Origin: Bradyrhizobium genosp. L
Lineage (GTDB): Bacteria; Pseudomonadota; Alphaproteobacteria; Rhizobiales; Xanthobacteraceae
Assembly: GCF_015624485.1 (NCBI RefSeq)
Contig: NZ_CP061378.1
Coordinates: 3,658,001 to 3,722,000 of the forward strand
Direction: 5' to 3'
Length of the DNA: 64,000 nt
The notes under the pieces were generated by a model. That model saw only the letters and a list, made by a program, of their open reading frames with translations, was not told the origin of the DNA and did no database searches. Below are positions 1-64,000 of this stretch, in pieces (position 1 is the first letter of the stretch; the number at the start of each line of letters is the position of its first letter). A program made the position numbers and the translations under genes.

Positions 1-584
1 CCAAGCGTGGCGACTGCCGCGGCAGGAATTCCAAAATCTCCTGGACCCAGGTCGAGACCGGTTCGGCGATCACCTGGAAATATCCGAGCTGCATCCTGCG
101 TGGCGATAATTCGAGCGGCGAGTTCTATTCGATCGCGATCTCGAACGGCTTCCAGCAGGTCGATAGCGGCACTAAGATGATCCATCTCGGCAAGAACACG
201 TCGAGCCGCATCATCTCCAAGGGCATCGCCGCCGGCAAGTCGCAGAACACCTATCGCGGCCTGGTCAGCGCCCATCGCAAGGCGACCGGCGCGCGCAACT
301 ACACCGCCTGCGACTCGCTTTTGATCGGCGACAAATGCGGCGCGCACACCGTGCCCTATGTAGAGGCCAAGAACTCGTCGGCGACGTTCGAGCACGAGGC
401 GACGACGTCGAAGATCTCCGAGGATGTGCTGTTCTACTGCATCCAGCGCGGGCTCAGCCAAGAGGAAGCTGTCGGCCTGGTCGTCAACGGCTTCGTCAAG
501 GACGTGCTGCAGCAACTGCCGATGGAGTTCGCGGTGGAAGCGCAGAAGTTGATCTCGATCAGCCTCGAAGGTTCGGTCGGCTAA
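1..584 (+). CDS. sufB: SufB, Fe-S scaffold protein (3' end only)
   Basis: C-terminal part of SufB, the core scaffold subunit of the cytosolic SufBCD complex on which Fe-S clusters are assembled. The frame is open from base 3 with no start, so the gene begins before the window; about 193 codons are visible. The segment [14 protein letters not shown], the [12 protein letters not shown] segment and the ending [19 protein letters not shown] match the SufB/SufD beta-helix core; the Cys of CDSLLIG and the EHE segment correspond by motif to residues linked to cluster building in E. coli SufB. It leads the operon with sufC 57 bases downstream. Identification is secure; only its length is unknown. Confidence 0.97.
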
Positions 585-641
585 TCCATCCCGTTACAGG
601 ACGCGGCTGACGCGCCTCGGGATGATCTCAGGATGAAAATG

Positions 642-1394
<753 letters not shown>

Positions 1395-1411
1395 GGTTTG
1401 CGAGTTTTGAA

Positions 1412-2734
1412 ATGAACGTTGTTGCAAAGACCGAGACCGGACGTGCGCTGGGCGAAGCTTTCGCCGTCGCGCGCGACCGTCTGCCGGGCAAGGGCAAGAT
1501 CGCCGACGAGCGGCGCCAGGCTTTCGATGCCTATGAGCGCGCAGGGTTGCCGCATCGCCGGATCGAGGACTGGAAATACACCGATCTCCGCGCGCTGATG
1601 CGCGAGGTCCTGCCGCTCGCACCGGCGCCGGATGCCGCCGCGCTCAAGCGTGCTGCTGCCGCCGTCAAGGCGCATGCAATCGCGGGCGTGCGCCTTCTGG
1701 TGCTGGTCGACGGCATGCTCGCGCCCGATCTCTCCGATCTCGACAACCTCGACAAGGGGCTGACGATCCGCCCGCTGCGCGAGGTGCTGGATGCCGGCGA
1801 TGGCGCGCTGTCTGTGCAGGCCTTCGCCTCCGACACCACCAATCCGATGATCGCGCTGAACGGTGCGATGGCGACCGACGGTGTCGTCATCGAGGTCGGC
1901 AACGGCACGGTACTGAGCAGACCGCTGCACGTCGTTCATGTTGCCGCAAGCGCAACACCTGTTGCGATGTTTACCCGCTCGCTGCTACGGCTCGGCCGCG
2001 ACACCGGCGCGACGCTGGTAGAGAGCTATCTCGCCGCCGAGGGGGCCAAGGCCTACCAGGCGCATGACGGGCTGGTGGTGGCGATCGGCGACAATGCGCG
2101 GCTCGACCACGTCAGGCTGGTCGAGGACGCGATCGACGCCTTCAACATCTCGTCCGCAACCATCACGCTCGGCGCGCATGCGCATTTCAACACCTTCGGG
2201 ATGACCACGGGCGGCCATGTCAGCCGCTACCAGCTCACGGTGGCGTGCGCCGGCGAGCATTCCAAGGTCGAGACCAACGGCGTCAATCTGATCAACGGCA
2301 AGCAGCACGCCGACACCACGTTGTTCATGGATCACGCGGTACCGAACTGCGCCAGCCGTGAGCTGTTCCGTGCGGTGGTCGACGATCGCGCTCATTCCGT
2401 GTTCCAGGGCCGCATCATCGTCCGTCCCGACGCGCAGAAGACCGACGCCAAGATGATGACACGAGCGCTGCTGCTGTCTGACGATGCCGAAGCCGACAAC
2501 AAGCCGGAGCTCGAGATTTTCGCGGACGACGTCACGTGCGGCCATGGCGCGACCACCGGCGCGCTCGACGAGAGCCTGCTGTTCTATATGCGCGCTCGCG
2601 GTCTGCCGGAGAAGGAGGCGCAGGCGCTTCTGATCCAGGCCTTCGTCGGCGAGGCGATCGAAACCATTGCCAGCGACGATCTGCGCGAGGTCGCGATCGC
2701 GACCGCGCGGCGCTGGCTGGAGGCAAGGGCATGA
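1412..2734 (+). CDS. sufD: SufD, Fe-S assembly scaffold subunit
   Basis: SufD (440 aa), partner of SufB in the SufBC2D complex and needed for iron acquisition during cluster assembly. The N-terminal part carries HRRIEDWKYTDLR, the usual SufD helical lead-in, followed by the right-handed beta-helix core. Near the C-terminus TCGHGATTGALDES contains the conserved His at the SufB-SufD interface. It starts 17 bases after sufC, and its stop TGA overlaps the ATG of sufS in an ATGA junction, implying translational coupling. N-terminal divergence is normal for the family. Confidence 0.95.
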   Translation: MNVVAKTETGRALGEAFAVARDRLPGKGKIADERRQAFDAYERAGLPHRRIEDWKYTDLRALMREVLPLAPAPDAAALKRAAAAVKAHAIAGVRLLVLVDGMLAPDLSDLDNLDKGLTIRPLREVLDAGDGALSVQAFASDTTNPMIALNGAMATDGVVIEVGNGTVLSRPLHVVHVAASATPVAMFTRSLLRLGRDTGATLVESYLAAEGAKAYQAHDGLVVAIGDNARLDHVRLVEDAIDAFNISSATITLGAHAHFNTFGMTTGGHVSRYQLTVACAGEHSKVETNGVNLINGKQHADTTLFMDHAVPNCASRELFRAVVDDRAHSVFQGRIIVRPDAQKTDAKMMTRALLLSDDAEADNKPELEIFADDVTCGHGATTGALDESLLFYMRARGLPEKEAQALLIQAFVGEAIETIASDDLREVAIATARRWLEARA

Positions 2735-3978
2735 GCACGCACCCGGCTGTCTCCAACGGTGCCTACGACGTCGCGCGCGTGCGGCAGGATTTCCCGGCGC
2801 TGGCCATGCAGGTCTATGGCAAGCCGCTGGTCTATCTCGACAACGCTGCGTCGGCGCAAAAGCCCAATGCGGTGCTCGACCGCATGACGGAAGCCTACAA
2901 GAGCGAATACGCCAACGTGCATCGCGGCCTGCATTACCTCGCCAACGCCGCGACCGAAGCTTACGAAGGCGCGCGCGGCAAAGTGGCGAAATTCATCAAC
3001 GCCCGCCGCAATGAAGAGATCGTCTTCACCCGCAACGTCACCGAGGCGATCAACCTGGTGGCGTCGTCATGGGGTGCGCCCAACATTGGGGAGGGCGACG
3101 AGATCGTCCTCTCGATCATGGAGCACCACTCCAACATCGTGCCGTGGCATTTCCTGCGCGAACGCCAAGGCGCGGTGATCAAATGGGCACCCGTCGACGA
3201 CGAGGGCAACTTCCTGATCGAGGAGTTCGAAAAACTCCTGACGCCCAGAACCAAGATCGTCGCGATCACCCAGATGTCGAACGCGCTGGGCACCCTGGTG
3301 CCGGTCAGGGAGGTGATCCGGATCGCGCACGCCCGCGGCATTCCCGTGCTGGTCGACGGCGCGCAGGGCGCGGTGCACTTGCCGATCGACGTGCAGGACC
3401 TCGATTGCGATTTCTATGCCTTCACCGGCCACAAGGTGTACGGGCCGACAGGGATCGGTGCGCTCTATGCCAAGCACGAGCATCTCGTCGCGATGCGGCC
3501 GTTCAACGGCGGCGGCGAGATGATCCGCGAGGTTGCCAAGGACTGGGTCACCTACGGCGATCCGCCGCACAAGTTCGAAGCCGGCACTCCGCCGATCGTC
3601 GAGGCGATCGGGCTCGGTGCTGCGATCGACTACGTCAATTCGATCGGCAAGGAGCGAATCGCGGCGCATGAGCACGATTTGCTCAGCTATGCGCAGGAGC
3701 GGCTACGCGAGATCAACTCGCTGCGGCTGATCGGCACCGCTCGCAACAAGGGCCCGGTGATCTCCTTCGAGATGAAGGGCGCGCATCCCCACGACGTCGC
3801 CACCGTGATCGACCGCCAGGGCATCGCGGTGCGCGCTGGCACCCATTGCGTGATGCCGCTTTTAGAGCGGTTCAACGTCACGGCCACCTGCCGTGCCTCG
3901 TTCGGGATGTATAATACCAAGGAAGAAGTCGACCATCTGGCGCAGGCGCTGATCAAGGCGCGGGAATTGTTCGCATGA
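2731..3978 (+). CDS. sufS: SufS, type II cysteine desulfurase
   Basis: PLP-dependent cysteine desulfurase/selenocysteine lyase (415 aa) that removes sulfur from L-cysteine as an enzyme persulfide for SufBCD. The PLP lysine is K235 in FTGHKVYGPTG, the cofactor-binding Asp is in VLVDGAQG near 209, and the catalytic cysteine is C373 in RAGTHCVMPLL. The short loop around that Cys marks the group II (SufS) type. The start is the ATG overlapping the sufD stop; a longer in-frame extension upstream is only sufD read in another frame. The stop in turn overlaps the ATG of sufT. No separate SufE is seen in the window. Confidence 0.96.
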   Translation: MSTHPAVSNGAYDVARVRQDFPALAMQVYGKPLVYLDNAASAQKPNAVLDRMTEAYKSEYANVHRGLHYLANAATEAYEGARGKVAKFINARRNEEIVFTRNVTEAINLVASSWGAPNIGEGDEIVLSIMEHHSNIVPWHFLRERQGAVIKWAPVDDEGNFLIEEFEKLLTPRTKIVAITQMSNALGTLVPVREVIRIAHARGIPVLVDGAQGAVHLPIDVQDLDCDFYAFTGHKVYGPTGIGALYAKHEHLVAMRPFNGGGEMIREVAKDWVTYGDPPHKFEAGTPPIVEAIGLGAAIDYVNSIGKERIAAHEHDLLSYAQERLREINSLRLIGTARNKGPVISFEMKGAHPHDVATVIDRQGIAVRAGTHCVMPLLERFNVTATCRASFGMYNTKEEVDHLAQALIKARELFA

Positions 3979-4346
3979 CCGATACAGCCGAAATGAAGGC
4001 AGCCACCGTCGAGACCACCTCGGCGCTGCCGCCTGAGGAAACCGAGCGCCTGAGCGGCGAGATCGTCGCGGCGCTGAAGACGGTGTTCGATCCGGAGATT
4101 CCGGCCGACATCTACGAGCTCGGCCTGATCTACAAGGTCGACCTCAAGGACGACCGCGCCGTCGACATCCTGATGACCCTGACCACGCCGAACTGCCCGG
4201 CCGCGGGCGAGCTGCCGACCATGGTGGAGAACGCGGTCGCCAGCGTTCCCGGCGTCGGCGTCGTCAGCGTCAATCTGGTCTGGGATCCGGCCTGGTCGCC
4301 GGACCGGATGTCGGACGAGGCACGCCTCGTCCTCAATATGTGGTGA
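3975..4346 (+). CDS. sufT: SufT-type DUF59 Fe-S maturation factor
   Basis: Small MIP18/DUF59 protein (123 aa) of the kind encoded in suf operons as SufT, an accessory factor for maturing Fe-S proteins. Diagnostic features are FDPEIPADIYELGLIYKVD and MTLTTPNCPAAGELP with the conserved Cys, followed by the VWDPAW segment. The first about 25 residues are a variable tail. Its ATG overlaps the sufS stop, so it is probably coupled to sufS; sufA follows after 67 bases. PaaD belongs to the same domain family, but operon context favours SufT. Confidence 0.9.
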   Translation: MTDTAEMKAATVETTSALPPEETERLSGEIVAALKTVFDPEIPADIYELGLIYKVDLKDDRAVDILMTLTTPNCPAAGELPTMVENAVASVPGVGVVSVNLVWDPAWSPDRMSDEARLVLNMW

Positions 4347-4413
4347 TGTGTTAGGGAACGGGATCTAGGCTTCGGGAAAGATCGGCAATTGATTTGCTGC
4401 TGGGACGGACCAC

Positions 4414-4812
4414 ATGACTGACATGACACACGCTTCACCAATGCCCGCCAAGCCGAAGCGACCGCGCCCGCAGGTCATGAAACTGACCGATGCCGCGGCC
4501 GAGCGCATCTCCGAGCTGACCCAGCGCGCCGACTCCGAAATCGTCGGCCTGCGCGTCGGCATCAAGAACGGCGGCTGCGCCGGCCAGTCCTATACCGTCG
4601 AATATGCCCACGAGATCCGCCCGACCGACGAAGTGGTCGAGGACAAGGGCGTCAAGATCCTGGTCGATCCCAAGGCCGTGCTGTTCTTGCTCGGCACCGA
4701 GATGGACTACAAGGCCGACAAGATGCAGGCCCAGTTCGTGTTCAACAACCCGAACCAGATCTCCGCCTGCGGCTGCGGCGAGTCAGTGCAGCTCAAGCCG
4801 GCGACGGTCTAA
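4414..4812 (+). CDS. sufA: SufA/IscA-type Fe-S carrier
   Basis: A-type Fe-S carrier protein (132 aa, HesB/IscA family) that receives clusters from the scaffold and passes them to apoproteins. The three cluster ligands are visible: C55 in NGGCAGQSY and C119 and C121 in SACGCGES near the C-terminus. A roughly 20-residue basic/proline-rich N-terminal extension precedes the domain. It is the last gene of the suf operon. Calling it SufA rather than IscA or ErpA rests on the operon, since the family motifs are shared. Confidence 0.93.
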   Translation: MTDMTHASPMPAKPKRPRPQVMKLTDAAAERISELTQRADSEIVGLRVGIKNGGCAGQSYTVEYAHEIRPTDEVVEDKGVKILVDPKAVLFLLGTEMDYKADKMQAQFVFNNPNQISACGCGESVQLKPATV

Positions 4813-4816
4813 TTGC

Positions 4817-4934
4817 TGTCGTCCCGGCGGAGTCCGGGACCATAACCACCACTGTTGATTATTGACCGGGTCGTCACCCATCTTGCCTCATCGATAGGTC
4901 TCGGCGTATGGGTCCCGGCCTTCGCCGGGACGAC
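4817..4934. repeat. Inverted pair of GTCCCGG-type intergenic palindromes
   Basis: Two copies of a short palindrome lie in opposite orientation: one around 4819-4841 built on GTCCCGGCGGAGTCCGGGAC and one at 4911-4934 built on GGTCCCGGCCTTCGCCGGGA. Each can fold into a small hairpin. Elements of this type are scattered between genes in Bradyrhizobium; they probably cap the suf transcript and do not encode protein. Confidence 0.75.
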
Positions 4935-4943
4935 GGTGGACAG

Positions 4944-5384
4944 ATGGACCGCGAATTCCTGACCGACCTGTTCGCCGATTTTGGCCCGGTAACCCTGCGC
5001 CGGATGTTTTCCGGCTACGGCATCTCAGCCGACGGCACCAATTTCGCGCTCGCGCTGCGCGCCGGGCTCTACTTCCGCGCCGACGACCAGACCATTCCGC
5101 AATTCGAGGCGGAGGGTTCGAAGCCGTTCCAGTATCAGACAAGCTCGAAGACGGTGACGGTCAATTCGTACTGGCAACTGCCGGCGCGGCTGTTCGACGA
5201 CACCGAGGAGCTTGCAGTGTGGGCGCGCTCGGCGCTTGGCGCCGCCCAGCGCGCGGCGTTGCGCAAGCGGCCGCGGAAGGCGAAGGCGCCGGTGAAGGCG
5301 GTGAGCAAGGCCAAGAAGCCTGCCGCGAAGAAGAACCGTAGGGTGGGCAAAGCGAAGCGTGCCCACCATGTCCGATCGCGCTAG
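4944..5384 (+). CDS. TfoX N-terminal domain protein
   Basis: Protein of 146 aa whose first about 95 residues match the TfoX N-terminal domain: VTLRRMFSGYGI, FALALRAGLYFR and YWQLPARLFDDTEELAVWAR. The family is named after a competence regulator, but the function of stand-alone copies is unknown. The ATG at 4944 is preferred because the longer in-frame start is inside a repeat. After the domain comes a Lys/Ala-rich tail, and the last 17 residues (KNRRVGKAKRAHHVRSR) are encoded by a dispersed intergenic repeat that supplies the stop codon. The tail is therefore probably acquired rather than conserved. Confidence 0.82.
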   Translation: MDREFLTDLFADFGPVTLRRMFSGYGISADGTNFALALRAGLYFRADDQTIPQFEAEGSKPFQYQTSSKTVTVNSYWQLPARLFDDTEELAVWARSALGAAQRAALRKRPRKAKAPVKAVSKAKKPAAKKNRRVGKAKRAHHVRSR

Positions 5385-5423
5385 AATGGTGGGCACGGCG
5401 CCACGCGCCTTTGCCCACCCTAC
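5338..5423. repeat. Long inverted repeat, GGTGGGCA family
   Basis: Two arms (5338-5369 and 5386-5423) carry GTAGGGTGGGCAAAG and its complement CTTTGCCCACCCTAC, with internal GTGCCCACCAT/ATGGTGGGCAC pairing. The left arm is translated as the end of the TfoX-N protein, and the loop holds its stop codon. Lying between two convergent genes, the structure may act as a bidirectional transcription barrier. It resembles a repeat common in Bradyrhizobium intergenic regions. Confidence 0.8.
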
Positions 5424-5438
5424 AGATCTGCCGTGAGC

Positions 5439-6506
5439 TCACGCCACACGGGTCTGCGTCTCGGCGTTGTATTCGGGATCGGCTTCGCAGATCACGCGGT
5501 TGCGGCCGGCGCGTTTGGCGGCGTAGAGGCAGGCGTCGGCGCGTTCGATCAGCGAATCCGTGTCGTCGCCTTGCTTCAGCATGGAGACGCCGACCGAGAT
5601 CGTGACGCGGCCGAGGATTTCGCCGGTCGACTTCTTCTTCAATTCCTTGGCCATCACCGCGCGGCGGATATGGTCGGCGACCGTCAGCGCCTGGCGCAGT
5701 GCGGTGTTGGGCAGCACCACCGCGAATTCCTCGCCGCCATAGCGCGCCGTGATGTCCTGGCCCTTGATGGTCTGCTTCAGCGACTGCGCCACCAGCCGCA
5801 GCACCTGGTCGCCGGTGAGGTGGCCGTAGGAATCGTTGAACGACTTGAAATGGTCGATGTCGAACATCAACAGCGATAGCGGTTCGCCGGAGGCGAGCGC
5901 GGTCTGCACCGCCATGTCGATCGAGCGGTCGAAATATTTGCGGTTGCCGAGGCCGGTGAGCGGATCGGTCAGGCTCTCGGCGCGGATCGCCTCGAGGCTG
6001 TGCTGGAGATCGCTGATCTCGGATTTCGACAGCGCCAGCCGGTTCTCCAGCGCCTGGTTGGTCTCGCGCATTTCGCGGGTCGATTTCGCCAGGCTCTCGA
6101 CGATGGCCTTGATCTGATCGCGGCTCGTCGCGGTCGCCAGCTTGTCGCTGGCGCCGACCAGGCTCGCGTCATAATTCGCTGACACGCCGAGTGCGTCGGT
6201 GATCAGCCGCATCACGGCGTCGATCTCTCCGATGACGCGGGCGCCGACCTTGTCGATCCGGTCGGATGTCTTGATGTGCGAAAGATAGGTCTCGTAGATC
6301 TGCTCGAGATCGGCTTCGGTGAGCTTGCCGCTGCGCGCCAGCGTCTCGTTGATGATCTTGTTGAGCGGCGCGTTGTATCCGGTCGCGTAGACGTACCAGA
6401 TTTCATAGTTGCGGGGGACGGCGGTCTGGCGAAGCGAGCGGATCTGGCCAAGCGCGACTTCCGCGAAGGCCAATGTACGTTCGTGTTCGTCCAGCAGTTT
6501 GACCAC
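5439..6506 (-). CDS. GGDEF-domain diguanylate cyclase
   Basis: Soluble protein (355 aa from the GTG used here) predicted to make cyclic di-GMP from two GTP. An N-terminal region of unknown fold, starting near LLDEHERTLAFAEVALGQIR, is followed by a heptad-like helix before the GGDEF domain. Domain signposts are LTDPLTGLGNRKYF, FDIDHFKSFND and the active site RYGGEEF. The allosteric I-site position five residues upstream reads KGQD instead of RxxD. No membrane segment is seen. The GTG at 6506 has GGGGA 7 bases upstream; an in-frame TTG at 6530 is the alternative. It is convergent with the TfoX-N gene. Confidence 0.9.
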   Translation of the reverse strand: MVKLLDEHERTLAFAEVALGQIRSLRQTAVPRNYEIWYVYATGYNAPLNKIINETLARSGKLTEADLEQIYETYLSHIKTSDRIDKVGARVIGEIDAVMRLITDALGVSANYDASLVGASDKLATATSRDQIKAIVESLAKSTREMRETNQALENRLALSKSEISDLQHSLEAIRAESLTDPLTGLGNRKYFDRSIDMAVQTALASGEPLSLLMFDIDHFKSFNDSYGHLTGDQVLRLVAQSLKQTIKGQDITARYGGEEFAVVLPNTALRQALTVADHIRRAVMAKELKKKSTGEILGRVTISVGVSMLKQGDDTDSLIERADACLYAAKRAGRNRVICEADPEYNAETQTRVA

Positions 6507-6835
6507 TGTTACGTCCCCAATGCGCAGCAAGTACCGGTTGATGCCCGGCAGTAATGACTAAATTATCGGCGCAAGGGTACGGGACGAGAATGAAGGCAAG
6601 GTAAACAGTAAAAGTACGGGAAGCCGGTCGCGGGGGTGCCGGCGTGCAGCACGACACAGGCTTTCGCCTGGCGTACATTGTTCGGACAATTCGGCGTTCA
6701 CTCACATCAAACGCGCCAGAAAGCGCGCTTCGATGGCCGGCGGAAAGAGCCGATCTTAGCGGCACCGGACGTCGCCTGAAACTCGTCAGGCCAAAGCTTG
6801 CCCAGAGCCCAAAGGGTTGCCCGGAGCTCTAAGCC
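6507..6835. other. Intergenic region, no gene seen
   Basis: About 330 bases between the 5' end of the GGDEF gene and the 3' end of the helicase gene. It is less GC-rich near 6540-6620 and probably holds the GGDEF promoter on the minus strand. I see no convincing open frame, strong hairpin or RNA gene. Confidence 0.5.
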
Positions 6836-8320
6836 TTACGCGCGTGCGCGCACCGGTCGCAGCAGGAAGGCGGGCAGATGCGAATGATCGGCCGGCTCGT
6901 GATCGACCTCGCGCTGCTGCCGCCGTGGCTCCGCACGTCCGATCGACGGCACGTGCGAGGCGGGGGCCTGCGGGGCACTGTTGCGGGCGTGGCGCGGTTC
7001 GCGCTGCGGTTCGCGTTCCTGGCGCGGCTCCCGCTCTTGCCGCGGCTCCTTCTCGTGACGCGGCTCGCGTTCGCCGTGACGCGGCTCGCGTTCACGCCGC
7101 GGCTTGCGACCGCCGCGGGCGCCTTCGCGCGATCCGTCGCGGCTACGCGAACGGCGCGGCGCCTCGCCATCATCGGAGGCTTCGCTGTGTGCGGCATAAT
7201 CGCCTTCGGCGCGCGGGATCTGTTGGCCGATCAGCTTCTCGATCGCGACCATCGACTTGTTGTCGAGCGACGTGACGATGGAGATCGCGGTGCCGGTGCG
7301 CCCGGCGCGGCCGGTGCGGCCGATCCGGTGCACATAGTCGTCGGGATGATGCGGGACGTCGAAATTGAAGACGTGGCTGACGGCGGGGATATCGAGGCCG
7401 CGGGCCGCGACGTCGGAGGCCACCAGCAGCGGAATCTCGCCCTTGCGGAACTGATCGAGCGCGGCGGTGCGGGCCGACTGATCCATGTCGCCATGAAGCG
7501 CGCCGACGCTGAAGCCGTGCTTCTGCAGCGATTTGTGCAGCACGGCGACTTCGCGCTTGCGGTTGCAGAAGATGATCGCGTTGTTGAGATCCTTGGCGTC
7601 GCGCAACAGGCGGCGCAGGATCTCGCGCTTGTCATGGGCCTCGCGACCGGACGGGACCTGCAGTTGCGTCACGGTGACGGCTGTCGTCGCGGGCTTGGAG
7701 ACCTCGATCCGCGCAGGATTATGCAAGAAGGCCTCGGTGATGCGGCTGATTTCCGGCGGCATCGTCGCCGTGAAGAACAGGGTCTGCCGCGTGAAGGGGA
7801 CGAGTTTGCAGATGCGTTCGATATCGGGGATGAAACCCATGTCGAGCATGCGATCGGCTTCGTCGATCACCAGCAGCTCGACGCCGGTCAGCAGCAACCC
7901 GCCGCGTTCGGTATGGTCGAGCAGGCGGCCGGGCGTTGCGATCAGGACGTCGACGCCCCGCATCAGCTTGGAGTCCTGGTCGCCGAACGAGACGCCGCCG
8001 ATCAGCAGCGCAACGTTGAGCTTCTGACCTGCGCCATATTTGTCGAATTGTTCCTTGACCTGGGCGGCGAGCTCACGGGTCGGCTCGAGGATCAGGGTGC
8101 GCGGCATCCGTGCCCGGGCGCGGCCCTTTTCTAGGATGGTGAGCATCGGGAGAACGAAGGCGGCGGTCTTGCCGGTGCCGGTCTGGGCGATGCCGAGGAC
8201 GTCGCGGCGGGCGAGAACGTGCGGGATCGCCTGTTCCTGGATCGGGGTGGGGGAGGTGTAACCTGTGGCCGCAACTGCGGCGAGAACCTTGTCGGACAGG
8301 CCTAGATTGGAAAAGGACAT
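6836..8320 (-). CDS. rhlE: DEAD-box RNA helicase, RhlE type
   Basis: ATP-dependent RNA helicase (494 aa). Motif I AQTGTGKT is at 45-52, DEAD at 153-156, the SAT box reads TAT in LFFTATMPPE, and motif VI is HRIGRTGRAGR. The helicase core resembles RhlE (FSNLGLSDKVLAAVAATGYTSPTPIQ at its start). The last about 100 residues are a disordered, highly charged tail with many Glu-Pro-Arg units (REREPRHGEREPRHEKEPR), likely an RNA-binding extension. The start at 8320 begins MSFSNLGLS; an upstream in-frame extension lacks family similarity. RhlE helicases help ribosome and mRNA remodelling in the cold; regulation is not visible here. Confidence 0.93.
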   Translation of the reverse strand: MSFSNLGLSDKVLAAVAATGYTSPTPIQEQAIPHVLARRDVLGIAQTGTGKTAAFVLPMLTILEKGRARARMPRTLILEPTRELAAQVKEQFDKYGAGQKLNVALLIGGVSFGDQDSKLMRGVDVLIATPGRLLDHTERGGLLLTGVELLVIDEADRMLDMGFIPDIERICKLVPFTRQTLFFTATMPPEISRITEAFLHNPARIEVSKPATTAVTVTQLQVPSGREAHDKREILRRLLRDAKDLNNAIIFCNRKREVAVLHKSLQKHGFSVGALHGDMDQSARTAALDQFRKGEIPLLVASDVAARGLDIPAVSHVFNFDVPHHPDDYVHRIGRTGRAGRTGTAISIVTSLDNKSMVAIEKLIGQQIPRAEGDYAAHSEASDDGEAPRRSRSRDGSREGARGGRKPRREREPRHGEREPRHEKEPRQEREPRQEREPQREPRHARNSAPQAPASHVPSIGRAEPRRQQREVDHEPADHSHLPAFLLRPVRARA

Positions 8321-8592
8321 TGAGCCTCTGGTCGATACCGCCGTTCGGAATCGAAAGTAAAAGGCTGTCGCGTTCGGCCCCGAAACGGCTCGCTTCTCAA
8401 AAAAGCTCGGGGGCTGCCAAAGGACGCTGACGGGCGGCAAACCTGACGAATCGCGTTTCGATCCGAGGCCGCGTTGCCTCGCAACATAGGGTCGCAACCG
8501 GCAAAGTCAATCGCTGACCCCGCCGGTTAGCCGAAAAAGCTTAATGTTTTCGCACAAATAAGGGCCTTTTCGTCATTTTCCGGTCAAATGAC

Positions 8593-9237
8593 TCAACACT
8601 CAGCGTCGCTGCTGCGGGCCCTGAACTCGCCTGGCGTCGAGCCTTCGGACGCGGTGAAGATCCGGTAGAAGGTCGCCAAGCTGCCGAACCCGCAGGCGAA
8701 GGCGATCTCGGCAATCGGCCGCGGCGGTGTCGCGGCGAGCAGCCGGCGGCTCTCGGCCAGGCGCTGGTCGGTGACGGTGTGCGAGAAGCTCTTGCCGGTC
8801 GTCTCAAACAGCACATGCAAATAGCGGACGGATACACCGAGCAGCTCGGCGATCATCGTCGGTGACAGCGCCGGCTCCGGCAAATGGCGCGTGACCAAGC
8901 GCCGCGCCAGGCTGAGCCGGCCGATGCGAAGCGCCTGCTGGGCGCGCCGGCTGCCTGGCCTGATTGCGCCGCGCTCGAGCAGCGCGAACTCCGCCACCGC
9001 CTTGACCAGCGGCGGAACGCTCGCCGCACTGCCTGTCTGCATCGCTTCCTTGAGGTCGGCGGTGCAGGCCTCGAGCAACGGTGCCCAGCCGCGACGGCTC
9101 GGCGCGGCCGGCATGCCCCCGGGTGCAAGCGCAGGCGTCTGATCCCGGCTGACGTGCAGATCGAAGCTCGCAGGCGCCGTAGCCGAGGCGACGCTGCCGG
9201 ATCCCTGACGATGGTCGAGATCGACTTCACCGCGCAT
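8593..9237 (-). CDS. Short AraC-family regulator lacking the sensor domain
   Basis: Protein of 214 aa whose C-terminal half is an AraC/XylS DNA-binding domain: MIAELLGVSVRYLHVLFE as the first helix-turn-helix and IAEIAFACGFGSLATFYRIF as the second. It aligns along about 170 residues with the regulator encoded at 10416-11372, but that paralogue has an additional roughly 150-residue AraC_binding_2-like sensor that is missing here. The ATG at 9237 has AGGAAGGTGG a few bases upstream. The open frame continues to 9483 without recognisable domain content. It may be a truncated yet expressed DNA-binding protein, or a decaying gene. Confidence 0.75.
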   Translation of the reverse strand: MRGEVDLDHRQGSGSVASATAPASFDLHVSRDQTPALAPGGMPAAPSRRGWAPLLEACTADLKEAMQTGSAASVPPLVKAVAEFALLERGAIRPGSRRAQQALRIGRLSLARRLVTRHLPEPALSPTMIAELLGVSVRYLHVLFETTGKSFSHTVTDQRLAESRRLLAATPPRPIAEIAFACGFGSLATFYRIFTASEGSTPGEFRARSSDAEC

Positions 9238-9658
9238 GGCGCACCACCTTCCTGCAACTGGGAGGGATGGGCCGAGCCTCCGAGTCGGGCCATGCGCTGC
9301 GCCCTGTGTCCTGCCTGCCGCCGATCCTCGCCATGAGTCTGCCCCTGCATGTCGTTGTCGCCAGTGCAGTTTTGGCCGAGCCGTGGCCGGGCGTCTTCTC
9401 GTTGCGCGCACGCTGATCGTTTCGGCTGAACCTCCGCCGGTACGCGTGGCGGCGTGTCCAGTCGGCCCGTGACCCCATCCCAATCATTCGCGGTACCCTG
9501 AAAAGCCTTGTGAGAGCAATGCGTGTATTTCACATAATATTGTAAAATGTGAAACAGGAAAATTGCGGCCGGACGTCCGGGCATGGCTCCGCCCCGGGCC
9601 GTGTAGGTCGGTTTTCAAAAGAAATTTTTGGGTGAGGATGACGCTCGGACGCCGCCGG
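9238..9658. other. Intergenic region upstream of the short AraC gene
   Basis: About 420 bases between the short AraC gene and the 3' end of the TetR gene. The part next to the AraC start is GC-rich, with an open minus-strand frame that shows no homology I recognise, possibly the eroded former sensor domain. Around 9520-9560 the DNA becomes AT-rich and holds an inverted repeat annotated separately. No RNA gene is seen. Confidence 0.5.
9528..9554. promoter_or_regulatory. AT-rich inverted repeat, possible operator
   Basis: Perfect 8-base arms TTTCACAT and ATGTGAAA are separated by 11 AT-rich bases. The site lies upstream of the short AraC gene and downstream of the TetR gene, in an unusually AT-rich patch for this genome. 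A dyad of this size would suit a dimeric regulator such as the neighbouring TetR protein; that link is an inference. Confidence 0.45.
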
Positions 9659-10273
9659 CTATTTCCGCTTCGGCATCACGGCGCAGCCGTACAGCACCAT
9701 CGCGCACATCTGGCGATAGCGGCCGGAGAAGTCGTCACGGGCGATCGGCGGCAGCGCCTGATTGACGGCGCGTCCGCCGTCGGCGAGCGCCTGTGCGATC
9801 TGCGCCGGCGTGAAGGCGCCGTTCAGCCTCAAAAACCGACCGGCCTGAAGGTCGATGACCAGCTTCTCCAGATCGGCCTGGAACGACACCGCCGACTTGA
9901 TCATCAGGTCGCGGCAGCGCTTGAAGGCTTCGGCGTTGAGTTCGACGGTGTGCGGCGAGCGCGTCAGCCGTCGCCGCGTCTCGCCGTAGCGGACGTCGAG
10001 GATCTTCGCGAAGATGTCGAGCGCGCTGCCGCCATTCGCCCGCACGGACCGGCCGGCCTGCAAAGCAAGCTCGACGTCGTCGACATGGCGAAAGCTGATC
10101 ACCGCGCGGAAGGCGTCTTCCTTGTTGCTGAAATAATAATACAGCGCGCGCTGCGTGAAGCCGCAGGCCCGTGCCAGCACCACCATCGATAGCCCACTAT
10201 AGCCGTAGTCGAGAAAGGCCCGGTCGACCTGCATCAGCAGGTCGGGTCCGGGCTTGATCATCTTCTTCGACAT
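9659..10273 (-). CDS. TetR-family transcriptional regulator
   Basis: Regulator of 204 aa with an N-terminal TetR helix-turn-helix: LMQVDRAFLDYGYSGLSMVVLA leads into ARACGFTQRALYYYFSNKED, where LYYYFSNKE is the typical recognition-helix end. The remaining about 140 residues form the ligand-binding helical domain, including a C-terminal stretch common in TetR_C proteins. The ATG at 10273 gives MSKKMIKPG and follows GGAATCCC. It sits between two AraC genes on the same strand; ligand and targets are unknown. Confidence 0.88.
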   Translation of the reverse strand: MSKKMIKPGPDLLMQVDRAFLDYGYSGLSMVVLARACGFTQRALYYYFSNKEDAFRAVISFRHVDDVELALQAGRSVRANGGSALDIFAKILDVRYGETRRRLTRSPHTVELNAEAFKRCRDLMIKSAVSFQADLEKLVIDLQAGRFLRLNGAFTPAQIAQALADGGRAVNQALPPIARDDFSGRYRQMCAMVLYGCAVMPKRK

Positions 10274-10415
10274 CGGGATTCCAAGGGCGCGGCGCGGCAG
10301 CACGCCTGCCGCCACGAACCCGGCTTACGGGCGTGGCCGCGCTTTAGCAACCCGCAAGTGCGCAGCCTGCCGATTCCCGGCATTGCATTCCTGGCATTGG
10401 ATGATCTCGATGCAC

Positions 10416-11372
10416 TCAGGCCGGCCGTGCCCGATAATCGCCCGGCGTCATCGACTCAGACGCATTGAACAGCCGATAGAACGTCGCGAGGCTCTCGAAG
10501 CCGCAGGCAAAGGCGACATCGGCGACCGACCGCTCCGGCCGTTCGCGCAGCAGGCGGCGGCTGCGCTCGAGCCGCAGCGCGGCGACGGTCTGCGAGAAGC
10601 TCATTTCCGTGGTCTCGAACAGCACGTGGAGATGGCGGACCGAAATGCCGAGCATGTCTGCGATCAGGGTCGGCGACAGCGTTGTCTTCGCGAGATGCCG
10701 TACCAGCAGGCGGCGCGCCAGCGACAGACGTCCGGTCCGCAGCGCCTGCTGCGCGAGCCGGCCTGCCGGCACCATCACGCCGCGCTCGATCAGGGCGATA
10801 TGCGCGAGGGCCTGCACCAACGGGCCCGTCACCGCCGTCGCGGTCGCATCGCTGCTCTCGACGAGGTCGCGGAAGCAGGATTCCAGCAGTGGCCGCAGCA
10901 TGGACCGGTCCTGCACCGGCCTCGGGACAAGCTGCTCCAATCCGGCGCGCGCATGGGGGAGATCGGTGGCTGGCACCTTGAGGATGCGCAGGTTGAATCC
11001 ATCGCGGCCGAGCGGCGCAGTGCGATAGGGCAGGTCGGCATAGCTGGTGGCGAACATGCCATTGTGAACCGAGAAGTCCTCGAGCCGCACGCCCCCGAAC
11101 CAGCCGCCGCCGCCAAGCTGCTGGTAGATGCACAGGCTGTCGCTGCGCGCGTCTGCGATGTCGCCGGCACGGCGCTCGACCCGGTACGGCGAGGCGCGCA
11201 GTTCGATCAGTCCGGCATTGCCGAGCTTGCGCAGCGAGAACTCGCCGAAGAAATCGCCACGCTGCGCCGGCTCGAGCTCCGCGGTCACGCCGAACAATCC
11301 CTTGGCGCGCACCTCACGCCAGTGGTCGAAACGCTCTCGGGGAGCGACCTGCTCGGTGGACCATGTGTACAC
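10416..11372 (-). CDS. AraC-family regulator with AraC_binding_2-type sensor
   Basis: Full-length AraC/XylS-family regulator (318 aa). The N-terminal about 170 residues, beginning with APRERFDHWREV, match the cupin-like AraC_binding_2 domain of FeaR/AraC-type regulators. The C-terminal 120 residues carry two helix-turn-helix motifs, LIADMLGISVRHLHVLFE and VADVAFACGFESLATFYRLF. It is a clear paralogue of the short AraC protein 1.2 kb away. The inducer cannot be told from sequence. No operon partner is obvious. Confidence 0.88.
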   Translation of the reverse strand: MYTWSTEQVAPRERFDHWREVRAKGLFGVTAELEPAQRGDFFGEFSLRKLGNAGLIELRASPYRVERRAGDIADARSDSLCIYQQLGGGGWFGGVRLEDFSVHNGMFATSYADLPYRTAPLGRDGFNLRILKVPATDLPHARAGLEQLVPRPVQDRSMLRPLLESCFRDLVESSDATATAVTGPLVQALAHIALIERGVMVPAGRLAQQALRTGRLSLARRLLVRHLAKTTLSPTLIADMLGISVRHLHVLFETTEMSFSQTVAALRLERSRRLLRERPERSVADVAFACGFESLATFYRLFNASESMTPGDYRARPA

Positions 11373-11544
11373 GGAAAGCCCTTGCGACGCGCGGGACCAG
11401 ATCCGCCTGTCCGGACAAACCTATCATGCAGATCGGAAAAGGAAACGTTACCTCCGGCCCTCTGCGCCCGCAGATGTCGATCCTGCACAGGATTCAAGGG
11501 TAGCGGGCGGCCGTTCCTGCACGGCGTGGCCGCCCGCTCGATGC

Positions 11545-11730
11545 TCAGACGATGTGCCAGCTCGAATCGACGTCGGTGGCGACGATATGGGCGGCCTGCA
11601 TGTTGCCACTGTCCCACACGGACACCGCGCCGTTGTCGTTGTGCCAGAGGATATCGCTGCGGCCGTTGCCGTCATAGTCGCCGACGCCGGCGATGTGCCA
11701 ACTGGCGTCGACCTGGCCCGCGCCGCGTTC
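11545..11730 (-). pseudogene. FG-GAP/VCBS-repeat protein remnant (C-terminal end)
   Basis: Reading the minus strand down to a TGA at 11545-11547 gives about 60 codons that include WHIAGVGDYDGNGRSDILWH, a VWD segment and a final SSWHIV before the stop. This is a typical FG-GAP/VCBS calcium-binding beta-propeller repeat (DxDGNGxxD) as found at the ends of large secreted Bradyrhizobium proteins. No start codon, signal peptide or further repeats are found upstream, so this is a leftover 3' fragment. The flanking stretches 11373-11544 and 11731-11859 contain nothing else I can name. Confidence 0.75.
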
Positions 11731-11859
11731 ATGACGACGTGACGTGATGATTGCGTCGATCAGGCATGATCGTTGAACCGCCTCGATCTATTCGTACACT
11801 GCATTGAGAATGCCGCCGTTCGGCGGCCGACTGATCTTGAAATGCAGGCGGATAGTTGG

Positions 11860-13359
11860 ATGACGAGACGGTTTTCCGGACTGACGGCGCTGATGGGCAT
11901 CATCCTGGCGCTGCTTGCATGGGTCGTGCCCGCCCATGCCGAAAAGCGCGTCGCGCTCGTGATCGGCAACAATGACTACAGGAACGTGCCGAAGCTGCAG
12001 AAAGCGGTCAACGACGCCCGCACCATGGGCGACACGCTGAAGCAGCTCGGCTTCGATGTCATGGTGGCCGAGAACCTGAACCGCCAGGCCTTCTCCGAGG
12101 CGCTGCTCGCCTTCGACCGCGCGGTCCAGCCGGGCGACACCGCGTTCTTCTTCTATGCCGGCCACGGCTTTGAGATCGCCGGCCAGAATTTCCTGCTGCC
12201 GACCGATGTGCCGGCGGCGACCGAGGGCCAGGAGGAGCTGGTGCGCGACGCCTCCGTGCTGGCCGACCGCATCGTCGAGCGGCTGCAGAACAAGAAGGTG
12301 CGGACCTCGATCCTGGTGTTCGACGCCTGCCGCAACAATCCGTTCGAGCGCGCCGGCACCCGTGCGGTCGCCGGCGGAGGCGGGCTCGCGCCGATGACGC
12401 AGCTGCCCGAGGGCGTGTTCTCGGTGTTTTCGGCTGGACCGCGCCAGACCGCGCTCGACCGGCTCTCGAATGACGACGCCAATCCCAATTCGGTGTTCAC
12501 GCGGACCTTTGCCAGGGAGCTGCTGCAGCCCGGTGAAAACCTCGTGCAGGTCGCGCAGCGCACGCGGCGGCTGGTCAGCGAGATGGCCGAGACCGTGAAG
12601 CACAAGCAGATCCCGGTCTATTTCGATCAGATGGTCGACGACGTCTTCCTGAATGGCGCGGCAAAGGGGCAGGCAGATGCCGCAAAACCGTCGGCGCCGC
12701 CGCAACAGGTGGCGGCGCTGCCGCCGGTCGCGGTGCCGCGGCTGCCGAAGGAGGATTCTGTCAACGCGCCGATCGCGAGCTTCTCGCGTCACAATGGCGG
12801 CTGGACGGTGGTGTTCTCGATCGTCGATCCGACGCTCGGCATCTCCTGGCGCGTCGGCGACAGCGGGGATTTCCGCGAGACCGGATTCATCGACACGCTC
12901 GATCCGCGCACCCGCAAGCGGATGCCCAATCCGTCGATCGAGCTGCCCGCCGACGCGCCCGCCAGCACGATCGAGATTCGTTATGTCGATGCGCAGGGCG
13001 AGATGCAGGGCCCGTTTCCGATCAAGTTCGATCCCGAGGCCGCATTGATCCGCGACCAACGCAAGATCCTCGACATGACCGCCACGAGCTGGCTATCGTT
13101 CCGCGAATTCAACGGCCTCTTGGTCTATTACACGCATCTGATGTCGTATCGATGCGCGATCCGCGAGGTCCGCATCGGCATCGACAGCGCGGTGCCGGAC
13201 AAGGTGCTGAAGATGCCGGCCTGCGATCCGCGTGATCCCAGCGCGATACCGTCCGAGGCGCAGCCCTATCTGAAGCTCGCGCCGCAGACCAAATCGGTGT
13301 CGGTCGAATTGACCTATCGCGACGGCAGCGTATCCGAGATCAAGACGTTCCGGCGCTAG
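11860..13359 (+). CDS. Secreted caspase-like (peptidase C14) protein
   Basis: Orthocaspase-type cysteine peptidase (499 aa) with a signal peptide ending near residue 27 (LLAWVVPAHA). The p20-like domain starts at RVALVIGNNDY; the catalytic His is H102 in FFYAGHGFE and the Cys is C157 in LVFDACRNNPF. After a Pro/Ala linker (about 265-310) comes a region of about 190 residues that looks beta-rich, beginning ASFSRHNGGWTVVFSIVDPT, which I do not recognise. The ATG at 11860 is chosen because it begins directly with the signal peptide; an upstream in-frame start would add 29 unlikely residues. Substrates are unknown; such proteins prefer Arg/Lys sites when tested. Confidence 0.85.
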   Translation: MTRRFSGLTALMGIILALLAWVVPAHAEKRVALVIGNNDYRNVPKLQKAVNDARTMGDTLKQLGFDVMVAENLNRQAFSEALLAFDRAVQPGDTAFFFYAGHGFEIAGQNFLLPTDVPAATEGQEELVRDASVLADRIVERLQNKKVRTSILVFDACRNNPFERAGTRAVAGGGGLAPMTQLPEGVFSVFSAGPRQTALDRLSNDDANPNSVFTRTFARELLQPGENLVQVAQRTRRLVSEMAETVKHKQIPVYFDQMVDDVFLNGAAKGQADAAKPSAPPQQVAALPPVAVPRLPKEDSVNAPIASFSRHNGGWTVVFSIVDPTLGISWRVGDSGDFRETGFIDTLDPRTRKRMPNPSIELPADAPASTIEIRYVDAQGEMQGPFPIKFDPEAALIRDQRKILDMTATSWLSFREFNGLLVYYTHLMSYRCAIREVRIGIDSAVPDKVLKMPACDPRDPSAIPSEAQPYLKLAPQTKSVSVELTYRDGSVSEIKTFRR

Positions 13360-13425
13360 CATCCTTTCGGTCTGATCCGCGTTACAATCCCGACCCAGGC
13401 TTGAGAGAACGGCGAGGACGGAGTC

Positions 13426-14664
13426 ATGGACGGCAACAATCCGCAACGGCCGCGTACGATGAAGGTCCGCTGCTGCGTGGTCGGCGGCGGGCCGGCCGGC
13501 ATGATGCTGGGCTATCTGCTCGGGCGCGCCGGGGTCGATGTCGTGGTGCTGGAGAAGCATGCCGACTTCTTCCGCGACTTTCGCGGCGACACCGTGCATC
13601 CCTCGACCTTGCAGGTGATGGACGAGCTCGGGCTGATCGACGGCTTCCTGAAGCTGCCGCACCAGCAGATCCAGAAGCTCGACGGCATCTTCGACGGTAC
13701 CCATGTGCGGCTCGCCGATACCAGCCGTCTCGACGTGAAATATCCCTACATCGCGCTGATGCCGCAGTGGGACTTCCTCAATTTCCTGCGCGAGAGCGGC
13801 AAGCGCTTTGGACAGCTCAAGGTGCTGATGAACACCGAGGCCACCGATCTGATCCGGCGCGGCGACACCGTCGCGGGCGTCGTTGCGAAAACGCCCGAGG
13901 GGGAATTGGAGATCGAGGCGGATCTCACGATTGCCTGCGACGGCCGCCATTCCACGATCCGCGAGCGGACCGGGCTTGCCGTGGAGGAGATCGGCGCGCC
14001 GATGGATGTGCTGTGGTTTCGAGTCGGGCGGCACCCGGACGAGACCGAGAACCTGTTCGCGCGCGTCGACCACGGCAAGATGCTGGTGACGTTCGACCGC
14101 GGCGACTACTGGCAATGCGCCTATGTGATCGCCAAGGGACAGTTCGAGGCAGTGAAGGCGAGGGGGCTGCCGGCGTTGCTCGACGACGTGTTGCGGCTGG
14201 CGCCGATCCTCAAGAGCGGCATTGGCGACGTGAAGAGCTTCGACGATCTCAAGCTGCTCACGGTCGCGATCAACCGGCTGACTCGCTGGACCCGGCCTGG
14301 GCTGCTTCTGATCGGCGATGCGGCGCATGCGATGTCGCCGATTGGTGGCGTCGGCGTCAACCTCGCGGTCCAGGATGCGGTCGCAACGGCCAACATCCTG
14401 GCGGCGAAGCTCGTCCATGGCTGCCCGTCGGAGGACGAACTCGATGCTGTCAGACGCCGTCGCGAGTTTCCCGTGCGGGTGACCCAGCGCCTGCAGGTGG
14501 TCGCCCAGAACAACATCATCAGCGTAGCGCTGAAGCCGGGTGATCGGCCGACGCCGTTGCCGCTCCGCCTGATCACCGCGGTGCCGTGGTTGCAGGGACT
14601 GACTGCGCGCGTTCTCGCCGTCGGGGTGCGGCCCGAGCACGTCCATTCGCCAGCCTGCAGTTGA
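13426..14664 (+). CDS. FAD-dependent monooxygenase (PHBH/UbiH superfamily)
   Basis: Class A flavoprotein monooxygenase-like protein (412 aa). The Rossmann motif VVGGGPAGMMLGYLLGRAG lies near residues 17-35, the second FAD motif is TIACDGRHSTIRE, and the GD motif is LLIGDAAHAMSPIGGVGVN. DVVVLEKH supplies the acidic residue binding the FAD ribose. The family hydroxylates aromatic or quinone substrates with NAD(P)H and oxygen; the substrate here is unknown. It stands alone between the caspase-like gene and a porin-like gene. GAGGACGGAG precedes the ATG as ribosome site. Confidence 0.88.
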   Translation: MDGNNPQRPRTMKVRCCVVGGGPAGMMLGYLLGRAGVDVVVLEKHADFFRDFRGDTVHPSTLQVMDELGLIDGFLKLPHQQIQKLDGIFDGTHVRLADTSRLDVKYPYIALMPQWDFLNFLRESGKRFGQLKVLMNTEATDLIRRGDTVAGVVAKTPEGELEIEADLTIACDGRHSTIRERTGLAVEEIGAPMDVLWFRVGRHPDETENLFARVDHGKMLVTFDRGDYWQCAYVIAKGQFEAVKARGLPALLDDVLRLAPILKSGIGDVKSFDDLKLLTVAINRLTRWTRPGLLLIGDAAHAMSPIGGVGVNLAVQDAVATANILAAKLVHGCPSEDELDAVRRRREFPVRVTQRLQVVAQNNIISVALKPGDRPTPLPLRLITAVPWLQGLTARVLAVGVRPEHVHSPACS

Positions 14665-14856
14665 GTTGCGCTGCTATGAATTCATCAAGGATAACAGCCG
14701 CTTAAGTTAACCATGAAAAGTTGCGTGGTTGCAACAGACGGACAAGATTCGAAATCGGCGGACACCGATTCGACGCCACCGGTTGCGCCGGTTTTCTTTT
14801 GGTAAGGGTCTCTCTGGGAAAGCTGGCACCCATCGGACAATCCTGAGGGTGCCATC

Positions 14857-15630
14857 ATGTTGCGTACCAAATTCATTGCTGCGTTGACCGCCACCACCGT
14901 GCTTGGCCTCGGCGCCGCATCCGCCGCCGACCTCGCGGCCCGTCCCTACACCAAGGCGCCGGCTTACGTCGAGGCGATCTACAACTGGGCCGGCTTCTAC
15001 ATCGGCGGCCATGTCGGCGGCGCCTGGACCAACGAGCAGTGGGCCAACACCGCGAACACCACGGCGTTCGGTGACCTCGCGCCGGGCCAGGGCTTCCGTC
15101 AGCGCGGCACGGGTTTCCTGGGCGGCGGTCAGATCGGTTACAACTGGCAGGCCAACAATTTCGTGTTCGGCGTCGAGGGCACGCTGTCCGGGCTCGATGC
15201 TTCCGGCCGCGTCAACAACACGGTGTTCGGTGCCGCGGATGATCAGTTCAGCTGGCGGGCCAATCTGCTGGCAACGATCGTCGGTCGCGCCGGTCTCGCC
15301 ATCAACAACAACCTGCTCTACGTCAAGGGCGGCTACGCCGGCGTGAACAACCGCCTGTCGGTGGTCGACACCCTTCCGCCCGCAACCGGCTCCGGCAGCA
15401 CGACCCAGTGGGCCAGCGGCTGGACCGTCGGCGCCGGCTGGGAATACGGCATCACCCGCAACTGGACCGTCGGTGTCGAGTACAACTACGCCGCCTTCGA
15501 GAAGCAGAGCTATCAACTCGCGGGTACCGCGACCGGCACCTACACGTTCGACGCCAAGCCGCGCGACCTGCAATGGGCGGTGGTGCGCCTGAACTACAAG
15601 TTCGACGCGCCGGTGATCGCGCGCTACTGA
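14857..15630 (+). CDS. Outer-membrane beta-barrel protein (Omp25/31-like)
   Basis: Outer-membrane protein of 257 aa with a signal peptide cleaved near residue 23 (GAASA) and the Rhizobiales-type mature start ADLAARPYTKAPA. NWAGFYIGGHVGGAW and QIGYNWQANNFVFGVEG are typical first strands of the 8-stranded OmpA-like barrel, and the C-terminus ends in an aromatic residue (VIARY) as the Bam machinery requires. It is monocistronic, with a terminator directly after the stop. A paralogue lies at 16655-17446 on the other strand. Confidence 0.9.
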   Translation: MLRTKFIAALTATTVLGLGAASAADLAARPYTKAPAYVEAIYNWAGFYIGGHVGGAWTNEQWANTANTTAFGDLAPGQGFRQRGTGFLGGGQIGYNWQANNFVFGVEGTLSGLDASGRVNNTVFGAADDQFSWRANLLATIVGRAGLAINNNLLYVKGGYAGVNNRLSVVDTLPPATGSGSTTQWASGWTVGAGWEYGITRNWTVGVEYNYAAFEKQSYQLAGTATGTYTFDAKPRDLQWAVVRLNYKFDAPVIARY

Positions 15631-15657
15631 GCTCGTCTCAAATAGACTGAGTTTGAG

Positions 15658-15688
15658 AAAGCCCTGGCATCGCGCCGGGGCTTTTTGC
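15658..15688 (+). terminator. Rho-independent terminator of the beta-barrel gene
   Basis: AAAGCCC and GGGGCTTTTT enclose a short GC-rich loop about 30 bases after the stop codon. The stem plus T-run fits intrinsic termination on the plus strand, and may also serve the convergent SDR gene. Confidence 0.8.
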
Positions 15689-15700
15689 GTTCCAGAGCGT

Positions 15701-16471
15701 CTAGACCATCACCGAATAGCCGCCGTCGACCGGAATGGCGGTGCCGGTGACGAAGTCGGACGCGGGAGAAGCTAGGAACACGGCAATCCCGGCGAAATCG
15801 CCGATCGCGCCCCAGCGTGCGGCCGGCGTACGCGCCAGCACGCGCTCATGCAGGCCGGCGACCTGCTGGCGCGCGCCTTGCGTCAGCTCGGTGTCGATCC
15901 AGCCGGGCAGGATGGCGTTGACCTGGATATTGTCGGGAGCCCAGGCGTTGGCGCAGGCGCGGCTGTACTGCACGATGCCGCCCTTGCTTGCGGCATAGGC
16001 CGCGGCAAAGCTCGCGCCGAAGATCGACATCATCGAGCCGATGTTGATGATCTTGCCGTGACCCGAGGCCTTCAGCGCCGGATAGGCCGCCTTCGAGCAC
16101 AGGAAGGCGCTCGTGAGGTTGGTGTCGATCACCTTGCTCCATTCCTCGAGCGCGAGTTCGTGCGGCGGCTTGCGGATGCTCATGCCGGCATTATTGACGA
16201 GGATGTCGATCCGTCCGAGCTCGGCGGTCACGCGTTCGACCATGGCAGCGACCGCCGCCTTGTCGGTGACGTCGGTCGTCACCGCGATGGCCTTGACGCC
16301 GCGCCGGCTGAGATCCTCGACCGCCGCCTTCGATTTCGCCTCGTTGCGGCCGACGACGGCAATCGCAGCGCCGGCATCAGCCATGCCCTGCGCCATGCCG
16401 AGCCCGATGCCGCCATTGCCGCCAGTGACGATGGCGACCTTGCCCGAGAGATCAAACAGTCCGTTTTTCAT
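15701..16471 (-). CDS. Short-chain dehydrogenase/reductase
   Basis: Classical SDR of 256 aa. The cofactor motif is VTGGNGGIGLGMAQG near the N-terminus, followed by VNNAGMS, a Ser in INIGSMMS and the catalytic YAASK. GNGGIG with a basic residue after the second strand (VVGRNEAKS) suggests NADP(H) preference. The ATG at 16471 gives MKNGLFDLSGKVAIV; the longer frame upstream runs through a terminator and is unlikely. The nearest relatives by eye are gluconate 5-dehydrogenase-like and 2-deoxygluconate dehydrogenase-like SDRs, but the substrate is not assignable. Confidence 0.88.
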   Translation of the reverse strand: MKNGLFDLSGKVAIVTGGNGGIGLGMAQGMADAGAAIAVVGRNEAKSKAAVEDLSRRGVKAIAVTTDVTDKAAVAAMVERVTAELGRIDILVNNAGMSIRKPPHELALEEWSKVIDTNLTSAFLCSKAAYPALKASGHGKIINIGSMMSIFGASFAAAYAASKGGIVQYSRACANAWAPDNIQVNAILPGWIDTELTQGARQQVAGLHERVLARTPAARWGAIGDFAGIAVFLASPASDFVTGTAIPVDGGYSVMV

Positions 16472-16591
16472 TGTTGTTGTCCGCTGTGGTTTGAGCGGCC
16501 AAGACAGTGCCCGATCGATGCGGCCTTGACCAGCAGGCGGACCGGTTCCGCACGGAGGACGCCGGCCTTCGGGAAAGGGAGCGGCCAACAA

Positions 16592-16619
16592 AAAAGCCCC
16601 GGACGATGCCGGGGCTTTT
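16592..16619. terminator. Bidirectional hairpin terminator
   Basis: AAAAAGCCCCGG and CCGGGGCTTTT pair around a short loop (ACGATG), with an A-run on one side and a T-run on the other, so it can stop transcription on either strand. It lies just after the minus-strand beta-barrel gene (16655-17446), which it most likely terminates. Confidence 0.82.
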
Positions 16620-16654
16620 GGTCTGCAATTCAGCAGAAATCAGTACTTGTCCGA

Positions 16655-17446
16655 TCAGTACTTGGCGACAACCGGGCCGCTCCAGTTGAAGCGGTAGACC
16701 AGCGAGGTGCTGATGGTCTGCACCAGCGGCTTGAAGGTGATGTCGCGGCCGTTCGACAGGTTGGTACCGTCAGCCAACTCGGAGATGTTCTTGTTGTCGT
16801 AGTAGGCAGCGCGGTACTCGGTCTTCATGAACCAGCCGGGAGCCGAGATGCCGAAGAAGCTCAGGTTGTTCTCGACGCCGCCGCCAACGAACCAGCCACC
16901 GCGGTCGAAACCGTTGGTGTGCAGGCCGGACGGGAGAGCGGTGACGGTGCTGAGCAGGGTGGTGCCCTTCCAGTGCGCGTCCGAGTAACCGGCGTTCACG
17001 TAGGACAGGACGTTCGGAGCGACCAGATAGCCGAGGCGCGCACCGGCGGCCCAGGAGTAGTCGTTCTTGATGTTGCCCGCGATGAACGGACCCTGATCCT
17101 GGATGGTGCCCTTGAGGCTGCCGAACTGGCCGTCGGCGAACACGCCGAACACCCAGCTCTGGCTGGCCTGCCAGTCGTAGCCGGCGCCGACGGTGCCGTA
17201 CCAGCCATCGCCGCCCTGGCGCTGGTTGAGGCCAAGGATGCTCGCGCCGCCAGCGGTCGGCTGAATGGTGGTGTCAGCGTCCCAGACGCCGCCGCCGCCG
17301 CCGCCAAACACGTAGAAGCCAGTCCAGCTCGGCGCCACCGGGAGCGGGGCGGGAGCCTTGGTGTACGGGCGGGCGGCGAGGTCGGCCGCCTGGGCCGATG
17401 CCGTCATCGCAGCAACCGCGGTCAGAGCGAGCAAGATCTTCTTCAT
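16655..17446 (-). CDS. Outer-membrane beta-barrel protein (Omp25/31-like)
   Basis: Porin-like outer-membrane protein of 263 aa. Signal peptide MKKILLALTAVAAMTASAQA is followed by ADLAARPYTKAPAPLPV, the same mature start as the paralogue at 14857. WTGFYVFGGGGGG and VGAGYDWQASQSWVFGVFAD are barrel strands, and the protein ends GPVVAKY with a C-terminal aromatic. The ATG at 17446 is used because GAGG lies 8 bases upstream; a TTG two codons earlier is less likely. Monocistronic, with a strong hairpin after the stop. Confidence 0.9.
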   Translation of the reverse strand: MKKILLALTAVAAMTASAQAADLAARPYTKAPAPLPVAPSWTGFYVFGGGGGGVWDADTTIQPTAGGASILGLNQRQGGDGWYGTVGAGYDWQASQSWVFGVFADGQFGSLKGTIQDQGPFIAGNIKNDYSWAAGARLGYLVAPNVLSYVNAGYSDAHWKGTTLLSTVTALPSGLHTNGFDRGGWFVGGGVENNLSFFGISAPGWFMKTEYRAAYYDNKNISELADGTNLSNGRDITFKPLVQTISTSLVYRFNWSGPVVAKY

Positions 17447-17619
17447 ATCCAAATCCTCGACTTTAGCGTTCGATCGGGTCGCTTGACGAAGGGCGCTCCA
17501 GCACCGATTCCCCAGCCTTGATGTCGGGACTATACGTGGTTCCGCCGGAAATGCTGTTGCGGGTGAGACACAACCGGCCGAAAACGAAACCTGCGGGGTT
17601 CGCGGAAACGGCGAACGAA

Positions 17620-17650
17620 AGCGGCCGCCCCCGAGCGAGGGCGGCCGAAA
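17620..17650. terminator. GC-rich hairpin downstream of parE
   Basis: GCGGCCGCCC and GGGCGGCC form a strong stem with loop CCGAGCGA, followed on the plus strand by an A-run. On the minus strand, where parE ends about 30 bases before it, the T-run comes before rather than after the stem, so termination efficiency is uncertain. It is the only candidate end for the parE transcript. Confidence 0.5.
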
Positions 17651-17678
17651 AAATGATCGAAATCAGCAGGTTGTCGCT

Positions 17679-19739
17679 CTAGACGTCGAGCAGATCGTCG
17701 CTGGCGAATTCGGCCTTGTCGGAAATAAAAGCAAACCGTGCTTCCGCCTTGGTGCCCATCAGCCGCTCGACGGAATCGGCAGTGCCCTCGCGGTCGTCAG
17801 CGAGCAGCACCACGCGCAGCATCGTGCGCTTGGCCGGATCCATGGTGGTTTCCTTGAGCTGGGCCGGGTTCATTTCGCCGAGGCCTTTGAAGCGATTCAC
17901 CTCGACATTGGCGTTGGCGTTGAACTCGCTCTTCAGCAGCGCGTCCTTGTGCGCGTCGTCGCGGGCATAAACCGACTTGGAGCCGTGGGTCAGCTTGTAG
18001 AGCGGCGGCACCGCGAGATAGAGATGCCCTTCATCGATCAGCCGCGGCATCTGCCGGTAGAAGAACGTGATCAGCAGCGATGCGATATGCGCGCCGTCGA
18101 CGTCGGCGTCGGTCATGATGACGATGCGCTGATAGCGCAGGTCCTCTTCGCGATAATGCGCAAGCGTACCGCAACCGATCGCCTGCACGAGATCGGAGAG
18201 CTGGGCGTTGGCGGTCAGCTTGTCCTTGCCGGCGGAGGCGACGTTGAGAATCTTGCCGCGCAGCGGCAGCACGGCCTGGTTTTGGCGATCGCGCGCATGT
18301 TTGGCGCTGCCACCTGCCGAGTCGCCTTCGACGATGAAGAGCTCCGAGTTTGCCGTCCCGGTGTCGATGCAATCGGCGAGCTTGCCGGGGAGGCGCAGCT
18401 TCTTGCCCGCGGTCTTGCGAGCGGTCTCCTTCTCCTGCCGTCGCCGCAGCCGCTCCTCGGCGCGGTCGATGACGAAATCCAGCAGGCGATTGGCCTGGTT
18501 CGGATTGCCCGACAGCCAGTGGTCGAACGGATCCTTGATCGCCTGTTCGACGATGCGCTGCGCTTCCGCGGTGGCGAGACGGTCCTTGGTCTGGCCCTGG
18601 AATTCAGGCTCGCGCACGAACACCGAGAGCATCACCGCCGCGCCCACCATCACGTCTTCCGAGGTGATGGAAGCCGCGCGCTTGCCCTGGCCGGCACGCT
18701 CCGCATGATCCTTCAAGCCGCGCAGCAGCGCACTGCGCATGCCCGATTCATGGGTGCCGCCGTCGGGTGTCGGCACCGTGTTGGTGTAGGACGACAGGAA
18801 GCCGTCGGCGTCGGCGGTCCACGCCACCGCCCACTCGCAGGCGCCGTGCGCGCCGCTGCGGCCGGACTTGCCGGAGAAGATGTCCTGATGCACCAGCGTG
18901 TCGGCGTGGATCGCCGCGGCGAGATAATCCTTCAGGCCGCCGGGGAAGTGGAATGTCGCCTCCGCCGGCACATCTTCGACGCCCTTCAACAGCTCCTGGT
19001 CGCAGTGCCAGCGGATTTCGACGCCGCCGAACAGATAGGCCTTCGAGCGCGTCATCTTGAACAGGCGCTGCGGCTTGAAGGTCGCCTTGGCGCCAAAAAT
19101 CTCGGTGTCCGGCTTGAAGCGGATGCGGGTGCCGCGGCGGTTGTTGACCTTGCCGAGCTCTTCGAGCTTGCCCTTGGGAAGGCCGCGTTCGAAGGTCATG
19201 CGGTACAGCTGCTGGCTGCGCGCGACCTCGACCTCGAGCCGCGAGGAGAGGGCGTTGACCACGGAGACGCCGACGCCGTGCAGGCCGCCCGAGGTCTCGT
19301 AGACCTTGGAGTCGAACTTGCCGCCGGAATGCAGCATGCACATGATGACTTCGAGCGCCGACTTTCTCGGGAATTTCTTGTGCGCGTCGACTGGAATGCC
19401 GCGGCCATTGTCGGTCACGGTCAGGAAGCCATCGGCAGCAAGTTCGACTTCGATGAAGGTCGCATGACCGGCCAGCGCCTCGTCCATCGAATTGTCGATC
19501 ACTTCGGCGAACAGGTGGTGCAGCGCCTTCTCGTCGGTGCCGCCGATATACATACCAGGCCGCTTGCGGACCGGTTCCAGCCCCTCAAGGACCTCGATGT
19601 CATCGGCGGTATAGCTGTCTTCGGCACCGCCGGTGGCGCGGGCGGCGACCTTCAGCGGCGCGCGTCCCTTAGGCTCCGGAGCACCGAACAGGTCGTCGGC
19701 CGATTTGGCTTTTGCGTTTGTTTTCAGTGGTTTGGACAT
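17679..19739 (-). CDS. parE: DNA topoisomerase IV subunit B
   Basis: ParE (686 aa), ATPase subunit of topoisomerase IV that decatenates daughter chromosomes. The GHKL ATPase shows EVIDNSMDEALAG, TVTDNGRGIPVDAH and SGGLHGVGVSVVNALS; the TOPRIM part has FIVEGDSAGGSAKHARD and MTDADVDGAHIASLL. A basic, Ala-rich extension of about 45 residues precedes the GHKL domain. Distinguished from GyrB by length and by IGCGTLAHYREEDLRYQRIV; gyrB also tends to carry an extra insert. It is transcribed alone on the minus strand. Confidence 0.93.
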   Translation of the reverse strand: MSKPLKTNAKAKSADDLFGAPEPKGRAPLKVAARATGGAEDSYTADDIEVLEGLEPVRKRPGMYIGGTDEKALHHLFAEVIDNSMDEALAGHATFIEVELAADGFLTVTDNGRGIPVDAHKKFPRKSALEVIMCMLHSGGKFDSKVYETSGGLHGVGVSVVNALSSRLEVEVARSQQLYRMTFERGLPKGKLEELGKVNNRRGTRIRFKPDTEIFGAKATFKPQRLFKMTRSKAYLFGGVEIRWHCDQELLKGVEDVPAEATFHFPGGLKDYLAAAIHADTLVHQDIFSGKSGRSGAHGACEWAVAWTADADGFLSSYTNTVPTPDGGTHESGMRSALLRGLKDHAERAGQGKRAASITSEDVMVGAAVMLSVFVREPEFQGQTKDRLATAEAQRIVEQAIKDPFDHWLSGNPNQANRLLDFVIDRAEERLRRRQEKETARKTAGKKLRLPGKLADCIDTGTANSELFIVEGDSAGGSAKHARDRQNQAVLPLRGKILNVASAGKDKLTANAQLSDLVQAIGCGTLAHYREEDLRYQRIVIMTDADVDGAHIASLLITFFYRQMPRLIDEGHLYLAVPPLYKLTHGSKSVYARDDAHKDALLKSEFNANANVEVNRFKGLGEMNPAQLKETTMDPAKRTMLRVVLLADDREGTADSVERLMGTKAEARFAFISDKAEFASDDLLDV

Positions 19740-19869
19740 GGTTCTTTATGTCACGCGCCAGTCTTGGCGCGGCGAATCGGTTATCCCTGACTATGCCACG
19801 GATAGGCTGCAAATGGGGACGGCGGAGGGCAGCAGGCCCGGGCCGTCCCCTACAGATAGGGGTGTCGGA

Positions 19870-20238
19870 TTACGCCTGCGAGGTGCGGAATACAACGATC
19901 GCGAACAGGGCCATGGCGACCACCACGATCAGCGATCCGATGATGGGGGCGGCGACGAATGACTCTCCGTTCACGAGCACCATCGCTACCCCGGCCGGAA
20001 ACAGGATGCCGCCGATGATATGCAACCAGCCCTGGATCCTCGCCAACCGCATCGCGCCCGCGGCCGGCACCAAACGGTAGTAGAGGCCGAACAGGAACAG
20101 CAGCACACCGCCGACCAGGTTGAGATGCGCATGCGCCGGCCCCATCGTGAAGTCGTGCCCGATTCCCATGGCGATGCCCGCGAGCATTCCGAACAGCAGC
20201 ACGACAACGCTCACGCACATCATCACTGATCCGATCAT
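19870..20238 (-). CDS. Small four-helix membrane protein with HAHLNLVGG motif
   Basis: Inner-membrane protein of 122 aa with about four transmembrane helices (VVVLLFGMLAGIAMG, LVGGVLLFLFGLYYRL, LHIIGGILFPAGVAMVL, IGSLIVVVAMALFAIVVF). The segment GPAHAHLNLVGG resembles heme-ligand helices of the heme-copper oxidase/NnrS-like superfamily, where HxHLN coordinates heme; the second His (WLHIIGG) could be a partner. Function is unknown, and the heme idea is inference. It is divergent from the DedA gene with a palindrome between them. Confidence 0.7.
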   Translation of the reverse strand: MIGSVMMCVSVVVLLFGMLAGIAMGIGHDFTMGPAHAHLNLVGGVLLFLFGLYYRLVPAAGAMRLARIQGWLHIIGGILFPAGVAMVLVNGESFVAAPIIGSLIVVVAMALFAIVVFRTSQA

Positions 20239-20314
20239 TCAATTCTTCCTTCTTCGTGTCAGGGATGCCGGCCGGCCCGCGCTGAAGGGGAAATCACGAT
20301 CGATCCCCGGCTTT

Positions 20315-20329
20315 GTGACTTGAAGTCAC
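20315..20329. promoter_or_regulatory. Palindrome between divergent genes
   Basis: Perfect 7-base arms GTGACTT and AAGTCAC flank a single G. It lies between the minus-strand small membrane gene and the plus-strand DedA gene, where a shared regulator could act on either promoter. No cognate regulator is encoded nearby. Confidence 0.4.
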
Positions 20330-20412
20330 GCAATGGGCTGGCTTACCTGTTCTTAGGTGAGGAACCGGCAGAAAGGTTCATTCAAGGTCAAACGGGGAAG
20401 GCAAGCGACGAG

Positions 20413-20943
20413 ATGGAAGATTTTGCGCACGCGCTGGCCGAATTCGTGCGCCATCATCAGGCTTGGGCCGCTCCGATCGTCCTGTTGCTCGCGTTTGGTG
20501 AATCGCTTGCCTTCATCTCGCTGCTGATCCCGGCCTGGGGCGCGCTGGTCGCGATCGGCGCGCTGATCGGCGTCAGCGGTATCAACTTCTGGCCGATCTG
20601 GATCGCCGGCGGCATCGGCGCGGCGCTCGGCGATTGGGTCTCCTACTGGTTCGGCTACCGCTACAAGGAACAGGTGGCCCAGATGTGGCCGCTGTCGCGC
20701 TATCCCGAAATCCTGCCGCGCGGCGAGGCCTTCGTGAAGAGCTGGGGCGTGCCCAGCATCTTCATCGGCCGCTTCTTCGGTCCGCTGCGCGCCTCGGTGC
20801 CGCTTGCCGCCGGGATTTTCGAGATGTCGTACTGGCGATTCCAGATCGCCAATTTCGTCTCCGCGCTGGTGTGGTCGGCGGCGCTGCTGCTGTTCGGCGA
20901 CGTGATCGCCAAGGTCATGGAATGGATGTGGCGGGTGGTGTAG
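20413..20943 (+). CDS. DedA-family membrane protein
   Basis: Polytopic inner-membrane protein (176 aa) of the DedA/SNARE-associated (VTT) family. Family hallmarks are the early FGESLAFISLLIPAWG segment, the GGIGAALGDWVSYWFGYR segment, and the conserved GRFFGPLRASVPLAAG loop with its essential Arg. DedA proteins support membrane potential and undecaprenyl phosphate or lipid flipping. The ATG at 20413 begins just before the first helix; upstream in-frame codons lack an ATG. It is monocistronic. Confidence 0.88.
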   Translation: MEDFAHALAEFVRHHQAWAAPIVLLLAFGESLAFISLLIPAWGALVAIGALIGVSGINFWPIWIAGGIGAALGDWVSYWFGYRYKEQVAQMWPLSRYPEILPRGEAFVKSWGVPSIFIGRFFGPLRASVPLAAGIFEMSYWRFQIANFVSALVWSAALLLFGDVIAKVMEWMWRVV

Positions 20944-21020
20944 GCCGCGGTTTCCCGGCACCACACGCGATGGGAGAATGTAAAAGTTTTTCTATCCAGG
21001 CGAGGGGGTGCTAATCTCCC

Positions 21021-21068
21021 GATGCTAGCTCAACTACCGACGTTACAGATCGTCGCCGGGCTAGCATC
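21021..21068 (+). promoter_or_regulatory. Inverted repeat over the ribosome-binding region
   Basis: Arms GATGCTAGC and GCTAGCATC pair perfectly (9 bp) around a 30-base loop, and the second arm ends 3 bases before the ATG of the next gene. No clear Shine-Dalgarno sequence is present outside the arm, so the structure could hide the initiation region or be a DNA operator. Confidence 0.4.
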
Positions 21069-21071
21069 ACA

Positions 21072-23738
21072 ATGGTCGCGCGAATCCTCTTCTTACCCAT
21101 CCTGCTGTTGGCTCTGGCGAGCCAGGCCGCGGCCGAACCCGCGGACACGTTCGTCGCCGGAGCCGTAGACCGGCAACAGGTCTGGGTCGACCCGGGCTGG
21201 CGGCGCACGGTGATCCGTTATGCCGTCACCTTCGACGAGCAGGGCCTGAGCACGACGGTCTATGATTTCGAGGCCGAGGCGCTCAACGAAAAGGGGGCCG
21301 AGGCCCTCGCCCAACGGGCCGTTGGCTACAACAGCTATTTCTACGACGTTTTGTCCAGCGAGCTCGCCACCTTGAAGGCCGACGGCCGCGTCATCGCGGT
21401 CGACGAGCGCGCCGTCCGCGATCAGCCGGCCTCAACCGATTCGTCATCTCCCTATTTCGACGAGCGGCGCCAGCGGATCATCGCCTATCCGGATGTCGCG
21501 CCCGGCGACAAGGTGAGAGGACGGCTGATCTACAAGGCGAAGCGAGCCGAATTTCCCGGCGAGTTTGCGCGTTACTGGAGCCAGCCGGCAGATCAACCTC
21601 CCGAGGTGATCGAACTGACGCTCGATGCGCCTGCCTCGAAGCCGCTGCGCGTCGCAGCGCGCAATGTCGAGCACAGCGAGGAGCGATCCGGCGATCGGAT
21701 CATCCATCATGTCCGCTTCAGGCAGGACACGCCGCGGCCGCGCCTGCTCGACATGGGATCGTTCGACGATGCCAGCCGCTTCGAGGTCAGCACCTTCGCG
21801 GACTACGCCGCATTGGCGGCCGTGCTGAACGCCCGCAACGCGCCGATGGCGCAGCCTGACGAGAGTGTGCGGAAGCTTTCGGCCGAGATTGTCGGCGATG
21901 CCGCCGACACGCGCGGCAAGGTCGAGCGGATCCACAACTGGGTCGCGCGCAACATCCGCTATGTCGGGATCGGTTTGGAGGACGGCGGCCTAACCTCGCA
22001 ACCCGCATCCGCCGTGCTCGCGGCGCGCTACGGCGATTGCAAAGCGCATGCGACGATCCTCAAGGCGCTGCTCGCGGCGCAGGGGATCGAGGCCAATCTC
22101 GTCGCCGTCAACGCCGGCATGCAGTACACGCTGACGGAAGTCGCGACGCAGAATTTCGACCACGCGATCGTCTATGTTCCGGCGATCGACCGCTACCTCG
22201 ACCCGACGGCCTCGCTGACTGCCTTCGACGCGTTGCCGCCGAACCTCGGCGGCAAGCCGGCGCTCAACATCGACAAGGGGACGGTGGCCCGCATTCCGGT
22301 GGCGGGACCGCAGCGCTTCGCGCTGGCGGCAGACACCGACTACACGCTGCTCGACGATGGCACACGGCGGGCGCGCTCGGTCTTGTCCGGCAGCGGATTG
22401 GGAGCGGTCATCGGACGGTCCGTGGCACAGGGCCTCGAGACGGTCGACAGGCAGAACAGCGCCAAGCGGATGGTCGAGCAGGCCGGGCTGGCCGGCAGTG
22501 GCGACTACAGCTTCCCGAATCCGCGGGACCTGTCCGACGCTTTCGCCATCACCGCGACGTTCGAGATCAGCAAGCCCGTCAACCTGCATTATCCCGAGCG
22601 CATCCGAACGCTGCCGCTAACGGATCCGCGGCCGTCGCTGCCGATGCTCGCCGCGGGTAGCGCGACCGAGCGGGCGTTTCCCTGTCGCGCGCTGGAGTAC
22701 CGGGAGACCAGCTCGCTCACGGTGCCGGAAGGAACCCATTTCTTCGAAAAGCCGGCGCCAGTCACCTACAGCAACAGCTTTGCCGGCAGCACCGCATACG
22801 GCCCCGCAACCGGCCGGATCGAGGTCAATGCGACGGCCACGCTCGATGGCCAGACCATCCGCACCAACGCCGTCGTGCGCTTCAGCGTCGACGCTGCGAT
22901 CTGTCCCGCCGCGTTTGCAGCGGCGATCAAGACCGGCTTCGACAAGTTCACGGAGTTCAGATATCGGCAGGTTGGACTGACGCCCCGGTCGGTGCCGCTC
23001 GTCACCGATGTCAGCGCCGACTATACCGACGGCGTGAAAGCGTACCAGTCGCAGAACTATCCGCGCGCGATGGCACTGCTCCGGCCCTACGCAGAGAGCG
23101 GCAACGCCTCGGCGCAATCCTATGTGGCGTACATGTACGAAAGCGGTTACGGCGTCGAGCGCAACTCTGCCGAGGCCATCCGCTGGTTCCAGTTGGCGGC
23201 GGCGCAGGGCGATTCCTACAGCCAGGGGAAGCTGGGATATGCCTATGAGTATGGGCTTGGCACGGCACGCGACGAGAAGGCCGCAGCCGAGTGGTACGCC
23301 AAGGCGGCCGAGCGGGGTAACGTGTTCGGCCAGTCGCGTTTGGGACGGCTCTATCGGGACGGTGTGGGCCTCGCCCAGGATTATCAGCAGGCCGCCAACT
23401 GGTTCTCGAAGGCTGCCGACCAGGGCTCGACCTGGGCGCAGATGAATCTCGCGCTGCTCTATCTCAAGGGCCAGGGACTGCCGATGGACCAGTCCAGGGG
23501 CATTGCGTTGTTGCGGATTGCAGCGGACCAGAACGACGGCGATGCCCAGTATAATCTGGGGTACGCCTATGAGAGCGGCACCGGCGTGCCAAAGGACACC
23601 CAGGAAGCCATCAAATGGTACGCCAGGGCATCCGATCGCGGCAGTACGCTCGCCCACGCGCGTCTGCAGGGATTGCTGGCCGGCGGCGGCTTCTGGGAGA
23701 GCCTGCTGCGCCACATCGGCTTGCTCAGCAAGCTGTGA
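21072..23738 (+). CDS. Secreted DUF3857-transglutaminase protein with Sel1 repeats
   Basis: Large exported protein (888 aa) with a signal peptide ending near residue 21 (LLALASQAAA). Residues of about 40-240 match DUF3857, followed by a transglutaminase-like core: C323 in ARYGDCKAHATIL, H364 in NFDHAIVYV and D377 in RYLDPTAS form the papain-like triad. A linker of about 280 residues leads to at least five Sel1-like repeats (about 680-875), such as GDSYSQGKLGYAYEYGLG. DUF3857 plus transglutaminase is common in periplasmic proteins; the fused Sel1 tail is the unusual part. The substrate is unknown. Confidence 0.85.
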   Translation: MVARILFLPILLLALASQAAAEPADTFVAGAVDRQQVWVDPGWRRTVIRYAVTFDEQGLSTTVYDFEAEALNEKGAEALAQRAVGYNSYFYDVLSSELATLKADGRVIAVDERAVRDQPASTDSSSPYFDERRQRIIAYPDVAPGDKVRGRLIYKAKRAEFPGEFARYWSQPADQPPEVIELTLDAPASKPLRVAARNVEHSEERSGDRIIHHVRFRQDTPRPRLLDMGSFDDASRFEVSTFADYAALAAVLNARNAPMAQPDESVRKLSAEIVGDAADTRGKVERIHNWVARNIRYVGIGLEDGGLTSQPASAVLAARYGDCKAHATILKALLAAQGIEANLVAVNAGMQYTLTEVATQNFDHAIVYVPAIDRYLDPTASLTAFDALPPNLGGKPALNIDKGTVARIPVAGPQRFALAADTDYTLLDDGTRRARSVLSGSGLGAVIGRSVAQGLETVDRQNSAKRMVEQAGLAGSGDYSFPNPRDLSDAFAITATFEISKPVNLHYPERIRTLPLTDPRPSLPMLAAGSATERAFPCRALEYRETSSLTVPEGTHFFEKPAPVTYSNSFAGSTAYGPATGRIEVNATATLDGQTIRTNAVVRFSVDAAICPAAFAAAIKTGFDKFTEFRYRQVGLTPRSVPLVTDVSADYTDGVKAYQSQNYPRAMALLRPYAESGNASAQSYVAYMYESGYGVERNSAEAIRWFQLAAAQGDSYSQGKLGYAYEYGLGTARDEKAAAEWYAKAAERGNVFGQSRLGRLYRDGVGLAQDYQQAANWFSKAADQGSTWAQMNLALLYLKGQGLPMDQSRGIALLRIAADQNDGDAQYNLGYAYESGTGVPKDTQEAIKWYARASDRGSTLAHARLQGLLAGGGFWESLLRHIGLLSKL

Positions 23739-23916
23739 ATGCAACCGCAGCTCGGCCGGCCGTGGCGTCGGAATAACGCCGCCGGTGCAGGGTTAGCCGG
23801 GAAGACGGTGGATCGCGCAGCCGTCATCGCAGAACCGGGCGAAACGCTGTTAAAACCTCGCCCAACGACGCGAATTGCGCTGCTCGCTACCAGCATCTGA
23901 TTGGGAGGACACCACC

Positions 23917-24906
23917 ATGGAATTGTCACGACGTCACGCTCTCGCCGGCGCCGCGGGGCTCGCCGCCGCGCCGCTGCTGTCCGCCGCGGCCGCCAACGCG
24001 GCGGCACCGGCCGCCGATAAGCAGGCGCCGAGCTTCTATCGCTACAAGGTCGGCGACATCATGGTCACCGTGGTGTCCGACGGCAAGAACGTCTTCAAGC
24101 TGGAAGACGGCTTCATTCCCAATGCGAAGCGCGAGGATGTCAACGCGGCGCTGGAAAAGGCCTTCATGCCGCGCGACATGATGACGATCTGGTTCGCGCC
24201 GCTGGTGCTCAACACCGGCGGCAAGCTGGTCGTGATCGACACCGGCAATGGCGCGCTGGCGAAGGCCAACAGCAAGGGCGCCAACGGCGTCTTCGCGGAC
24301 AATTTCGTCGCGGCCGGTTTCGATCCCAAGGCGGTCGACATGGTCGTGATCTCGCACTTCCACACCGACCACGTGAACGGGCTTTTGACCGCCGAGGGCA
24401 CGCCGGCGTTCCCGAACGCCGAGGTGCTGGTGCCGGCGACCGAATGGAAGTTCTGGATGGACGACGGCGAGATGAGCCGGGCGCCGGCCGGCCGCATGCA
24501 GGGGCTATTCAAGAACAACCGCAACATCTTCGAAGCCGGCTTGAAGAAGAAGGTCACGCCCTATGAGTGGGGCAAGGAGATCGCGCCGGGCCTGACCTCG
24601 GTCGAGACCATCGGCCATACCCCTGGCCACACCTCCTATGTGCTGGCGTCCGGCTCGGACAAGGTCTTCATCCAGTCCGACGTCACCAACAATCCGAACC
24701 TGTTCGCCACCAATCCGGGCTGGCATGCGTTCTTCGACCAGGACGGTGACGTGGCCGAGAAGACCCGGCGGCGCATCTACGACATGGTGGTTGCCGAGAA
24801 GCTCCAGGTGCAGGGCTTCCACTATCCGTTCCCGGGCCTCGGCAACATCGTCAAGGACGGCAACGGCTATCGTGTCGTGCCGGCGCCGTGGAATCCGGTG
24901 ATCTGA
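23917..24906 (+). CDS. Secreted metallo-beta-lactamase-fold hydrolase
   Basis: MBL-fold protein of 329 aa. The N-terminus MELSRRHALAGAAGLAAAP is a twin-arginine-like export signal. The metal motif HFHTDH (147-152) is followed by ETIGHTPGHTSY and IQSDVTNN, giving a two-metal site. The ATG at 23917 has GGGAGGA 8 bases upstream, better than an earlier in-frame start. Related proteins are lactonases or other hydrolases such as AttM/AHL-lactonase-like; substrate cannot be inferred. It ends 10 bases before a promoter for the next unit. Confidence 0.88.
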   Translation: MELSRRHALAGAAGLAAAPLLSAAAANAAAPAADKQAPSFYRYKVGDIMVTVVSDGKNVFKLEDGFIPNAKREDVNAALEKAFMPRDMMTIWFAPLVLNTGGKLVVIDTGNGALAKANSKGANGVFADNFVAAGFDPKAVDMVVISHFHTDHVNGLLTAEGTPAFPNAEVLVPATEWKFWMDDGEMSRAPAGRMQGLFKNNRNIFEAGLKKKVTPYEWGKEIAPGLTSVETIGHTPGHTSYVLASGSDKVFIQSDVTNNPNLFATNPGWHAFFDQDGDVAEKTRRRIYDMVVAEKLQVQGFHYPFPGLGNIVKDGNGYRVVPAPWNPVI

Positions 24907-24915
24907 CGGTTTTCC

Positions 24916-24945
24916 TTGACGTGACGCGGGCGCGGCCTTATTAGC
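24916..24945 (+). promoter_or_regulatory. Promoter of the paiB-argC leader transcript
   Basis: TTGACG at 24916-24921, inside the alphaproteobacterial CTTGAC context, and TATTAG at 24940-24945 are separated by 18 bases. The -10 element ends 7 bases before the ATG of the leader peptide, so transcription would start at or next to that ATG. Confidence 0.6.
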
Positions 24946-24952
24946 CGCGCCC

Positions 24953-25027
24953 ATGATCAACGCCGCGACCATCATCATCGCCCGTCGCCGCCGTACCCTC
25001 GCGGTACAGGCGGTCGTTCGCGTTTAA
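24953..25027 (+). CDS. Candidate arginine-rich leader peptide of paiB-argC
   Basis: A 24-codon frame starting at ATG and ending at TAA, encoding a peptide with the segment ATIIIARRRRTLAV: three Ile codons followed by four consecutive Arg codons (CGT CGC CGC CGT). A promoter ends 7 bases before the ATG, implying leaderless translation. The Arg codons overlap a hairpin (24989-24997 with 25003-25012). GGCGG at 25009-25013 can alternatively pair with CCGCC at 25043-25047, which could itself pair with GGCGGC at 25096-25101. That arrangement is what ribosome-mediated attenuation needs, and argC is an arginine-pathway gene. No T-run terminator is seen, so the mechanism is open. Confidence 0.55.
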   Translation: MINAATIIIARRRRTLAVQAVVRV

Positions 25028-25127
25028 CGATCATCGCCTCTGCCGCCGGATTTCTTCCCGCGGCGCTCTCCTTACGAAGACACGCGGTACGATCTGGCGG
25101 CTCCCTTGTCACGCAGGAGCTACCACC

Positions 25128-25793
25128 ATGTATACGCCACCGGTATTCAAACCCGACCGCGCCGCAAGCCTCGCCTTCGCGGAAGCGCGCGGCTTCGGCC
25201 TTGCCTGCGCGTGGGACGGCGGCAAGCCGGTCGCCTCCGCGCTACCGTTCTACCTGACCTACGCGAGTGATGGCACGCCGCGGGCGCTGTTTCATGTCGC
25301 CGGTCACAATCCGCTGGTAAAGCTGGCAGGCGGCGCCTCCTGGCTGCTGGCCGTCACCGGCGCGGATGCCTATGTGTCGGCGGACTGGTACGTCTCGCCC
25401 GACCAGGTGCCGACCTGGCTCTATCAGGCCGTGCACCTGACCGGGCCGGTGCGGACGCTGTCGGATCAGGAACTTGCCGTTCAGATCGATACGCTGAGCG
25501 CCAAGTTCGAGGAGCGGCTGTTGCCGAAAAAGCCGTGGCTGCCGGCCAAGATGACAGCCGCGCGGCTGGATGCCATGAAGAAGGCGATCGTGGGCTTCGA
25601 GATGACGGTGGAAGAGGTGGAGGGCAGCTTCAAGCTGAACCAGCACAAATCCGAGACCGATTATGCGGCGGTCGCGGGCAGCCTTGCCGCGCAGGCCGAC
25701 GCCGGCGCGCAGGCGATCGCGCTTTTGATGCGGCAGACGCGGCCGGATGTCTTTGCAAACCAAACGAACGAGCTCGAAAGGAGCGTGCCATGA
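25128..25793 (+). CDS. PaiB-type FMN-binding negative regulator
   Basis: FMN-binding split-barrel protein (221 aa) of the PaiB family. It starts MYTPPVFKPDRAASLAFAEA and includes ALFHVAGHNPL, SADWYVSPDQVPTWLYQAVHL and FEMTVEEVEGSFKLNQHKS, all family landmarks. PaiB of Bacillus represses sporulation and degradative-enzyme genes together with PaiA; the role of proteobacterial members is unclear. The ATG has GCAGGAG 9 bases upstream. Its stop overlaps the ATG of argC, so the two are probably translated together from the leader-controlled transcript. Confidence 0.88.
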   Translation: MYTPPVFKPDRAASLAFAEARGFGLACAWDGGKPVASALPFYLTYASDGTPRALFHVAGHNPLVKLAGGASWLLAVTGADAYVSADWYVSPDQVPTWLYQAVHLTGPVRTLSDQELAVQIDTLSAKFEERLLPKKPWLPAKMTAARLDAMKKAIVGFEMTVEEVEGSFKLNQHKSETDYAAVAGSLAAQADAGAQAIALLMRQTRPDVFANQTNELERSVP

Positions 25794-26758
25794 CCCTCAC
25801 CGAAACCAATCAGCTGAAGACTGCGCGCGGCGCGACCAAAACCGTGTTCGTTGACGGCGCGTCCGGCACCACCGGCCTCGGCATCCAGGAGCGGCTGCGC
25901 CTGATCGGCGATGTCGAGGTCAAGCACATCGCCGAGGACAAGCGGAAGGACGCCGGTGCCAAGCGGGCGTTGATGGAGGAGGTGGATCTGGTGATTCTGT
26001 GCCTGCCGGACGATGCCGCCAAGGAAACCGTCGCCCTGATCGATACGATGGGCAACGCCGCGCCAAAGGTGCTCGATGCCTCGACCGCCTATCGCGTCGC
26101 GCCCGACTGGGCCTACGGCTTCCCCGAGCTCGCGCCCGATCAGGCCGACAAGATCAGGATGGCACCGAAAGTGTCGAACCCGGGTTGCTATCCGACCGGC
26201 GGCATCGCGCTGCTGCGGCCGCTGGTCGATGCCGGCCTGCTGCCGGCGGACTATCCGCTCGCCGTCAATGCGGTGAGCGGCTATTCGGGCGGCGGCAAGT
26301 CGATGATCGCGAGCTTCGAGGACGGCTCGGCGCCGGCGTTCGAACTCTACGGCCTCGGCTTCGAGCACAAGCACGTGCCGGAGCTGCAGCTCTATTCGCG
26401 GCTGACTCGGCGGCCGATCTTCGTCCCATCGGTCGGCAATTACCGACAGGGCATGCTGGTTTCGGTGCCGCTGCAGCTCGACACGCTGCCAGGCAAGCCT
26501 ACGGGTGCAGACCTGCAGGCCGCGCTGGCGAAGCGCTATGCCGGCAGCAAGCATGTCACGGCGATGCCGCTGCACAGCGAAGGCGGCAAGCTCGAGCCGG
26601 AGGCGCTCAACGAGACTAACCAGCTCGAGCTCTATGTCTTTGCCAGCGACAAGCACCACCAGGCGGTGCTGGTCGCTCGCCTCGACAATCTCGGCAAGGG
26701 GGCCTCGGGCGCGGCCGTGCAGAACATGCGGCTGATGCTGGGGCTGGCCGACGCCTGA
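25790..26758 (+). CDS. argC: N-acetyl-gamma-glutamyl-phosphate reductase
   Basis: ArgC (322 aa), NADPH-dependent reductase for the third step of arginine synthesis. The N-terminal Rossmann segment is VFVDGASGTTGLGIQERL, and the catalytic cysteine is C133 in VSNPGCYPTGGIA. Length and LYGLGFEHKHVPELQ place it with the short, type 2 ArgC group of alphaproteobacteria. ATGA overlap with paiB shows translational coupling, which is an unusual partnership for argC. A methyltransferase gene follows after 10 bases. Confidence 0.93.
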   Translation: MTLTETNQLKTARGATKTVFVDGASGTTGLGIQERLRLIGDVEVKHIAEDKRKDAGAKRALMEEVDLVILCLPDDAAKETVALIDTMGNAAPKVLDASTAYRVAPDWAYGFPELAPDQADKIRMAPKVSNPGCYPTGGIALLRPLVDAGLLPADYPLAVNAVSGYSGGGKSMIASFEDGSAPAFELYGLGFEHKHVPELQLYSRLTRRPIFVPSVGNYRQGMLVSVPLQLDTLPGKPTGADLQAALAKRYAGSKHVTAMPLHSEGGKLEPEALNETNQLELYVFASDKHHQAVLVARLDNLGKGASGAAVQNMRLMLGLADA

Positions 26759-26768
26759 GTGCCGCGTC

Positions 26769-27362
26769 GTGGACGACGAGACGCTGCAATTCTATCGGCG
26801 CAATGCCGAGGCCTATGCCGGGTGGGCGAAAGCGCCGTCCACCCGGCTGAAGGGTTTCCTCGCGCTCTTGCCGCGGGGCGGCGCGATCCTCGAGCTCGGT
26901 TGCGGCGCCGGTAACCACGCCGCGGTGATGCTTGCGGACGGCTTTGTGTTGCGTGCAACCGACGGTTCGCCCGAGATGGCTGCGGTCGCGGCGCGCCGCA
27001 TCGATCATCCCGTCGAGGCGATGCGTTTCGACGAGCTCGAGGATTGCGAGATCTATGACGGCGTCTGGGCCAGCGCCTGTCTGCTGCACGTGCCGCGCGA
27101 CGAGCTGGCGGGCATCCTGGCCCGCATCCATCGCGCGCTGCGGCCGGGCGGCATCTTCTACGCGAGCTACAAGATCGGCCACGACGACGGTCGCGACAGC
27201 ATCGGCCGCTACTACAATTATCCGCCCGCAGAATGGCTGCAGGCGACCTACGCCGCGTCAGGCGCCTGGACGCAGGTCTCGTCCGACACCGGCGAGATCA
27301 AGAGCTTTGACGATGCGCCCGCGACGATGCAGCACATCGTGGTGCGCAAGACTGCGGAATAG
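26769..27362 (+). CDS. Class I SAM-dependent methyltransferase
   Basis: Methyltransferase of 197 aa, starting at a GTG 10 bases after argC, so likely co-transcribed. SAM motif I is AILELGCGAGNHAAVML near 39-55, motif II acidic residue in ATDGSPEM, and later IHRALRPGGIFYASYK is the usual post-motif strand. The fold matches the UbiE/Methyltransf_11 group of small-molecule methyltransferases. The substrate is unknown. It is convergent with the MAPEG gene, 62 bases apart. Confidence 0.87.
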   Translation: MDDETLQFYRRNAEAYAGWAKAPSTRLKGFLALLPRGGAILELGCGAGNHAAVMLADGFVLRATDGSPEMAAVAARRIDHPVEAMRFDELEDCEIYDGVWASACLLHVPRDELAGILARIHRALRPGGIFYASYKIGHDDGRDSIGRYYNYPPAEWLQATYAASGAWTQVSSDTGEIKSFDDAPATMQHIVVRKTAE

Positions 27363-27424
27363 CACGACTGCGGAATCGGGAGGCCGGTGCGGCCGAGTGC
27401 CGCGACCGGAGGCAATGATCGGCT

Positions 27425-27823
27425 TCAGACGATCTTGAAGATCGCGAGCGCCAGGACGATCTGAGCGATGAAGCCGACCGTGAAAGCCAGTGTGCGGAAC
27501 ACCGGCACACCCAGCGCGTAGACGATCAGGTGCGCGACACGAGCCCAGAAATAGACGGCGCAGGCCAGCACGGTCCATTTGGTGGAATAGTCGGCGGCGT
27601 TGAGGATCAGCACCAGCGGCGCGAAGATCACGAGGTTTTCGATCGCGTTGTCATGCGCGAACATCAGCCGGTTGGCCCATTCGGCATGGGGCTTGTCGGT
27701 GCGCGAGGGATTGGCCATGGCGCCGGAGAGGCCGCGGACCTGGATCCGGTTCAAGGTGTAGGGGAGCCACAGCAGTCCGGTCAGGATCACCGTCAGCGCC
27801 AGCCAGAACAGTTCACGCGTCAT
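27425..27823 (-). CDS. MAPEG-family membrane protein
   Basis: Four-helix membrane protein of 132 aa in the MAPEG group (membrane-associated proteins in eicosanoid and glutathione metabolism). NRLMFAHDNAIENLVIFAPLVL carries the conserved E-N segment, and VAHLIVYALGVPVFRTLAF is the other family signature (the R-x-x-x-Y region). The start at 27823 opens directly into the first helix; the much longer frame upstream is phaC read in another frame. Bacterial members are often glutathione-transferase-like, but activity is unproven. Confidence 0.85.
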   Translation of the reverse strand: MTRELFWLALTVILTGLLWLPYTLNRIQVRGLSGAMANPSRTDKPHAEWANRLMFAHDNAIENLVIFAPLVLILNAADYSTKWTVLACAVYFWARVAHLIVYALGVPVFRTLAFTVGFIAQIVLALAIFKIV

Positions 27824-27897
27824 CGTCTCCCCCTCGAATGATTTCGATTCCCGGCCCGGCCGGGACGATTTGTTATAGCCGAGCGGGAGGCACAGCG

Positions 27898-29706
27898 CTA
27901 TGCGCGGACGCGGACGTAGCTGCCCGGTGCGTCCTCGAGCGGTGGCGTCGCGACCGAGCCGGCCTCGCGCGCCGGCACCTGCTCCGGATCGTGGCTCTCC
28001 AGCCATTGCCGCCAGTCCGGCCACCACGAACCCTTGTGCTCCTCGGCGCCCTTCATCCAGTCGGCGAGCTTGACGCCCTTGATGTTGTCGTTGGTCCAGT
28101 ACTGGTACTTCTTCGACGCCGGCGGATTGACCACGCCGGCGATGTGGCCGGAGCCGGACAGCACATATTTCACCGGGCCGCCGAAAAACTGCGAGCCGTA
28201 GAGCACCGATTCCGCCGGCGCGATGTGATCCTCGCGGGCCGCCAGATTGTAGACCGGAACCTTCACCTTCGAGAGATCGAGCAGCGTGTTGTCGAGCACC
28301 ATGGTGCCGGTCGACAGCCGGTTTTCCAGGTAGCAGTTGCGCAGGTAGTAGGAGTGGTTCGACGCCGGCATCCGCGTCGCGTCGGAATTCCAGTGCAGCA
28401 GGTCGAACGAGGAGGGTGACTTGCCCTTCAGATAGTTGTTCACGACATAGGACCAGATCAGGTCGTTGGAGCGCAGCATGTTGAAGGCCATCGCCATCTT
28501 GCTGCCCTCGAGCACGCCGCTCTCCTGCATGTCGCGCTCCAGCGCCGAGATCTGATCCTCGTCGACGAACACGAGCAGATCGCCGGCCTGGGTGAAGTCG
28601 ACCTGCGCGGCAAAGAACGTGGCCGAGGTCACGCGCTGGCGGCGCTTCTCGGCGAGATAGGCCAAGGTCGAGGCGAGCATCGTGCCGCCGACGCAGTAGC
28701 CTGCGGTGTGCACCTTCATCTCGCCGGTCGCCTTCTCGATCACGTCCATCGCCGTGAGCGGGCCTTCGGTCATGTAGTCGGCCCAGGTCTTCTTGCCGAG
28801 CTCCTTGTCTGGGTTGACCCAGGAAATCACGAACACCGTGATGCCCTGGTCGACGCACCATTTGATGTAGGATTTCTCGGGGCGCAGATCGAGGATGTAG
28901 AACTTGTTGATCCAGGGCGGCACGATCAGGAGCGGCGTGCGCAACACGTGCTCCGTCGTCGGCGAATACTGGATCAGCTGCATCAGATCGTTCTGGTAGA
29001 TCACCTTGCCCGGCGTCGTCGCCATGTTGACGCCGACCTCGAGATTGCTCGGATCGGACTGGCGGATGCGCAGCGTGCCGTGGCCGGCCTCGATATCCTC
29101 GGCCAGCATCTTCATGCCGCGGACCAGATTGTCGCCGCTGCTGTCGACGGTGGCGCGCAGCAGTTCAGGATTGGTCAGGACGAAATTCGACGGCGCGATC
29201 GCGTTGGTGATCTGCTGCACATAGAACTCGGCCTTCTTGCGGGTATGCGGATCGATCCCTTCGGCGTCGTGGACCAGTTGCTGCGCCCATCGCGAGGTCA
29301 GGAGGTAGAGCTGCAGGATGAAGTCGAAGAACTGGTTCGATTTCCACTCCGGATCCTGGAAGCGCTTGTCGCGCGGGGCCGGCTCGATCGCCGGCTTGGC
29401 GTCGGCTTCACCGGCCATGCGGCGCGCCGCCATGCCCCAGAGATCGAGATAGTCCTTGCCGAGCTGCATCTGCAGTGCCGAGGCGCGCTCCTTGTCGGAC
29501 AGCCAGTATTCGGCGATCACGCTGAACGTCTTGACGACCTCGCCGAACTCGTTCGGCGTCTTGTCGCGGAGCTCACCGTTCTGGCGCGGCTTCAGATAGG
29601 CCGCAAGCGCCTGGCCGCTGCTCTCCATCGCGCGCGCGATGTTCATGGCGAAGGCTTCGGCGTTGAATTTGGGGGCGGTCTGGGAGTCGGGAATGACGTT
29701 GCTCAT
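27898..29706 (-). CDS. phaC: Class I poly(3-hydroxyalkanoate) synthase
   Basis: PhaC (602 aa), which polymerises 3-hydroxyacyl-CoA into PHB granules at their surface. The lipase-box-like motif is GYCVGGT with catalytic C338; the partner Asp lies in AAREDHIAP and the His in SGSGHIAGVVNPP. The N-terminal about 190 residues are the PhaC_N domain. About 600 aa is normal for class I. The start at 29706 (MSNVIPDSQ) drops 17 upstream residues with no family similarity. No phaA, phaB or phaR is next to it; a possible PhaR-type site is upstream. Confidence 0.93.
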   Translation of the reverse strand: MSNVIPDSQTAPKFNAEAFAMNIARAMESSGQALAAYLKPRQNGELRDKTPNEFGEVVKTFSVIAEYWLSDKERASALQMQLGKDYLDLWGMAARRMAGEADAKPAIEPAPRDKRFQDPEWKSNQFFDFILQLYLLTSRWAQQLVHDAEGIDPHTRKKAEFYVQQITNAIAPSNFVLTNPELLRATVDSSGDNLVRGMKMLAEDIEAGHGTLRIRQSDPSNLEVGVNMATTPGKVIYQNDLMQLIQYSPTTEHVLRTPLLIVPPWINKFYILDLRPEKSYIKWCVDQGITVFVISWVNPDKELGKKTWADYMTEGPLTAMDVIEKATGEMKVHTAGYCVGGTMLASTLAYLAEKRRQRVTSATFFAAQVDFTQAGDLLVFVDEDQISALERDMQESGVLEGSKMAMAFNMLRSNDLIWSYVVNNYLKGKSPSSFDLLHWNSDATRMPASNHSYYLRNCYLENRLSTGTMVLDNTLLDLSKVKVPVYNLAAREDHIAPAESVLYGSQFFGGPVKYVLSGSGHIAGVVNPPASKKYQYWTNDNIKGVKLADWMKGAEEHKGSWWPDWRQWLESHDPEQVPAREAGSVATPPLEDAPGSYVRVRA

Positions 29707-30016
29707 CTCAAGGACACTATCGCTTCGTATCGGGGGCGTCATCGCGCGGTGCGGCATTGATAATCAGTCAAATTCCAACGTTTCGTTGTGTTGCACTGCG
29801 ACAAAAAAGCTTTGTTCTGACATATTGATGCCTCAGCGGATGGTTTTGGTGCTTCCGGCTTTAATCGTTTCGGACAACAATGGTTTGAACGACTAAGGTA
29901 AGATTTGACGCAGCGGGGACGCTGCAAGGCTTGTACCAGTGCGGCTCGTACCAGTGCGGCCCGTGTCGGCGAGGGTGCGCATCGCGCGCGGCCTGCTTGT
30001 TGGGGATATTCGGCGG
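29707..30016. other. Divergent intergenic region between phaC and a lipoprotein gene
   Basis: About 310 bases holding the phaC promoter on the minus strand and the lipoprotein promoter on the plus strand. The segment 29786-29804, TTGTGTTGCACTGCGACAA, resembles TGC/GCA-rich sites bound by PhaR regulators in alphaproteobacteria, which is only a visual match. Around 29934-29963 a 15-base unit GTACCAGTGCGGCTC occurs twice in tandem. No further gene is seen. Confidence 0.4.
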
Positions 30017-30304
30017 ATGCCGATCGATCGGATGATGAGGGGGCTCGTGGGCGCCGCGCTGCTTGCGTCGATGGCGGCGCTGGGCGGCTGCTCGAGCACG
30101 GTTGCCGATATGACATTGCCCGCCGACGCCCCGGCGCGGGCAAAGGATCCGAGCGGCTATCTCCCGGTTCACGATTTGCCGCCCGATCGTACCGAGCAGA
30201 CCATGAAGCCCGCGGATCAGGCGAAGCTCGAGCAGGAGCTGATCGCCGCGCGCGACCACCAGGCCCAGGAGTCCGGCGCGACCCAGAATACGTCCGGGAA
30301 GTGA
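30017..30304 (+). CDS. Small lipoprotein
   Basis: Protein of 95 aa with a short basic start and hydrophobic core ending in the lipobox ASMAALGGCSS; C25 would be lipidated by Lgt and the signal cleaved by LspA. The mature part is hydrophilic, with a Pro-rich LPADAP segment and a Glu/Lys-rich helix (MKPADQAKLEQELIAARD). This layout recurs in small Bradyrhizobium lipoproteins of unknown role. The ATG at 30017 is preferred for its position just before the signal; 30032 is also possible. It is divergent from phaC. Confidence 0.72.
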   Translation: MPIDRMMRGLVGAALLASMAALGGCSSTVADMTLPADAPARAKDPSGYLPVHDLPPDRTEQTMKPADQAKLEQELIAARDHQAQESGATQNTSGK

Positions 30305-30518
30305 GGCCGAACGGCCGATCAGCGCTGGCGCCACCGGGCGTCCGTGCTAAAAGAACCTCAATTCAACCGCATATCCGGCCGTCGCCCGCTGATTGCGCGC
30401 CTGAGTTCGCTTTAAGTCATTGATTTAAGTGCGATTTCTGGATGAGGCCGGCTCCGGCCTCGAACAAGCCGCAGGGGTGATCGATTCTGGCATGCAGGTT
30501 TGTCGGAGCAAGGGTCCC

Positions 30519-31739
30519 ATGGAAGATTTCTACCGCATTCGCCGTCTGCCGCCTTACGTCTTCGAGAAGGTCAACCAGGCCAAGGCGGCCGCACGCAATG
30601 CCGGGGCCGACATCATCGACATGGGCATGGGGAACCCGGACCTGCCGACCCCGCCGCATGTGATCGAGAAGCTGAAGGAGACGCTGGGCAAGCCGCGCAC
30701 CGACCGCTACTCGGCCTCGCGCGGCATCAACGGCTTGCGCAAGGCCCAGGCCGGCTATTACGCGCGCCGCTTCGGCGTCAAGCTCAACCCGGACACCCAG
30801 GTCGTCGCGACCCTCGGCTCGAAGGAGGGCTTTGCCAACGTCGCCCAGGCGATCACCGCGCCAGGCGACGTCGTGCTCTGTCCGAACCCGAGCTACCCGA
30901 TCCATGCCTTCGGCTTCCTGATGGCCGGTGGCGTGATCCGCTCGGTGCCGTCGGAGCCGACCCCGCAATTCTTCGAGGCGGTCGAGCGGGCGATCATTCA
31001 TTCGATCCCGAAGCCGATCGCGCTGATCGTCTGCTATCCGTCGAACCCGACCGCCTGTGTCGCCGACCTCGACTTCTACAAGGACCTGGTCGCGTTCGCG
31101 AAGAAGCACGACATCTTCATCCTGTCCGATCTCGCCTACGCCGAAGTCTATTTCGACGACAACAATCCGCCGCCGTCGGTGCTGCAGGTACCGGGCGCGA
31201 TCGACGTCACGGTCGAGTTCACCTCGATGTCGAAGACCTTCTCGATGGCCGGCTGGCGCATGGGTTTTGCGGTCGGCAATGAACGCATCATCGCAGCGCT
31301 GGCGCGGGTGAAGTCCTATCTCGATTACGGCGCCTTCACGCCGGTCCAGGTCGCGGCGACCGCTGCGCTGAACGGACCTGACGACTGCATCCGCGAGATG
31401 CGCGACACCTATCGCAAGCGCCGCGATGCGCTGGTCGAGTCGTTCGGCCGCGCCGGCTGGGAGATTCCGCCGCCGCAGGCCTCGATGTTCGCCTGGGCGC
31501 CGCTGCCCAAGGCATTCGAGGCCGTCGGCAGCATGCAGTTCGCAACCTTGATGGTGGAGAAATCCGGCGTCGTGGTGTCGCCCGGTGTCGCCTTCGGCGA
31601 GCATGGCGAAGGCTATGTCCGCATCGCGATGGTGGAGAATGAGCAACGGATCCGGCAGGCTGCGCGCGGCGTGCGCCGCTTCCTTGAAAGCGGCATCGAA
31701 ACGTTGCACAACGTGGTTCCTCTCGCCAACCGACGCTGA
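30519..31739 (+). CDS. alaC: AlaC-type PLP aminotransferase
   Basis: Fold type I aminotransferase (406 aa) closely resembling E. coli AlaC: IRRLPPYVFEKVNQAK, GMGNPDLPTPPHVIEKL, CYPSNPTAC and the PLP lysine K239 in TSMSKTFSMAGWRMGF. AlaC makes alanine from pyruvate with glutamate; related sequences are often called LL-diaminopimelate or aspartate aminotransferases, so substrate choice is not fixed. The ATG at 30519 gives MEDFYRIRR. hom follows after 22 bases, so an amino-acid operon is likely. Confidence 0.88.
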   Translation: MEDFYRIRRLPPYVFEKVNQAKAAARNAGADIIDMGMGNPDLPTPPHVIEKLKETLGKPRTDRYSASRGINGLRKAQAGYYARRFGVKLNPDTQVVATLGSKEGFANVAQAITAPGDVVLCPNPSYPIHAFGFLMAGGVIRSVPSEPTPQFFEAVERAIIHSIPKPIALIVCYPSNPTACVADLDFYKDLVAFAKKHDIFILSDLAYAEVYFDDNNPPPSVLQVPGAIDVTVEFTSMSKTFSMAGWRMGFAVGNERIIAALARVKSYLDYGAFTPVQVAATAALNGPDDCIREMRDTYRKRRDALVESFGRAGWEIPPPQASMFAWAPLPKAFEAVGSMQFATLMVEKSGVVVSPGVAFGEHGEGYVRIAMVENEQRIRQAARGVRRFLESGIETLHNVVPLANRR

Positions 31740-31761
31740 TCTCCCGGGTTCCTGAATTCTC

Positions 31762-33081
31762 ATGGTTGCACCGTTGAAAGTGGGCATAGCGGGGCTCGGC
31801 ACCGTCGGTGCCGATGTCCTCCGCCTGATCGATACGCAGGCGCGCGTGCTCGCCGAGCGCTGCGGCCGCGGTGTGCGGGTCACGGCCGTCACCGCACGCT
31901 CGAAAGCCAAGAAGCGCGGTCTCGATCTGGCCGGCATCGCGTGGGCCAAGAGCCCGCAGGCGCTCGCCGAGGATCCCAACATCGACTGCTTCGTCGAGTT
32001 GATGGGCGGCGCCGGCGATCCTGCGCTGTCGGCAATCGACGCCGCGCTGAAGTCGGGCAAGTCGGTCGTGACCGCCAACAAGGCGCTGATCGCCAAGCAT
32101 GGCCTGCGTCTCGCCGCCGCCGCCGAGAAGCATGGCGGCGCGTTGAATTTCGAGGCGGCCGTCGGTGCAGCGATCCCCGTCATCAAAACGCTGCGCGAGG
32201 GGCTCGCCGGCACCGGCATCAGCCGCGTCTATGGCATCCTCAACGGCACCTGCAACTACATCCTGACGCGGATGGAGCAGGAGGGCCTGTCGTTTGAAGA
32301 GTGCCTGAAGGATGCCCAGCGCCTCGGCTATGCCGAGGCCGACCCGTCGTTCGACGTCGACGGCTACGACACCGCGCAGAAACTTGCGATCCTGGCGAGC
32401 CTCGCCTTCGGCACCAAGGTCGCCGAGAGCGCGGTCTATGTCGAGGGCATCTCCTCGATCGCACCTGAGGACCTCAAGGCCGCTGCGGAGCTAGGCTACC
32501 GGGTCAAGCTGCTCGGGGTCGCGGTCCGCACCGCGAAGGGCATCGAGCAGCGCGTGCATCCGACCATGGTGCCGAAATCGTCCTCGATCGCCCAGGTGAT
32601 GGGGGTGACCAATGCGGTGACTGTTGACGGCGAGGGCATTCCGCCGATCACGCTGGTCGGGCCTGGCGCGGGCGGCGGCGCGACCGCCTCGGCCGTGGTC
32701 GCCGATATCGCCGATGTGGCGCGCGGCATCCGCGCCAGGCCGTTCGGGCTGCCGGTCGAGCGGTTGCGCGACACCACCAAGGCGCCGATGGAGCGCCACG
32801 AGGGCGGCTACTATATCCGCCTGATGGCGCGCGATCTTGCAGGCACTGCCGCAACAATCGCCACCCGGCTGGCCGAACAGAAGATATCCCTGGAATCGAT
32901 CGTGCAGCGTCATCCGGATGGCGTCGACGTGAACGGTGCGGCCAAAAAACCTTCACCGGTTCCGGTCATTCTGATTACCTATGCTACCACCGAGGATGCG
33001 GTGCATCGGGCACTGGCCGCGGTGCAGCGCGACAAGGTCATCAGCGGGCGGCCGCAGGTGATCCGGATCGAGAAGAACTAG
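31762..33081 (+). CDS. hom: Homoserine dehydrogenase
   Basis: Monofunctional homoserine dehydrogenase (439 aa), NAD(P)-dependent step leading to threonine and methionine. GIAGLGTVGADVLRL is the nucleotide motif; the catalytic domain includes GILNGTCNYILTRME and ADPSFDVDGYDTAQKLAILA, with the conserved Asp and Lys. The last about 80 residues form an ACT domain (YYIRLMARDLAGTAATIATRL), the usual threonine feedback site. It is downstream of alaC in the same unit. Confidence 0.95.
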   Translation: MVAPLKVGIAGLGTVGADVLRLIDTQARVLAERCGRGVRVTAVTARSKAKKRGLDLAGIAWAKSPQALAEDPNIDCFVELMGGAGDPALSAIDAALKSGKSVVTANKALIAKHGLRLAAAAEKHGGALNFEAAVGAAIPVIKTLREGLAGTGISRVYGILNGTCNYILTRMEQEGLSFEECLKDAQRLGYAEADPSFDVDGYDTAQKLAILASLAFGTKVAESAVYVEGISSIAPEDLKAAAELGYRVKLLGVAVRTAKGIEQRVHPTMVPKSSSIAQVMGVTNAVTVDGEGIPPITLVGPGAGGGATASAVVADIADVARGIRARPFGLPVERLRDTTKAPMERHEGGYYIRLMARDLAGTAATIATRLAEQKISLESIVQRHPDGVDVNGAAKKPSPVPVILITYATTEDAVHRALAAVQRDKVISGRPQVIRIEKN

Positions 33082-33132
33082 AGCGTTTTCGAGCGAAGTG
33101 GGTACCGGTTCGCGTGAAGAAAACGCGTCAAA
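33081..33132. repeat. Dispersed GCGTTTTC palindromic repeat
   Basis: GCGTTTTC and GAAAACGC arms enclose the core GAAGTGGGTACCGGTTCGCG. The same element in opposite orientation occurs at 35174-35224. This is a known type of Rhizobiales intergenic palindrome; here it follows the hom stop codon directly. Confidence 0.75.
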
Positions 33133-33259
33133 TGTAGAATCTGGAACTTCCATTCCGATACGATCGGAATGGCAGTTCCAGCGCTCGGCCCGAACGGGTC
33201 GCGCGCGAGACGATTGATGCGGGCAGGGGTCCCTGTCCCTGAGACCTGAGGAGTACGCG

Positions 33260-34258
33260 ATGTCGACCCATATTTCCGTTCCGCCGCAGATGCTGCTCGA
33301 GCGCATCCTGACGCTTGAAATCGTGCGGGTGACGGAGCGCGCGGCGGTGTCGGCCGCGCGGCTGCGCGGCCACGGCCAGGAGAAGGCGGCCGACAAGGCC
33401 GCGGTCGACGCGATGCGGCGCGAGCTCAACAAGCTGCCGATCGAGGGCACCATCGTGATCGGCGAGGGGGAGCGCGATGAGGCGCCGATGCTGTTCATCG
33501 GCGAGAAGGTTGGGCTCAATGCCGGTCCCAGGGTCGACATCGCGGTCGATCCGCTCGAAGGCACCACGCTGTGCGCCAAGAACATGCCGGGCTCGATCGC
33601 CACCATGGCGATGGCCGACGGCGGCACGCTGCTGCACGCGCCAGACGTCTACATGCAGAAACTCGCAGTCGGTCCGGGCTATGCCAAGGGCGTCGTCGAG
33701 CTCGATGCCTCGCCGGCCGACAACGTCCGCCGCCTCTCCAAGGCCAAGGGCGTCGATCCCTCCGCCATCAACGTGCTGGTGCTCGACCGCCCGCGCCATG
33801 CGGACATCATCAACAGCGTGCGCTCGACCGGCGCTGCAGTGCAGCTGATCACCGACGGTGACGTCGCCGGCGTCATTCACTGCGCCAAGCCCGACGAGAC
33901 CGGCGTCGACATGTACATCGGCACCGGCGGCGCGCCCGAAGGCGTGCTGGCGGCCGTCGCGCTGCGCTGCATCGGCGGCCAGATGCAGTGTCGCCTGATC
34001 CTCGACACCGAGGAGAAGCGCGAGCGCGCCCACAAGATGGGGGTCACCGACCCGAAGATGATCTACGGCATCGAAGATCTGGCCCGCGGCGACTGCCTGT
34101 TCGCCGCCACTGGCGTCACCACCGGCTCGCTGCTGTCGGGCGTGAAGTTCAAGAAGGACGTGATCGAGACCGAGACCGTGGTGATGCGCTCGGTGACCGG
34201 CACCGTGCGCTACATCAAGGCCGAGCACCGGCAGCTGGAGAAGTTTCATCTCGATTGA
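33260..34258 (+). CDS. glpX: Class II fructose-1,6-bisphosphatase
   Basis: GlpX (332 aa), which removes the 1-phosphate of fructose-1,6-bisphosphate for gluconeogenesis or, in autotrophic relatives, the Calvin cycle. Li+-sensitive phosphatase motifs are visible: TIVIGEGERDEAPML, DIAVDPLEGTTLCA and FAATGVTTGSLLSGV. The length is typical. It stands downstream of hom but is separated by a repeat and 180 bases, so it may have its own promoter. Some GlpX proteins also use sedoheptulose bisphosphate. Confidence 0.94.
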   Translation: MSTHISVPPQMLLERILTLEIVRVTERAAVSAARLRGHGQEKAADKAAVDAMRRELNKLPIEGTIVIGEGERDEAPMLFIGEKVGLNAGPRVDIAVDPLEGTTLCAKNMPGSIATMAMADGGTLLHAPDVYMQKLAVGPGYAKGVVELDASPADNVRRLSKAKGVDPSAINVLVLDRPRHADIINSVRSTGAAVQLITDGDVAGVIHCAKPDETGVDMYIGTGGAPEGVLAAVALRCIGGQMQCRLILDTEEKRERAHKMGVTDPKMIYGIEDLARGDCLFAATGVTTGSLLSGVKFKKDVIETETVVMRSVTGTVRYIKAEHRQLEKFHLD

Positions 34259-34366
34259 GAACAAGAACAACAACAATCGTCGTCATTCCAGGGCTCGCGA
34301 AACGAGAGCCCGGAATGACAAAGTGAAAGTGTGACGCAACCAAAAACAACAAAGGGAGAGACGCGC

Positions 34367-35086
34367 ATGTCCGACATCTCCGGTGTCAAAGCCCTGGTCT
34401 TCGACGTGTTCGGCACGGTGGTCGATTGGCGCACCAGCCTGATCAACGACTTCACCAAATGGGGGGAAACGCGCGGCGTCACGGTCGACTGGACCGCGCT
34501 GGTCGACGGCTGGCGCGCGGTCTATTCCGCCTCGATGGATGAAGTGCGCAAGAACCCGCAAAACGGTTATGTCATCCTCGACGTGCTGCATCGTCGCTCG
34601 CTGGAGACGCTGGTCGCGCAGCTCGGCATCAAGGGCCTGACCGACGCCGACCTGCACCATCTGACGATGGGCTGGCACCGCCTCCATGCCTGGCCCGACA
34701 GCGTCGCGGGGCTGACGCGGATGAAGACGAAGTACATCCTCTCGCCGCTGTCGAACGGCAACGTCGCGCTGCTCACCAACATGGCGAAGTTCGCTGGCCT
34801 GCCCTGGGACCTCGTGATGTCGGCCGAGCTGTTCGAGCACTACAAGCCCGATCCGGAGACCTATCTCGGCGCCGCAAAGCTGCTCTGCCTCAAGCCCGAG
34901 CAGGTGATGATGGTCGCCGCGCACAATTACGATCTCAAGGCCGCGCAGAAATACGGCCTGAAGACGGCCTTCGTGCCGCGCCCTAGGGAATACGGCCCGC
35001 TGCAGAAATACGACCTCGAGGCCAGGGGCGACTGGGACATCGTCGCCAACGATTTCGGTGGGATAGCCGACAAGCTCGGCTGCTAG
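34367..35086 (+). CDS. Haloacid dehalogenase, type II
   Basis: L-2-haloacid dehalogenase-type HAD hydrolase (239 aa). The nucleophile is D13 in LVFDVFGTVVDWR; the second motif is LSPLSNGNVALL with the Ser/Asn pair, and the Lys is in FEHYKPDPETYLGA. MVAAHNYDLKAAQKYGLKTAFV is the fourth motif. DVFGT rather than DxDGT, together with these segments, is characteristic of halide-releasing enzymes. AAAGGGAGAG precedes the ATG at 34367. Activity on a particular haloacid is not shown. Confidence 0.88.
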   Translation: MSDISGVKALVFDVFGTVVDWRTSLINDFTKWGETRGVTVDWTALVDGWRAVYSASMDEVRKNPQNGYVILDVLHRRSLETLVAQLGIKGLTDADLHHLTMGWHRLHAWPDSVAGLTRMKTKYILSPLSNGNVALLTNMAKFAGLPWDLVMSAELFEHYKPDPETYLGAAKLLCLKPEQVMMVAAHNYDLKAAQKYGLKTAFVPRPREYGPLQKYDLEARGDWDIVANDFGGIADKLGC

Positions 35087-35124
35087 GGCTGGCCTGCGAA
35101 TCATTGAAGCGTTACGGTTCTTTC

Positions 35125-35167
35125 CTAGATCGTTCGGTTCCGAGTAGTTCGAAACCGAACGATCTAG
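35125..35167. repeat. Perfect 15-bp inverted repeat
   Basis: Arms CTAGATCGTTCGGTT and AACCGAACGATCTAG flank a 13-base loop and would fold into a very stable hairpin. It lies 38 bases after the haloacid dehalogenase gene. No T-run follows, so it is not a standard terminator; it belongs with the dispersed repeat that follows. Confidence 0.7.
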
Positions 35168-35173
35168 ATTCTG

Positions 35174-35224
35174 TTTTGACGCGTTTTCTTCACGCGAACC
35201 GATGTTCACTCGCTTGAAAACGCT
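35174..35224. repeat. Dispersed GCGTTTTC palindromic repeat (reverse copy)
   Basis: Inverted-orientation copy of the element at 33081-33132, with GCGTTTTCTTCACGCGAACC and GAAAACGC arms; the central portion has diverged. It ends just before recJ. Confidence 0.7.
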
Positions 35225-35241
35225 GTTGCTCGGAAAGGACC

Positions 35242-37083
35242 ATGACGCTCCACGCATCCGCACTGCCCGTCGAGATGCCACCGGCATTCCTCGGCGTGAC
35301 GCGCTCTCTCACCGGAAAGCTCTGGCGCGACCGGCTGGATGCGCGCGGCGCGGCGCGGGCGCTCGCGATCGTGCAGCGGCACAATCTGCCCGAGATGCTG
35401 GCGCGCGTGCTGGCCGGGCGCGATGTCGAGATCGATGGGGTCGCCGACTATCTCGATCCGACCATCCGCAAGCTGATGCCGGATCCGCATACGGTGACCG
35501 AGATGGAGGTTGCGGCCAGTCGTATTGCGGACGCCGCTGTGCGCGGCGAGAAGGTCGCGATCTTCGGCGACTATGATGTCGACGGCGCGACCTCGGCCGC
35601 GCTGCTCGCCTGGCATCTGCGGCATTGCGGGCTCGATCCGCTGATCCACATTCCCGACCGTCTGTTCGAAGGCTACGGGCCGAATACCGACGCCGTCCGC
35701 GCGCTGGCGGCCAAGGGCGCGACGCTGCTCGTCACCGTCGATTGCGGCACCACCAGCATCGAGCCGCTGGCGGAAGCGAAGCAGCTCGGGATGTCGGTCG
35801 TCGTGATCGATCATCACCAGACCGGCGACGAGCTGCCCGTGGTCGACGCGCTGGTGAATCCGAACCGGCCCGATGATCTCTCCGGCCTCGGCCATCTCGC
35901 GGCGGTCGGCCTCGTGCTGGTGACGCTGGTGGCGATCAATCGCGAGCTGCGCCAGCGCGGCTTCTGGTCGAGCGGGATGCCGGAGCCTGATCTGCTCGGC
36001 ATGCTGCATCACGTCGCGCTCGGCACCGTCGCTGATGTCGCGCCGCTGATCGGGCTCAACCGTGCCTTCGTCGCCAAGGGACTGATCGCGATGCGACGGC
36101 GCGACCATGTCGGGCACACCGCGCTGATGGACGTGGCGCGGCTGAACGGGCCGCCGGAGGCCTGGCATCTCGGCTTCATGCTGGGGCCGCGCATCAATGC
36201 CGGCGGCCGCATCGGGCGGGCCGATCTCGGCGTGCGATTGCTGCTCGAGGGCGACGTCTCGGAGGCTGCGCGGATTGCGGCCGAGCTCGACCGCCTCAAT
36301 GCCGAGCGGCGCGTGATCGAGCAGGCGGCGGAAGCACAGGCCGAAGCCGAGGCGCTGGCTTCGCTCGGGCTCGAGGACAAGGGCGCGGTGATCGTCACCG
36401 CGGCGGAAGGCTGGCATCCCGGCGTGGTCGGGCTGGTCGCGGCGCGGCTGAAGGAGAAGTTCGCGCGGCCCGCATTTGCGATCGCGCTCGAGCCCGGTGG
36501 CATCGGCACCGGATCCGGGCGCTCGATCGGCGGCGTCGATCTCGGCAAGGCGGTGCGGCAGGCCGTGCACGACGGCCTGCTGATGAAAGGTGGCGGCCAT
36601 GCGATGGCTGCCGGCGTCACGCTGCGGAAGGAGAGGCTCGCCGAATTCCGCGCCTATCTGGAAAGCGCGCTTGCCGCCGACGTCGCCAACTCGCGTCACG
36701 AGAACGAGCTGTTCATCGACGGCGCGGTGACCGCGCGCGCCGTGACGCCGGAATTCGCCGCGACGCTCAATCGTGCGGGCCCGTTCGGCAGTGCCAACCC
36801 CGAGCCGGTGATCGCATTGCCGTCGCATCAGCTCGTCTACGCCGACGAGGTTGGGCAGGCGCATCTGCGGCTGCGCTTCAAATCCGGCGATGGCTCCATC
36901 GTCAACGGTATCGCATTCCGCTCGGTCGGACAGAAGCTCGGCAGCGCCTTGACGCAAAATCGCGGTCAACCATTGCATGTGGCGGGCTCTCTGTCGGTCG
37001 ACCGTTGGCAAGGCACCGAACGTGTGCAATTCCGTGTGCTCGACGTCGCGGTGCCCGATCAAGGCCCGGCGGTGATCCGATAA
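35242..37083 (+). CDS. recJ: Single-stranded-DNA exonuclease RecJ
   Basis: RecJ (613 aa), 5'-3' ssDNA exonuclease for recombination and mismatch repair. DHH-family motifs are present: IFGDYDVDGATSAALL (110-114), VDCGTTS and VVVIDHHQTGDELP (DHH at 190-192). The later GRINAGGR-type segment MLGPRINAGGRIGRAD and the GGGHAMAAG motif of the DHHA1 domain complete the enzyme, with an OB-fold at the C-terminus. Length is normal for alphaproteobacteria. The ATG follows a GGAAAGG site. Confidence 0.94.
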   Translation: MTLHASALPVEMPPAFLGVTRSLTGKLWRDRLDARGAARALAIVQRHNLPEMLARVLAGRDVEIDGVADYLDPTIRKLMPDPHTVTEMEVAASRIADAAVRGEKVAIFGDYDVDGATSAALLAWHLRHCGLDPLIHIPDRLFEGYGPNTDAVRALAAKGATLLVTVDCGTTSIEPLAEAKQLGMSVVVIDHHQTGDELPVVDALVNPNRPDDLSGLGHLAAVGLVLVTLVAINRELRQRGFWSSGMPEPDLLGMLHHVALGTVADVAPLIGLNRAFVAKGLIAMRRRDHVGHTALMDVARLNGPPEAWHLGFMLGPRINAGGRIGRADLGVRLLLEGDVSEAARIAAELDRLNAERRVIEQAAEAQAEAEALASLGLEDKGAVIVTAAEGWHPGVVGLVAARLKEKFARPAFAIALEPGGIGTGSGRSIGGVDLGKAVRQAVHDGLLMKGGGHAMAAGVTLRKERLAEFRAYLESALAADVANSRHENELFIDGAVTARAVTPEFAATLNRAGPFGSANPEPVIALPSHQLVYADEVGQAHLRLRFKSGDGSIVNGIAFRSVGQKLGSALTQNRGQPLHVAGSLSVDRWQGTERVQFRVLDVAVPDQGPAVIR

Positions 37084-37102
37084 GAAACGAGCGGGAGTGG
37101 AC

Positions 37103-37912
37103 ATGTCAGGACAGGTTTTGGGCAAGGTCGCGCTGGTGACCGGCGGCGCATCGGGCATTGGTGCTGCGATCGTGGAGCTGCTGGCGCTGGAGGGCGCGAC
37201 CGTTGTTGCCACCGATGTCGATGAGCTGAAGGGGCCAGAACTCGCCGCGCGGCTCGAGAAGGCGGGCCGCGCGGTGATCTTTCTGCAGCAGGATGTCACC
37301 AGCGAGGAGCGCTGGATCGAGGTGGTCGCCGAGATCGGCAAGCGTTTCGGCCGCCTCGACATCATGGTCTCGAATGCCGGCATCGGCGTCGGCGTGCCCT
37401 CGATCGTCGACATGACGCTGGCGGATTGGCGCCGGCAGACCGCGATCAACCTCGACGGCGTGTTCCTTTCGGTGAAGCATTCGCTGCCGCTGATGCGCAA
37501 GCACGGCGGCGGCTCGATCGTGATGATGTCGTCGCTCGCGGGCCTCCGCGGCGCAGCGAACCTCGCCGGCTACAGCGCCACCAAGGGCGCGGTGCGGCTG
37601 TTTGCCAAGTCGATCGCAATGGAGTGCGCGCAGATCGGTGACGGCATCCGTGTCAACTCGGTGCATCCCGGCATCATCGACACGCCGATCTGGGGCAAGA
37701 TCCCGACCGGCGCTGCCGGTGCCGGCCAGAACGCGCCGATCGATCCGGAGGAGCGGGCCCGATTTGCCACGCCGCTCGGCCGTGCCGGCCAGGCGATGGA
37801 GATTGCGCAGGGCGTGCTGTATCTCGCTTCCGACGCGTCGCGCTATGTGACGGGGACCGAGCTCGTGATCGACGGTGGCATGAATGCCGGCGGCGTGGTG
37901 CGGAGGACATAG
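37103..37912 (+). CDS. Short-chain dehydrogenase/reductase
   Basis: Classical SDR of 269 aa. VALVTGGASGIGAAIVELLA is the cofactor site, with D43 in VATDVDEL favouring NAD(H); VSNAGIG replaces the usual NNAG, a Ser lies in MMSSLAG and the catalytic YSATK follows. The C-terminus ends in GTELVIDGGMNAGG. The ATG at 37103 has GGGAG 6 bases upstream and the gene begins 19 bases after recJ, so the two may share a transcript. It resembles cyclopentanol or 3alpha-hydroxysteroid dehydrogenases, but the substrate is unknown. Confidence 0.86.
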   Translation: MSGQVLGKVALVTGGASGIGAAIVELLALEGATVVATDVDELKGPELAARLEKAGRAVIFLQQDVTSEERWIEVVAEIGKRFGRLDIMVSNAGIGVGVPSIVDMTLADWRRQTAINLDGVFLSVKHSLPLMRKHGGGSIVMMSSLAGLRGAANLAGYSATKGAVRLFAKSIAMECAQIGDGIRVNSVHPGIIDTPIWGKIPTGAAGAGQNAPIDPEERARFATPLGRAGQAMEIAQGVLYLASDASRYVTGTELVIDGGMNAGGVVRRT

Positions 37913-37920
37913 AAGCAGCT

Positions 37921-38082
37921 GTCGTCCCCGCTTTGTGGGGACGACTATGTGGAGCGATCCCGCACTACCAAACAATCGGTGTCATCACCCGCGCATGCGG
38001 GTGATCCAGTATTCCAGAGACCGCGGTGCTTGAGAAGATGGGCCGCGGCGTACTGGATCGCCCGATCAAGTCGGGCGACGAC
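37921..38082. repeat. Mosaic of intergenic palindromes
   Basis: Three elements follow one another: GTCGTCCCC/GGGGACGAC (37921-37945), CACCCGCGCATGCGGGTG extended by GATCCAGTATTCCAGAG (37985-38020), and TACTGGATCGCCCGATCAAG with CGGGCGACGACA (38051-38082), the latter partly complementary to the middle one. Such mosaics sit between convergent genes in Bradyrhizobium and probably block read-through. Confidence 0.75.
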
Positions 38083-38168
38083 AGTGGTGGGTGAGGACGC
38101 AGTCCGCAACCTGCATGAGCGAAGCGATATGCGCGATCAACTCCCCGAGTATCGCTGCGCTCACTCGG

Positions 38169-39398
38169 CTACCCGCCTTGCCGCAACCGCGCCAGTACCT
38201 TGAGCCCACCATAGCCATCGGCGGGCTGCAGGCCGGCCTTGACCTGAAAATCCTTGATCGCCTGCATGGTATCGTTGCCGACGCGGCCATCGGTGCCGCC
38301 GGTGTCGAAACCGGCTTTTGTCAACCGCGTCTGCATCTCCTGCACTTCGGCCAAGGTCAGCGCGCGCTCCGAGGCGGGGAAGGGCTGGATGAAGGGCGGA
38401 CCACCGAGGCAGCGATCGCCGAGATGGCAGATCGCCAGCGCATAGTTCATCGACGGGTTGTAGCTCTTCACCGAATAGAAGTTCGGACCGAGCAGGAAGG
38501 CCGGTCCGCCCGGCTCGGGGATCCAGAACTGCGCCGAGGCATTCGGCTGCGGGAAGGGCTGGCCGTCGGCGCGGGTGACGCCAGCGCTGGCCCAGGCCGC
38601 ATAGGAGCGGCTGCCGCCGGCGCCGCCGGAGGCGCGGACCTCGTAGCCCCAATGCTCGCCGCGGCGCCACTTGCCGCGATTGACCAGATATTTCGCAGTC
38701 GAGCCGAGCGCATCGTCGGGGCGGCCGAACGGCGAGACCTTGCCGTCGCCGTCATAGTCGAAGCCGACATTGAGCCAGACTTCCGGCATCCACTGCGAAT
38801 GGCCCATCGCGCCGGCCCAGGAGCCGTTCATCTCCTCGGGCGTGCTCCAGCCGCGCTGCACGATCTTCATCGCGTTGATCAGTTCGCTCTCCCAATAGGC
38901 CTTGCGGCGCGGTTCGTTCCAGGCGAGCGCGGCAAGCGAGGGAAACACCGGCGTCATGTGGTTCTGCTGCACCAGCGGGTCGCCATAGGCGGACTCGACG
39001 CCCCACAGCGCGAGCAGCGTGCCGCGCTCGACGCCGAAGTCGCGCTCGATCCGGCCGAACAACGCCTCGTTCTTCCGGAGCGCTTCCTTGCCATGGATGA
39101 TGCGCCAGTCGGAGACGCGGCGGTTGATGTATTGCCAGATCTTCTCGTGGAATTCCGGCTGATTGCGCATCTGCTTGAATACGCTCATGTCGGGCTCGAC
39201 CCGCCCCATGCAGCGGTTCCAGGTCGCCTCCGAGATGCCCTTTGCGATGGCGCGGCCGCGGAAACTGTCGCGCCATTGATCGAAGCCCGCAGGGGCGGCC
39301 AGTGCGCGGAGCGGATCGGTCAGCGCGACGCCGACCGCGAGCCCCGTCTTCAGCACAGCGCGTCGGGCAGGGGATATCGGAGAATCAGCCTGTTTCAT
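38169..39398 (-). CDS. Lytic murein transglycosylase (MltB type) with PG-binding domain
   Basis: Exported enzyme (409 aa) predicted to cleave peptidoglycan glycan strands to 1,6-anhydro products. SPARRAVLKTGLAVGVAL looks like a twin-arginine signal. The catalytic glutamate is E135 in LLALWGVESAYGD, and GAMGHSQWMPEVWL and YDGDGK are SLT_2/MltB family landmarks. The last about 60 residues (EVQEMQTRLTKAGFDTGGTD) form a peptidoglycan_binding_1 domain. It is in the periplasm with a wall-remodelling role, and is convergent with the SDR gene across a repeat mosaic. Confidence 0.92.
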   Translation of the reverse strand: MKQADSPISPARRAVLKTGLAVGVALTDPLRALAAPAGFDQWRDSFRGRAIAKGISEATWNRCMGRVEPDMSVFKQMRNQPEFHEKIWQYINRRVSDWRIIHGKEALRKNEALFGRIERDFGVERGTLLALWGVESAYGDPLVQQNHMTPVFPSLAALAWNEPRRKAYWESELINAMKIVQRGWSTPEEMNGSWAGAMGHSQWMPEVWLNVGFDYDGDGKVSPFGRPDDALGSTAKYLVNRGKWRRGEHWGYEVRASGGAGGSRSYAAWASAGVTRADGQPFPQPNASAQFWIPEPGGPAFLLGPNFYSVKSYNPSMNYALAICHLGDRCLGGPPFIQPFPASERALTLAEVQEMQTRLTKAGFDTGGTDGRVGNDTMQAIKDFQVKAGLQPADGYGGLKVLARLRQGG

Positions 39399-39460
39399 GC
39401 GTCCAGTCTAGCGGCGCAGTCGGGATGGACCAAAAGGCATGACGCCGCGGAATCATGATT

Positions 39461-39512
39461 TGAGCACGACCTGATCGGAAAACCGGTACCCACTTTTCCG
39501 GATCATGCTCTA
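39461..39512. repeat. Dispersed GAGCATGATCCGGAAAA repeat
   Basis: TGAGCACGACCTGATCGGAA pairs loosely with TTTTCCGGATCATGCTC around GGTACCCAC. A related copy is at 53108-53160. The last bases provide the stop codon of the MarR gene on the minus strand. Confidence 0.75.
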
Positions 39513-40130
39513 GTTATCCTGCAAATCTGCGGCGATTTTTGACAGCCATTGCCGGACCACGCGCTCCGTCTTGTCGTCGAGGCCGGCGGCCAGCCGGCGC
39601 TCCTGCGCCTGGGCGATCCGGCGACACTGATCCAGCAAGGTGACGCCGTGGTCGGTCAGGGTCCACTGCAGCACCCGGCCATGGACCGGGTGCGGCGTCT
39701 TGCGGATCGCGCCGTCGCGTTCGAGGTTGCGGATGATCACACTTACGGTTTGCGGCGTCAGGATCGCGACCCGCGCCAGGTCGGCGCCTGATAGCCCCGG
39801 ATAGGCCTTCAGCATCGTCAGCACGACGAACTGCGGCGAGGTGACGCCGAGGCGCGCCAGCGTGCGCTCCATCGACAGCCGCGAGGCCGCACTGGCCTGG
39901 CGGAGCAGATAGGCGAGATAGCCCTGCTCGCCGCGCTTGCCCTCGCCGGGCGGCGGTGGGACGGGCAGGGCGCGCGTGCCGGGGCCCGCTGCATGTCCCT
40001 GATCGCCAGTCGATTTTCCGGATGCCGCGCTGTTGGCCGGGCGCCGCTTGGCACCGCCGGATTTCCCGCGTTTCTGCATCGCCGCCATGCCGCCCGATGT
40101 TGCTCTGGTCGATATTCGCGTCTTGCTCAT
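39510..40130 (-). CDS. MarR-family transcriptional regulator
   Basis: Regulator of 206 aa. The first about 65 residues are a low-complexity basic, Pro/Gly/Ala-rich extension; the winged-helix domain then runs through LGVTSPQFVVLTMLKAYPGL, ADLARVAILTPQTVSVIIRN and LERDGAIRKTPHPVHGRVLQ. It is divergent from a peroxidase-related gene, and a nested palindrome lies between them, so autorepression and control of 40184-41199 is likely. The stop codon TAG belongs to a dispersed repeat, suggesting that the 3' end was altered. Confidence 0.88.
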   Translation of the reverse strand: MSKTRISTRATSGGMAAMQKRGKSGGAKRRPANSAASGKSTGDQGHAAGPGTRALPVPPPPGEGKRGEQGYLAYLLRQASAASRLSMERTLARLGVTSPQFVVLTMLKAYPGLSGADLARVAILTPQTVSVIIRNLERDGAIRKTPHPVHGRVLQWTLTDHGVTLLDQCRRIAQAQERRLAAGLDDKTERVVRQWLSKIAADLQDN

Positions 40131-40131
40131 T

Positions 40132-40168
40132 TTATCAGTGCTCTGTTAAGTTAACAGTATACTGATAA
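40132..40168. promoter_or_regulatory. Nested operator between marR and the AhpD-like gene
   Basis: Two perfect dyads share one centre at 40150: inner arms CTGTTAA (40143-40149) and TTAACAG (40151-40157), outer arms TTATCAGT (40132-40139) and ACTGATAA (40161-40168). It fills the whole 53-base gap between the divergent starts, as expected for a MarR-family autoregulatory operator, and is AT-rich for this genome. TATACT at 40159-40164 could be a -10 element. Confidence 0.7.
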
Positions 40169-40183
40169 CATGAGGCCGACCCG

Positions 40184-40660
40184 ATGTCACATGCGCGCAA
40201 GGAATACACCGACTTCCAGAAGCTCGCCCCGGACGTGTTCGCGGCCGTGCAGTCGCTCGGGCAGTTCGCGGCGAAGGCGGGTCTCGACAAGCAGCTGCTC
40301 GAGCTCGTCAAGCTGCGCGCCTCGCAGATCAACGGCTGCGCGTTCTGCGTGCAGTATCACATCCTGCAGGGCGAGAGCCTCGGTGTCCCCGTCGACAAGC
40401 TCAATCTCGTCGTGGTGTGGCGCGAGGTGTCGCTGTTCTCGGCGCGTGAGCGCGCCGCGCTGGCCTGGACCGAGGCGCTGACGAAACTGCCGGACGGCTT
40501 CGGCGACGAGGTCTATGTGCAGGTCACCGCCGAATTCTCCGAGCAGGAATTGACCTATCTCACCTCGGCAATCGCCTCGATCAATGTCTGGAACCGGTTC
40601 GGCGCTGCCTATCGCTGGACGCCGCCAGCGCGCAAGCCGAAAGCCGATGCGGCCGCATGA
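40184..40660 (+). CDS. Carboxymuconolactone decarboxylase/AhpD-like protein
   Basis: Protein of 158 aa in the AhpD-like superfamily. The redox motif is NGCAFCVQYH with C52, C55 and H59, the arrangement used for thiol-based peroxide reduction rather than lactone decarboxylation. LVKLRASQIN precedes it and ARERAALAWTEALTKL follows, both family landmarks. The gene is divergent from marR across a nested operator, so it is probably induced when the repressor is oxidised or binds a ligand; this is inference. Confidence 0.87.
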   Translation: MSHARKEYTDFQKLAPDVFAAVQSLGQFAAKAGLDKQLLELVKLRASQINGCAFCVQYHILQGESLGVPVDKLNLVVVWREVSLFSARERAALAWTEALTKLPDGFGDEVYVQVTAEFSEQELTYLTSAIASINVWNRFGAAYRWTPPARKPKADAAA

Positions 40661-40698
40661 GGCGTCCGATTGAAAACCGTAACAGGGGAGAACCACCG

Positions 40699-41199
40699 AT
40701 GAGTGCGATGACACTGTCTCTTCCACGCGCGCGGCCGCCGCGGCCGGTCGCGCTGGCCGTGGTTGCCGGCCTTGTCTGCGCGTTCGTGATCGGCAAGTCG
40801 CTGCCCGCTCCGATGGATGCGATCTCCGCGGTGATTGCACCGTTGTGCGCGAGCGCGAATGCGGCGTCTCCGCTCGACAAGGTCGAGGTCATCACCTCGC
40901 ATGCCTTGCCGAACGTACCGGGCAAGCGCGTCACGGTTGTGCGTGTGTTCTACGGTCCGGGCGGCTTCACGCCGCCGCACCGCCATTCCGGCTCGGTGAC
41001 GGCCTATATCACCAAGGGCGAGATCCGCTCGCAACTCGGCGGTGGGCCGGTGGAAACCTTCCATGTCGGCCAGTCCTTCTTCGAACCGCCGGGCTCGACC
41101 CACATGGTCTCGGCCAATGCGAGCACCACGGAGCCGGCCGAGCTGATCGCCGTGTTCGTGGCGGATGAGGGCGCGCAGCTGACGACGATGCTCGAATAG
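40699..41199 (+). CDS. Membrane-anchored cupin-domain protein
   Basis: Protein of 166 aa with an N-terminal hydrophobic segment (LAVVAGLVCAFVIG, signal anchor or signal peptide) and a small cupin barrel. The metal site is TPPHRHSGSVTAYITKGE, with a second-half His in GSTHMVSANAS. GGGGAG lies 8 bases before the ATG at 40699. It begins 38 bases after the AhpD-like gene and is probably co-transcribed with it under MarR control. Whether it is an enzyme or a binding protein is unknown. Confidence 0.82.
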   Translation: MSAMTLSLPRARPPRPVALAVVAGLVCAFVIGKSLPAPMDAISAVIAPLCASANAASPLDKVEVITSHALPNVPGKRVTVVRVFYGPGGFTPPHRHSGSVTAYITKGEIRSQLGGGPVETFHVGQSFFEPPGSTHMVSANASTTEPAELIAVFVADEGAQLTTMLE

Positions 41200-41378
41200 C
41201 CGCCGGCATCACCCGACGGGAGCCGGCTCAACTCCGCGGCTCGCTGAGCGCCGCGGAACACTGGACCAGTTTGGTGCGATGTCCGCGGCATACTGGACCT
41301 TGCAAGCGGGACGGGGGCGGGAATTGATGCGATCTCGCCGTCTGCTGTCGAGCGACTTGACCGATGAGGAGCAAACCG

Positions 41379-42272
41379 ATGGTCCATCTGACGGGACTTT
41401 CTGCCTTCCCGATCACGCCCTCGAACCGGGATGGGCAGGTCGATGCGGGAGCGCTTCGCGCGTTGCTGGAGCCCTTGATCGCGGCGAAGGTGGATTCGGT
41501 CGGGCTGCTCGGGAGCACCGGCTCATATCCGTATTTCAGCCGCGAGGAGCGGCGGCGCGCGGTGCAGGCGGCGGTTGCCCTGGCAGATGGCAGAACGCCA
41601 ATGCTGGTTGGCGTCGGCGCGCTGCGAACCGACGACGCGGTCAGGCTGGCGCAGGATGCACGCGATGCCGGCGCGGCGGCCGGCCTGCTGGCGCCGGTGT
41701 CGTACACGCCTCTGACGGATGACGAGGTCTTTGAGCATTTCCAGACGGTGGCGCGCGAAAGCGGATTGCCGATTTGCATCTATGACAATCCCGGAACGAC
41801 GCATTTTCGATTCACGCCGGCGCTGATCGGCCGTTTAAGTCGCGTAGAGGGAATAGTCGCGGTGAAAAGTCCTGCGCTGGATGCTGCGGCTTTGCCCGGC
41901 CATGTCGCCGAGTTGCGGGCTGCCGTGCCGGATGGTTTCTCGTTGGGCTACAGCGCCGACTGGAATTGCACCGAGGCGCTGCTGGCGGGCGGCGAGACCT
42001 GGTACAGCGTTCTCGCAGGAGTCTTCCCCAGCATCTGCCTCGACATCGTCCGTGCCGTGGCACGTGGAGATATCGCCAAGGCGCGCCAGCTCGACGCGAG
42101 TCTGGAACCGGTCTGGCACCTGTTCAAGACATTCTCGAGTCTGCGCGTGGCCTATGCGATGGCCAATCTCAGGGGCCTCTGTGCTGCCGAGCCTCCGCGT
42201 CCGATCCTGCCATTGCCCCCGGACGCCCAGAACAAGGTCAGGGACGTGTTGGCCGCAACGGAGATCGACTGA
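41379..42272 (+). CDS. DapA/NanA-superfamily lyase or synthase
   Basis: TIM-barrel class I aldolase-type protein (297 aa) of the dihydrodipicolinate synthase family. The Schiff-base lysine is K163 in IVAVKSPAL, the catalytic tyrosine is Y135 in CIYDNPGT, and the carboxylate-binding motif reads GSTGSY near 45-50 instead of the GTTGE of true DapA. That change suggests a substrate other than aspartate semialdehyde. The ATG at 41379 is favoured by GAGGA 8 bases upstream over one 15 bases earlier. No pathway neighbours are evident. Confidence 0.85.
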   Translation: MVHLTGLSAFPITPSNRDGQVDAGALRALLEPLIAAKVDSVGLLGSTGSYPYFSREERRRAVQAAVALADGRTPMLVGVGALRTDDAVRLAQDARDAGAAAGLLAPVSYTPLTDDEVFEHFQTVARESGLPICIYDNPGTTHFRFTPALIGRLSRVEGIVAVKSPALDAAALPGHVAELRAAVPDGFSLGYSADWNCTEALLAGGETWYSVLAGVFPSICLDIVRAVARGDIAKARQLDASLEPVWHLFKTFSSLRVAYAMANLRGLCAAEPPRPILPLPPDAQNKVRDVLAATEID

Positions 42273-42489
42273 TCGCCTCGCATCGTCTGGCGTTGCGCAA
42301 GCGATGCAGTTCCGGATGGAACCCGCCGTCGCTCCGACGGCATCGTGGCTTCCATCCGCGCGCAAAATCGGCATAACAATCGCAAGGCGTGCCCGGCTCT
42401 CCTGGAGGCGTTCGATGCGGTTGGTGGTGTTGCTGTTGACGCTTCTGGTTCCCGCTGCGGCTTCGGTAAGATAGGCGGGCGTGCTGGCA

Positions 42490-44421
42490 ATGCGGATCTC
42501 TCTCCGGCGCATGCTCGCGGGCGTGGCGATCGCCCTGATCGGCTGTACGGTTGCCTCGATCCCTGCCTTTGCCGAACGGCGCGTCGCGCTCGTGATCGGC
42601 AATTCCGCCTACCGCAACACGGTGCAATTGCCCAATCCGCGCAATGACGCGACCGATGTTGCGCGCATGCTCAAGAGCGCCGGCTTCGAGGTGGTGGAGG
42701 GCGTCGATCTCGACAAGCGCGGCATGGACGACGCCTTCCGCCGCTTCGCCGATGCGGCCGTCGGCGCCGACGCCGCGCTGTTCTTCTACGGCGGCCACGG
42801 CTTTCAGTTCCAGGGCACCAATTACCTCGTGCCTGTCGACGCCAAGCTCGCCGGCGCCACCGACATCGGTGCGCAGATGGCACGCGTCGACGACATCCTC
42901 GCCGATCTGCAGCGTGCCAGCGGCGTGCGCATCCTGATGCTCGATGCCTGCCGGGACAATCCGCTCGCCGATCAATTGCTGGCGCAGGTCAACCCGGCGC
43001 GCGCGGTGACGATCACGCGCGGACTGGCGCGGATCAAGCAGACCGCGGGCACCGTGATTGCCTATTCGACGCAGCCCGGCGCGGTCGCCGCCGACGGCGA
43101 GGGCCGCAACAGCCCGTTCGCCGCCGCCTTCATCCGTGAAGTCGGTCAACCCGGCGTCGAGATCGGCCCACTGTTCCGCCACGTCGCCGCCGACGTCTAC
43201 AAGGCGACCAGCGAGCGCCAATTGCCCGAGGTGACGTTCTCGCTGCTCGGCGATTTCTATTTCACGGGTCAGCCGGTCGCAGCGCCGCCGCCGGTTGCCA
43301 CAGCGCCGTCGACGACGCAAACGGTCTCGCTCGCGCTGCCGACGCCGGCCGCACGCTCCGCCGCGGAAGGCTGCGACAAGCTTGCCGCGTCGGCCGAGGA
43401 TATCGACCGTCCCTCCGGCGTGCCCGGCGTGGCGCTGAATCGAATCCAGCCGCGGCTTGCGGTCGACGCTTGTCGCGCGGCGCTGGCGCAGGCACCGGAT
43501 CACCGCCGCCTGCAGTTTCAGATCTCGCGCGCGCTGAGCGTCGCCGGCGAGAATGCCGAGGCGCGGGACTGGCTGACGAAGTCGGCGGCCGCGGGTTCGG
43601 TCGCCGCGATGTCCGACCTTGCCGTGATGCTCGAGAAGGGCGAGGGCGGCCCGGCCGACCTGCCGCGCGCGGTCGCCCTGTTCGATCAGGCCGCCGCCGC
43701 GGGCAACGTGCCGGCGATGCGCAATGTCGCGATCGAGTTCGAGAACGGGCTGGGGCGTCCGGCCGACGCGGCGCAGGCCGCGCAATGGTATCGCAAGGCG
43801 GCCGACACCGGCGATCCGCAGGCGATGGGTTTCCTTGCCGTGCTGTATCTCCAGGGCACCGGCGTGCCGAAGGATGCGAGCCAGGCACGCGCATGGATCG
43901 ACAGGCTTGTCACCACCGAGCACACCGCGACCATGCTGCGCGTCGGCTATGTGCTGCTCGGGCTCACCGGCGCGGTGAAGGATTACGCGACGGCACGAAA
44001 GCTGTTCCTGCGCGCTGCCGAGCTCGGCGACGGCGACGGCAATGTGATGCTCGGCAACATGGCGGCCGGCGGCATCGGCGAGCCGCGCGATTTCGCCCGC
44101 GCCGCCGACTTCTACGAACGGGCGGCGGCGATCGGAAATCTCAACGCCAAGGCGAGCCTGATTCCGCTGCTGATGGTCGGCGTTGGCGGCGTCAGGCGCG
44201 ATCCCGGCAAGGCCGCCGAGTATGGCCTGGAAGCGCTGCGCGGCGGCTCGCCGGTGGCGCGCGGATTATTGATCGAGAAACCGACGACGTCGCTGACGCC
44301 GGAGCTGCGCAAGGCCATCGAGCAGCGGCTGGCACGCGCCGGCCTGCTCAAGCGGGCGCCTGACGGCCGCTATGGTCCCGATACGCTCGCGGCGCTGCAG
44401 AGCGCGGTGCTCGCGAGATAG
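42490..44421 (+). CDS. Secreted caspase-like protein with Sel1 repeats and PG-binding motif
   Basis: Fusion protein of 643 aa. A signal peptide (LAGVAIALIGCTVASIPAFA) precedes a peptidase C14 domain: catalytic H103 in FFYGGHGFQ and C154 in LMLDACRDNP. After a Pro/Thr/Ala-rich linker (about 260-300) come Sel1-like repeats (about 350-590; for example AAQWYRKAADTGDPQAMGFL), and the last 40 residues (LLKRAPDGRYGPDTLAALQ) look like a peptidoglycan_binding_1 helix set. It is a second orthocaspase, about 30 kb from the first. A periplasmic, wall-associated protease is the simplest reading; the substrate is unknown. ATG 42490 chosen, GTG 42481 possible. Confidence 0.85.
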   Translation: MRISLRRMLAGVAIALIGCTVASIPAFAERRVALVIGNSAYRNTVQLPNPRNDATDVARMLKSAGFEVVEGVDLDKRGMDDAFRRFADAAVGADAALFFYGGHGFQFQGTNYLVPVDAKLAGATDIGAQMARVDDILADLQRASGVRILMLDACRDNPLADQLLAQVNPARAVTITRGLARIKQTAGTVIAYSTQPGAVAADGEGRNSPFAAAFIREVGQPGVEIGPLFRHVAADVYKATSERQLPEVTFSLLGDFYFTGQPVAAPPPVATAPSTTQTVSLALPTPAARSAAEGCDKLAASAEDIDRPSGVPGVALNRIQPRLAVDACRAALAQAPDHRRLQFQISRALSVAGENAEARDWLTKSAAAGSVAAMSDLAVMLEKGEGGPADLPRAVALFDQAAAAGNVPAMRNVAIEFENGLGRPADAAQAAQWYRKAADTGDPQAMGFLAVLYLQGTGVPKDASQARAWIDRLVTTEHTATMLRVGYVLLGLTGAVKDYATARKLFLRAAELGDGDGNVMLGNMAAGGIGEPRDFARAADFYERAAAIGNLNAKASLIPLLMVGVGGVRRDPGKAAEYGLEALRGGSPVARGLLIEKPTTSLTPELRKAIEQRLARAGLLKRAPDGRYGPDTLAALQSAVLAR

Positions 44422-44431
44422 TGTCGGACCG

Positions 44432-46015
44432 CTAATTGCCGCCGCCTTCCTGGATGTCGATGTGATGCGTCACGTCGTCGGGCAGCGCATGGGCGACGGC
44501 GGCCGCGGGGCCGGGCTCCGGGCCGATCTCGCGGCCACGGCCGCGGATCAGCCGCTCATAGGCCGACACCAGCGTGGTGTAGGGATTGACCCACAGCCAG
44601 CCGTCGCGCGTGAACAATTGCACGTCGAAATGCAGGTGCCGCGAGGTGCCGTTGGGATGGTCGAGATAGTTCGAGACCACGCCGATCTTGTCGCCCTCGG
44701 TGACGCGGCGGCCGTTGAGCAGCCCGTCGTCATCCATCGCCGACGGGTTCATGTGCATGTAGCGGAAGCGGATATGCTCGGTCGAGGTGTTGACCTGCAA
44801 GGTCGCGGCCTGCTGCTGCGGTGAGCGGATCACCATGCTGTCGCGCACCGCGACCACCGCCTGTTGCTTGGGATCGCAGCCATCCTTGCTGTCCGCGGGG
44901 CAGGCGCCGGGGCGGATGTCTTGCCCTTGATGGCCGTAACCGCTGGCGCATTGGCCGACCTCGAAGCTGCGCGCCTCACAGAAATTGTCCTGCCAGGGAT
45001 ATTCGTCGACCGGCGCGCCCGCCTTGCGCTTGGCAAAGGATTGCGAGTGCGCGAAGGCCGGCGCCTTCTCGAGCGGAAAGCGGATTTGCGAATAGACCGT
45101 GAAGTCGGCGTGGCCGCCCTGCCTGCGTCCGCCGCTGCCGGTGACGATGTCGCCGCTCGGGCGATAGCTGAAGTCGGGCGATGGCGCGGCCGGCCGTTCG
45201 GCAATGTCGGAGGCGATCTGGCTGCGCGGCCGCGACGGTTGGCCGCCGGCGATGCGCAACGCCTTCAGGAAGCGTTCGGCAACCGGCGTCGCCTCGCGGC
45301 AAGCCAGTCGCTTCGCCCGCGGCACGCTGTCGAGACACTGGATCGAGACGACATAGGGAATGCCGAAGCGGGTGAAGGCGTAACGGAGATAGCCTTCACG
45401 AATGAAGCGGCGCAGGTCCGGAAACTGCGCGGCCAGCGCCTGCACCGGTTCGCCCTTGCCGCCGAGCCGGTCGGCAAGGTCGTAGACCAGGATCGAGCCC
45501 GAGATCTGCACCTCGACCGGTTTTGCGTATGTCCGCTTCGGCATGCCGTCGCCGGCACCCGGCTCGAGCGCGAACACGGCGTCATAACCGGATGCGCCGG
45601 CGTGGAAGAAATCGGCGGCGCGGAAGTCGGCCTGATAGCGCGCCACGGACGGGCTGTCCGGCGCGCCGGCCTGCCGCGCCTCAAGATAAACGGCCGCATC
45701 GAACGGCAGCAGCACCGGGATCGGACTACGCGAAATTCCGGGGAAGATCGGCGAGGTGACCGCGTTGAGCTGGACCAGCGCCGGCGTTGCGCGCGGATCG
45801 GAGGCCGGGACGCGGCGCTGGCCCGCGAACGTGAAGTTGGCGGCAACCGCCGACCGCACGTTGATCTCCTGCCGCAGCTGGTCGAGCACGGCACGCCACT
45901 CGACCCGCATGGCCGAGATCGATGGCGTCCTGAATTCGTCGGCGGAGGCGCCGGGAAGGGGCACGGCCAAGGCTGCCAGCCAGCAAGCGACGAAGCTGAC
46001 AACCTTCCTGTTCAC
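44432..46015 (-). CDS. Secreted M23-family (LytM) metallopeptidase-like protein
   Basis: Exported protein of 527 aa with a signal peptide ending in VPLPGASA. The C-terminal part holds an M23 domain: SGYGHQGQDIRPG gives the H-x-x-x-D zinc ligands, RFRYMHMNP a following His, and TSRHLHFDVQLF the H-x-H motif. All three sites are present, so an active endopeptidase is plausible. The N-terminal about 330 residues are not recognised. It is convergent with the caspase-Sel1 gene, with only 10 bases between stops, and both may act on the cell wall. Confidence 0.86.
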   Translation of the reverse strand: MNRKVVSFVACWLAALAVPLPGASADEFRTPSISAMRVEWRAVLDQLRQEINVRSAVAANFTFAGQRRVPASDPRATPALVQLNAVTSPIFPGISRSPIPVLLPFDAAVYLEARQAGAPDSPSVARYQADFRAADFFHAGASGYDAVFALEPGAGDGMPKRTYAKPVEVQISGSILVYDLADRLGGKGEPVQALAAQFPDLRRFIREGYLRYAFTRFGIPYVVSIQCLDSVPRAKRLACREATPVAERFLKALRIAGGQPSRPRSQIASDIAERPAAPSPDFSYRPSGDIVTGSGGRRQGGHADFTVYSQIRFPLEKAPAFAHSQSFAKRKAGAPVDEYPWQDNFCEARSFEVGQCASGYGHQGQDIRPGACPADSKDGCDPKQQAVVAVRDSMVIRSPQQQAATLQVNTSTEHIRFRYMHMNPSAMDDDGLLNGRRVTEGDKIGVVSNYLDHPNGTSRHLHFDVQLFTRDGWLWVNPYTTLVSAYERLIRGRGREIGPEPGPAAAVAHALPDDVTHHIDIQEGGGN

Positions 46016-46055
46016 TGCGCCCCCCGGCCCCTGCTGCGACCAGAGAGACTAGCGC

Positions 46056-46622
46056 TTAGTCCTTGGCGCGTTCAACGTAGGACCCGTCCTCGGTCATGAC
46101 CACGATGCGGGTGCCTGCGGCGACGTGCGGCGGCACGCCGGTGCGCACGCCGTTGGAGAGGATCGCGGGCTTGTAGGACGAGGAGGCGGTCTGGCCCTTG
46201 GTCACGGGCTCGGTCTCCATCACTTCCAGCGTGACGCGCTGTGGCAGCTGGATCGCGACCGGATTGCCCTCGTGCATCGAGAGCTTCACCGTCATGTTCT
46301 CCTGCAGATAGGGCGCGGACGAGCCGACGGTCTCCTTGGAGACCTGGACCTGGTCGTAATTCTCCGCGTTCATGAAGTGGAAGCCGTCGGCGTCTTCGTA
46401 GAGGTAATTGTAGTTGTGATCCTCGACCGTGGCCTTCTCGACCTGGTCGGTGGTCTTGTAGCGCTCCGACACCTTCACGCCGTCGCCGATGCGGCGCATT
46501 TCGATCTGGCTGACCGGGGTGCCCTTGCCGGGGTGAATGTTCTCGGCGGACAAGACCACATAGAGCCGGCCGTCCTGCTCGATGATGTTGCCCTTGCGGA
46601 TGGAGCTGGCGATGACTTTCAA
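46056..46622 (-). CDS. efp: Elongation factor P
   Basis: EF-P (188 aa), which binds the ribosome between P and E sites and rescues stalling at polyproline stretches. Three beta domains are recognisable; the modification loop is IHPGKGTP with Lys33, the target of (R)-beta-lysylation by EpmA. Domain II/III landmarks are [20 protein letters not shown] and [19 protein letters not shown]. The start is TTG, with AGG 8 bases upstream; no in-frame ATG is available near it. epmA-epmB lie divergently across a 351-base gap, so target and modifying enzymes are neighbours. Confidence 0.95.
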
Positions 46623-46973
46623 AGGTGTTTTCCTGAATGTGGCAGCCGGAGCGCAAACCGGATCGGCAGCTCCTTGGACATGCGGTGATTTCGGGCCGCA
46701 ACATACTCATTTGTCATGGAGATACCAGCCTTTTGCGGCCGATTCCGACAGGTTGCCAACTGTTCCGGATGCGCCGTCGACCGGCCCTGAGCCGGTCGGT
46801 GCATGGACAAGCCCGATGTCTTTCGACATTAAGGGAGCGAGTTCGCTGCGGTTCCCCGGGATGTAGATCGTGCTGACCTTTAATTCTCGTAAAATCAACC
46901 GCTTGTGCCAATGTCTTGAGCTGAGATGCGGGCTTGTTGATGTTGAATCCGCAATGCTTGGGTCGCGACGGTA
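46623..46973. other. Divergent promoter region of efp and epmA
   Basis: About 350 bases without a convincing gene. It is AT-richer than its surroundings near 46870-46920 (TTTAATTCTCGTAAAATCAA). A small dyad ATGTCTTTCGACAT lies at about 46818-46831. Promoters for efp (minus) and epmAB (plus) must lie here. Confidence 0.5.
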
Positions 46974-48026
46974 ATGGCAGAGCAGGCTGAGCCTTCGCCG
47001 TGGTGGACGCCATCACGCTACACCGACCGCAGGCCGTTCCTGCAGGCGCGGCGCGCGATCACCGCGGCGCTGAGGGCGTGGTTCGAGGAGCAAGGATTTG
47101 CCGAGGTCGAGACCGGGATCCTCCAGATCTCGCCTGGCAACGAGACGCATCTGCATGCGCCCCATACCGAGCTGTTGCGGGCCGACGGCTCCCGCGCGAC
47201 GCGCTATCTGCGGACGTCGCCCGAGTTCGCCTGCAAGAAGCTGCTCGCGGCCGGTGAGCCGAAAATCTACGAGTTCGCCCGCGTGTTCCGCGATCGCGAG
47301 CGCGGCGATCTGCACCTGCCCGAATTCACGATGCTGGAATGGTACCGCGCCCATGCCGGCTATGACGCCATCATGGCCGATACGATCGTGGTGATCGCGC
47401 ACGCCGCGCAGGCGACCGGGATCGGGCGGTTTTCGTTCCGCGGCAAGACCGCCGATCCCTTTGCCGAGCCGGAGCTGCTGACCGTCGCTGCCGCCTTTGA
47501 GCGGTTCGCCGGCATCGATCTGCTGGCGACGATCGCAGGCGGCGAGGGTGACCGCGATGCGCTGGCGGCGGCGGCGCGCGACAGGGTGCGCCTTGCCGAC
47601 GACGACACCTGGTCCGATATCTTCAGCAAGGTGCTGGTCGAGCATGTCGAGCCCAATCTCGGGCAGGGCCGCCTGACCGTGCTGTTCGAATATCCGTCGC
47701 CGGAGGCCGCGCTGGCACGCACCAAGGCGGCCGACCCCAGGGTCGCCGAGCGCTTCGAGGTCTATGCCTGCGGCGTCGAGCTCGCCAACGGTTTTGGCGA
47801 GTTGACCGATGCCGCCGAGCAGCGCCATCGTTTCACTGCCGCGATGGAGGAGAAGGCCCGCCGTTACGGCGAGCGCTATCCGCTCGACGAGGATTTCCTT
47901 GCCGCGGTCGGCTGGATGCCGGAGGCGAGCGGGGTTGCGCTTGGCTTCGACCGGCTGGTGATGCTGGCAAGCGGTGCGCCGCGCATTGATCAGGTGGTCT
48001 GGACTCCGCCTGCAGGAGAGACATGA
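46974..48026 (+). CDS. epmA: EF-P (R)-beta-lysine ligase
   Basis: EpmA/GenX/PoxA (350 aa), a truncated class II lysyl-tRNA-synthetase-like enzyme that attaches (R)-beta-lysine to EF-P. It lacks the anticodon-binding domain and begins directly with the catalytic core. Class II motifs are YLRTSPEFACKKLLAAG, FARVFRDRERGDLHLPEFTMLEWYRA and GVALGFDRLVMLASG. YACGVELANGFGELTDAAEQ is the usual active-site region. Its stop overlaps the epmB start, so both are co-translated. Confidence 0.94.
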   Translation: MAEQAEPSPWWTPSRYTDRRPFLQARRAITAALRAWFEEQGFAEVETGILQISPGNETHLHAPHTELLRADGSRATRYLRTSPEFACKKLLAAGEPKIYEFARVFRDRERGDLHLPEFTMLEWYRAHAGYDAIMADTIVVIAHAAQATGIGRFSFRGKTADPFAEPELLTVAAAFERFAGIDLLATIAGGEGDRDALAAAARDRVRLADDDTWSDIFSKVLVEHVEPNLGQGRLTVLFEYPSPEAALARTKAADPRVAERFEVYACGVELANGFGELTDAAEQRHRFTAAMEEKARRYGERYPLDEDFLAAVGWMPEASGVALGFDRLVMLASGAPRIDQVVWTPPAGET

Positions 48027-49114
48027 ACCGGATCGATCCCAAACTGGCGGCAACGCTGCGACAGCCGCGTGAGCTGGTCGATGCCGGGCTCGCGCCGGTC
48101 GACGCATTGACCGCGCTCGAACGGGTCGCCGCCCGTTATGCGGTCGCGGTGACGCCGGAGATCGCGGCCCTGATCGATCCGGCCGATCCCGATGACCCGA
48201 TCGCGCGGCAGTTCATCCCCGATGCCGCCGAGCTCATCGCGCAGCCGGGCGAGAACCCCGATCCGATCGGCGATGATGCACATTCGCCGGTGGCCGGGAT
48301 CGTCCACCGTTATCCCGACCGCGTGCTGTTCAAGCTGGTCCATGTCTGCGCGGTCTATTGCCGGTTCTGTTTCCGTCGCGAAATGGTCGGTCCCGGCAAG
48401 GCGACCGCTTTGTCGGACGATGCTTACCGCGCGGCGCTGGATTATATCCGCGGCCACGATGAGATCTGGGAAGTCATTCTGACCGGCGGCGATCCGTTGA
48501 TGCTGTCGCCGCGCCGGCTGACCGAGATCATGGCGGATCTCGCCGGTATCGATCATGTGAAGATCATCCGCATTCATACCCGCGTGCCCATCGCCGATCC
48601 CGCGCGTCTCAGCCCCGAGATGATCGCAGCGCTGAGGCCGCAGGGGGCGACGACCTGGATCGCCGTTCATGCCAACCACCCGCGCGAGTTCGGCGCCAAT
48701 GCCCGCGCGGCCTGCGCAGCGCTCGTCGATGCCGGCATCCCGCTGGTGAGCCAGTCGGTGCTGCTGCGCGGCGTCAACGATGACGCCGCCACGCTGGAGG
48801 CGCTGATGCGGACCTTCCTCGAGTGCCGGATCAAGCCCTATTATCTGCATCACGGCGATCGCGCCCCCGGTACTGCGCATTTGCGCACCACGATCGAAGC
48901 CGGGCAGGCGCTGATGCGCGCCTTGCGCGGCCGGGTCTCGGGTCTGTGCCAGCCGGACTACGTGCTCGACATCCCCGGCGGCCATGGCAAGGCGCCGATC
49001 GGACCGAGCTATTTGTCGCAGTCATCTTCCCGCGAACGTGAAGATTTGACGGAACGGCAATACCGTATCGTCGATTATTGCGGTGACGTGCACCTCTACC
49101 CGCCGGAAACATGA
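48023..49114 (+). CDS. epmB: EF-P lysine 2,3-aminomutase
   Basis: Radical-SAM, PLP-dependent aminomutase (363 aa) that converts lysine to (R)-beta-lysine for EpmA. The radical-SAM cysteines are C109, C113 and C116 in CAVYCRFCFRRE; VILTGGDPLMLS and HTRVPIADPARL follow as in the LAM family, and GTAHLRTTIEAGQ is near the C-terminus. Because of the efp and epmA neighbours, EpmB is far more likely than a catabolic lysine aminomutase. The ATG overlaps the epmA stop (ATGA). Confidence 0.94.
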   Translation: MNRIDPKLAATLRQPRELVDAGLAPVDALTALERVAARYAVAVTPEIAALIDPADPDDPIARQFIPDAAELIAQPGENPDPIGDDAHSPVAGIVHRYPDRVLFKLVHVCAVYCRFCFRREMVGPGKATALSDDAYRAALDYIRGHDEIWEVILTGGDPLMLSPRRLTEIMADLAGIDHVKIIRIHTRVPIADPARLSPEMIAALRPQGATTWIAVHANHPREFGANARAACAALVDAGIPLVSQSVLLRGVNDDAATLEALMRTFLECRIKPYYLHHGDRAPGTAHLRTTIEAGQALMRALRGRVSGLCQPDYVLDIPGGHGKAPIGPSYLSQSSSREREDLTERQYRIVDYCGDVHLYPPET

Positions 49115-49259
49115 GCGGGGCCCCGGGAATCTGGCTACTAGGTGCGATGGCCGATATACGGAAGGTGCAGGATTGCGCGGCGCAGGGGCGGCGCAACTGC
49201 GCACCCATCGACGTCCCGGAGCGGGCGCGGTAAGAAGGGCTGAGAGGCGGAGGCGCAAG

Positions 49260-49517
49260 ATGCGGAAAACAGTTTTGGCGATGGCTTTGATGGTTGCGGT
49301 CGGAGCGCCGCAAATCCTGACGCAGCAGGCTTGGGCCCAGGGCGGGTCGTCCACCATGCAGAAGGGCGGGCAGGTGCCGCAGGCGCCGATCGGGCACCGC
49401 CAGCCGCGCGCCGGCGACGTGCCGAGCGAGAAGAATCTGAGCGATCCGAACGCCGCCGCGAACAAGGAAGACGCGGCGCTCGACAAGAAGATCAAGAGCA
49501 TCTGCCGCGGCTGCTAG
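49260..49517 (+). CDS. Small secreted protein with C-terminal CRGC
   Basis: 85-aa protein with a clear signal peptide (MRKTVLAMALMVAVGAPQ, cleavage near AWA-Q). The mature part of about 55 residues is Gly/Pro-rich, then has a Lys/Asp-rich helix and ends CRGC, a cysteine pair at the very C-terminus. GGCGGAGG precedes the ATG. I do not recognise the family. It is followed by dispersed repeats, and aroG lies convergent. Confidence 0.65.
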   Translation: MRKTVLAMALMVAVGAPQILTQQAWAQGGSSTMQKGGQVPQAPIGHRQPRAGDVPSEKNLSDPNAAANKEDAALDKKIKSICRGC

Positions 49518-49530
49518 AACGTGAGGTTCA

Positions 49531-49653
49531 CCTCTCCCCGTCGGGGAGAGGCCGGATTGCGAAGCAATCCGGGTGAGGGGCCTCTGCTTGCTCGATAGAC
49601 CGTAACCTTCACCCGATTTGGTGCGCAAATCGACCTCTCCCGAGGGAGAGGTG
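49531..49653. repeat. CCTCTCCCC/GGGGAGAGG repeat cluster
   Basis: CCTCTCCCCGTCGGGGAGAG (49531-49551) and CCGGATTGCGAAGCAATCCGG (49552-49572) form consecutive hairpins, and a partial reverse copy with ACCTCTCCCGAGGGAGAGGT lies at 49632-49652. This is a frequent Bradyrhizobium intergenic element. It separates convergent transcripts. Confidence 0.78.
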
Positions 49654-49683
49654 GCGTTTGCAATGCCGCTCCAGTTCGGCGTC

Positions 49684-50769
49684 TCAGGCCGAACGTTCCT
49701 GCAGGCCGGCGCGCCGCACACGTCGCCTGCCATCGACTGCATCCGCCAGCCGCTTCAACACGTCGGCCGTCGTCTTGAGGTCGATGCAGCCGTCGGTGAT
49801 GCTCTGGCCATAGGTCAACGGCTTGCCCGGCACGACGTCCTGGCGGCCTGCGACGAGATTGCTCTCGATCATCACGCCGATGATGCGCTGCTCGCCGCCT
49901 GAGACCTGACGCGCGATTTCGTCGGCGACCATCGGCTGGTTCTCAGGCTTCTTGCTCGAGTTGGCGTGGCTGGTGTCGATCATCAGCCGCGGCGCGACGC
50001 CGGCACGGCCGAGCTCGGTCGCGGCGGCATCGACGCTGGCCGCATCGTAATTCGGCGCCCGGCCGCCGCGCAGGATGACGTGGCAGTCCTCGTTGCCGCT
50101 GGTGGCGGCAATCGCCGAGCGGCCGCCCTTGGTGACCGCCATGAAGTGATGCGGGTGCGAGGCCGACTTCACCGCGTCGGCTGCGATCCGCATGTTTCCG
50201 TCGGTGCCGTTCTTGAAGCCGACCGGGCAGGACAGGCCCGAAGCCAGCTCGCGATGGATCTGGCTCTCGGTGGTGCGCGCGCCTATTGCGGCCCAGGAGA
50301 CCAGATCGGCGATGTATTGCGGCGTCGTCATGTCGAGGAATTCGGTGCCGGCCGGCAGGCCGAGATTGTTCACGGCCGACAGCACGTTGCGCGCAAGCCG
50401 CAGGCCCTTGTTGATGTCGAAGCTGTTGTCGAGGCCGGGATCGTTGATCAGGCCTTTCCAGCCGACGGTGGTGCGCGGCTTCTCGAAATAGACCCGCATC
50501 ACGATCTCGAGGCGGTCGGCGAGCGCTTCGCGCAAGCCGGCGAGGTGACCGGCGTAGTCGACGGCCGCCGCGGGATCGTGGATCGAGCAGGGGCCGACCA
50601 CGACCAGCAGGCGGTCATCGGCTCCGTTGAGGATGGCGTGGATGGCGTTGCGGGCGCCCATCACGACCCGGGTCGCGGTCAGGGTGCGCGGAATCTCCCC
50701 TATCACCTCTTCGGGTGTACTGAGTTCCTTGAGTTCTTTGATGCGAAGGTCGTCTGTGGTGCTCAACAC
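49684..50769 (-). CDS. aroG: DAHP synthase, class I (AroG type)
   Basis: 3-deoxy-D-arabino-heptulosonate-7-phosphate synthase (361 aa), first step of aromatic amino-acid synthesis from PEP and erythrose-4-phosphate. DDLRIKELKEL, VVGPCSIHDP, VMRVYFEKPRTTVGWKGLIND, GARTTESQIHRELASGLS, GFKNGTDG and MIDTSHANSSK match E. coli AroG/AroF. The start is GTG at 50769, with AAAGGAG 6 bases upstream; an earlier TTG lies in the terminator region. A leader peptide rich in Tyr/Phe/Trp codons and an intrinsic terminator precede it, so expression is very likely attenuated by charged aromatic tRNAs. Confidence 0.94.
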   Translation of the reverse strand: MLSTTDDLRIKELKELSTPEEVIGEIPRTLTATRVVMGARNAIHAILNGADDRLLVVVGPCSIHDPAAAVDYAGHLAGLREALADRLEIVMRVYFEKPRTTVGWKGLINDPGLDNSFDINKGLRLARNVLSAVNNLGLPAGTEFLDMTTPQYIADLVSWAAIGARTTESQIHRELASGLSCPVGFKNGTDGNMRIAADAVKSASHPHHFMAVTKGGRSAIAATSGNEDCHVILRGGRAPNYDAASVDAAATELGRAGVAPRLMIDTSHANSSKKPENQPMVADEIARQVSGGEQRIIGVMIESNLVAGRQDVVPGKPLTYGQSITDGCIDLKTTADVLKRLADAVDGRRRVRRAGLQERSA

Positions 50770-50803
50770 GGCTTGGCTCCTTTGGATTGGGACCTGCCGG
50801 CAC

Positions 50804-50829
50804 AAAAAAGCCGCCAGGTCTGGCGGCTT
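50804..50829 (-). terminator. Attenuator terminator in the aroG leader
   Basis: On the minus strand AAGCCGCCA and TGGCGGCTT form a perfect 9-bp stem with loop GACC, followed directly by a T-run. It lies between the leader peptide and aroG, not after a gene. Its 5' arm GCCGCCAG (50820-50827) is exactly complementary to CTGGCGGC (50876-50883) inside the leader, giving a competing antiterminator. Confidence 0.85.
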
Positions 50830-50853
50830 GGTTCGGACGTTTGCTGCAATTCT

Positions 50854-50934
50854 TCAGATTGAGCGCGATCCTCCTGCCGCCAGCGAGCTGTCGTAGCTAA
50901 AGTACCAAAAATAGCTGGTGGCGACGGTGATCAT
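50854..50934 (-). CDS. Aromatic leader peptide of aroG
   Basis: 26-codon leader peptide MITVATSYFWYFSYDSSLAA (first 20 residues), ending with TGA. Six of seven consecutive codons from residue 8 are aromatic (Tyr Phe Trp Tyr Phe, Ser, Tyr). It precedes a terminator and the DAHP synthase gene on the same strand. A ribosome slowed at these codons would free CTGGCGGC to pair with the terminator arm, allowing read-through. The codons GTC GCC ACC AGC upstream can also pair with CTGGCGGC (one mismatch), giving a 1:2 hairpin. The -10 box ends 8 bases before the ATG, so the mRNA is probably leaderless. Confidence 0.85.
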   Translation of the reverse strand: MITVATSYFWYFSYDSSLAAGGSRSI

Positions 50935-50942
50935 GAGGCGGC

Positions 50943-50971
50943 TCTATAGCGCACGGATATGGGTCTGTCAT
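50943..50971 (-). promoter_or_regulatory. Promoter of the aroG leader
   Basis: On the minus strand ATGACA (50966-50971) and TATAGA (50943-50948) are 17 bases apart and close to TTGACA/TATAAT. The predicted transcription start coincides with the leader-peptide ATG. Confidence 0.65.
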
Positions 50972-51003
50972 CCCAAATCCGCAACCCGTCGGGCGGTTCG
51001 GTG

Positions 51004-51576
51004 TCAGGTGTTGCGCGCGGCCAACGCCATGCCGATCAGGGTGGCGCCGCCGAACATCAGGTTGAGGCCGACGAGCAGGCCGATCGCCCATTCCGCCGAG
51101 CCCGGCAGGCCGGCGACGATGAAGAAGGCGATCACGATGTCCATCAGGCCGGCGATCAGGAGCCATGACCAGCGTCCCGACAATTCACGGCGATGCTCCA
51201 GCGCGTACATGATGGTGGCGACGCCTTCGGCGACGAAATAGGCGCCGATCACGATGGTCAGCGTCAGCACGCCCTGCATCGGCCGCGCCAGCAGTACCAT
51301 TCCGGCCAGTACGGCGAGCGCGGCCGAGATCAGCGACCACCAGAAGCCCGGCATGTTGCGGGCCCAGAACGTCACGATCAGGCCGCCGATGCCCGAAATC
51401 AGGAACATCCAGCCGAGGAAGATGGTGACGGCGAGGCTCGCCAATGCCGGCACGATCAGCGCCGCGATGCCGAGCACCACCAGCAAAATGCCTTCGAACA
51501 GGAACGCCTTCCAGTGCTGCTTGACCGCGGCGCCCATCTGCGAGCGCAGCTTGTCGAGATCGTGGGGAAGGGTCAT
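51004..51576 (-). CDS. HdeD-family membrane protein
   Basis: Inner-membrane protein of 190 aa with six predicted helices in three pairs (for example FEGILLVVLGIAALIVPALAS and LLIAGLMDIVIAFFIVAG), matching the DUF308/HdeD family. HdeD contributes to acid resistance at high cell density in E. coli; the role elsewhere is unclear. The N-terminal 20 residues are cytoplasmic and polar. It lies 35 bases downstream of the PrsW-like gene on the same strand and may be co-transcribed. Confidence 0.88.
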   Translation of the reverse strand: MTLPHDLDKLRSQMGAAVKQHWKAFLFEGILLVVLGIAALIVPALASLAVTIFLGWMFLISGIGGLIVTFWARNMPGFWWSLISAALAVLAGMVLLARPMQGVLTLTIVIGAYFVAEGVATIMYALEHRRELSGRWSWLLIAGLMDIVIAFFIVAGLPGSAEWAIGLLVGLNLMFGGATLIGMALAARNT

Positions 51577-51611
51577 CGCGGCTCTCCCGGGTACGCGGGC
51601 GTGAAGCTATC

Positions 51612-52649
51612 CTAACCCGGGCCCGACGCCGACGAAAAGCCCCCGCCGGCACTCCGCACCCGGTTGCGGCCGAGCAGGTAGACCGCGATCGTGGCGATCA
51701 GCAGCGCCAGACCGATCAGGATCGAGGTGAAGCCGATCGGGACCAGGATGAACGACGCGTTGCGCTCGGGATTGACGTACCAATGATGCAGCGAGGTGAG
51801 CAGGAAGGCGACGCCGACAAAGCCCGCGCCGCCGCCGACCATCAGCAGCGCCCACATTCGCCTGAGCTGGCTCAGCCGCTCGCGCGCGACGTCGGTGCGC
51901 GGCGCATGGTGTTTGCCGACACGGCGCACCAGCCGGATCGCAAAGCCGATCGAGGCGAAGCCGATCACGACGCTGGACGTGCCGAGCAGGAGCCGCATGT
52001 TCGAGGAGAGGTCGGGAATCCGTTGCAGCGAGAGCAGCGGGAAGTCGAACGCCGCGTGCAGCGCGATCGGCGCGAACAGCACCAGCGCCCAGCTTGAGAT
52101 CCGGGCCCAGTCGCGATGATGCCGGTGCGCACCGAGCGCGCCGCCCGAGCGCGCGATCGCAAGATAGGCGCCGGCAATGACGCCGAGCGAGCCGTGAAAC
52201 GGCACGGTGAGCACGCTGCGCAGCGCGGCGAGCGCGCGCCACATGTCCTTGTGCTGGACGAGATAGGCGAGGTTCTCGTAGGCCGCAAAGCCCAGCCCGG
52301 CGGCTGCGCCATAGACCACGGTGTCCATCGGATCGGCAAAGGCGCGGCGTCGCGCCGAGATCGCGACGATGACGAGAACCTTAACGATCTCCTCCGGCGC
52401 CGCGACGCCGAACGCCGCGCGAACCGCTTGCGTCATCCAGGGATTGTCGGGAATGGCGAGCAGCGCGTTGAATGGAACCCGCGCCAGCCCGAGCAGCGAG
52501 ATGCTGGCCGCGCCGAGCACGAAGGCGAGCCAGACCTGCGCCGGCGGTCCCGGGCGCTCGTCGGCCGCGATCACCAGCCACAGCACCAGCAATGCGGGCG
52601 CGATGGCGGCGGCGCCAATCACTGTGGGCAGCGACTCAAGCAACAACAT
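51612..52649 (-). CDS. PrsW-like intramembrane metalloprotease
   Basis: Polytopic membrane protein (345 aa) of the PrsW/CPBP-related family. Proposed catalytic residues are seen: EE86-87 in AAPEEIVKVLVI, E125 in GLGFAAYENLAYL, H152 in TVPFHGSLGVIAGAY and a later His in LHAAFDF. In Bacillus PrsW cleaves an anti-sigma factor; no sigma or anti-sigma gene is adjacent here. The ATG at 52649 has AAGGAC 9 bases upstream and starts at the first helix. HdeD follows on the same strand. Confidence 0.87.
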   Translation of the reverse strand: MLLLESLPTVIGAAAIAPALLVLWLVIAADERPGPPAQVWLAFVLGAASISLLGLARVPFNALLAIPDNPWMTQAVRAAFGVAAPEEIVKVLVIVAISARRRAFADPMDTVVYGAAAGLGFAAYENLAYLVQHKDMWRALAALRSVLTVPFHGSLGVIAGAYLAIARSGGALGAHRHHRDWARISSWALVLFAPIALHAAFDFPLLSLQRIPDLSSNMRLLLGTSSVVIGFASIGFAIRLVRRVGKHHAPRTDVARERLSQLRRMWALLMVGGGAGFVGVAFLLTSLHHWYVNPERNASFILVPIGFTSILIGLALLIATIAVYLLGRNRVRSAGGGFSSASGPG

Positions 52650-52891
52650 GAACGTAATTTGTCCTTCTGAGCGGCGAAAATGGCCGCAAATCCAGCGCTT
52701 TGCAAGGTGGACTGGAGCAGCGGACACGCACTTGGGAATTCACGTTTCGCTGTAACGGATTGCGCGTCCCGCCGCGCGCGGCGCGGCGCCGCACTTCAAG
52801 GGGGCGGGCACGCCTGCATGCCACAGGCCGATGGAAGCGCCGATCAACGGCGTGATAGAGATATGTCTGATCAATCGGGAGGCATTGCCGG

Positions 52892-53110
52892 GTGTTTCTA
52901 CGCGGGACAGAGACTCATACGCGGTCGATCCTCAAGGCCGTCAGTTGGCGGACACTGGGAACGCTCGATACGTTTGCCATCAGCTGGTTCATGACCGGCA
53001 AGATTGCGCTCGCAGGCTCGATCGCGGGACTGGAGATCGCCACCAAGATCGCCTGGTACTACGTGCACGAGCGGGTCTGGGCGCTGGTTCCGTTCGGCCG
53101 GCGGGCTTAG
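52892..53110 (+). CDS. DUF2061 membrane protein
   Basis: 72-aa inner-membrane protein: SILKAVSWRTLGTLDTFAISWFMTG and ALAGSIAGLEIATKIAWYYVHERVW are the two family segments, each giving one helix. DUF2061 proteins are widespread but uncharacterised; some occur beside sulfate assimilation or fused to other domains. The GTG start has GGGAGG 9 bases upstream. Its stop codon lies at the first bases of a dispersed repeat. Confidence 0.87.
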   Translation: MFLRGTETHTRSILKAVSWRTLGTLDTFAISWFMTGKIALAGSIAGLEIATKIAWYYVHERVWALVPFGRRA

Positions 53111-53160
53111 AGCATGATCCGGAAAAGTGTGAAGCGGTTTTCCGAAAGGATCATGCTCAA
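53108..53160. repeat. Dispersed GAGCATGATCCGGAAAA repeat
   Basis: GAGCATGATCCGGAAAA and TTTTCCGAAAGGATCATGCTC pair over about 18 bases around GTGTGAAGCGG. Its first bases supply the DUF2061 stop codon. Related to the copy at 39461-39512. Confidence 0.8.
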
Positions 53161-53171
53161 ACAAAGAGCCG

Positions 53172-53208
53172 AAGCGCGATGACGAATCAAGCCAATTGCA
53201 TCGCGCTT
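53172..53208. repeat. Inverted repeat AAGCGCGATG/CATCGCGCTT
   Basis: Perfect 10-base arms with a 17-base loop; the right arm touches the TAA stop of the minus-strand amidohydrolase. It is adjacent to the previous repeat, so the two form a mosaic between converging genes. Confidence 0.75.
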
Positions 53209-54449
53209 TAGCGCTGTGCCGCGGCCGCTTGTGACAACAGGCGCCGACAGGTCTCGACAAACACCTCGGCGCCCGTGACGATGTCGGCATCGTCGGTGTT
53301 CTCGCTCCAGTGATGGCTGATGCCGCCGATCGACGGCACGAACAGCATCGCTGCCGGCATGATGGTGGCGAGCACCTGGGCGTCGTGGCCGGCGCCGCTC
53401 GGCATGCGGATCGATCTGCCGTTCGCGAAGTTCGCGCCCGCGGCCTCGATCGCATCCTGGAACGCCGCGTCCATGATCGCGGGTGCGCCGGTCCTGATGC
53501 GCTGCACGTCGACGCCACAACGGCCTTGTGCGGTGACCTCGGCCGCCATGCGATGCAGCTGCGCCTCGAGGCGCGCGATCACCTCGGGATTGTCGTCGCG
53601 GATCTGGAACAGCATCTCGGCCTGGCCCGGGATGATGCTAGGCGCGCCCGGCTCCAGTGTGATGCGGCCGGTGGTCCACACCGTGCGCGGTCCGCATAGG
53701 GCAGGGAAGCTGTCGTCGATCGCGACGCAGAATCTTGCCAGCGCGAGCCCGGCGTCCTTCCGGACCGCCATCCGCGTGGTGCCGGCATGGTTCTGCGCGC
53801 CGGTGAATATGATCCGGTATTGCCAGATCCCGACGATCGAGGTGACGACGCCGATCGTGAGCGCGCTGCTCTCGAGCGTGTCGCCTTGCTCGATATGCGC
53901 CTCGAGATAGCCGATGTGCCGGCCCCGCTCGGCCTGCAGCCGCACCCGGCCGGCGAAACCCGCATCACGCAGCGCCTGCCGCATCGTGCGGTCGCTGCTG
54001 CGGTCGCGCGCGGCGTCGATCTCGGCCTCGCTCACGGCGCCGACATAGGATCGGCTGCCGAGGAAACTGCCGAAATGGCCTTCCTCGTCGCACCAGGCCG
54101 CCACCTCGACCGCGCCGCCGATGCTGGCATCGGCGTTGATCACGCGTGCTGCCTCCAGCGCATAGATCACGCCGAGTGGACCATCGAGCCAGCCCGCGTG
54201 GTTCTGGCTTTCGAGATGCGAGCCGGCGAGCAGCTTGGGGCCAGGCTTTGCACACATACCGAACACGTTGCCGATGCCGTCGATCGTTGCAATGAGGCCC
54301 GCGTCCGGCAGCCGCGCCGCAAGCCAGTCGAGCGAGCGCAGATGCGGTTCCGAGAAGGTCGGCTTGTGCACGCCGGTTCGGTAGGCGCCGATGGCGCGGA
54401 GCGCGTTGAGATCGGCGAGCACGCGCTTGCCATCGCAGCGGGCATTCAT
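53208..54449 (-). CDS. M20-family amidohydrolase (allantoate/N-carbamoyl amino acid type)
   Basis: Zn-dependent hydrolase of 413 aa in the AllC/HyuC/beta-ureidopropionase branch of M20. Metal and catalytic motifs: LAGSHLESQNHAGWLDGPLG, AWCDEEGHFGSFLGSR (two Glu), EAHIEQGDTLES, and the later SGAGHDAQVLATIMP. FTGAQNHAGTTRMAVRKDA is the dimerisation-domain His region. These enzymes release ammonia or carbamate from ureido compounds; the exact substrate is open. It stands alone. Length is normal. Confidence 0.9.
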   Translation of the reverse strand: MNARCDGKRVLADLNALRAIGAYRTGVHKPTFSEPHLRSLDWLAARLPDAGLIATIDGIGNVFGMCAKPGPKLLAGSHLESQNHAGWLDGPLGVIYALEAARVINADASIGGAVEVAAWCDEEGHFGSFLGSRSYVGAVSEAEIDAARDRSSDRTMRQALRDAGFAGRVRLQAERGRHIGYLEAHIEQGDTLESSALTIGVVTSIVGIWQYRIIFTGAQNHAGTTRMAVRKDAGLALARFCVAIDDSFPALCGPRTVWTTGRITLEPGAPSIIPGQAEMLFQIRDDNPEVIARLEAQLHRMAAEVTAQGRCGVDVQRIRTGAPAIMDAAFQDAIEAAGANFANGRSIRMPSGAGHDAQVLATIMPAAMLFVPSIGGISHHWSENTDDADIVTGAEVFVETCRRLLSQAAAAQR

Positions 54450-54586
54450 GATTGCGACTCCGTTTTGGTCCTTTGCCGCCTCAATAGCGTCGTCGTTGAA
54501 TGTGAAGCTTCGGAAAGAAACAGGGCAAACGATTTCTTAGCGGTTCTGCTCTTAGCTCGCAGCACCAATAGCGTGAGAGTCTGATC

Positions 54587-54934
54587 ATGTCTGCATTCCG
54601 GAACTGGGCCGGCAGGGCCGTTGTGCTGCTTCTGCCGATCGCACTCGGCGCCTGCGCGCAATATGCGCAATACGGCATGACCACGCCGGCACCGGGGACC
54701 GGGCCGCTGGCCTGGGATGGCGCCGGTCGCGATCCCAACCTCGCAGCCCCGCAACGGCACGCGCGGAATGCGACGCCCGCGGTGGCACAGTCGTCCGGTG
54801 AGCGGGAAACCGTGGCCGCAAACGACGACGACCAGCTGGCGCGAAAGCTCGTGATCTGCAGCACCTGCATCAAGCAGGCGCCGGTAGCCCAGTCGAACGA
54901 TCGGCAGGATGTCGCGAGCGTCGCCAATCGTTAG
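54587..54934 (+). CDS. Small lipoprotein
   Basis: 115-aa protein. An N-terminal stretch (VVLLLPIALGACAQ) ends in a lipobox with C23 as the likely lipidated residue. The mature part is Pro/Ala/Asn-rich and contains ICSTCIKQAP, a CxxC pair. No family is recognised. It is divergent from the M20 gene and followed by two further small frames. Confidence 0.7.
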   Translation: MSAFRNWAGRAVVLLLPIALGACAQYAQYGMTTPAPGTGPLAWDGAGRDPNLAAPQRHARNATPAVAQSSGERETVAANDDDQLARKLVICSTCIKQAPVAQSNDRQDVASVANR

Positions 54935-55012
54935 CGCGGTCAGAGAGGGCGCGCCGTCACATCGTCATCAATGATGAGATGACGAGCCTTAGTTAGGCCA
55001 CGATATCATCTG

Positions 55013-55171
55013 ATGCGCACGGGCATGTTGTTCAGAAGACCCTTGGTTCTCGCGGCCATCCTCGCGCTCGCTGTCGTTTTGATCCACCTCAGCGGCAGCC
55101 GCGCGCACGCGCATATGCCGTCGCATTGCGGCTTCTGGACCTCGATTGAGGCCGGTTTGTCCTGCGAGTGA
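55013..55171 (+). CDS. Small exported or membrane protein (52 aa)
   Basis: Hydrophobic N-terminus RRPLVLAAILALAVVLIHLS followed by a short His/Cys-containing tail (SRAHAHMPSHCGFW). It reads like a secreted or single-span microprotein; the ending LSCE contains a second Cys. The ribosome site is weak. A short dyad TCGTCATC/GATGACGA lies 28 bases upstream. No function can be assigned. Confidence 0.45.
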   Translation: MRTGMLFRRPLVLAAILALAVVLIHLSGSRAHAHMPSHCGFWTSIEAGLSCE

Positions 55172-55398
55172 GCGGCCTGCGCGGCGCTCCCTGACGTTCT
55201 CCAGGTTCCTGGATCCAATGGAGGAACCCGAGCGGCCGGGCCTATGCCAATTGATCCATTTGGATCATGACGCGCACGCTGTGTTTGTGTTCTCAACTGG
55301 TGCAGTAAAAGGTGATATTGTAGGGTCGGACGTTCTCGGAGCGCTGCAAAGTGCGTGAGGTGTTCGGGTCGTTTTTCAGTGATTGTCGGGACGAATTT

Positions 55399-55530
55399 AT
55401 GCTGCGTACTGGATTGATCTTGTTTGCCATTTTGGCGGGCCTCGTGGCCCTGTTGTCGCTGCCGGATACTGGCGACCAGGCATCGGCCGGTAGCGCGATC
55501 GGCACCCCGGTCAGTCAGCTGGATCGCTGA
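55399..55530 (+). CDS. Single-span microprotein (43 aa)
   Basis: MLRTGLILFAILAGLVALL gives one transmembrane helix; the remaining 24 residues are short and polar (PDTGDQASAGSAIG). It has no strong Shine-Dalgarno site. Codon use (GC-rich third positions) fits a real gene. It lies between the previous microprotein and tRNA-Glu. Confidence 0.45.
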   Translation: MLRTGLILFAILAGLVALLSLPDTGDQASAGSAIGTPVSQLDR

Positions 55531-55646
55531 CACGACGCTTGCCCGCCCGCTCAATCGCCACTATACGTTCGCCCGTCGCGGCCGTTCGCCGGCTGCGGCC
55601 AGTCCGGCGTGTCTCACGTTCAACGTATTGATTTGCCGGGAGTTTT

Positions 55647-55721
55647 GCTCCCTTCGTCTATCGGTTAGGACGCCACCCTTTCACGGTGGAGAGAGCGGTT
55701 CGATTCCGCTAGGGAGCGCCA
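55647..55721 (+). tRNA. tRNA-Glu (anticodon TTC)
   Basis: Cloverleaf with acceptor GCTCCCT/AGGGAGC, anticodon arm CCACCCTTTCACGGTGG (loop CTTTCAC, anticodon TTC) and T-arm GCGGTTCGATTCCGC, ending in an encoded CCA. The D-arm reads GTCTATCGGTTAGGAC. All stems pair. Decodes GAA/GAG. Confidence 0.96.
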
Positions 55722-55862
55722 TTGATCCCAAAATCGCCCTCCTGCCATCAAATCCCCCGTGCTCGCATGACACCGCGATCCGCCGATCGCTGCAATCCAG
55801 TGCGATTTCGCAACCCTTTGTAAAGCGAAGGGGGGTACCCGTCAGCGTCGGGGATGAATGCG

Positions 55863-56120
55863 ATGGCATTGGGAAGCAAGAAGCGTGAGTCGCGCCGGTC
55901 GCTGCGGCAGTCCGGCTGGATCACGCTCGATGGCGGCTTTGCGGCGCGGCCTTGCATGGTCGAGGACATCTCGTCGTCGGGCGCCAAGATCACGGTCGAG
56001 GACAACAACACGCTGCCGGCCAAGCTGCGGCTCGCGTTCTCGCGCGACGCGCGCACCGGGCGCGCCTGCGAGGTGGTCTGGCGCGAGGGCAAGACGTTCG
56101 GCGTCAAATTCGTGAACTAG
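55863..56120 (+). CDS. PilZ-domain protein
   Basis: 85-aa stand-alone PilZ domain, a probable cyclic-di-GMP receptor. The N-terminal RxxxR motif appears in KKRESRRSLRQSG, and the D/NxSxxG motif is EDISSSGAKI. REGKTFGVKFVN completes the barrel. The ATG at 55863 has GGGGA 8 bases upstream; 55854 would add three residues. It is monocistronic; a GGDEF protein is encoded 49 kb away but no direct link is implied. Confidence 0.85.
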   Translation: MALGSKKRESRRSLRQSGWITLDGGFAARPCMVEDISSSGAKITVEDNNTLPAKLRLAFSRDARTGRACEVVWREGKTFGVKFVN

Positions 56121-56152
56121 CCTCGTCTGGCCGCGCGCGCTAAAAAGCGCGC

Positions 56153-56398
56153 ATGCGGAAAACATGCTTTGCCGTCATCGCCGTGCTGCTTCCGGCCACT
56201 GCCTTTGCGCAACAGGCCAACAGCCGCAATTTTCAGACCCCGCCCGATGCCGGCAGGACGCTGCCGTCCAAGTCCACGACGCGCAGCAATCCTTGCGCGG
56301 CGTTCGGACCGGGCTTCGTCAAGGTCGAAGGCTCCGACACCTGCGTCAAGCTGGGCGGCGGCATCAGCGTCGGTGGCGGGATGTCGAGCGGGCGCTGA
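56153..56398 (+). CDS. Small secreted protein with porin-like N-terminal motif
   Basis: 81-aa protein with a signal peptide (MRKTCFAVIAVLLPATAFA). The mature sequence includes CAAFGPGFVKVEGSDTCVKL, followed by GGGISVGGGM, resembling the two-cysteine signature near the mature N-terminus of Rhizobiales porins (C-x-GxGFxxIPGTxTCxRxGG). The barrel that should follow is absent; the frame ends at once. It may be a functional mini-protein derived from a porin, or a relic. It starts 32 bases after the PilZ gene. Confidence 0.65.
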   Translation: MRKTCFAVIAVLLPATAFAQQANSRNFQTPPDAGRTLPSKSTTRSNPCAAFGPGFVKVEGSDTCVKLGGGISVGGGMSSGR

Positions 56399-56416
56399 AC
56401 CTCGCCCTGCGCCGCG

Positions 56417-57058
56417 TCACGACATCGGCGGCGCGACGACACGGACGAAACCCGGCCGTTGTCCGAGCTCGCCGAACCAGCGCGCGAGATTGGGCAGCGT
56501 CGGCTTGGCGACGCCCTCGACGCCGAGCCAGCGTCGCGCAAAGGCGCCGAGCACGATATCGGCGATGGTGAATTGATCGCCCTCGATGAAACGGCGGCTC
56601 GCAAGCTGGCCTTCGACGACGCGCCACACCACGGCTTCGGCATTCACATCCTTCTGGATCTGCACCAGGTCGCGCTTCTCCGGCGGCGTGCGGACCAGCG
56701 CCCAAAACACCGGGCGATCGACCGGCTGCAGCGTCGACAGCGACCAGTCGAGCCAGCGATCGACCGCGGCACGCGCCCGCGGCGCCGGCGGATAAATCGG
56801 CGTGCCTTGTCCGTAGGCCATGCAGAGATAGCGCATCACCGAATTGGATTCCCACAGCACGTAGTCGCCATCGACCAGTGTCGGCACGCGACCATTCGGA
56901 TTCATCGCGAGATAGTCCGCCTGGTCGTTCTTGCCGAACTGCATCCCGGCATCGATGCGCTGATAGGGCACGTCGAGCTCGGCCAGGCACCACAGCACCT
57001 TCTGCACATTGACCGAGTTGGCCCGGCCCCAGATCGTCAGTTGCGGCTTGCCGTCCAT
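56417..57058 (-). CDS. Glutathione S-transferase family protein
   Basis: GST-fold protein of 213 aa. The thioredoxin-like half has LTIWGRANSVNVQKVLWCLAE, the cis-Pro in RVPTLVDG, and the following ESNSVMRYL glutathione-binding segment. The helical half contains FIEGDQFTIADIVLGAFARR. The Ser in RANSVNV fits a Ser/Cys-type GST. Possible substrates range from xenobiotics to aromatic intermediates. It is convergent with the previous small gene. Confidence 0.88.
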   Translation of the reverse strand: MDGKPQLTIWGRANSVNVQKVLWCLAELDVPYQRIDAGMQFGKNDQADYLAMNPNGRVPTLVDGDYVLWESNSVMRYLCMAYGQGTPIYPPAPRARAAVDRWLDWSLSTLQPVDRPVFWALVRTPPEKRDLVQIQKDVNAEAVVWRVVEGQLASRRFIEGDQFTIADIVLGAFARRWLGVEGVAKPTLPNLARWFGELGQRPGFVRVVAPPMS

Positions 57059-57144
57059 CGCGCGCGTTCTCCTGCGGGCTTTTGCTTGCAGGTGTTCTTA
57101 GCGGAGTCTTCTGACGAACGCTCCCGATCAATTGCGTCAAGAGC

Positions 57145-57185
57145 AAAAAAGTGAAGCCCTGCCGCGGAGCGACAGGGCCTCACTT
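57145..57185 (-). terminator. Terminator of the 26-aa microprotein gene
   Basis: On the minus strand GTGAGGCCCTG and CAGGGCTTCAC form an 11-bp stem (one G-T pair) with a GC-rich loop, followed by six T residues. It starts 40 bases after the microprotein stop codon and ends a discrete transcript. Confidence 0.8.
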
Positions 57186-57224
57186 GTCTCGTCGTTGATC
57201 TGCACTCTACACGTCAGACCGGCT

Positions 57225-57305
57225 TCAATGACCGAAGAACAACCATAGCAGGATGATCACCGGGATTGGCACGCCCAACAGCCAAAGCAAAATTCCTCTT
57301 CCCAT
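57225..57305 (-). CDS. Single-span membrane microprotein (26 aa)
   Basis: A 26-codon frame encodes MGRGILLWLLGVPIPVIILL followed by WLFFGH: a positively charged start and one hydrophobic helix with a PxP kink. GAGGAGG lies 6 bases upstream of the ATG. A sigma-EcfG-like promoter precedes it and a strong terminator follows, so it is a complete transcription unit. Very similar short sequences are familiar from alphaproteobacterial genomes as hypothetical proteins; a stress-related membrane role is inferred from the promoter only. Confidence 0.75.
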   Translation of the reverse strand: MGRGILLWLLGVPIPVIILLWLFFGH

Positions 57306-57339
57306 CGCGTCCTCCTCGCGTGTCTCATTTGCTGGAGAC

Positions 57340-57364
57340 AACACGGGAGGTCGCGCACGGTTCC
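57340..57364 (-). promoter_or_regulatory. Sigma-EcfG-like promoter of the microprotein
   Basis: On the minus strand GGAAC (57360-57364) and TGTT (57340-57343) are 16 bases apart, matching the GGAAC-N16/17-CGTT consensus of the general-stress sigma factor EcfG except for one base. It places the start about 30 bases before the ATG. Confidence 0.55.
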
Positions 57365-57447
57365 TATGCCGCTATGCCACGCGCCGCGACGATCACGGGA
57401 TTTCCGAAGCTGAAAGACCGAACCCGACGAGGAGCGGGGCGAGGGCC

Positions 57448-57900
57448 TCACCAGTGGCCGGTGTTCGGCATCGAGGTCCACGGCTCGGCCGGCGGCTTCG
57501 GATCGCCCTTCTGCAGGATCTCGATCGAGTGCAGGTCGGGCGAGCGCACGAACGCCATGTTGCCGTCGCGCGGCGGGCGATTGATCGTGATGCCCATCTT
57601 CATCAGCCTGTCGCAGGTCGCGTAGATGTCGTCGACCTCGTAGGCGAGGTGGCCGAAATGGCGATCCTCGCCATACTTCTCCTCGTCCCAATTGTAGGTC
57701 AGCTCGACCAGCGGCGCGCCGCGGGTCGCGGGCTGCGACTTCAGGAGGTCGAGATCCTCTGGCGCGCAGAGGAATACCAGCGTGAAGCGGCCCTTGTCGT
57801 TGTCGATGCGGCGCACTTCCTTCAGCCCCAGCGCATCCTGATAGAACTTCATCGCGGTCTCGAGATTGCGGACGCGCAGCATGGTGTGGAGATAGCGCAT
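57448..57900 (-). CDS. gloA: Glyoxalase I
   Basis: Lactoylglutathione lyase (150 aa), which converts the methylglyoxal-glutathione adduct to S-lactoylglutathione. Metal ligands are visible: H5 in MRYLHTMLRV, E66 in LVELTYNW, H84 in HFGHLAYEV and E127 in HSIEILQKG. RFTLVFLCAPED and ERDxNxxAF-type segments complete the fold. The ATG at 57900 has CAGGAGG upstream. The length, without a long insert, fits the Ni/Co-dependent bacterial type. Confidence 0.93.
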   Translation of the reverse strand: MRYLHTMLRVRNLETAMKFYQDALGLKEVRRIDNDKGRFTLVFLCAPEDLDLLKSQPATRGAPLVELTYNWDEEKYGEDRHFGHLAYEVDDIYATCDRLMKMGITINRPPRDGNMAFVRSPDLHSIEILQKGDPKPPAEPWTSMPNTGHW

Positions 57901-58176
57901 TTTCTTGTCCTCCTGGGAGCGTTCAGAGATTTTTGTTGGGGCGAGGGTAGTCCGGGGGCAACAAATAGCAGCAAAATGCAACAAGGGGCAGCCTTTGCGC
58001 GTGCGATGCGAGCGTCCGGAAACCGCTTTGCGCCCTCGGGCTTCTCAACCTTTCGCGAGCTTGCAGGCGCGCGGGTCCGGCGGTGCCAACATGAAACCGT
58101 CTCGAAACACGCCTGAAACCAGATTGCGTGAACGTGCGGGCGTCTCCTCCTGTCTAACAGGCATAGGAGATCGACA

Positions 58177-58275
58177 ATGCGTAAGATGATTCAAGTTGGT
58201 TCGAAGGAAGAAGTCGAATTGCTGCTGGCACTGTTCGGCTCGCAGCCGAAGCCGCCCAAAGAGAAGTCGCGCTAG
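58177..58275 (+). CDS. Small hypothetical protein (32 aa)
   Basis: Short hydrophilic protein: MRKMIQVGSKEEVELLLALF followed by a Pro/Lys-rich tail. TAGGAGA lies 7 bases before the ATG, a good ribosome site. The first part could form an amphipathic helix. No family is recognised. Confidence 0.5.
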   Translation: MRKMIQVGSKEEVELLLALFGSQPKPPKEKSR

Positions 58276-58329
58276 ACGATCCACGGCGCAATGGCCAAGC
58301 TCGCCGGACGACTGTTCGTCGGACTAGCC

Positions 58330-58503
58330 CTACACCTTGATATCGAGGACGGTCTCGACGGCGTCGCGGTCGGCCTGGTTCTTGGCGGCGAAGACGTCGA
58401 GGACATCAGCGCTGATGATGCGCGGTTGAGCCTTCGCCATCTGGTCGATGACGAGCTGCACCCTGGCTTGCGTCACTTCGACGGGCGTCGGGTAGATGAG
58501 CAC
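58330..58503 (-). CDS. Small hypothetical protein (57 aa)
   Basis: GTG-start frame with AGGAGGAG directly upstream. The product is a soluble, mostly helical peptide including YPTPVEVTQARVQLVIDQMA and DVLDVFAAKNQADRDAVETV; it contains no Cys or Trp. The opposite strand has a longer open frame, but it lacks a ribosome site and looks like a shadow. Function unknown. Confidence 0.55.
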   Translation of the reverse strand: MLIYPTPVEVTQARVQLVIDQMAKAQPRIISADVLDVFAAKNQADRDAVETVLDIKV

Positions 58504-58612
58504 GGCTCTCCTCCTGGCGGGAACCTTGTCGGGGTAAGCTTGTCGGCCGGCTCGCCTGCGGCCCCGGTTCGGGTCATAATGCTGAGGTATCCGGGACCGG
58601 GCGACGCGATCG

Positions 58613-58960
58613 ATGAGGAATGGGCTCTATTCGATCCATATCCATATGACCGACGGCGTGAAGGGGCGCGACAGCGGCGTCCTGATTCTGCGCGATGGCC
58701 TGCTGATCGGGGGCGGTCCCTATTTCTGGTCGATCGGTGCCTATACCGCCGGCGAGGGGACCTGGAAGGGCCATCTCAGCACCAACCAGCACACCCAGTT
58801 CGCCGATGCCTATGTCCGTCCGCTGTTCGGCGGGCATGAGGTCTCGAGCGGCTTCTCCGGAACGTTCAGCGATGACGAGGCGGAAGCGTTCGGCACGGTG
58901 CTGGTTGGAACGCGCAGCCTGGGCTTCCACGCGACGCTGAAGCGGCTGGCGGATGCATGA
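58613..58960 (+). CDS. GrlR-like small protein
   Basis: 115-aa protein. The start MRNGLYSIHIHMTDGVKGRD, followed by a GVLILRDG segment, and the later GGGPYFWSIGAYTAGEGTWKG resemble the GrlR family, small beta-barrel proteins first known as negative regulators of type III secretion in E. coli. The resemblance is by motif pattern only. No type III genes are in the window, so any partner must lie elsewhere. Alternative reading: an uncharacterised Rhizobiales-specific family. Confidence 0.6.
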   Translation: MRNGLYSIHIHMTDGVKGRDSGVLILRDGLLIGGGPYFWSIGAYTAGEGTWKGHLSTNQHTQFADAYVRPLFGGHEVSSGFSGTFSDDEAEAFGTVLVGTRSLGFHATLKRLADA

Positions 58961-59092
58961 GCGGGGGCTGTGGATTTGTGCGCAGCAAGAGCAGGAATTC
59001 GTTAACTAAAGGCGCACGCTAGCGCTGTGGATATGCTGCGGACAGAAACGGGATTTGCTGCGGACAATGCCTTTCGGACGGCGCTGCTTGCA

Positions 59093-59203
59093 TCACGCCG
59101 GCGGCTCGCCGTCCGGCTGCTCCGGAGGTTTGTGATAGATCGCAATGCCGATGAACCCGGCGAAGGCGATCACATCAAGCAGAAGTTCCATCCACGCTGG
59201 CAT
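59093..59203 (-). CDS. Single-span microprotein (36 aa)
   Basis: Frame encodes MPAWMELLLDVIAFAGFIGI followed by AIYHKPPEQPDGEPPA: one hydrophobic helix and a Pro/Glu-rich tail. A sequence resembling a sigma-EcfG promoter lies upstream. The ribosome site (GGGAC) is moderate. No family recognised; similar to other small membrane proteins of this window in design only. Confidence 0.5.
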   Translation of the reverse strand: MPAWMELLLDVIAFAGFIGIAIYHKPPEQPDGEPPA

Positions 59204-59232
59204 AGCGATGGTCCCGTTCGTGCCGACAAACT

Positions 59233-59258
59233 AACCCGAACGATTGTGTTCTGGTTCC
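59233..59258 (-). promoter_or_regulatory. Weak sigma-EcfG-like promoter
   Basis: On the minus strand GGAAC (59254-59258) and GGTT (59233-59236) are 17 bases apart, one mismatch from GGAAC-N16/17-CGTT. It could drive the 36-aa microprotein. Confidence 0.4.
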
Positions 59259-59394
59259 CGTGCTGACCGATGGTTGATCTGCCCGATCGCATGGCTGCGG
59301 AACCCGATCTGTGACGGACCCTCCGGATCGGGGCTGCAACCAACCCGGCGCGCCGGCGTTAATCGGCCAGATCAACGTGTTTGAGGAGGTGCGC

Positions 59395-59691
59395 ATGAGA
59401 AAGGCATTGGCGGTTCTGGCAGCGGTCGCGACGGTTGGCGCGACGACGCTGAGCGCGCCGGCGCAGGCGCGCGGTATCGGCCCTGGCCTGGCCTTCGGTC
59501 TGGCGGCCGGTGCGATCGCCGCCGGCGCGGCGGGGGCCTATGGCCCATATTACTACGGACCGGGCTACGGCTATTACGGTCCGCGCTACGGCTACTACGG
59601 TGGCCCGCGCTATTACGCCTACGGCCCTGGACCATACGCCTACTATGGCGGCCCGTATTATCGGCACCGCTATTATTATCGGCACTGGTGA
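59395..59691 (+). CDS. Secreted Gly/Tyr-rich protein
   Basis: 98-aa protein with a signal peptide (LAVLAAVATVGATTLSAPAQA), then a short Gly/Ala hydrophobic segment, and a tail of repeated Gly-Tyr-Tyr-type units (YGPYYYGPGYGYYGPRYGYY) ending in a His/Arg/Tyr cluster. Such GY-rich proteins are common in Rhizobiales and may be envelope-associated; their roles are unknown. GAGGAGG precedes the ATG at 59395. A terminator follows. Confidence 0.8.
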   Translation: MRKALAVLAAVATVGATTLSAPAQARGIGPGLAFGLAAGAIAAGAAGAYGPYYYGPGYGYYGPRYGYYGGPRYYAYGPGPYAYYGGPYYRHRYYYRHW

Positions 59692-59695
59692 CGGC

Positions 59696-59726
59696 AAAAG
59701 CCCGGAGCACATCGCTCCGGGCTTTT
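59696..59726 (+). terminator. Rho-independent terminator
   Basis: AAAAGCCCGGAGC and GCTCCGGGCTTTT form a perfect stem around ACATC and end in a T-run, 5 bases after the stop of the Gly/Tyr-rich gene. It could work in both directions. Confidence 0.9.
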
Positions 59727-59766
59727 CCAACTCTGCTCTACAGGCGCGGTCGGCAACGGAGGTTCG

Positions 59767-59928
59767 TCACGCGGTCTCGCGTTGAAAGCCACTCCAGACG
59801 CTGCCGAGTTTGCTGGCGTAGAATTCCTGACGATCGCGTTCGAATTTTCGCTGGGTCGCCCTGAAGCTGGCAACGCGTGCGACGATCTCCTCGCGCTCGC
59901 GCGCGACGCGGTCTTCGTTCTCGGTCAT
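59767..59928 (-). CDS. Small charged hypothetical protein (53 aa)
   Basis: A highly charged, helical protein with MTENEDRVAREREEIVARVA and RKFERDRQEFYASKLGSVWS as main segments. GGAGG is 7 bases upstream of the ATG at 59928. The heptad-like spacing suggests a short coiled coil. No family recognised; a long in-frame extension upstream lacks coding character. Confidence 0.6.
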   Translation of the reverse strand: MTENEDRVAREREEIVARVASFRATQRKFERDRQEFYASKLGSVWSGFQRETA

Positions 59929-60118
59929 TGCGCATCCTCCGTGTCGCCCTGTCCCCGTCGGCATTGGCATCACGGAATTGGGCGCGAATGCGGAGCGGGC
60001 GTTGCAGGAATGTGATGAAGCCGAGGCGACCTGATCGCCGTTTCGGCTGCCGGCGTCGCATGAACTCGCAATCGGTCTGCCCATGCTATAATGGTCGCGG
60101 CCAACCGGACCGTCTCCA

Positions 60119-60880
60119 GTGATTGCAAAAGATCTGCACAGCGGTGTCGAGCAGCTCGGCAACATGATTGCCGAGGCATCATCGATCGTTCCGTTCACGG
60201 GGGCCGGCATCTCGACCGAGTGCGGCATTCCCGATTTCCGTTCGCCCGGTGGGATCTGGACCCGCAACCGGCCGATCCCGTTCGACGAGTTCGTCGCCAG
60301 CCAGGATGCGCGCGACGAGTCGTGGCGCCGCCGCTTGGCGATGGAACCGACTTTCGCCGCGGCTAAGCCCGGTCGCGGGCATCGCGCGCTTGCCTCGCTC
60401 TATCGCGCCGGCAAGGTCAGCGGCATCATCACCCAGAACATCGACAATTTGCATCAGGCGTCAGGCGTCAAGGCCGCCGACGTCATCGAGCTGCACGGCA
60501 ACACGACCTATGCCCGCTGCATCGGTTGCAGCAAGGACTACGATCTGTCGTGGGTGAAGCTGCACTTCGACCAGACCGGTAGCGCGCCCGACTGCGCCGA
60601 CTGCGGCGATCCGGTCAAGACGGCGACGATCTCGTTCGGCCAGGCGATGCCCGAGGATGCCATGCGCCGCGCCACGGAACTCACCCAGCAGGGTGATCTC
60701 TTCCTCGCGATCGGGTCATCGCTGGTGGTGTGGCCGGCCGCGGGCTTTCCGATGATGGCGAAGAATAGCGGCGCGAAGCTCGTGATCATCAACCGCGAGC
60801 CGACCGATCAGGACGACCTTGCCGACCTCGTGATCCGCCACGACATCGGCGACACGCTCGGTCCCTTCGTGGGCAATTGA
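60119..60880 (+). CDS. cobB: SIR2-family NAD-dependent deacylase
   Basis: Sirtuin (253 aa) that removes acyl groups from lysines using NAD. Motifs: FTGAGISTECGIPDFRSPGG (GAGIS at 28-32), TQNIDNLHQ (105-113), catalytic H126 in IELHGN, and zinc cysteines C134, C137, C159 and C162. The usual Tyr-Arg pair of desuccinylases is not obvious, so deacetylation is likelier than desuccinylation; that is inference. The start is GTG. Confidence 0.92.
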   Translation: MIAKDLHSGVEQLGNMIAEASSIVPFTGAGISTECGIPDFRSPGGIWTRNRPIPFDEFVASQDARDESWRRRLAMEPTFAAAKPGRGHRALASLYRAGKVSGIITQNIDNLHQASGVKAADVIELHGNTTYARCIGCSKDYDLSWVKLHFDQTGSAPDCADCGDPVKTATISFGQAMPEDAMRRATELTQQGDLFLAIGSSLVVWPAAGFPMMAKNSGAKLVIINREPTDQDDLADLVIRHDIGDTLGPFVGN

Positions 60881-61078
60881 TGCCCATTTGATTCGCGGCC
60901 GCGCAAGCCTGTTCATAGTTCCCGGCAGATTCGATTTTTATCTATGCGCCGCAAGCGGGAGTGTTATCTTTTGATTCGAGATTCGCGCGACGTTATCGCG
61001 AGTTGGTGATGGATAGCAGCGTGTTCAGGCTGCGCCGCGATGTCGGCGAGCTGCATTTGATGTGTGGGGTCCGGGGTC

Positions 61079-61744
61079 ATGGGGTCGGACGGATTTGAGT
61101 CCAAGAAGCTCGGCGGACCACCGACGAGCGGCGTTGGGCAAAGCAGGATTGGGCAGAGCGAGTACGGTGCAGCCGCGCCGCGCGATCCAGGGATCGACGC
61201 ATTCTCCGGTCTCGGCGACACGGCGGCCAACCTGGTCGAGCTCACCGGCGTCATCAAATGGTTCGACGCCTCGAAGGGGTACGGCTTCATCGTCCCCGAC
61301 AATGGCTGGCCCGACATCCTCTTGCACGTGACGGTGCTGCGACGCGACGGCTACCAGACCGCCTACGAAGGCGCGCGCCTGGTCGTCGAATGCGTGCAGC
61401 GCCAGAAGGGCTACCAGGCCTTCCGCATCGTCTCGATGGACGAGTCGACCGCGATCCATCCGGCCCAGATGCTGCCGCCGCGCACCCACGTCACGGTGAC
61501 GGCGACCAGCGGGCTCGAGCGCGCGCAGGTCAAGTGGTTCAACCGGCTGCGCGGCTTCGGCTTCGTCACCTGCGGCGAGGGCACGCCCGACATCTTCGTG
61601 CACATGGAGACGCTGCGCCGCTTCGGCATGACCGAGCTGCGCCCCGGCCAGTATGTGCTGGTGCGGTTCGGGCCCGGCTCCAAGGGCATGATGGCCGCCG
61701 AGATCCATCCGGAGAGCGGGCCGTCGGCGCTGTCGTCGCACTAA
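61079..61744 (+). CDS. Protein with two cold-shock domains
   Basis: 221-aa protein with two cold-shock (OB-fold) domains: TGVIKWFDASKGYGFIVPDN at about 57-76, and AQVKWFNRLRGFGFVTCGEG in the C-terminal half, both carrying the RNP1 aromatic motif (KGYGFI and RGFGFV). A flexible Gly/Ser/Gln-rich stretch of about 50 residues precedes them. Dual-CSD proteins are found in alphaproteobacteria (for example CspC/CspD in Caulobacter) and bind single-stranded nucleic acids. An in-frame GTG at 61064 is the alternative start. Confidence 0.9.
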   Translation: MGSDGFESKKLGGPPTSGVGQSRIGQSEYGAAAPRDPGIDAFSGLGDTAANLVELTGVIKWFDASKGYGFIVPDNGWPDILLHVTVLRRDGYQTAYEGARLVVECVQRQKGYQAFRIVSMDESTAIHPAQMLPPRTHVTVTATSGLERAQVKWFNRLRGFGFVTCGEGTPDIFVHMETLRRFGMTELRPGQYVLVRFGPGSKGMMAAEIHPESGPSALSSH

Positions 61745-61880
61745 GCCCGATGGCTTGCGCCTGACGGAAACGTGAGGCGCCGGGCGGCTGCCGAAACGCC
61801 GACTTCAAGGGTCTGGCATTTGCCGCAATCGTCGGGGTAGGGTCCGCCGGAAATGTCCCGGACCCCGTGAGTATCATTCG

Positions 61881-62360
61881 ATGAATCTCGATCGCATTGT
61901 TGGGCGGCTTCGGCCGTGGCTGCTGGCCGCGCTGGTCATCACGTTCGGCGCGCTGGCGGGTGCGTCGGCACAGGCCGCAACCTTCCAGCCGCTCGAGATC
62001 GTCACCAAGTCCGGCGTCCACGTCTTCTCGGTGGAGATGGCGACATCAGCGCAGGAGAAGGAAACCGGCCTGATGTACCGCAAGGAGCTGGCCGACGGCA
62101 AAGGCATGCTGTTCGACTTCTCGCCGGAGCAGGAGGTATCGATGTGGATGAAGAACACCTACATCTCGCTCGACATGATCTTCATCCGCGCCGACGGCCG
62201 GATCCTGCGCATCGCCGAAAACACTGAGCCGCTGTCGACCAGGATCATCCCGTCGAGGGGCCTCGCCAAGGGCGTGCTTGAAGTGATCGCCGGCACCGCA
62301 CAGAAGTACGGCATCAAGCCCGGCGACCAGGTCGGTCATCCCTTGTTCAACGGCCGCTGA
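61881..62360 (+). CDS. Exported DUF192-family protein
   Basis: 159-aa protein with a signal sequence (LLAALVITFGALAGASAQA). The DUF192 domain has ETGLMYRKELADGKGMLF, SMWMKNTYISLDMIFI and VLEVIAGTAQKYGIKPGD, all family landmarks. The function is unknown; the conserved surface suggests a small-ligand or metal site. A short GGGTCCG/CGGACCC dyad lies just upstream. It is monocistronic. Confidence 0.9.
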   Translation: MNLDRIVGRLRPWLLAALVITFGALAGASAQAATFQPLEIVTKSGVHVFSVEMATSAQEKETGLMYRKELADGKGMLFDFSPEQEVSMWMKNTYISLDMIFIRADGRILRIAENTEPLSTRIIPSRGLAKGVLEVIAGTAQKYGIKPGDQVGHPLFNGR

Positions 62361-62771
62361 AGGGCGAACCGATCAGGTCGAGTTCGCCTCCGCAGGCGGC
62401 GCTCGGCCAAAACATCGAAAACAACCCCATGCAAAGGAGCCGGCGGGCCGCCGGCGTTCGACACGACGGCTGCTCCAATGACGCCTGCCCCAATGACGGC
62501 TGTCCCAATGACGGCTTGACACGTCGGGCAACTCAGGGGCATAATTCCAATATTCCGAAATTGCAGAGACTGCCGCGCTGTGGGATGTGCCCGTGGCCAC
62601 CACATGCGATAGCGCCGCCCGTCGAGGAGAGGTGGACCGAACTCGCGGCCAATCCTCTTAAAGCTCATTCCATTTCGCGCTAGCTGCTTGTTTTGATGTC
62701 GATTTCCAAATGCGAGCCGACGCCTTGCTGGCGTCAGGCGAAGCGTGTATTCACAGGGCCTCTCGGAAAAT
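62361..62771. other. Intergenic region before tRNA-Pro
   Basis: About 410 bases with no convincing gene. It contains a short tandem repeat (annotated separately) and becomes AT-richer after 62540. The antisense open frames here are shadows of the tRNA and repeat. The tRNA-Pro promoter presumably lies near its right end. Confidence 0.5.
62463..62521. repeat. 15-bp tandem repeat, about 3.9 copies
   Basis: Unit AATGACGGCTGTCCC repeats with small variations from 62477 (AATGACGCCTGCCCC, AATGACGGCTGTCCC, AATGACGGCTTGAC), preceded by a partial copy. It has no spacers, so it is not a CRISPR array. Confidence 0.75.
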
Positions 62772-62848
62772 CGGGGTATAGCGCAGCCTGGTAGCGCGGC
62801 AGTTTTGGGTACTGCAGGTCGTTGGTTCGAATCCAGCTGCCCCGACCA
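62772..62848 (+). tRNA. tRNA-Pro (anticodon TGG)
   Basis: 77-base cloverleaf with acceptor CGGGGTA/TGCCCCG, D-arm GCGCAGCCTGGTAGCGC, anticodon arm GCAGTTTTGGGTACTGC (loop TTTGGGT, anticodon TGG), T-arm CTGGTTCGAATCCAG-like (GTTGGTTCGAATCCAGC), and encoded CCA. A tyrosine-recombinase remnant begins about 50 bases beyond its 3' end. Confidence 0.95.
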
Positions 62849-62899
62849 AACTTCGCGTTGAATCCGCTGCATTTTCCGTCCGTGATTCCGAGTTGCGGT

Positions 62900-63025
62900 T
62901 CTTGCCTTGTTGCGCCGTGATCGTTGGCAGCGTATGCCGGCGCGTGATCGCGAAGCAGTCGACCTTGCGCTCGAGCGCGCTGGCTACGAAGCCGGCGCGC
63001 AGCGAATGGCCGGAAGGAAAATGTC
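62900..63025 (-). pseudogene. Tyrosine recombinase (phage integrase) remnant
   Basis: On the minus strand a frame reads FPSGHSLRAGFVASALERKV followed by DCFAITRRHTLPTI. HSLRAGF is the H-x-x-R box of tyrosine recombinases, and RRHT the following His region. The Tyr-containing box and the upstream core are missing, so this is a fragment. It lies just downstream of tRNA-Pro, the classic site of integrase insertion. Confidence 0.6.
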
Positions 63026-63111
63026 TTGGGGTCGAGGCCCGCGGGCCGCGATCACTCGCGTGCAGATCACCGACGATCACGACGTCCGCGGATTCCGCCC
63101 AGACCCGTCGC

Positions 63112-63849
63112 CTACTTGCGACGCTCGAGCGGGTACTTCTTGAAGCCGTGTAGGGCGGCCGCCTGGTCGAGCCACAAGAGAGCGTCGAGCTCGTTGCCGA
63201 TCAAACGGATGTCGCTTAGGACACTGGTCGTGTTGCCGATGTCGGCCTGGATCGTATAGCTAGCCTGGGCTCCCGCCGGCGTATCCTGCAGCACGCCAAC
63301 GAACTTCGCGCCGTTCTCTGCGCGGAAATGGCTGCGATCGACCTCAGCCCTCGTCCTGGGCCTGGTGTTCACCACTGCCTGGAAGCCGCCTGGAGCGGGA
63401 TCCGGCATATCATGGTGAACGGGGACAGTTACGTTGCGCATTTTCGATGCCTCCTTGGTCATGGTGGGTGTGGGAACAAGATTGAGCCGGCCGCGCTCGA
63501 CCAGGTCGACCGCGGCGCCATCGGGTAACCGAGAGATCGCGATCGCGATCGCGCGGACGTGTGCGGGCTTCGACGGGAAGCCGCAGGTCTCGGCGTCGCT
63601 GTCGTCGGCGGGCAGCCCAATGATGAAAGCACGCCGCCCGTAGTCTGGCTGCAACGATGCCGCGAAAGCCTTGCCGGCAGCCTCGATGCCGCGCATCAAC
63701 ACCTGCAGCTCGGTGATAACGTTTATCGGTGCCGGCCGGCGATCGCTACACCAGGATTTCACGCTGTCGAGCCTGACAACGTGAAAGTCGGCGGCCTCCT
63801 GCTGGGATAGCCCGCATGCCTCACGCATCAGATCGTAGACGCTGGCCAT
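63112..63849 (-). CDS. HTH-containing hypothetical protein
   Basis: 245-aa protein, function unknown. The first 45 residues (VYDLMREACGLSQQEAADFH, then VVRLDSVKSWCSDRR) look like an HTH of the XRE/phage-repressor kind. The middle is helical; the C-terminal 100 residues do not match anything I know. Both its start (GGGAGA 8 bases before the ATG at 63849) and an internal in-frame ATG at 63441 (AAGGAGG 8 bases before it) have good ribosome sites, so two products may be made. The gene lies beyond the recombinase remnant and may belong to a mobile island. Confidence 0.65.
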   Translation of the reverse strand: MASVYDLMREACGLSQQEAADFHVVRLDSVKSWCSDRRPAPINVITELQVLMRGIEAAGKAFAASLQPDYGRRAFIIGLPADDSDAETCGFPSKPAHVRAIAIAISRLPDGAAVDLVERGRLNLVPTPTMTKEASKMRNVTVPVHHDMPDPAPGGFQAVVNTRPRTRAEVDRSHFRAENGAKFVGVLQDTPAGAQASYTIQADIGNTTSVLSDIRLIGNELDALLWLDQAAALHGFKKYPLERRK

Positions 63850-63872
63850 AGCGTTTTGTCTCCCGTTTCATC

Positions 63873-64000
63873 ATGGAAAGTGCGGTCCCAGTCGCCGAGG
63901 ATCGCGTTCGTCTAGTTGTTCTCGAAACGATCGTCGAAAGACTGGCGTTCGGCAATAACGCCAGCAGAGCGAAGCCCAACCCTTCGCCTTGGCGTAGCGG
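63873..64000 (+). CDS. Possible gene cut by the window end
   Basis: ATG at 63873 opens a frame that stays open to the last base: ESAVPVAEDRVRLVVLETIV, then ERLAFGNNASRAKP. Codon use is coding-like, but no ribosome site is visible and only 42 codons can be seen. It is divergent from the HTH gene. Treat as tentative. Confidence 0.3.
   Translation, partial: MESAVPVAEDRVRLVVLETIVERLAFGNNASRAKPNPSPWRS

Follow-up and report, generated by a model that had tools for sequence, protein, structure and literature searches.

The locus and its parts

The window analysed here is a stretch of 64,000 nucleotides from Bradyrhizobium genosp. L, whose genome is a single contig of 7.40 Mb. On its minus strand lies aroG, a gene for the first enzyme of the aromatic pathway, preceded by a short reading frame in which aromatic codons follow one another almost without interruption. 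The features, in the direction of transcription, are these.

51004–51576, minus strand: upstream DUF308 gene, its 3' end about 70 bases ahead of the leader frame
50966–50971, minus strand: −35 box, ATGACA, part of the best match of the promoter scan (17-base spacer)
50943–50948, minus strand: −10 box, TATAGA, with 8 bases between its end and the leader ATG
50854–50934, minus strand: leader peptide frame, 26 codons and a stop, translation MITVATSYFWYFSYDSSLAAGGSRSI
50914–50925, minus strand: segment 1, a possible partner of segment 2 by folds in the window
50893–50913, minus strand: putative regulatory codons 8–14 of the frame translation, Tyr-Phe-Trp-Tyr-Phe-Ser-Tyr
50876–50883, minus strand: segment 2, CTGGCGGC, 5' arm of the antiterminator, starting 9 bases past the last aromatic codon
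50820–50827, minus strand: segment 3, GCCGCCAG, perfect complement of segment 2, common to antiterminator and terminator
50808–50829, minus strand: intrinsic terminator, nine perfect pairs and a loop of 4, 24 bases after the leader stop codon
50804–50809, minus strand: T-run of the terminator
50777–50783, minus strand: AAAGGAG, likely ribosome-binding site of aroG, read by eye
49684–50769, minus strand: aroG, 361 amino acids, GTG start, class I 3-deoxy-7-phosphoheptulonate (DAHP) synthase

A first-pass annotation, made from the letters of the window, had proposed an attenuator here. Checked base by base on the minus strand, every part that it named lies where it had been placed: the 26-codon frame (50934–50854) with its run of aromatic residues, the perfect 9-bp terminator with T-run 24 bases past the stop, the perfectly complementary 8-bp antiterminator (50876–50883 with 50820–50827), and the promoter, which reads ATGACA, 17 bases, TATAGA, 8 bases, ATG. 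From the terminator and T-run it is 34 bases to the start of aroG.

Is the downstream gene a DAHP synthase, as had been claimed? Its product scores 302 bits against Pfam DAHP_synth_1, 521 bits against NCBIfam aroFGH (cut-off 173) and 467 bits against structures of Phe-regulated DAHP synthase, scores that establish it as a class I enzyme. Against the AroG equivalog it reaches 537 bits, under the cut-off of 568; since it passes the aroFGH cut-off and misses that one, we use the letter G by convention. Besides this single class I gene the genome has one DAHP synthase of class II. The class II gene (G000:C1:3123930-3125243, locus L082) has no leader directly upstream when its surroundings are read by eye.

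The aromatic frame is unlikely to be a chance occurrence

How often would such a frame arise by accident? Every start codon being taken, the window holds 2161 frames of 10–60 codons, and the leader is the only frame in which 6 or more of 7 consecutive residues are aromatic; ten Markov-resampled windows yielded none. By the same measure, the aroG loci of relatives (80 loci, 467,780 bases) contain 35 such frames. Thirty-four of these, in 34 loci, lie no more than 400 bases upstream of aroG on the same strand, the remaining one being an Erwinia frame (L070) 1250 bases upstream. The folding of the leader is less exceptional, with a z-score of −2.2 and 5 of 200 shuffles folding equally well.

These counts bear on the simplest alternative, that the hairpin is the ordinary terminator of the DUF308 gene and the aromatic frame an accident. 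That gene does share the strand of the leader, and only some 70 bases separate its end from the frame. Yet no frame of this kind appeared in the ten resampled windows, a promoter-like sequence stands between the DUF308 gene and the leader, and leader and aroG occur together in three proteobacterial classes. Such an accident should moreover have let close relatives lose the codons while retaining the terminator, and the opposite was found. We regard this explanation as barely conceivable.

Conservation within Bradyrhizobium

The reading as an attenuator had been made to depend on whether aromatic codons and stems are conserved in close relatives. Among 117 sampled Bradyrhizobium genomes 111 possess aroG, and a leader model built from 33 diverse leaders, which we call R1, matches exactly those 111 and none of the six without the gene; in the genome of the window it has one match. 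The outcome clearly favours that reading: leader and aroG co-occur in this way (111/111 with, 0/6 without), and the codons, the terminator and the core of the antiterminator are conserved. Upstream regions were inspected for 110 of the 111 genomes, 106 at first (all 106 with an aromatic leader) and then L112–L115; G090, whose aroG is cut by a contig end and whose leader sits on another contig, was excluded.

Codons for Trp-Tyr-Phe occur in 109 of these 110 regions. The exception, G041, has FSWFYYF, and its aroG shows 66% identity; in a further member of the genus, L211 from the phylum sample, Trp-Asn-Phe replaces Trp-Tyr-Phe. The ATG and the position of the stop are kept in all 109 anchored sequences (76 distinct), while the stop itself is spelled TGA in 95, TAA in 9 and TAG in 5, and the Tyr codon of Trp-Tyr-Phe is TAC in 79 and TAT in 30. 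Trp10, Tyr11 and Phe12 are fixed; position 14 is variable, with Tyr in 98, Phe in 8, Asn in 2 and Cys in 1. A fixed start and stop position, a varied type of stop and a synonymous Tyr change are, as far as comparison of sequences can tell, what a translated frame, preserved for the residues it encodes, would show.

The Phe codon of Trp-Tyr-Phe is TTT in 108 of the 109 genus leaders and TTC in one. Long frames with an ATG start, taken from all six reading frames of the window and perhaps in part spurious, have TTC 434 times and TTT 86 times; aroG itself has TTC 5 times and TTT never.

Some genomes of the genus gave extra R1 matches at E 0.001. Those in G098 and G065 are true second copies, described below. 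Two in G087 and one in G039 resemble, by eye, a terminator behind the end of some other gene, presumably one with a PEP-CTERM tail, and were rejected as leaders. Further weak matches at the same threshold were seen in G010, G035 and G081.

The competing hairpins

If the frame is a leader, do the RNA segments behind it pair as an attenuator would require? In the window the predicted energies are −20.6 kcal/mol for 1:2, −26.6 for 2:3 and −15.3 for 3:4. Beyond it we used an alignment of 33 relatives and a set of 179 distinct pieces reaching from leader to terminator, of which 95 come from Bradyrhizobium and 84 from outside it.

The terminator is well kept: 98.5% of its cells are paired in the 33 relatives, it covaries at one pair (GC to AU in 8 of the 33), and it is the only element that RNAalifold recovers from these sequences. 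The five core pairs of the antiterminator form in 31–33 of the 33. Across the 179 pieces the segment 2:3 helix averages 21.2, against 13.3 when segment 2 is shuffled (s.d. of the mean 0.2), and in 174 pieces the 2:3 energy is lower than the average of 20 shuffles. Kinship among the pieces makes the shuffles overstate the significance. A GGCGG core stands exactly 11 bases past the last aromatic codon in 86 of the 95 genus pieces and 38 of the 84 others.

Compensatory changes in the stems, which the first-pass annotation had suggested looking for, thus exist for the terminator, at the one pair, and are wanting for the antiterminator, where 1 of 255 cells in the 33-row alignment is changed on both sides. 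A swap test on the 47 pieces with a non-consensus segment 3, many of them close kin, agrees: 44 showed no clear preference for their own partner, only L028, L047 and L200 clearly preferring it. The median share of other partners that did as well was 0.63; in four further pieces the share was 20–24%. We conclude that the antiterminator, as judged from these alignments, is conserved mainly by invariance.

The 1:2 hairpin, also part of the original proposal, fared less well. It folds in the window, but the pairing is not kept: in the 33 aligned relatives 56% of its cells are paired, equal to shuffles, and no covariation was found. In 159 of the 179 pieces the region folds locally with an energy under the average of 20 shuffles. 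A protector hairpin of this kind is present in many leader-peptide attenuators, not in all.

By raw count, 149 of the 179 pieces have a TCC motif no more than about 16 bases upstream of the terminator (about 50830–50845 in the window). It could extend the antiterminator through the GGA repeats that follow segment 2.

Three sequence features of a ribosome-mediated attenuator are here: a short frame upstream of aroG with codons for the end products of its pathway, an intrinsic terminator between that frame and the gene, and a competing antiterminator that uses the 5' arm of the terminator. Compensating changes in the antiterminator, which would be supporting rather than defining, were rare. Taking parts, complementarity, spacing and conservation together, we regard this as almost certainly a ribosome-mediated transcription attenuator, which would control aroG.

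Transcript start and a possible role in trans

Where would the leader transcript begin? The best promoter match, with a 17-base spacer, lies 6–9 bases from the ATG in 80 of the 95 genus pieces and in 43 of the 84 others. Its mean match is 7.9 of 12, on a score that includes a bonus of 0.1 for the 17-base spacer, compared with 4.4–5.0 at four shifted positions. The standard promoter scan, which accepts only −10 boxes whose sixth base is T, reports none at the leader. Because the −10 box stands only 6–9 bases from the ATG, a leaderless or nearly leaderless mRNA is predicted for Bradyrhizobium and for some of the other pieces; the leaders of Burkholderia have, by eye, a longer gap between promoter and ATG. 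A paper on start sites in B. japonicum (PMC4842269) makes no mention of aroG in its main text by term search.

The trp leader of Sinorhizobium, rnTrpL, is reported as a leaderless leader mRNA (PMC7298713). The present leader resembles it in that respect, its own leaderless transcript being predicted from the position of the promoter. The two differ in that the rhizobial trpL has Trp-Trp only and precedes trpE, and in that action in trans has been shown for rnTrpL and its peptide peTrpL.

Might the terminated leader RNA or the 26-residue peptide likewise act in trans, attenuation being only part of its role? The predicted leaderless start, as in rnTrpL (PMC7298713), would fit such a role, and so would the C-terminal half of the peptide, which is nearly invariant in the genus. 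That half is however nearly invariant in its bases too, with few synonymous changes, as RNA pairing predicts. We consider an additional trans function improbable.

Positions of the ribosome

On our reading as an attenuator, transcription would begin at the leader ATG or beside it, and a ribosome would translate the 26 codons. When Tyr-, Phe- or Trp-charged tRNA is scarce the ribosome would stall at codons 8–12, leaving segment 2 free to pair with segment 3 during the transcription of the latter; this 2:3 pairing would block the terminator, so that aroG would be transcribed. When all three are plentiful the ribosome would cover segment 2, segment 3 would pair with segment 4, and transcription would presumably end at the T-run of this 3:4 terminator.

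Which codons are placed to serve? We folded the leader with a ribosome whose edge was assumed to lie 10 bases beyond the A site. With the A site at codon 8, 10, 11, 12 or 13 the best fold contains the antiterminator (6–8 of 8 pairs) and no terminator; at codon 9, 14 or 15 the best fold is the terminator. At Phe9, where the fold is the wrong one, the margins of the model are small. In these model folds Tyr8, Trp10, Tyr11 and Phe12 are well placed for stalling. By the same modelling, codons 8–12 are likely to be the working regulatory codons, and Tyr14 is probably too far downstream to act.

The other state is less simply accounted for. The distance between the GGCGG core and the stop is 20 bases in 130 of the 179 pieces. 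Since a ribosome at the stop would leave segment 2 exposed in most pieces, and since the 1:2 pairing is unconserved, the off-state may rest on timing.

Occurrence beyond the genus

Is the leader confined to Bradyrhizobium? Similar leaders precede aroG in Mesorhizobium, Devosia, Xanthomonadales and Burkholderiales, and the codon run, the stop, the terminator and the antiterminator core are conserved in alpha-, beta- and gammaproteobacterial relatives. When no more is asked than 4 aromatic residues in 9, at most about 400 bases ahead of the gene, a leader frame is present in 62 of the 80 relatives' loci; among these the weak frames in L052 and L081 are probably not leaders. For L031 the upstream sequence was only 52 bases long. 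The 18 loci without a frame take in all 6 enteric and Vibrio loci.

In a sample of the order, 22 of 199 genomes possess aroG, and in all 22 the leader is directly upstream. Beyond them R1 gave matches at E 0.001 in 14 more genomes: a tyrS leader in G230, a Trp-Trp-Trp frame before a trpE-like gene in G299, and others in G120, G199, G202, G225, G261, G265, G304 and G308. The matches in G140, G182 and G155, without an aromatic run, and that in G196, which resembles the end of a membrane protein gene, were counted as chance. Weak second matches occur in G235, G250 and G267.

A sample of the phylum has an aroG-like match in 224 of 398 genomes and an R1 match at E 1e-5 or better in 55. Forty-five of the 55 lie directly before aroG by position; for the other ten the gene was assigned by eye, as aroG in three, pheS in five and pheA in two, giving 48 aroG, 5 pheST and 2 pheA leaders. 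We take the pheS and pheA leaders to be pheM and pheL. Their retrieval is an unplanned positive control: at this threshold only leaders of aroG, pheST and pheA were recovered.

How might the leader have come to be so distributed? In a tree of 118 AroG proteins, made by a quick method and with several long branches, the proteins of alphaproteobacteria and Xanthomonadales join with a support of 99, and those of Mesorhizobium fall inside Bradyrhizobium (support 93, not starred). Leader labels on this tree count ATG starts only (L040, with a GTG start, is thus labelled as having none) and count Phe, Trp and Tyr anywhere in the frame; so defined, 54 of the 55 rows of the alpha and Xanthomonadales clade have all three residues, the other row being without an ATG frame. 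The placement in the tree, together with the presence of aroG in 22 of 199 genomes of the order, suggests that aroG and its leader moved together, although a single ancestral gain of both, followed by many losses, may instead account for the pattern. The leader DNA had no match in 72,556 plasmid records.

Known attenuators and the amino acids sensed

Related predictions may stand in Panina 2001, Vitreschak 2004 and Neshat 2014, the last being the original account of the Corynebacterium glutamicum leader. In Corynebacterium glutamicum the leader peptide aroR forms an attenuator before aroF, a DAHP synthase gene (PMC4046766 and PMC11802643). Both that system and ours place aromatic codons in an attenuator before such a gene. 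They differ, comparing by description only, in that aroR is actinobacterial and has Phe-Tyr-Phe, with no Trp codon mentioned in the accessible text. Leaders of Shewanella aroF and aroH (PMC2659441) and of a Vibrio operon of a DAHP synthase gene and tyrA (PMC1173090) are predictions, the last one from a database. Among the matches listed in the open literature, as far as their accessible text goes, none describes an aroG leader from alpha- or betaproteobacteria or Xanthomonadales, and a term search of the accessible text of PMC2965389 and PMC1262725 gave no aroG. Attenuation of a DAHP synthase gene is already known, from Corynebacterium; what appears new is a widely spread version with codons for three amino acids.

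The E. coli leaders pheL (of pheA) and pheM (of pheST) have the same order of parts, and R1 retrieves leaders of pheS and pheA; unlike the present leader they are Phe-rich, contain no Trp and control different genes. With 20 bits against a cut-off of 55 the leader in the window falls outside Rfam Phe_leader (RF01859), and no Rfam family reaches its gathering cut-off in it or in 16 relatives' loci. A weak full-length match to BcKCsr7, at 23 bits against a cut-off of 59, raised the idea that this named small RNA of Burkholderia is the same leader. Since the family was not matched at E 5 or better in L025, a leader of Caballeronia aroG, and since the 16 relatives gave no Rfam match at the gathering cut-off, the match was taken as chance.

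Does the leader then sense all three amino acids? It might sense mainly Phe and Tyr, or Phe alone, leaving the Trp codon (or the Tyr codons) without regulatory weight. pheL, pheM and the C. glutamicum aroR all sense Phe, and a review reports that aroR, the sole DAHP synthase attenuator for which we met a description of tests, responds to Phe and not to Tyr for all its Phe-Tyr-Phe (PMC11802643). Of the 84 distinct pieces from elsewhere than the genus 20 combine Phe and Tyr without Trp, a lone Trp codon may stall a ribosome less than a run would, and a Trp-Trp frame of its own stands near a trpE-like gene in the genome of the window. On the other hand the Trp codon is present in 109 of 110 upstream regions of the genus, 54 of the 55 rows of the alpha and Xanthomonadales clade combine Phe, Trp and Tyr, and in the modelled folds a stall at Trp10 gives the antiterminator. 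We think this narrower specificity possible but clearly the weaker account. The leader is likely to sense shortage of Tyr, Phe and Trp. On the fuller proposal, that the leader would be an OR gate for the three and that leader and aroG would form an inherited unit which moved between families and classes of Proteobacteria, we stand evenly divided.

The Trp-Trp frame just mentioned, MSTVASPSRRWWPTFP, lies at L229:1005-1055 in the locus of the trpE-like gene and is similar to Bja-peTrpL, MSTAVAPARLWWRTS.

What would such a leader achieve? E. coli has three DAHP synthases and divides control of the aromatic pathway among them by means of repressors and feedback. In the present case all three end products appear to act on one gene by way of one RNA switch. 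If the OR-gate reading is true, lack of any one of the three amino acids opens the first step of the pathway, and leader and aroG make up a ready-made, regulated entry enzyme, in Bradyrhizobium alongside a class II DAHP synthase that has no such leader. The leader offers a clean test case for one leader reading several tRNAs, and possibly a portable sensor of the total supply of aromatic amino acids.

Related leaders and neighbouring genes

The leader of tyrS, the gene of tyrosyl-tRNA synthetase, in G230 belongs to a wider group. In its family, another one of Hyphomicrobiales (our f41), R1 matches 47 of 61 genomes at E 0.01. The best 21 loci (from the 20 best-scoring of the 61 genomes, one of them twice) all have an aromatic leader, and 20 show a simple terminator pattern. 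The leaders (L266:824-954, L276–L294) encode a peptide whose typical form is M..FVYFYYVT.IPAAA; the terminator has the form GCCGCC..GGCGGC, and near the ATG stands a promoter of CTTGAC type. This is likely to be a Tyr/Phe attenuator of tyrS.

The second copies of promoter, leader and terminator in two Bradyrhizobium genomes (L264:997-1136; L265, minus strand, G065:C54:107848-107990) have an aromatic run eroded towards Arg and His, MITVATRRFWHFTHRN... and MITVATHRFGRWTHRS..., and precede a DUF1127 gene whose start resembles, by eye, the N-terminus of AroG (TDDLRI, STTDD). We read them as a captured or re-aimed attenuator.

Elsewhere in the window two overlapping genes lie on the plus strand (46974–49114). 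One product is an EF-P lysine ligase resembling EpmA, which scores 375 bits against genX (cut-off 287); the other resembles lysine-2,3-aminomutase and scores 560 bits against AblA_like_2 (cut-off 396).
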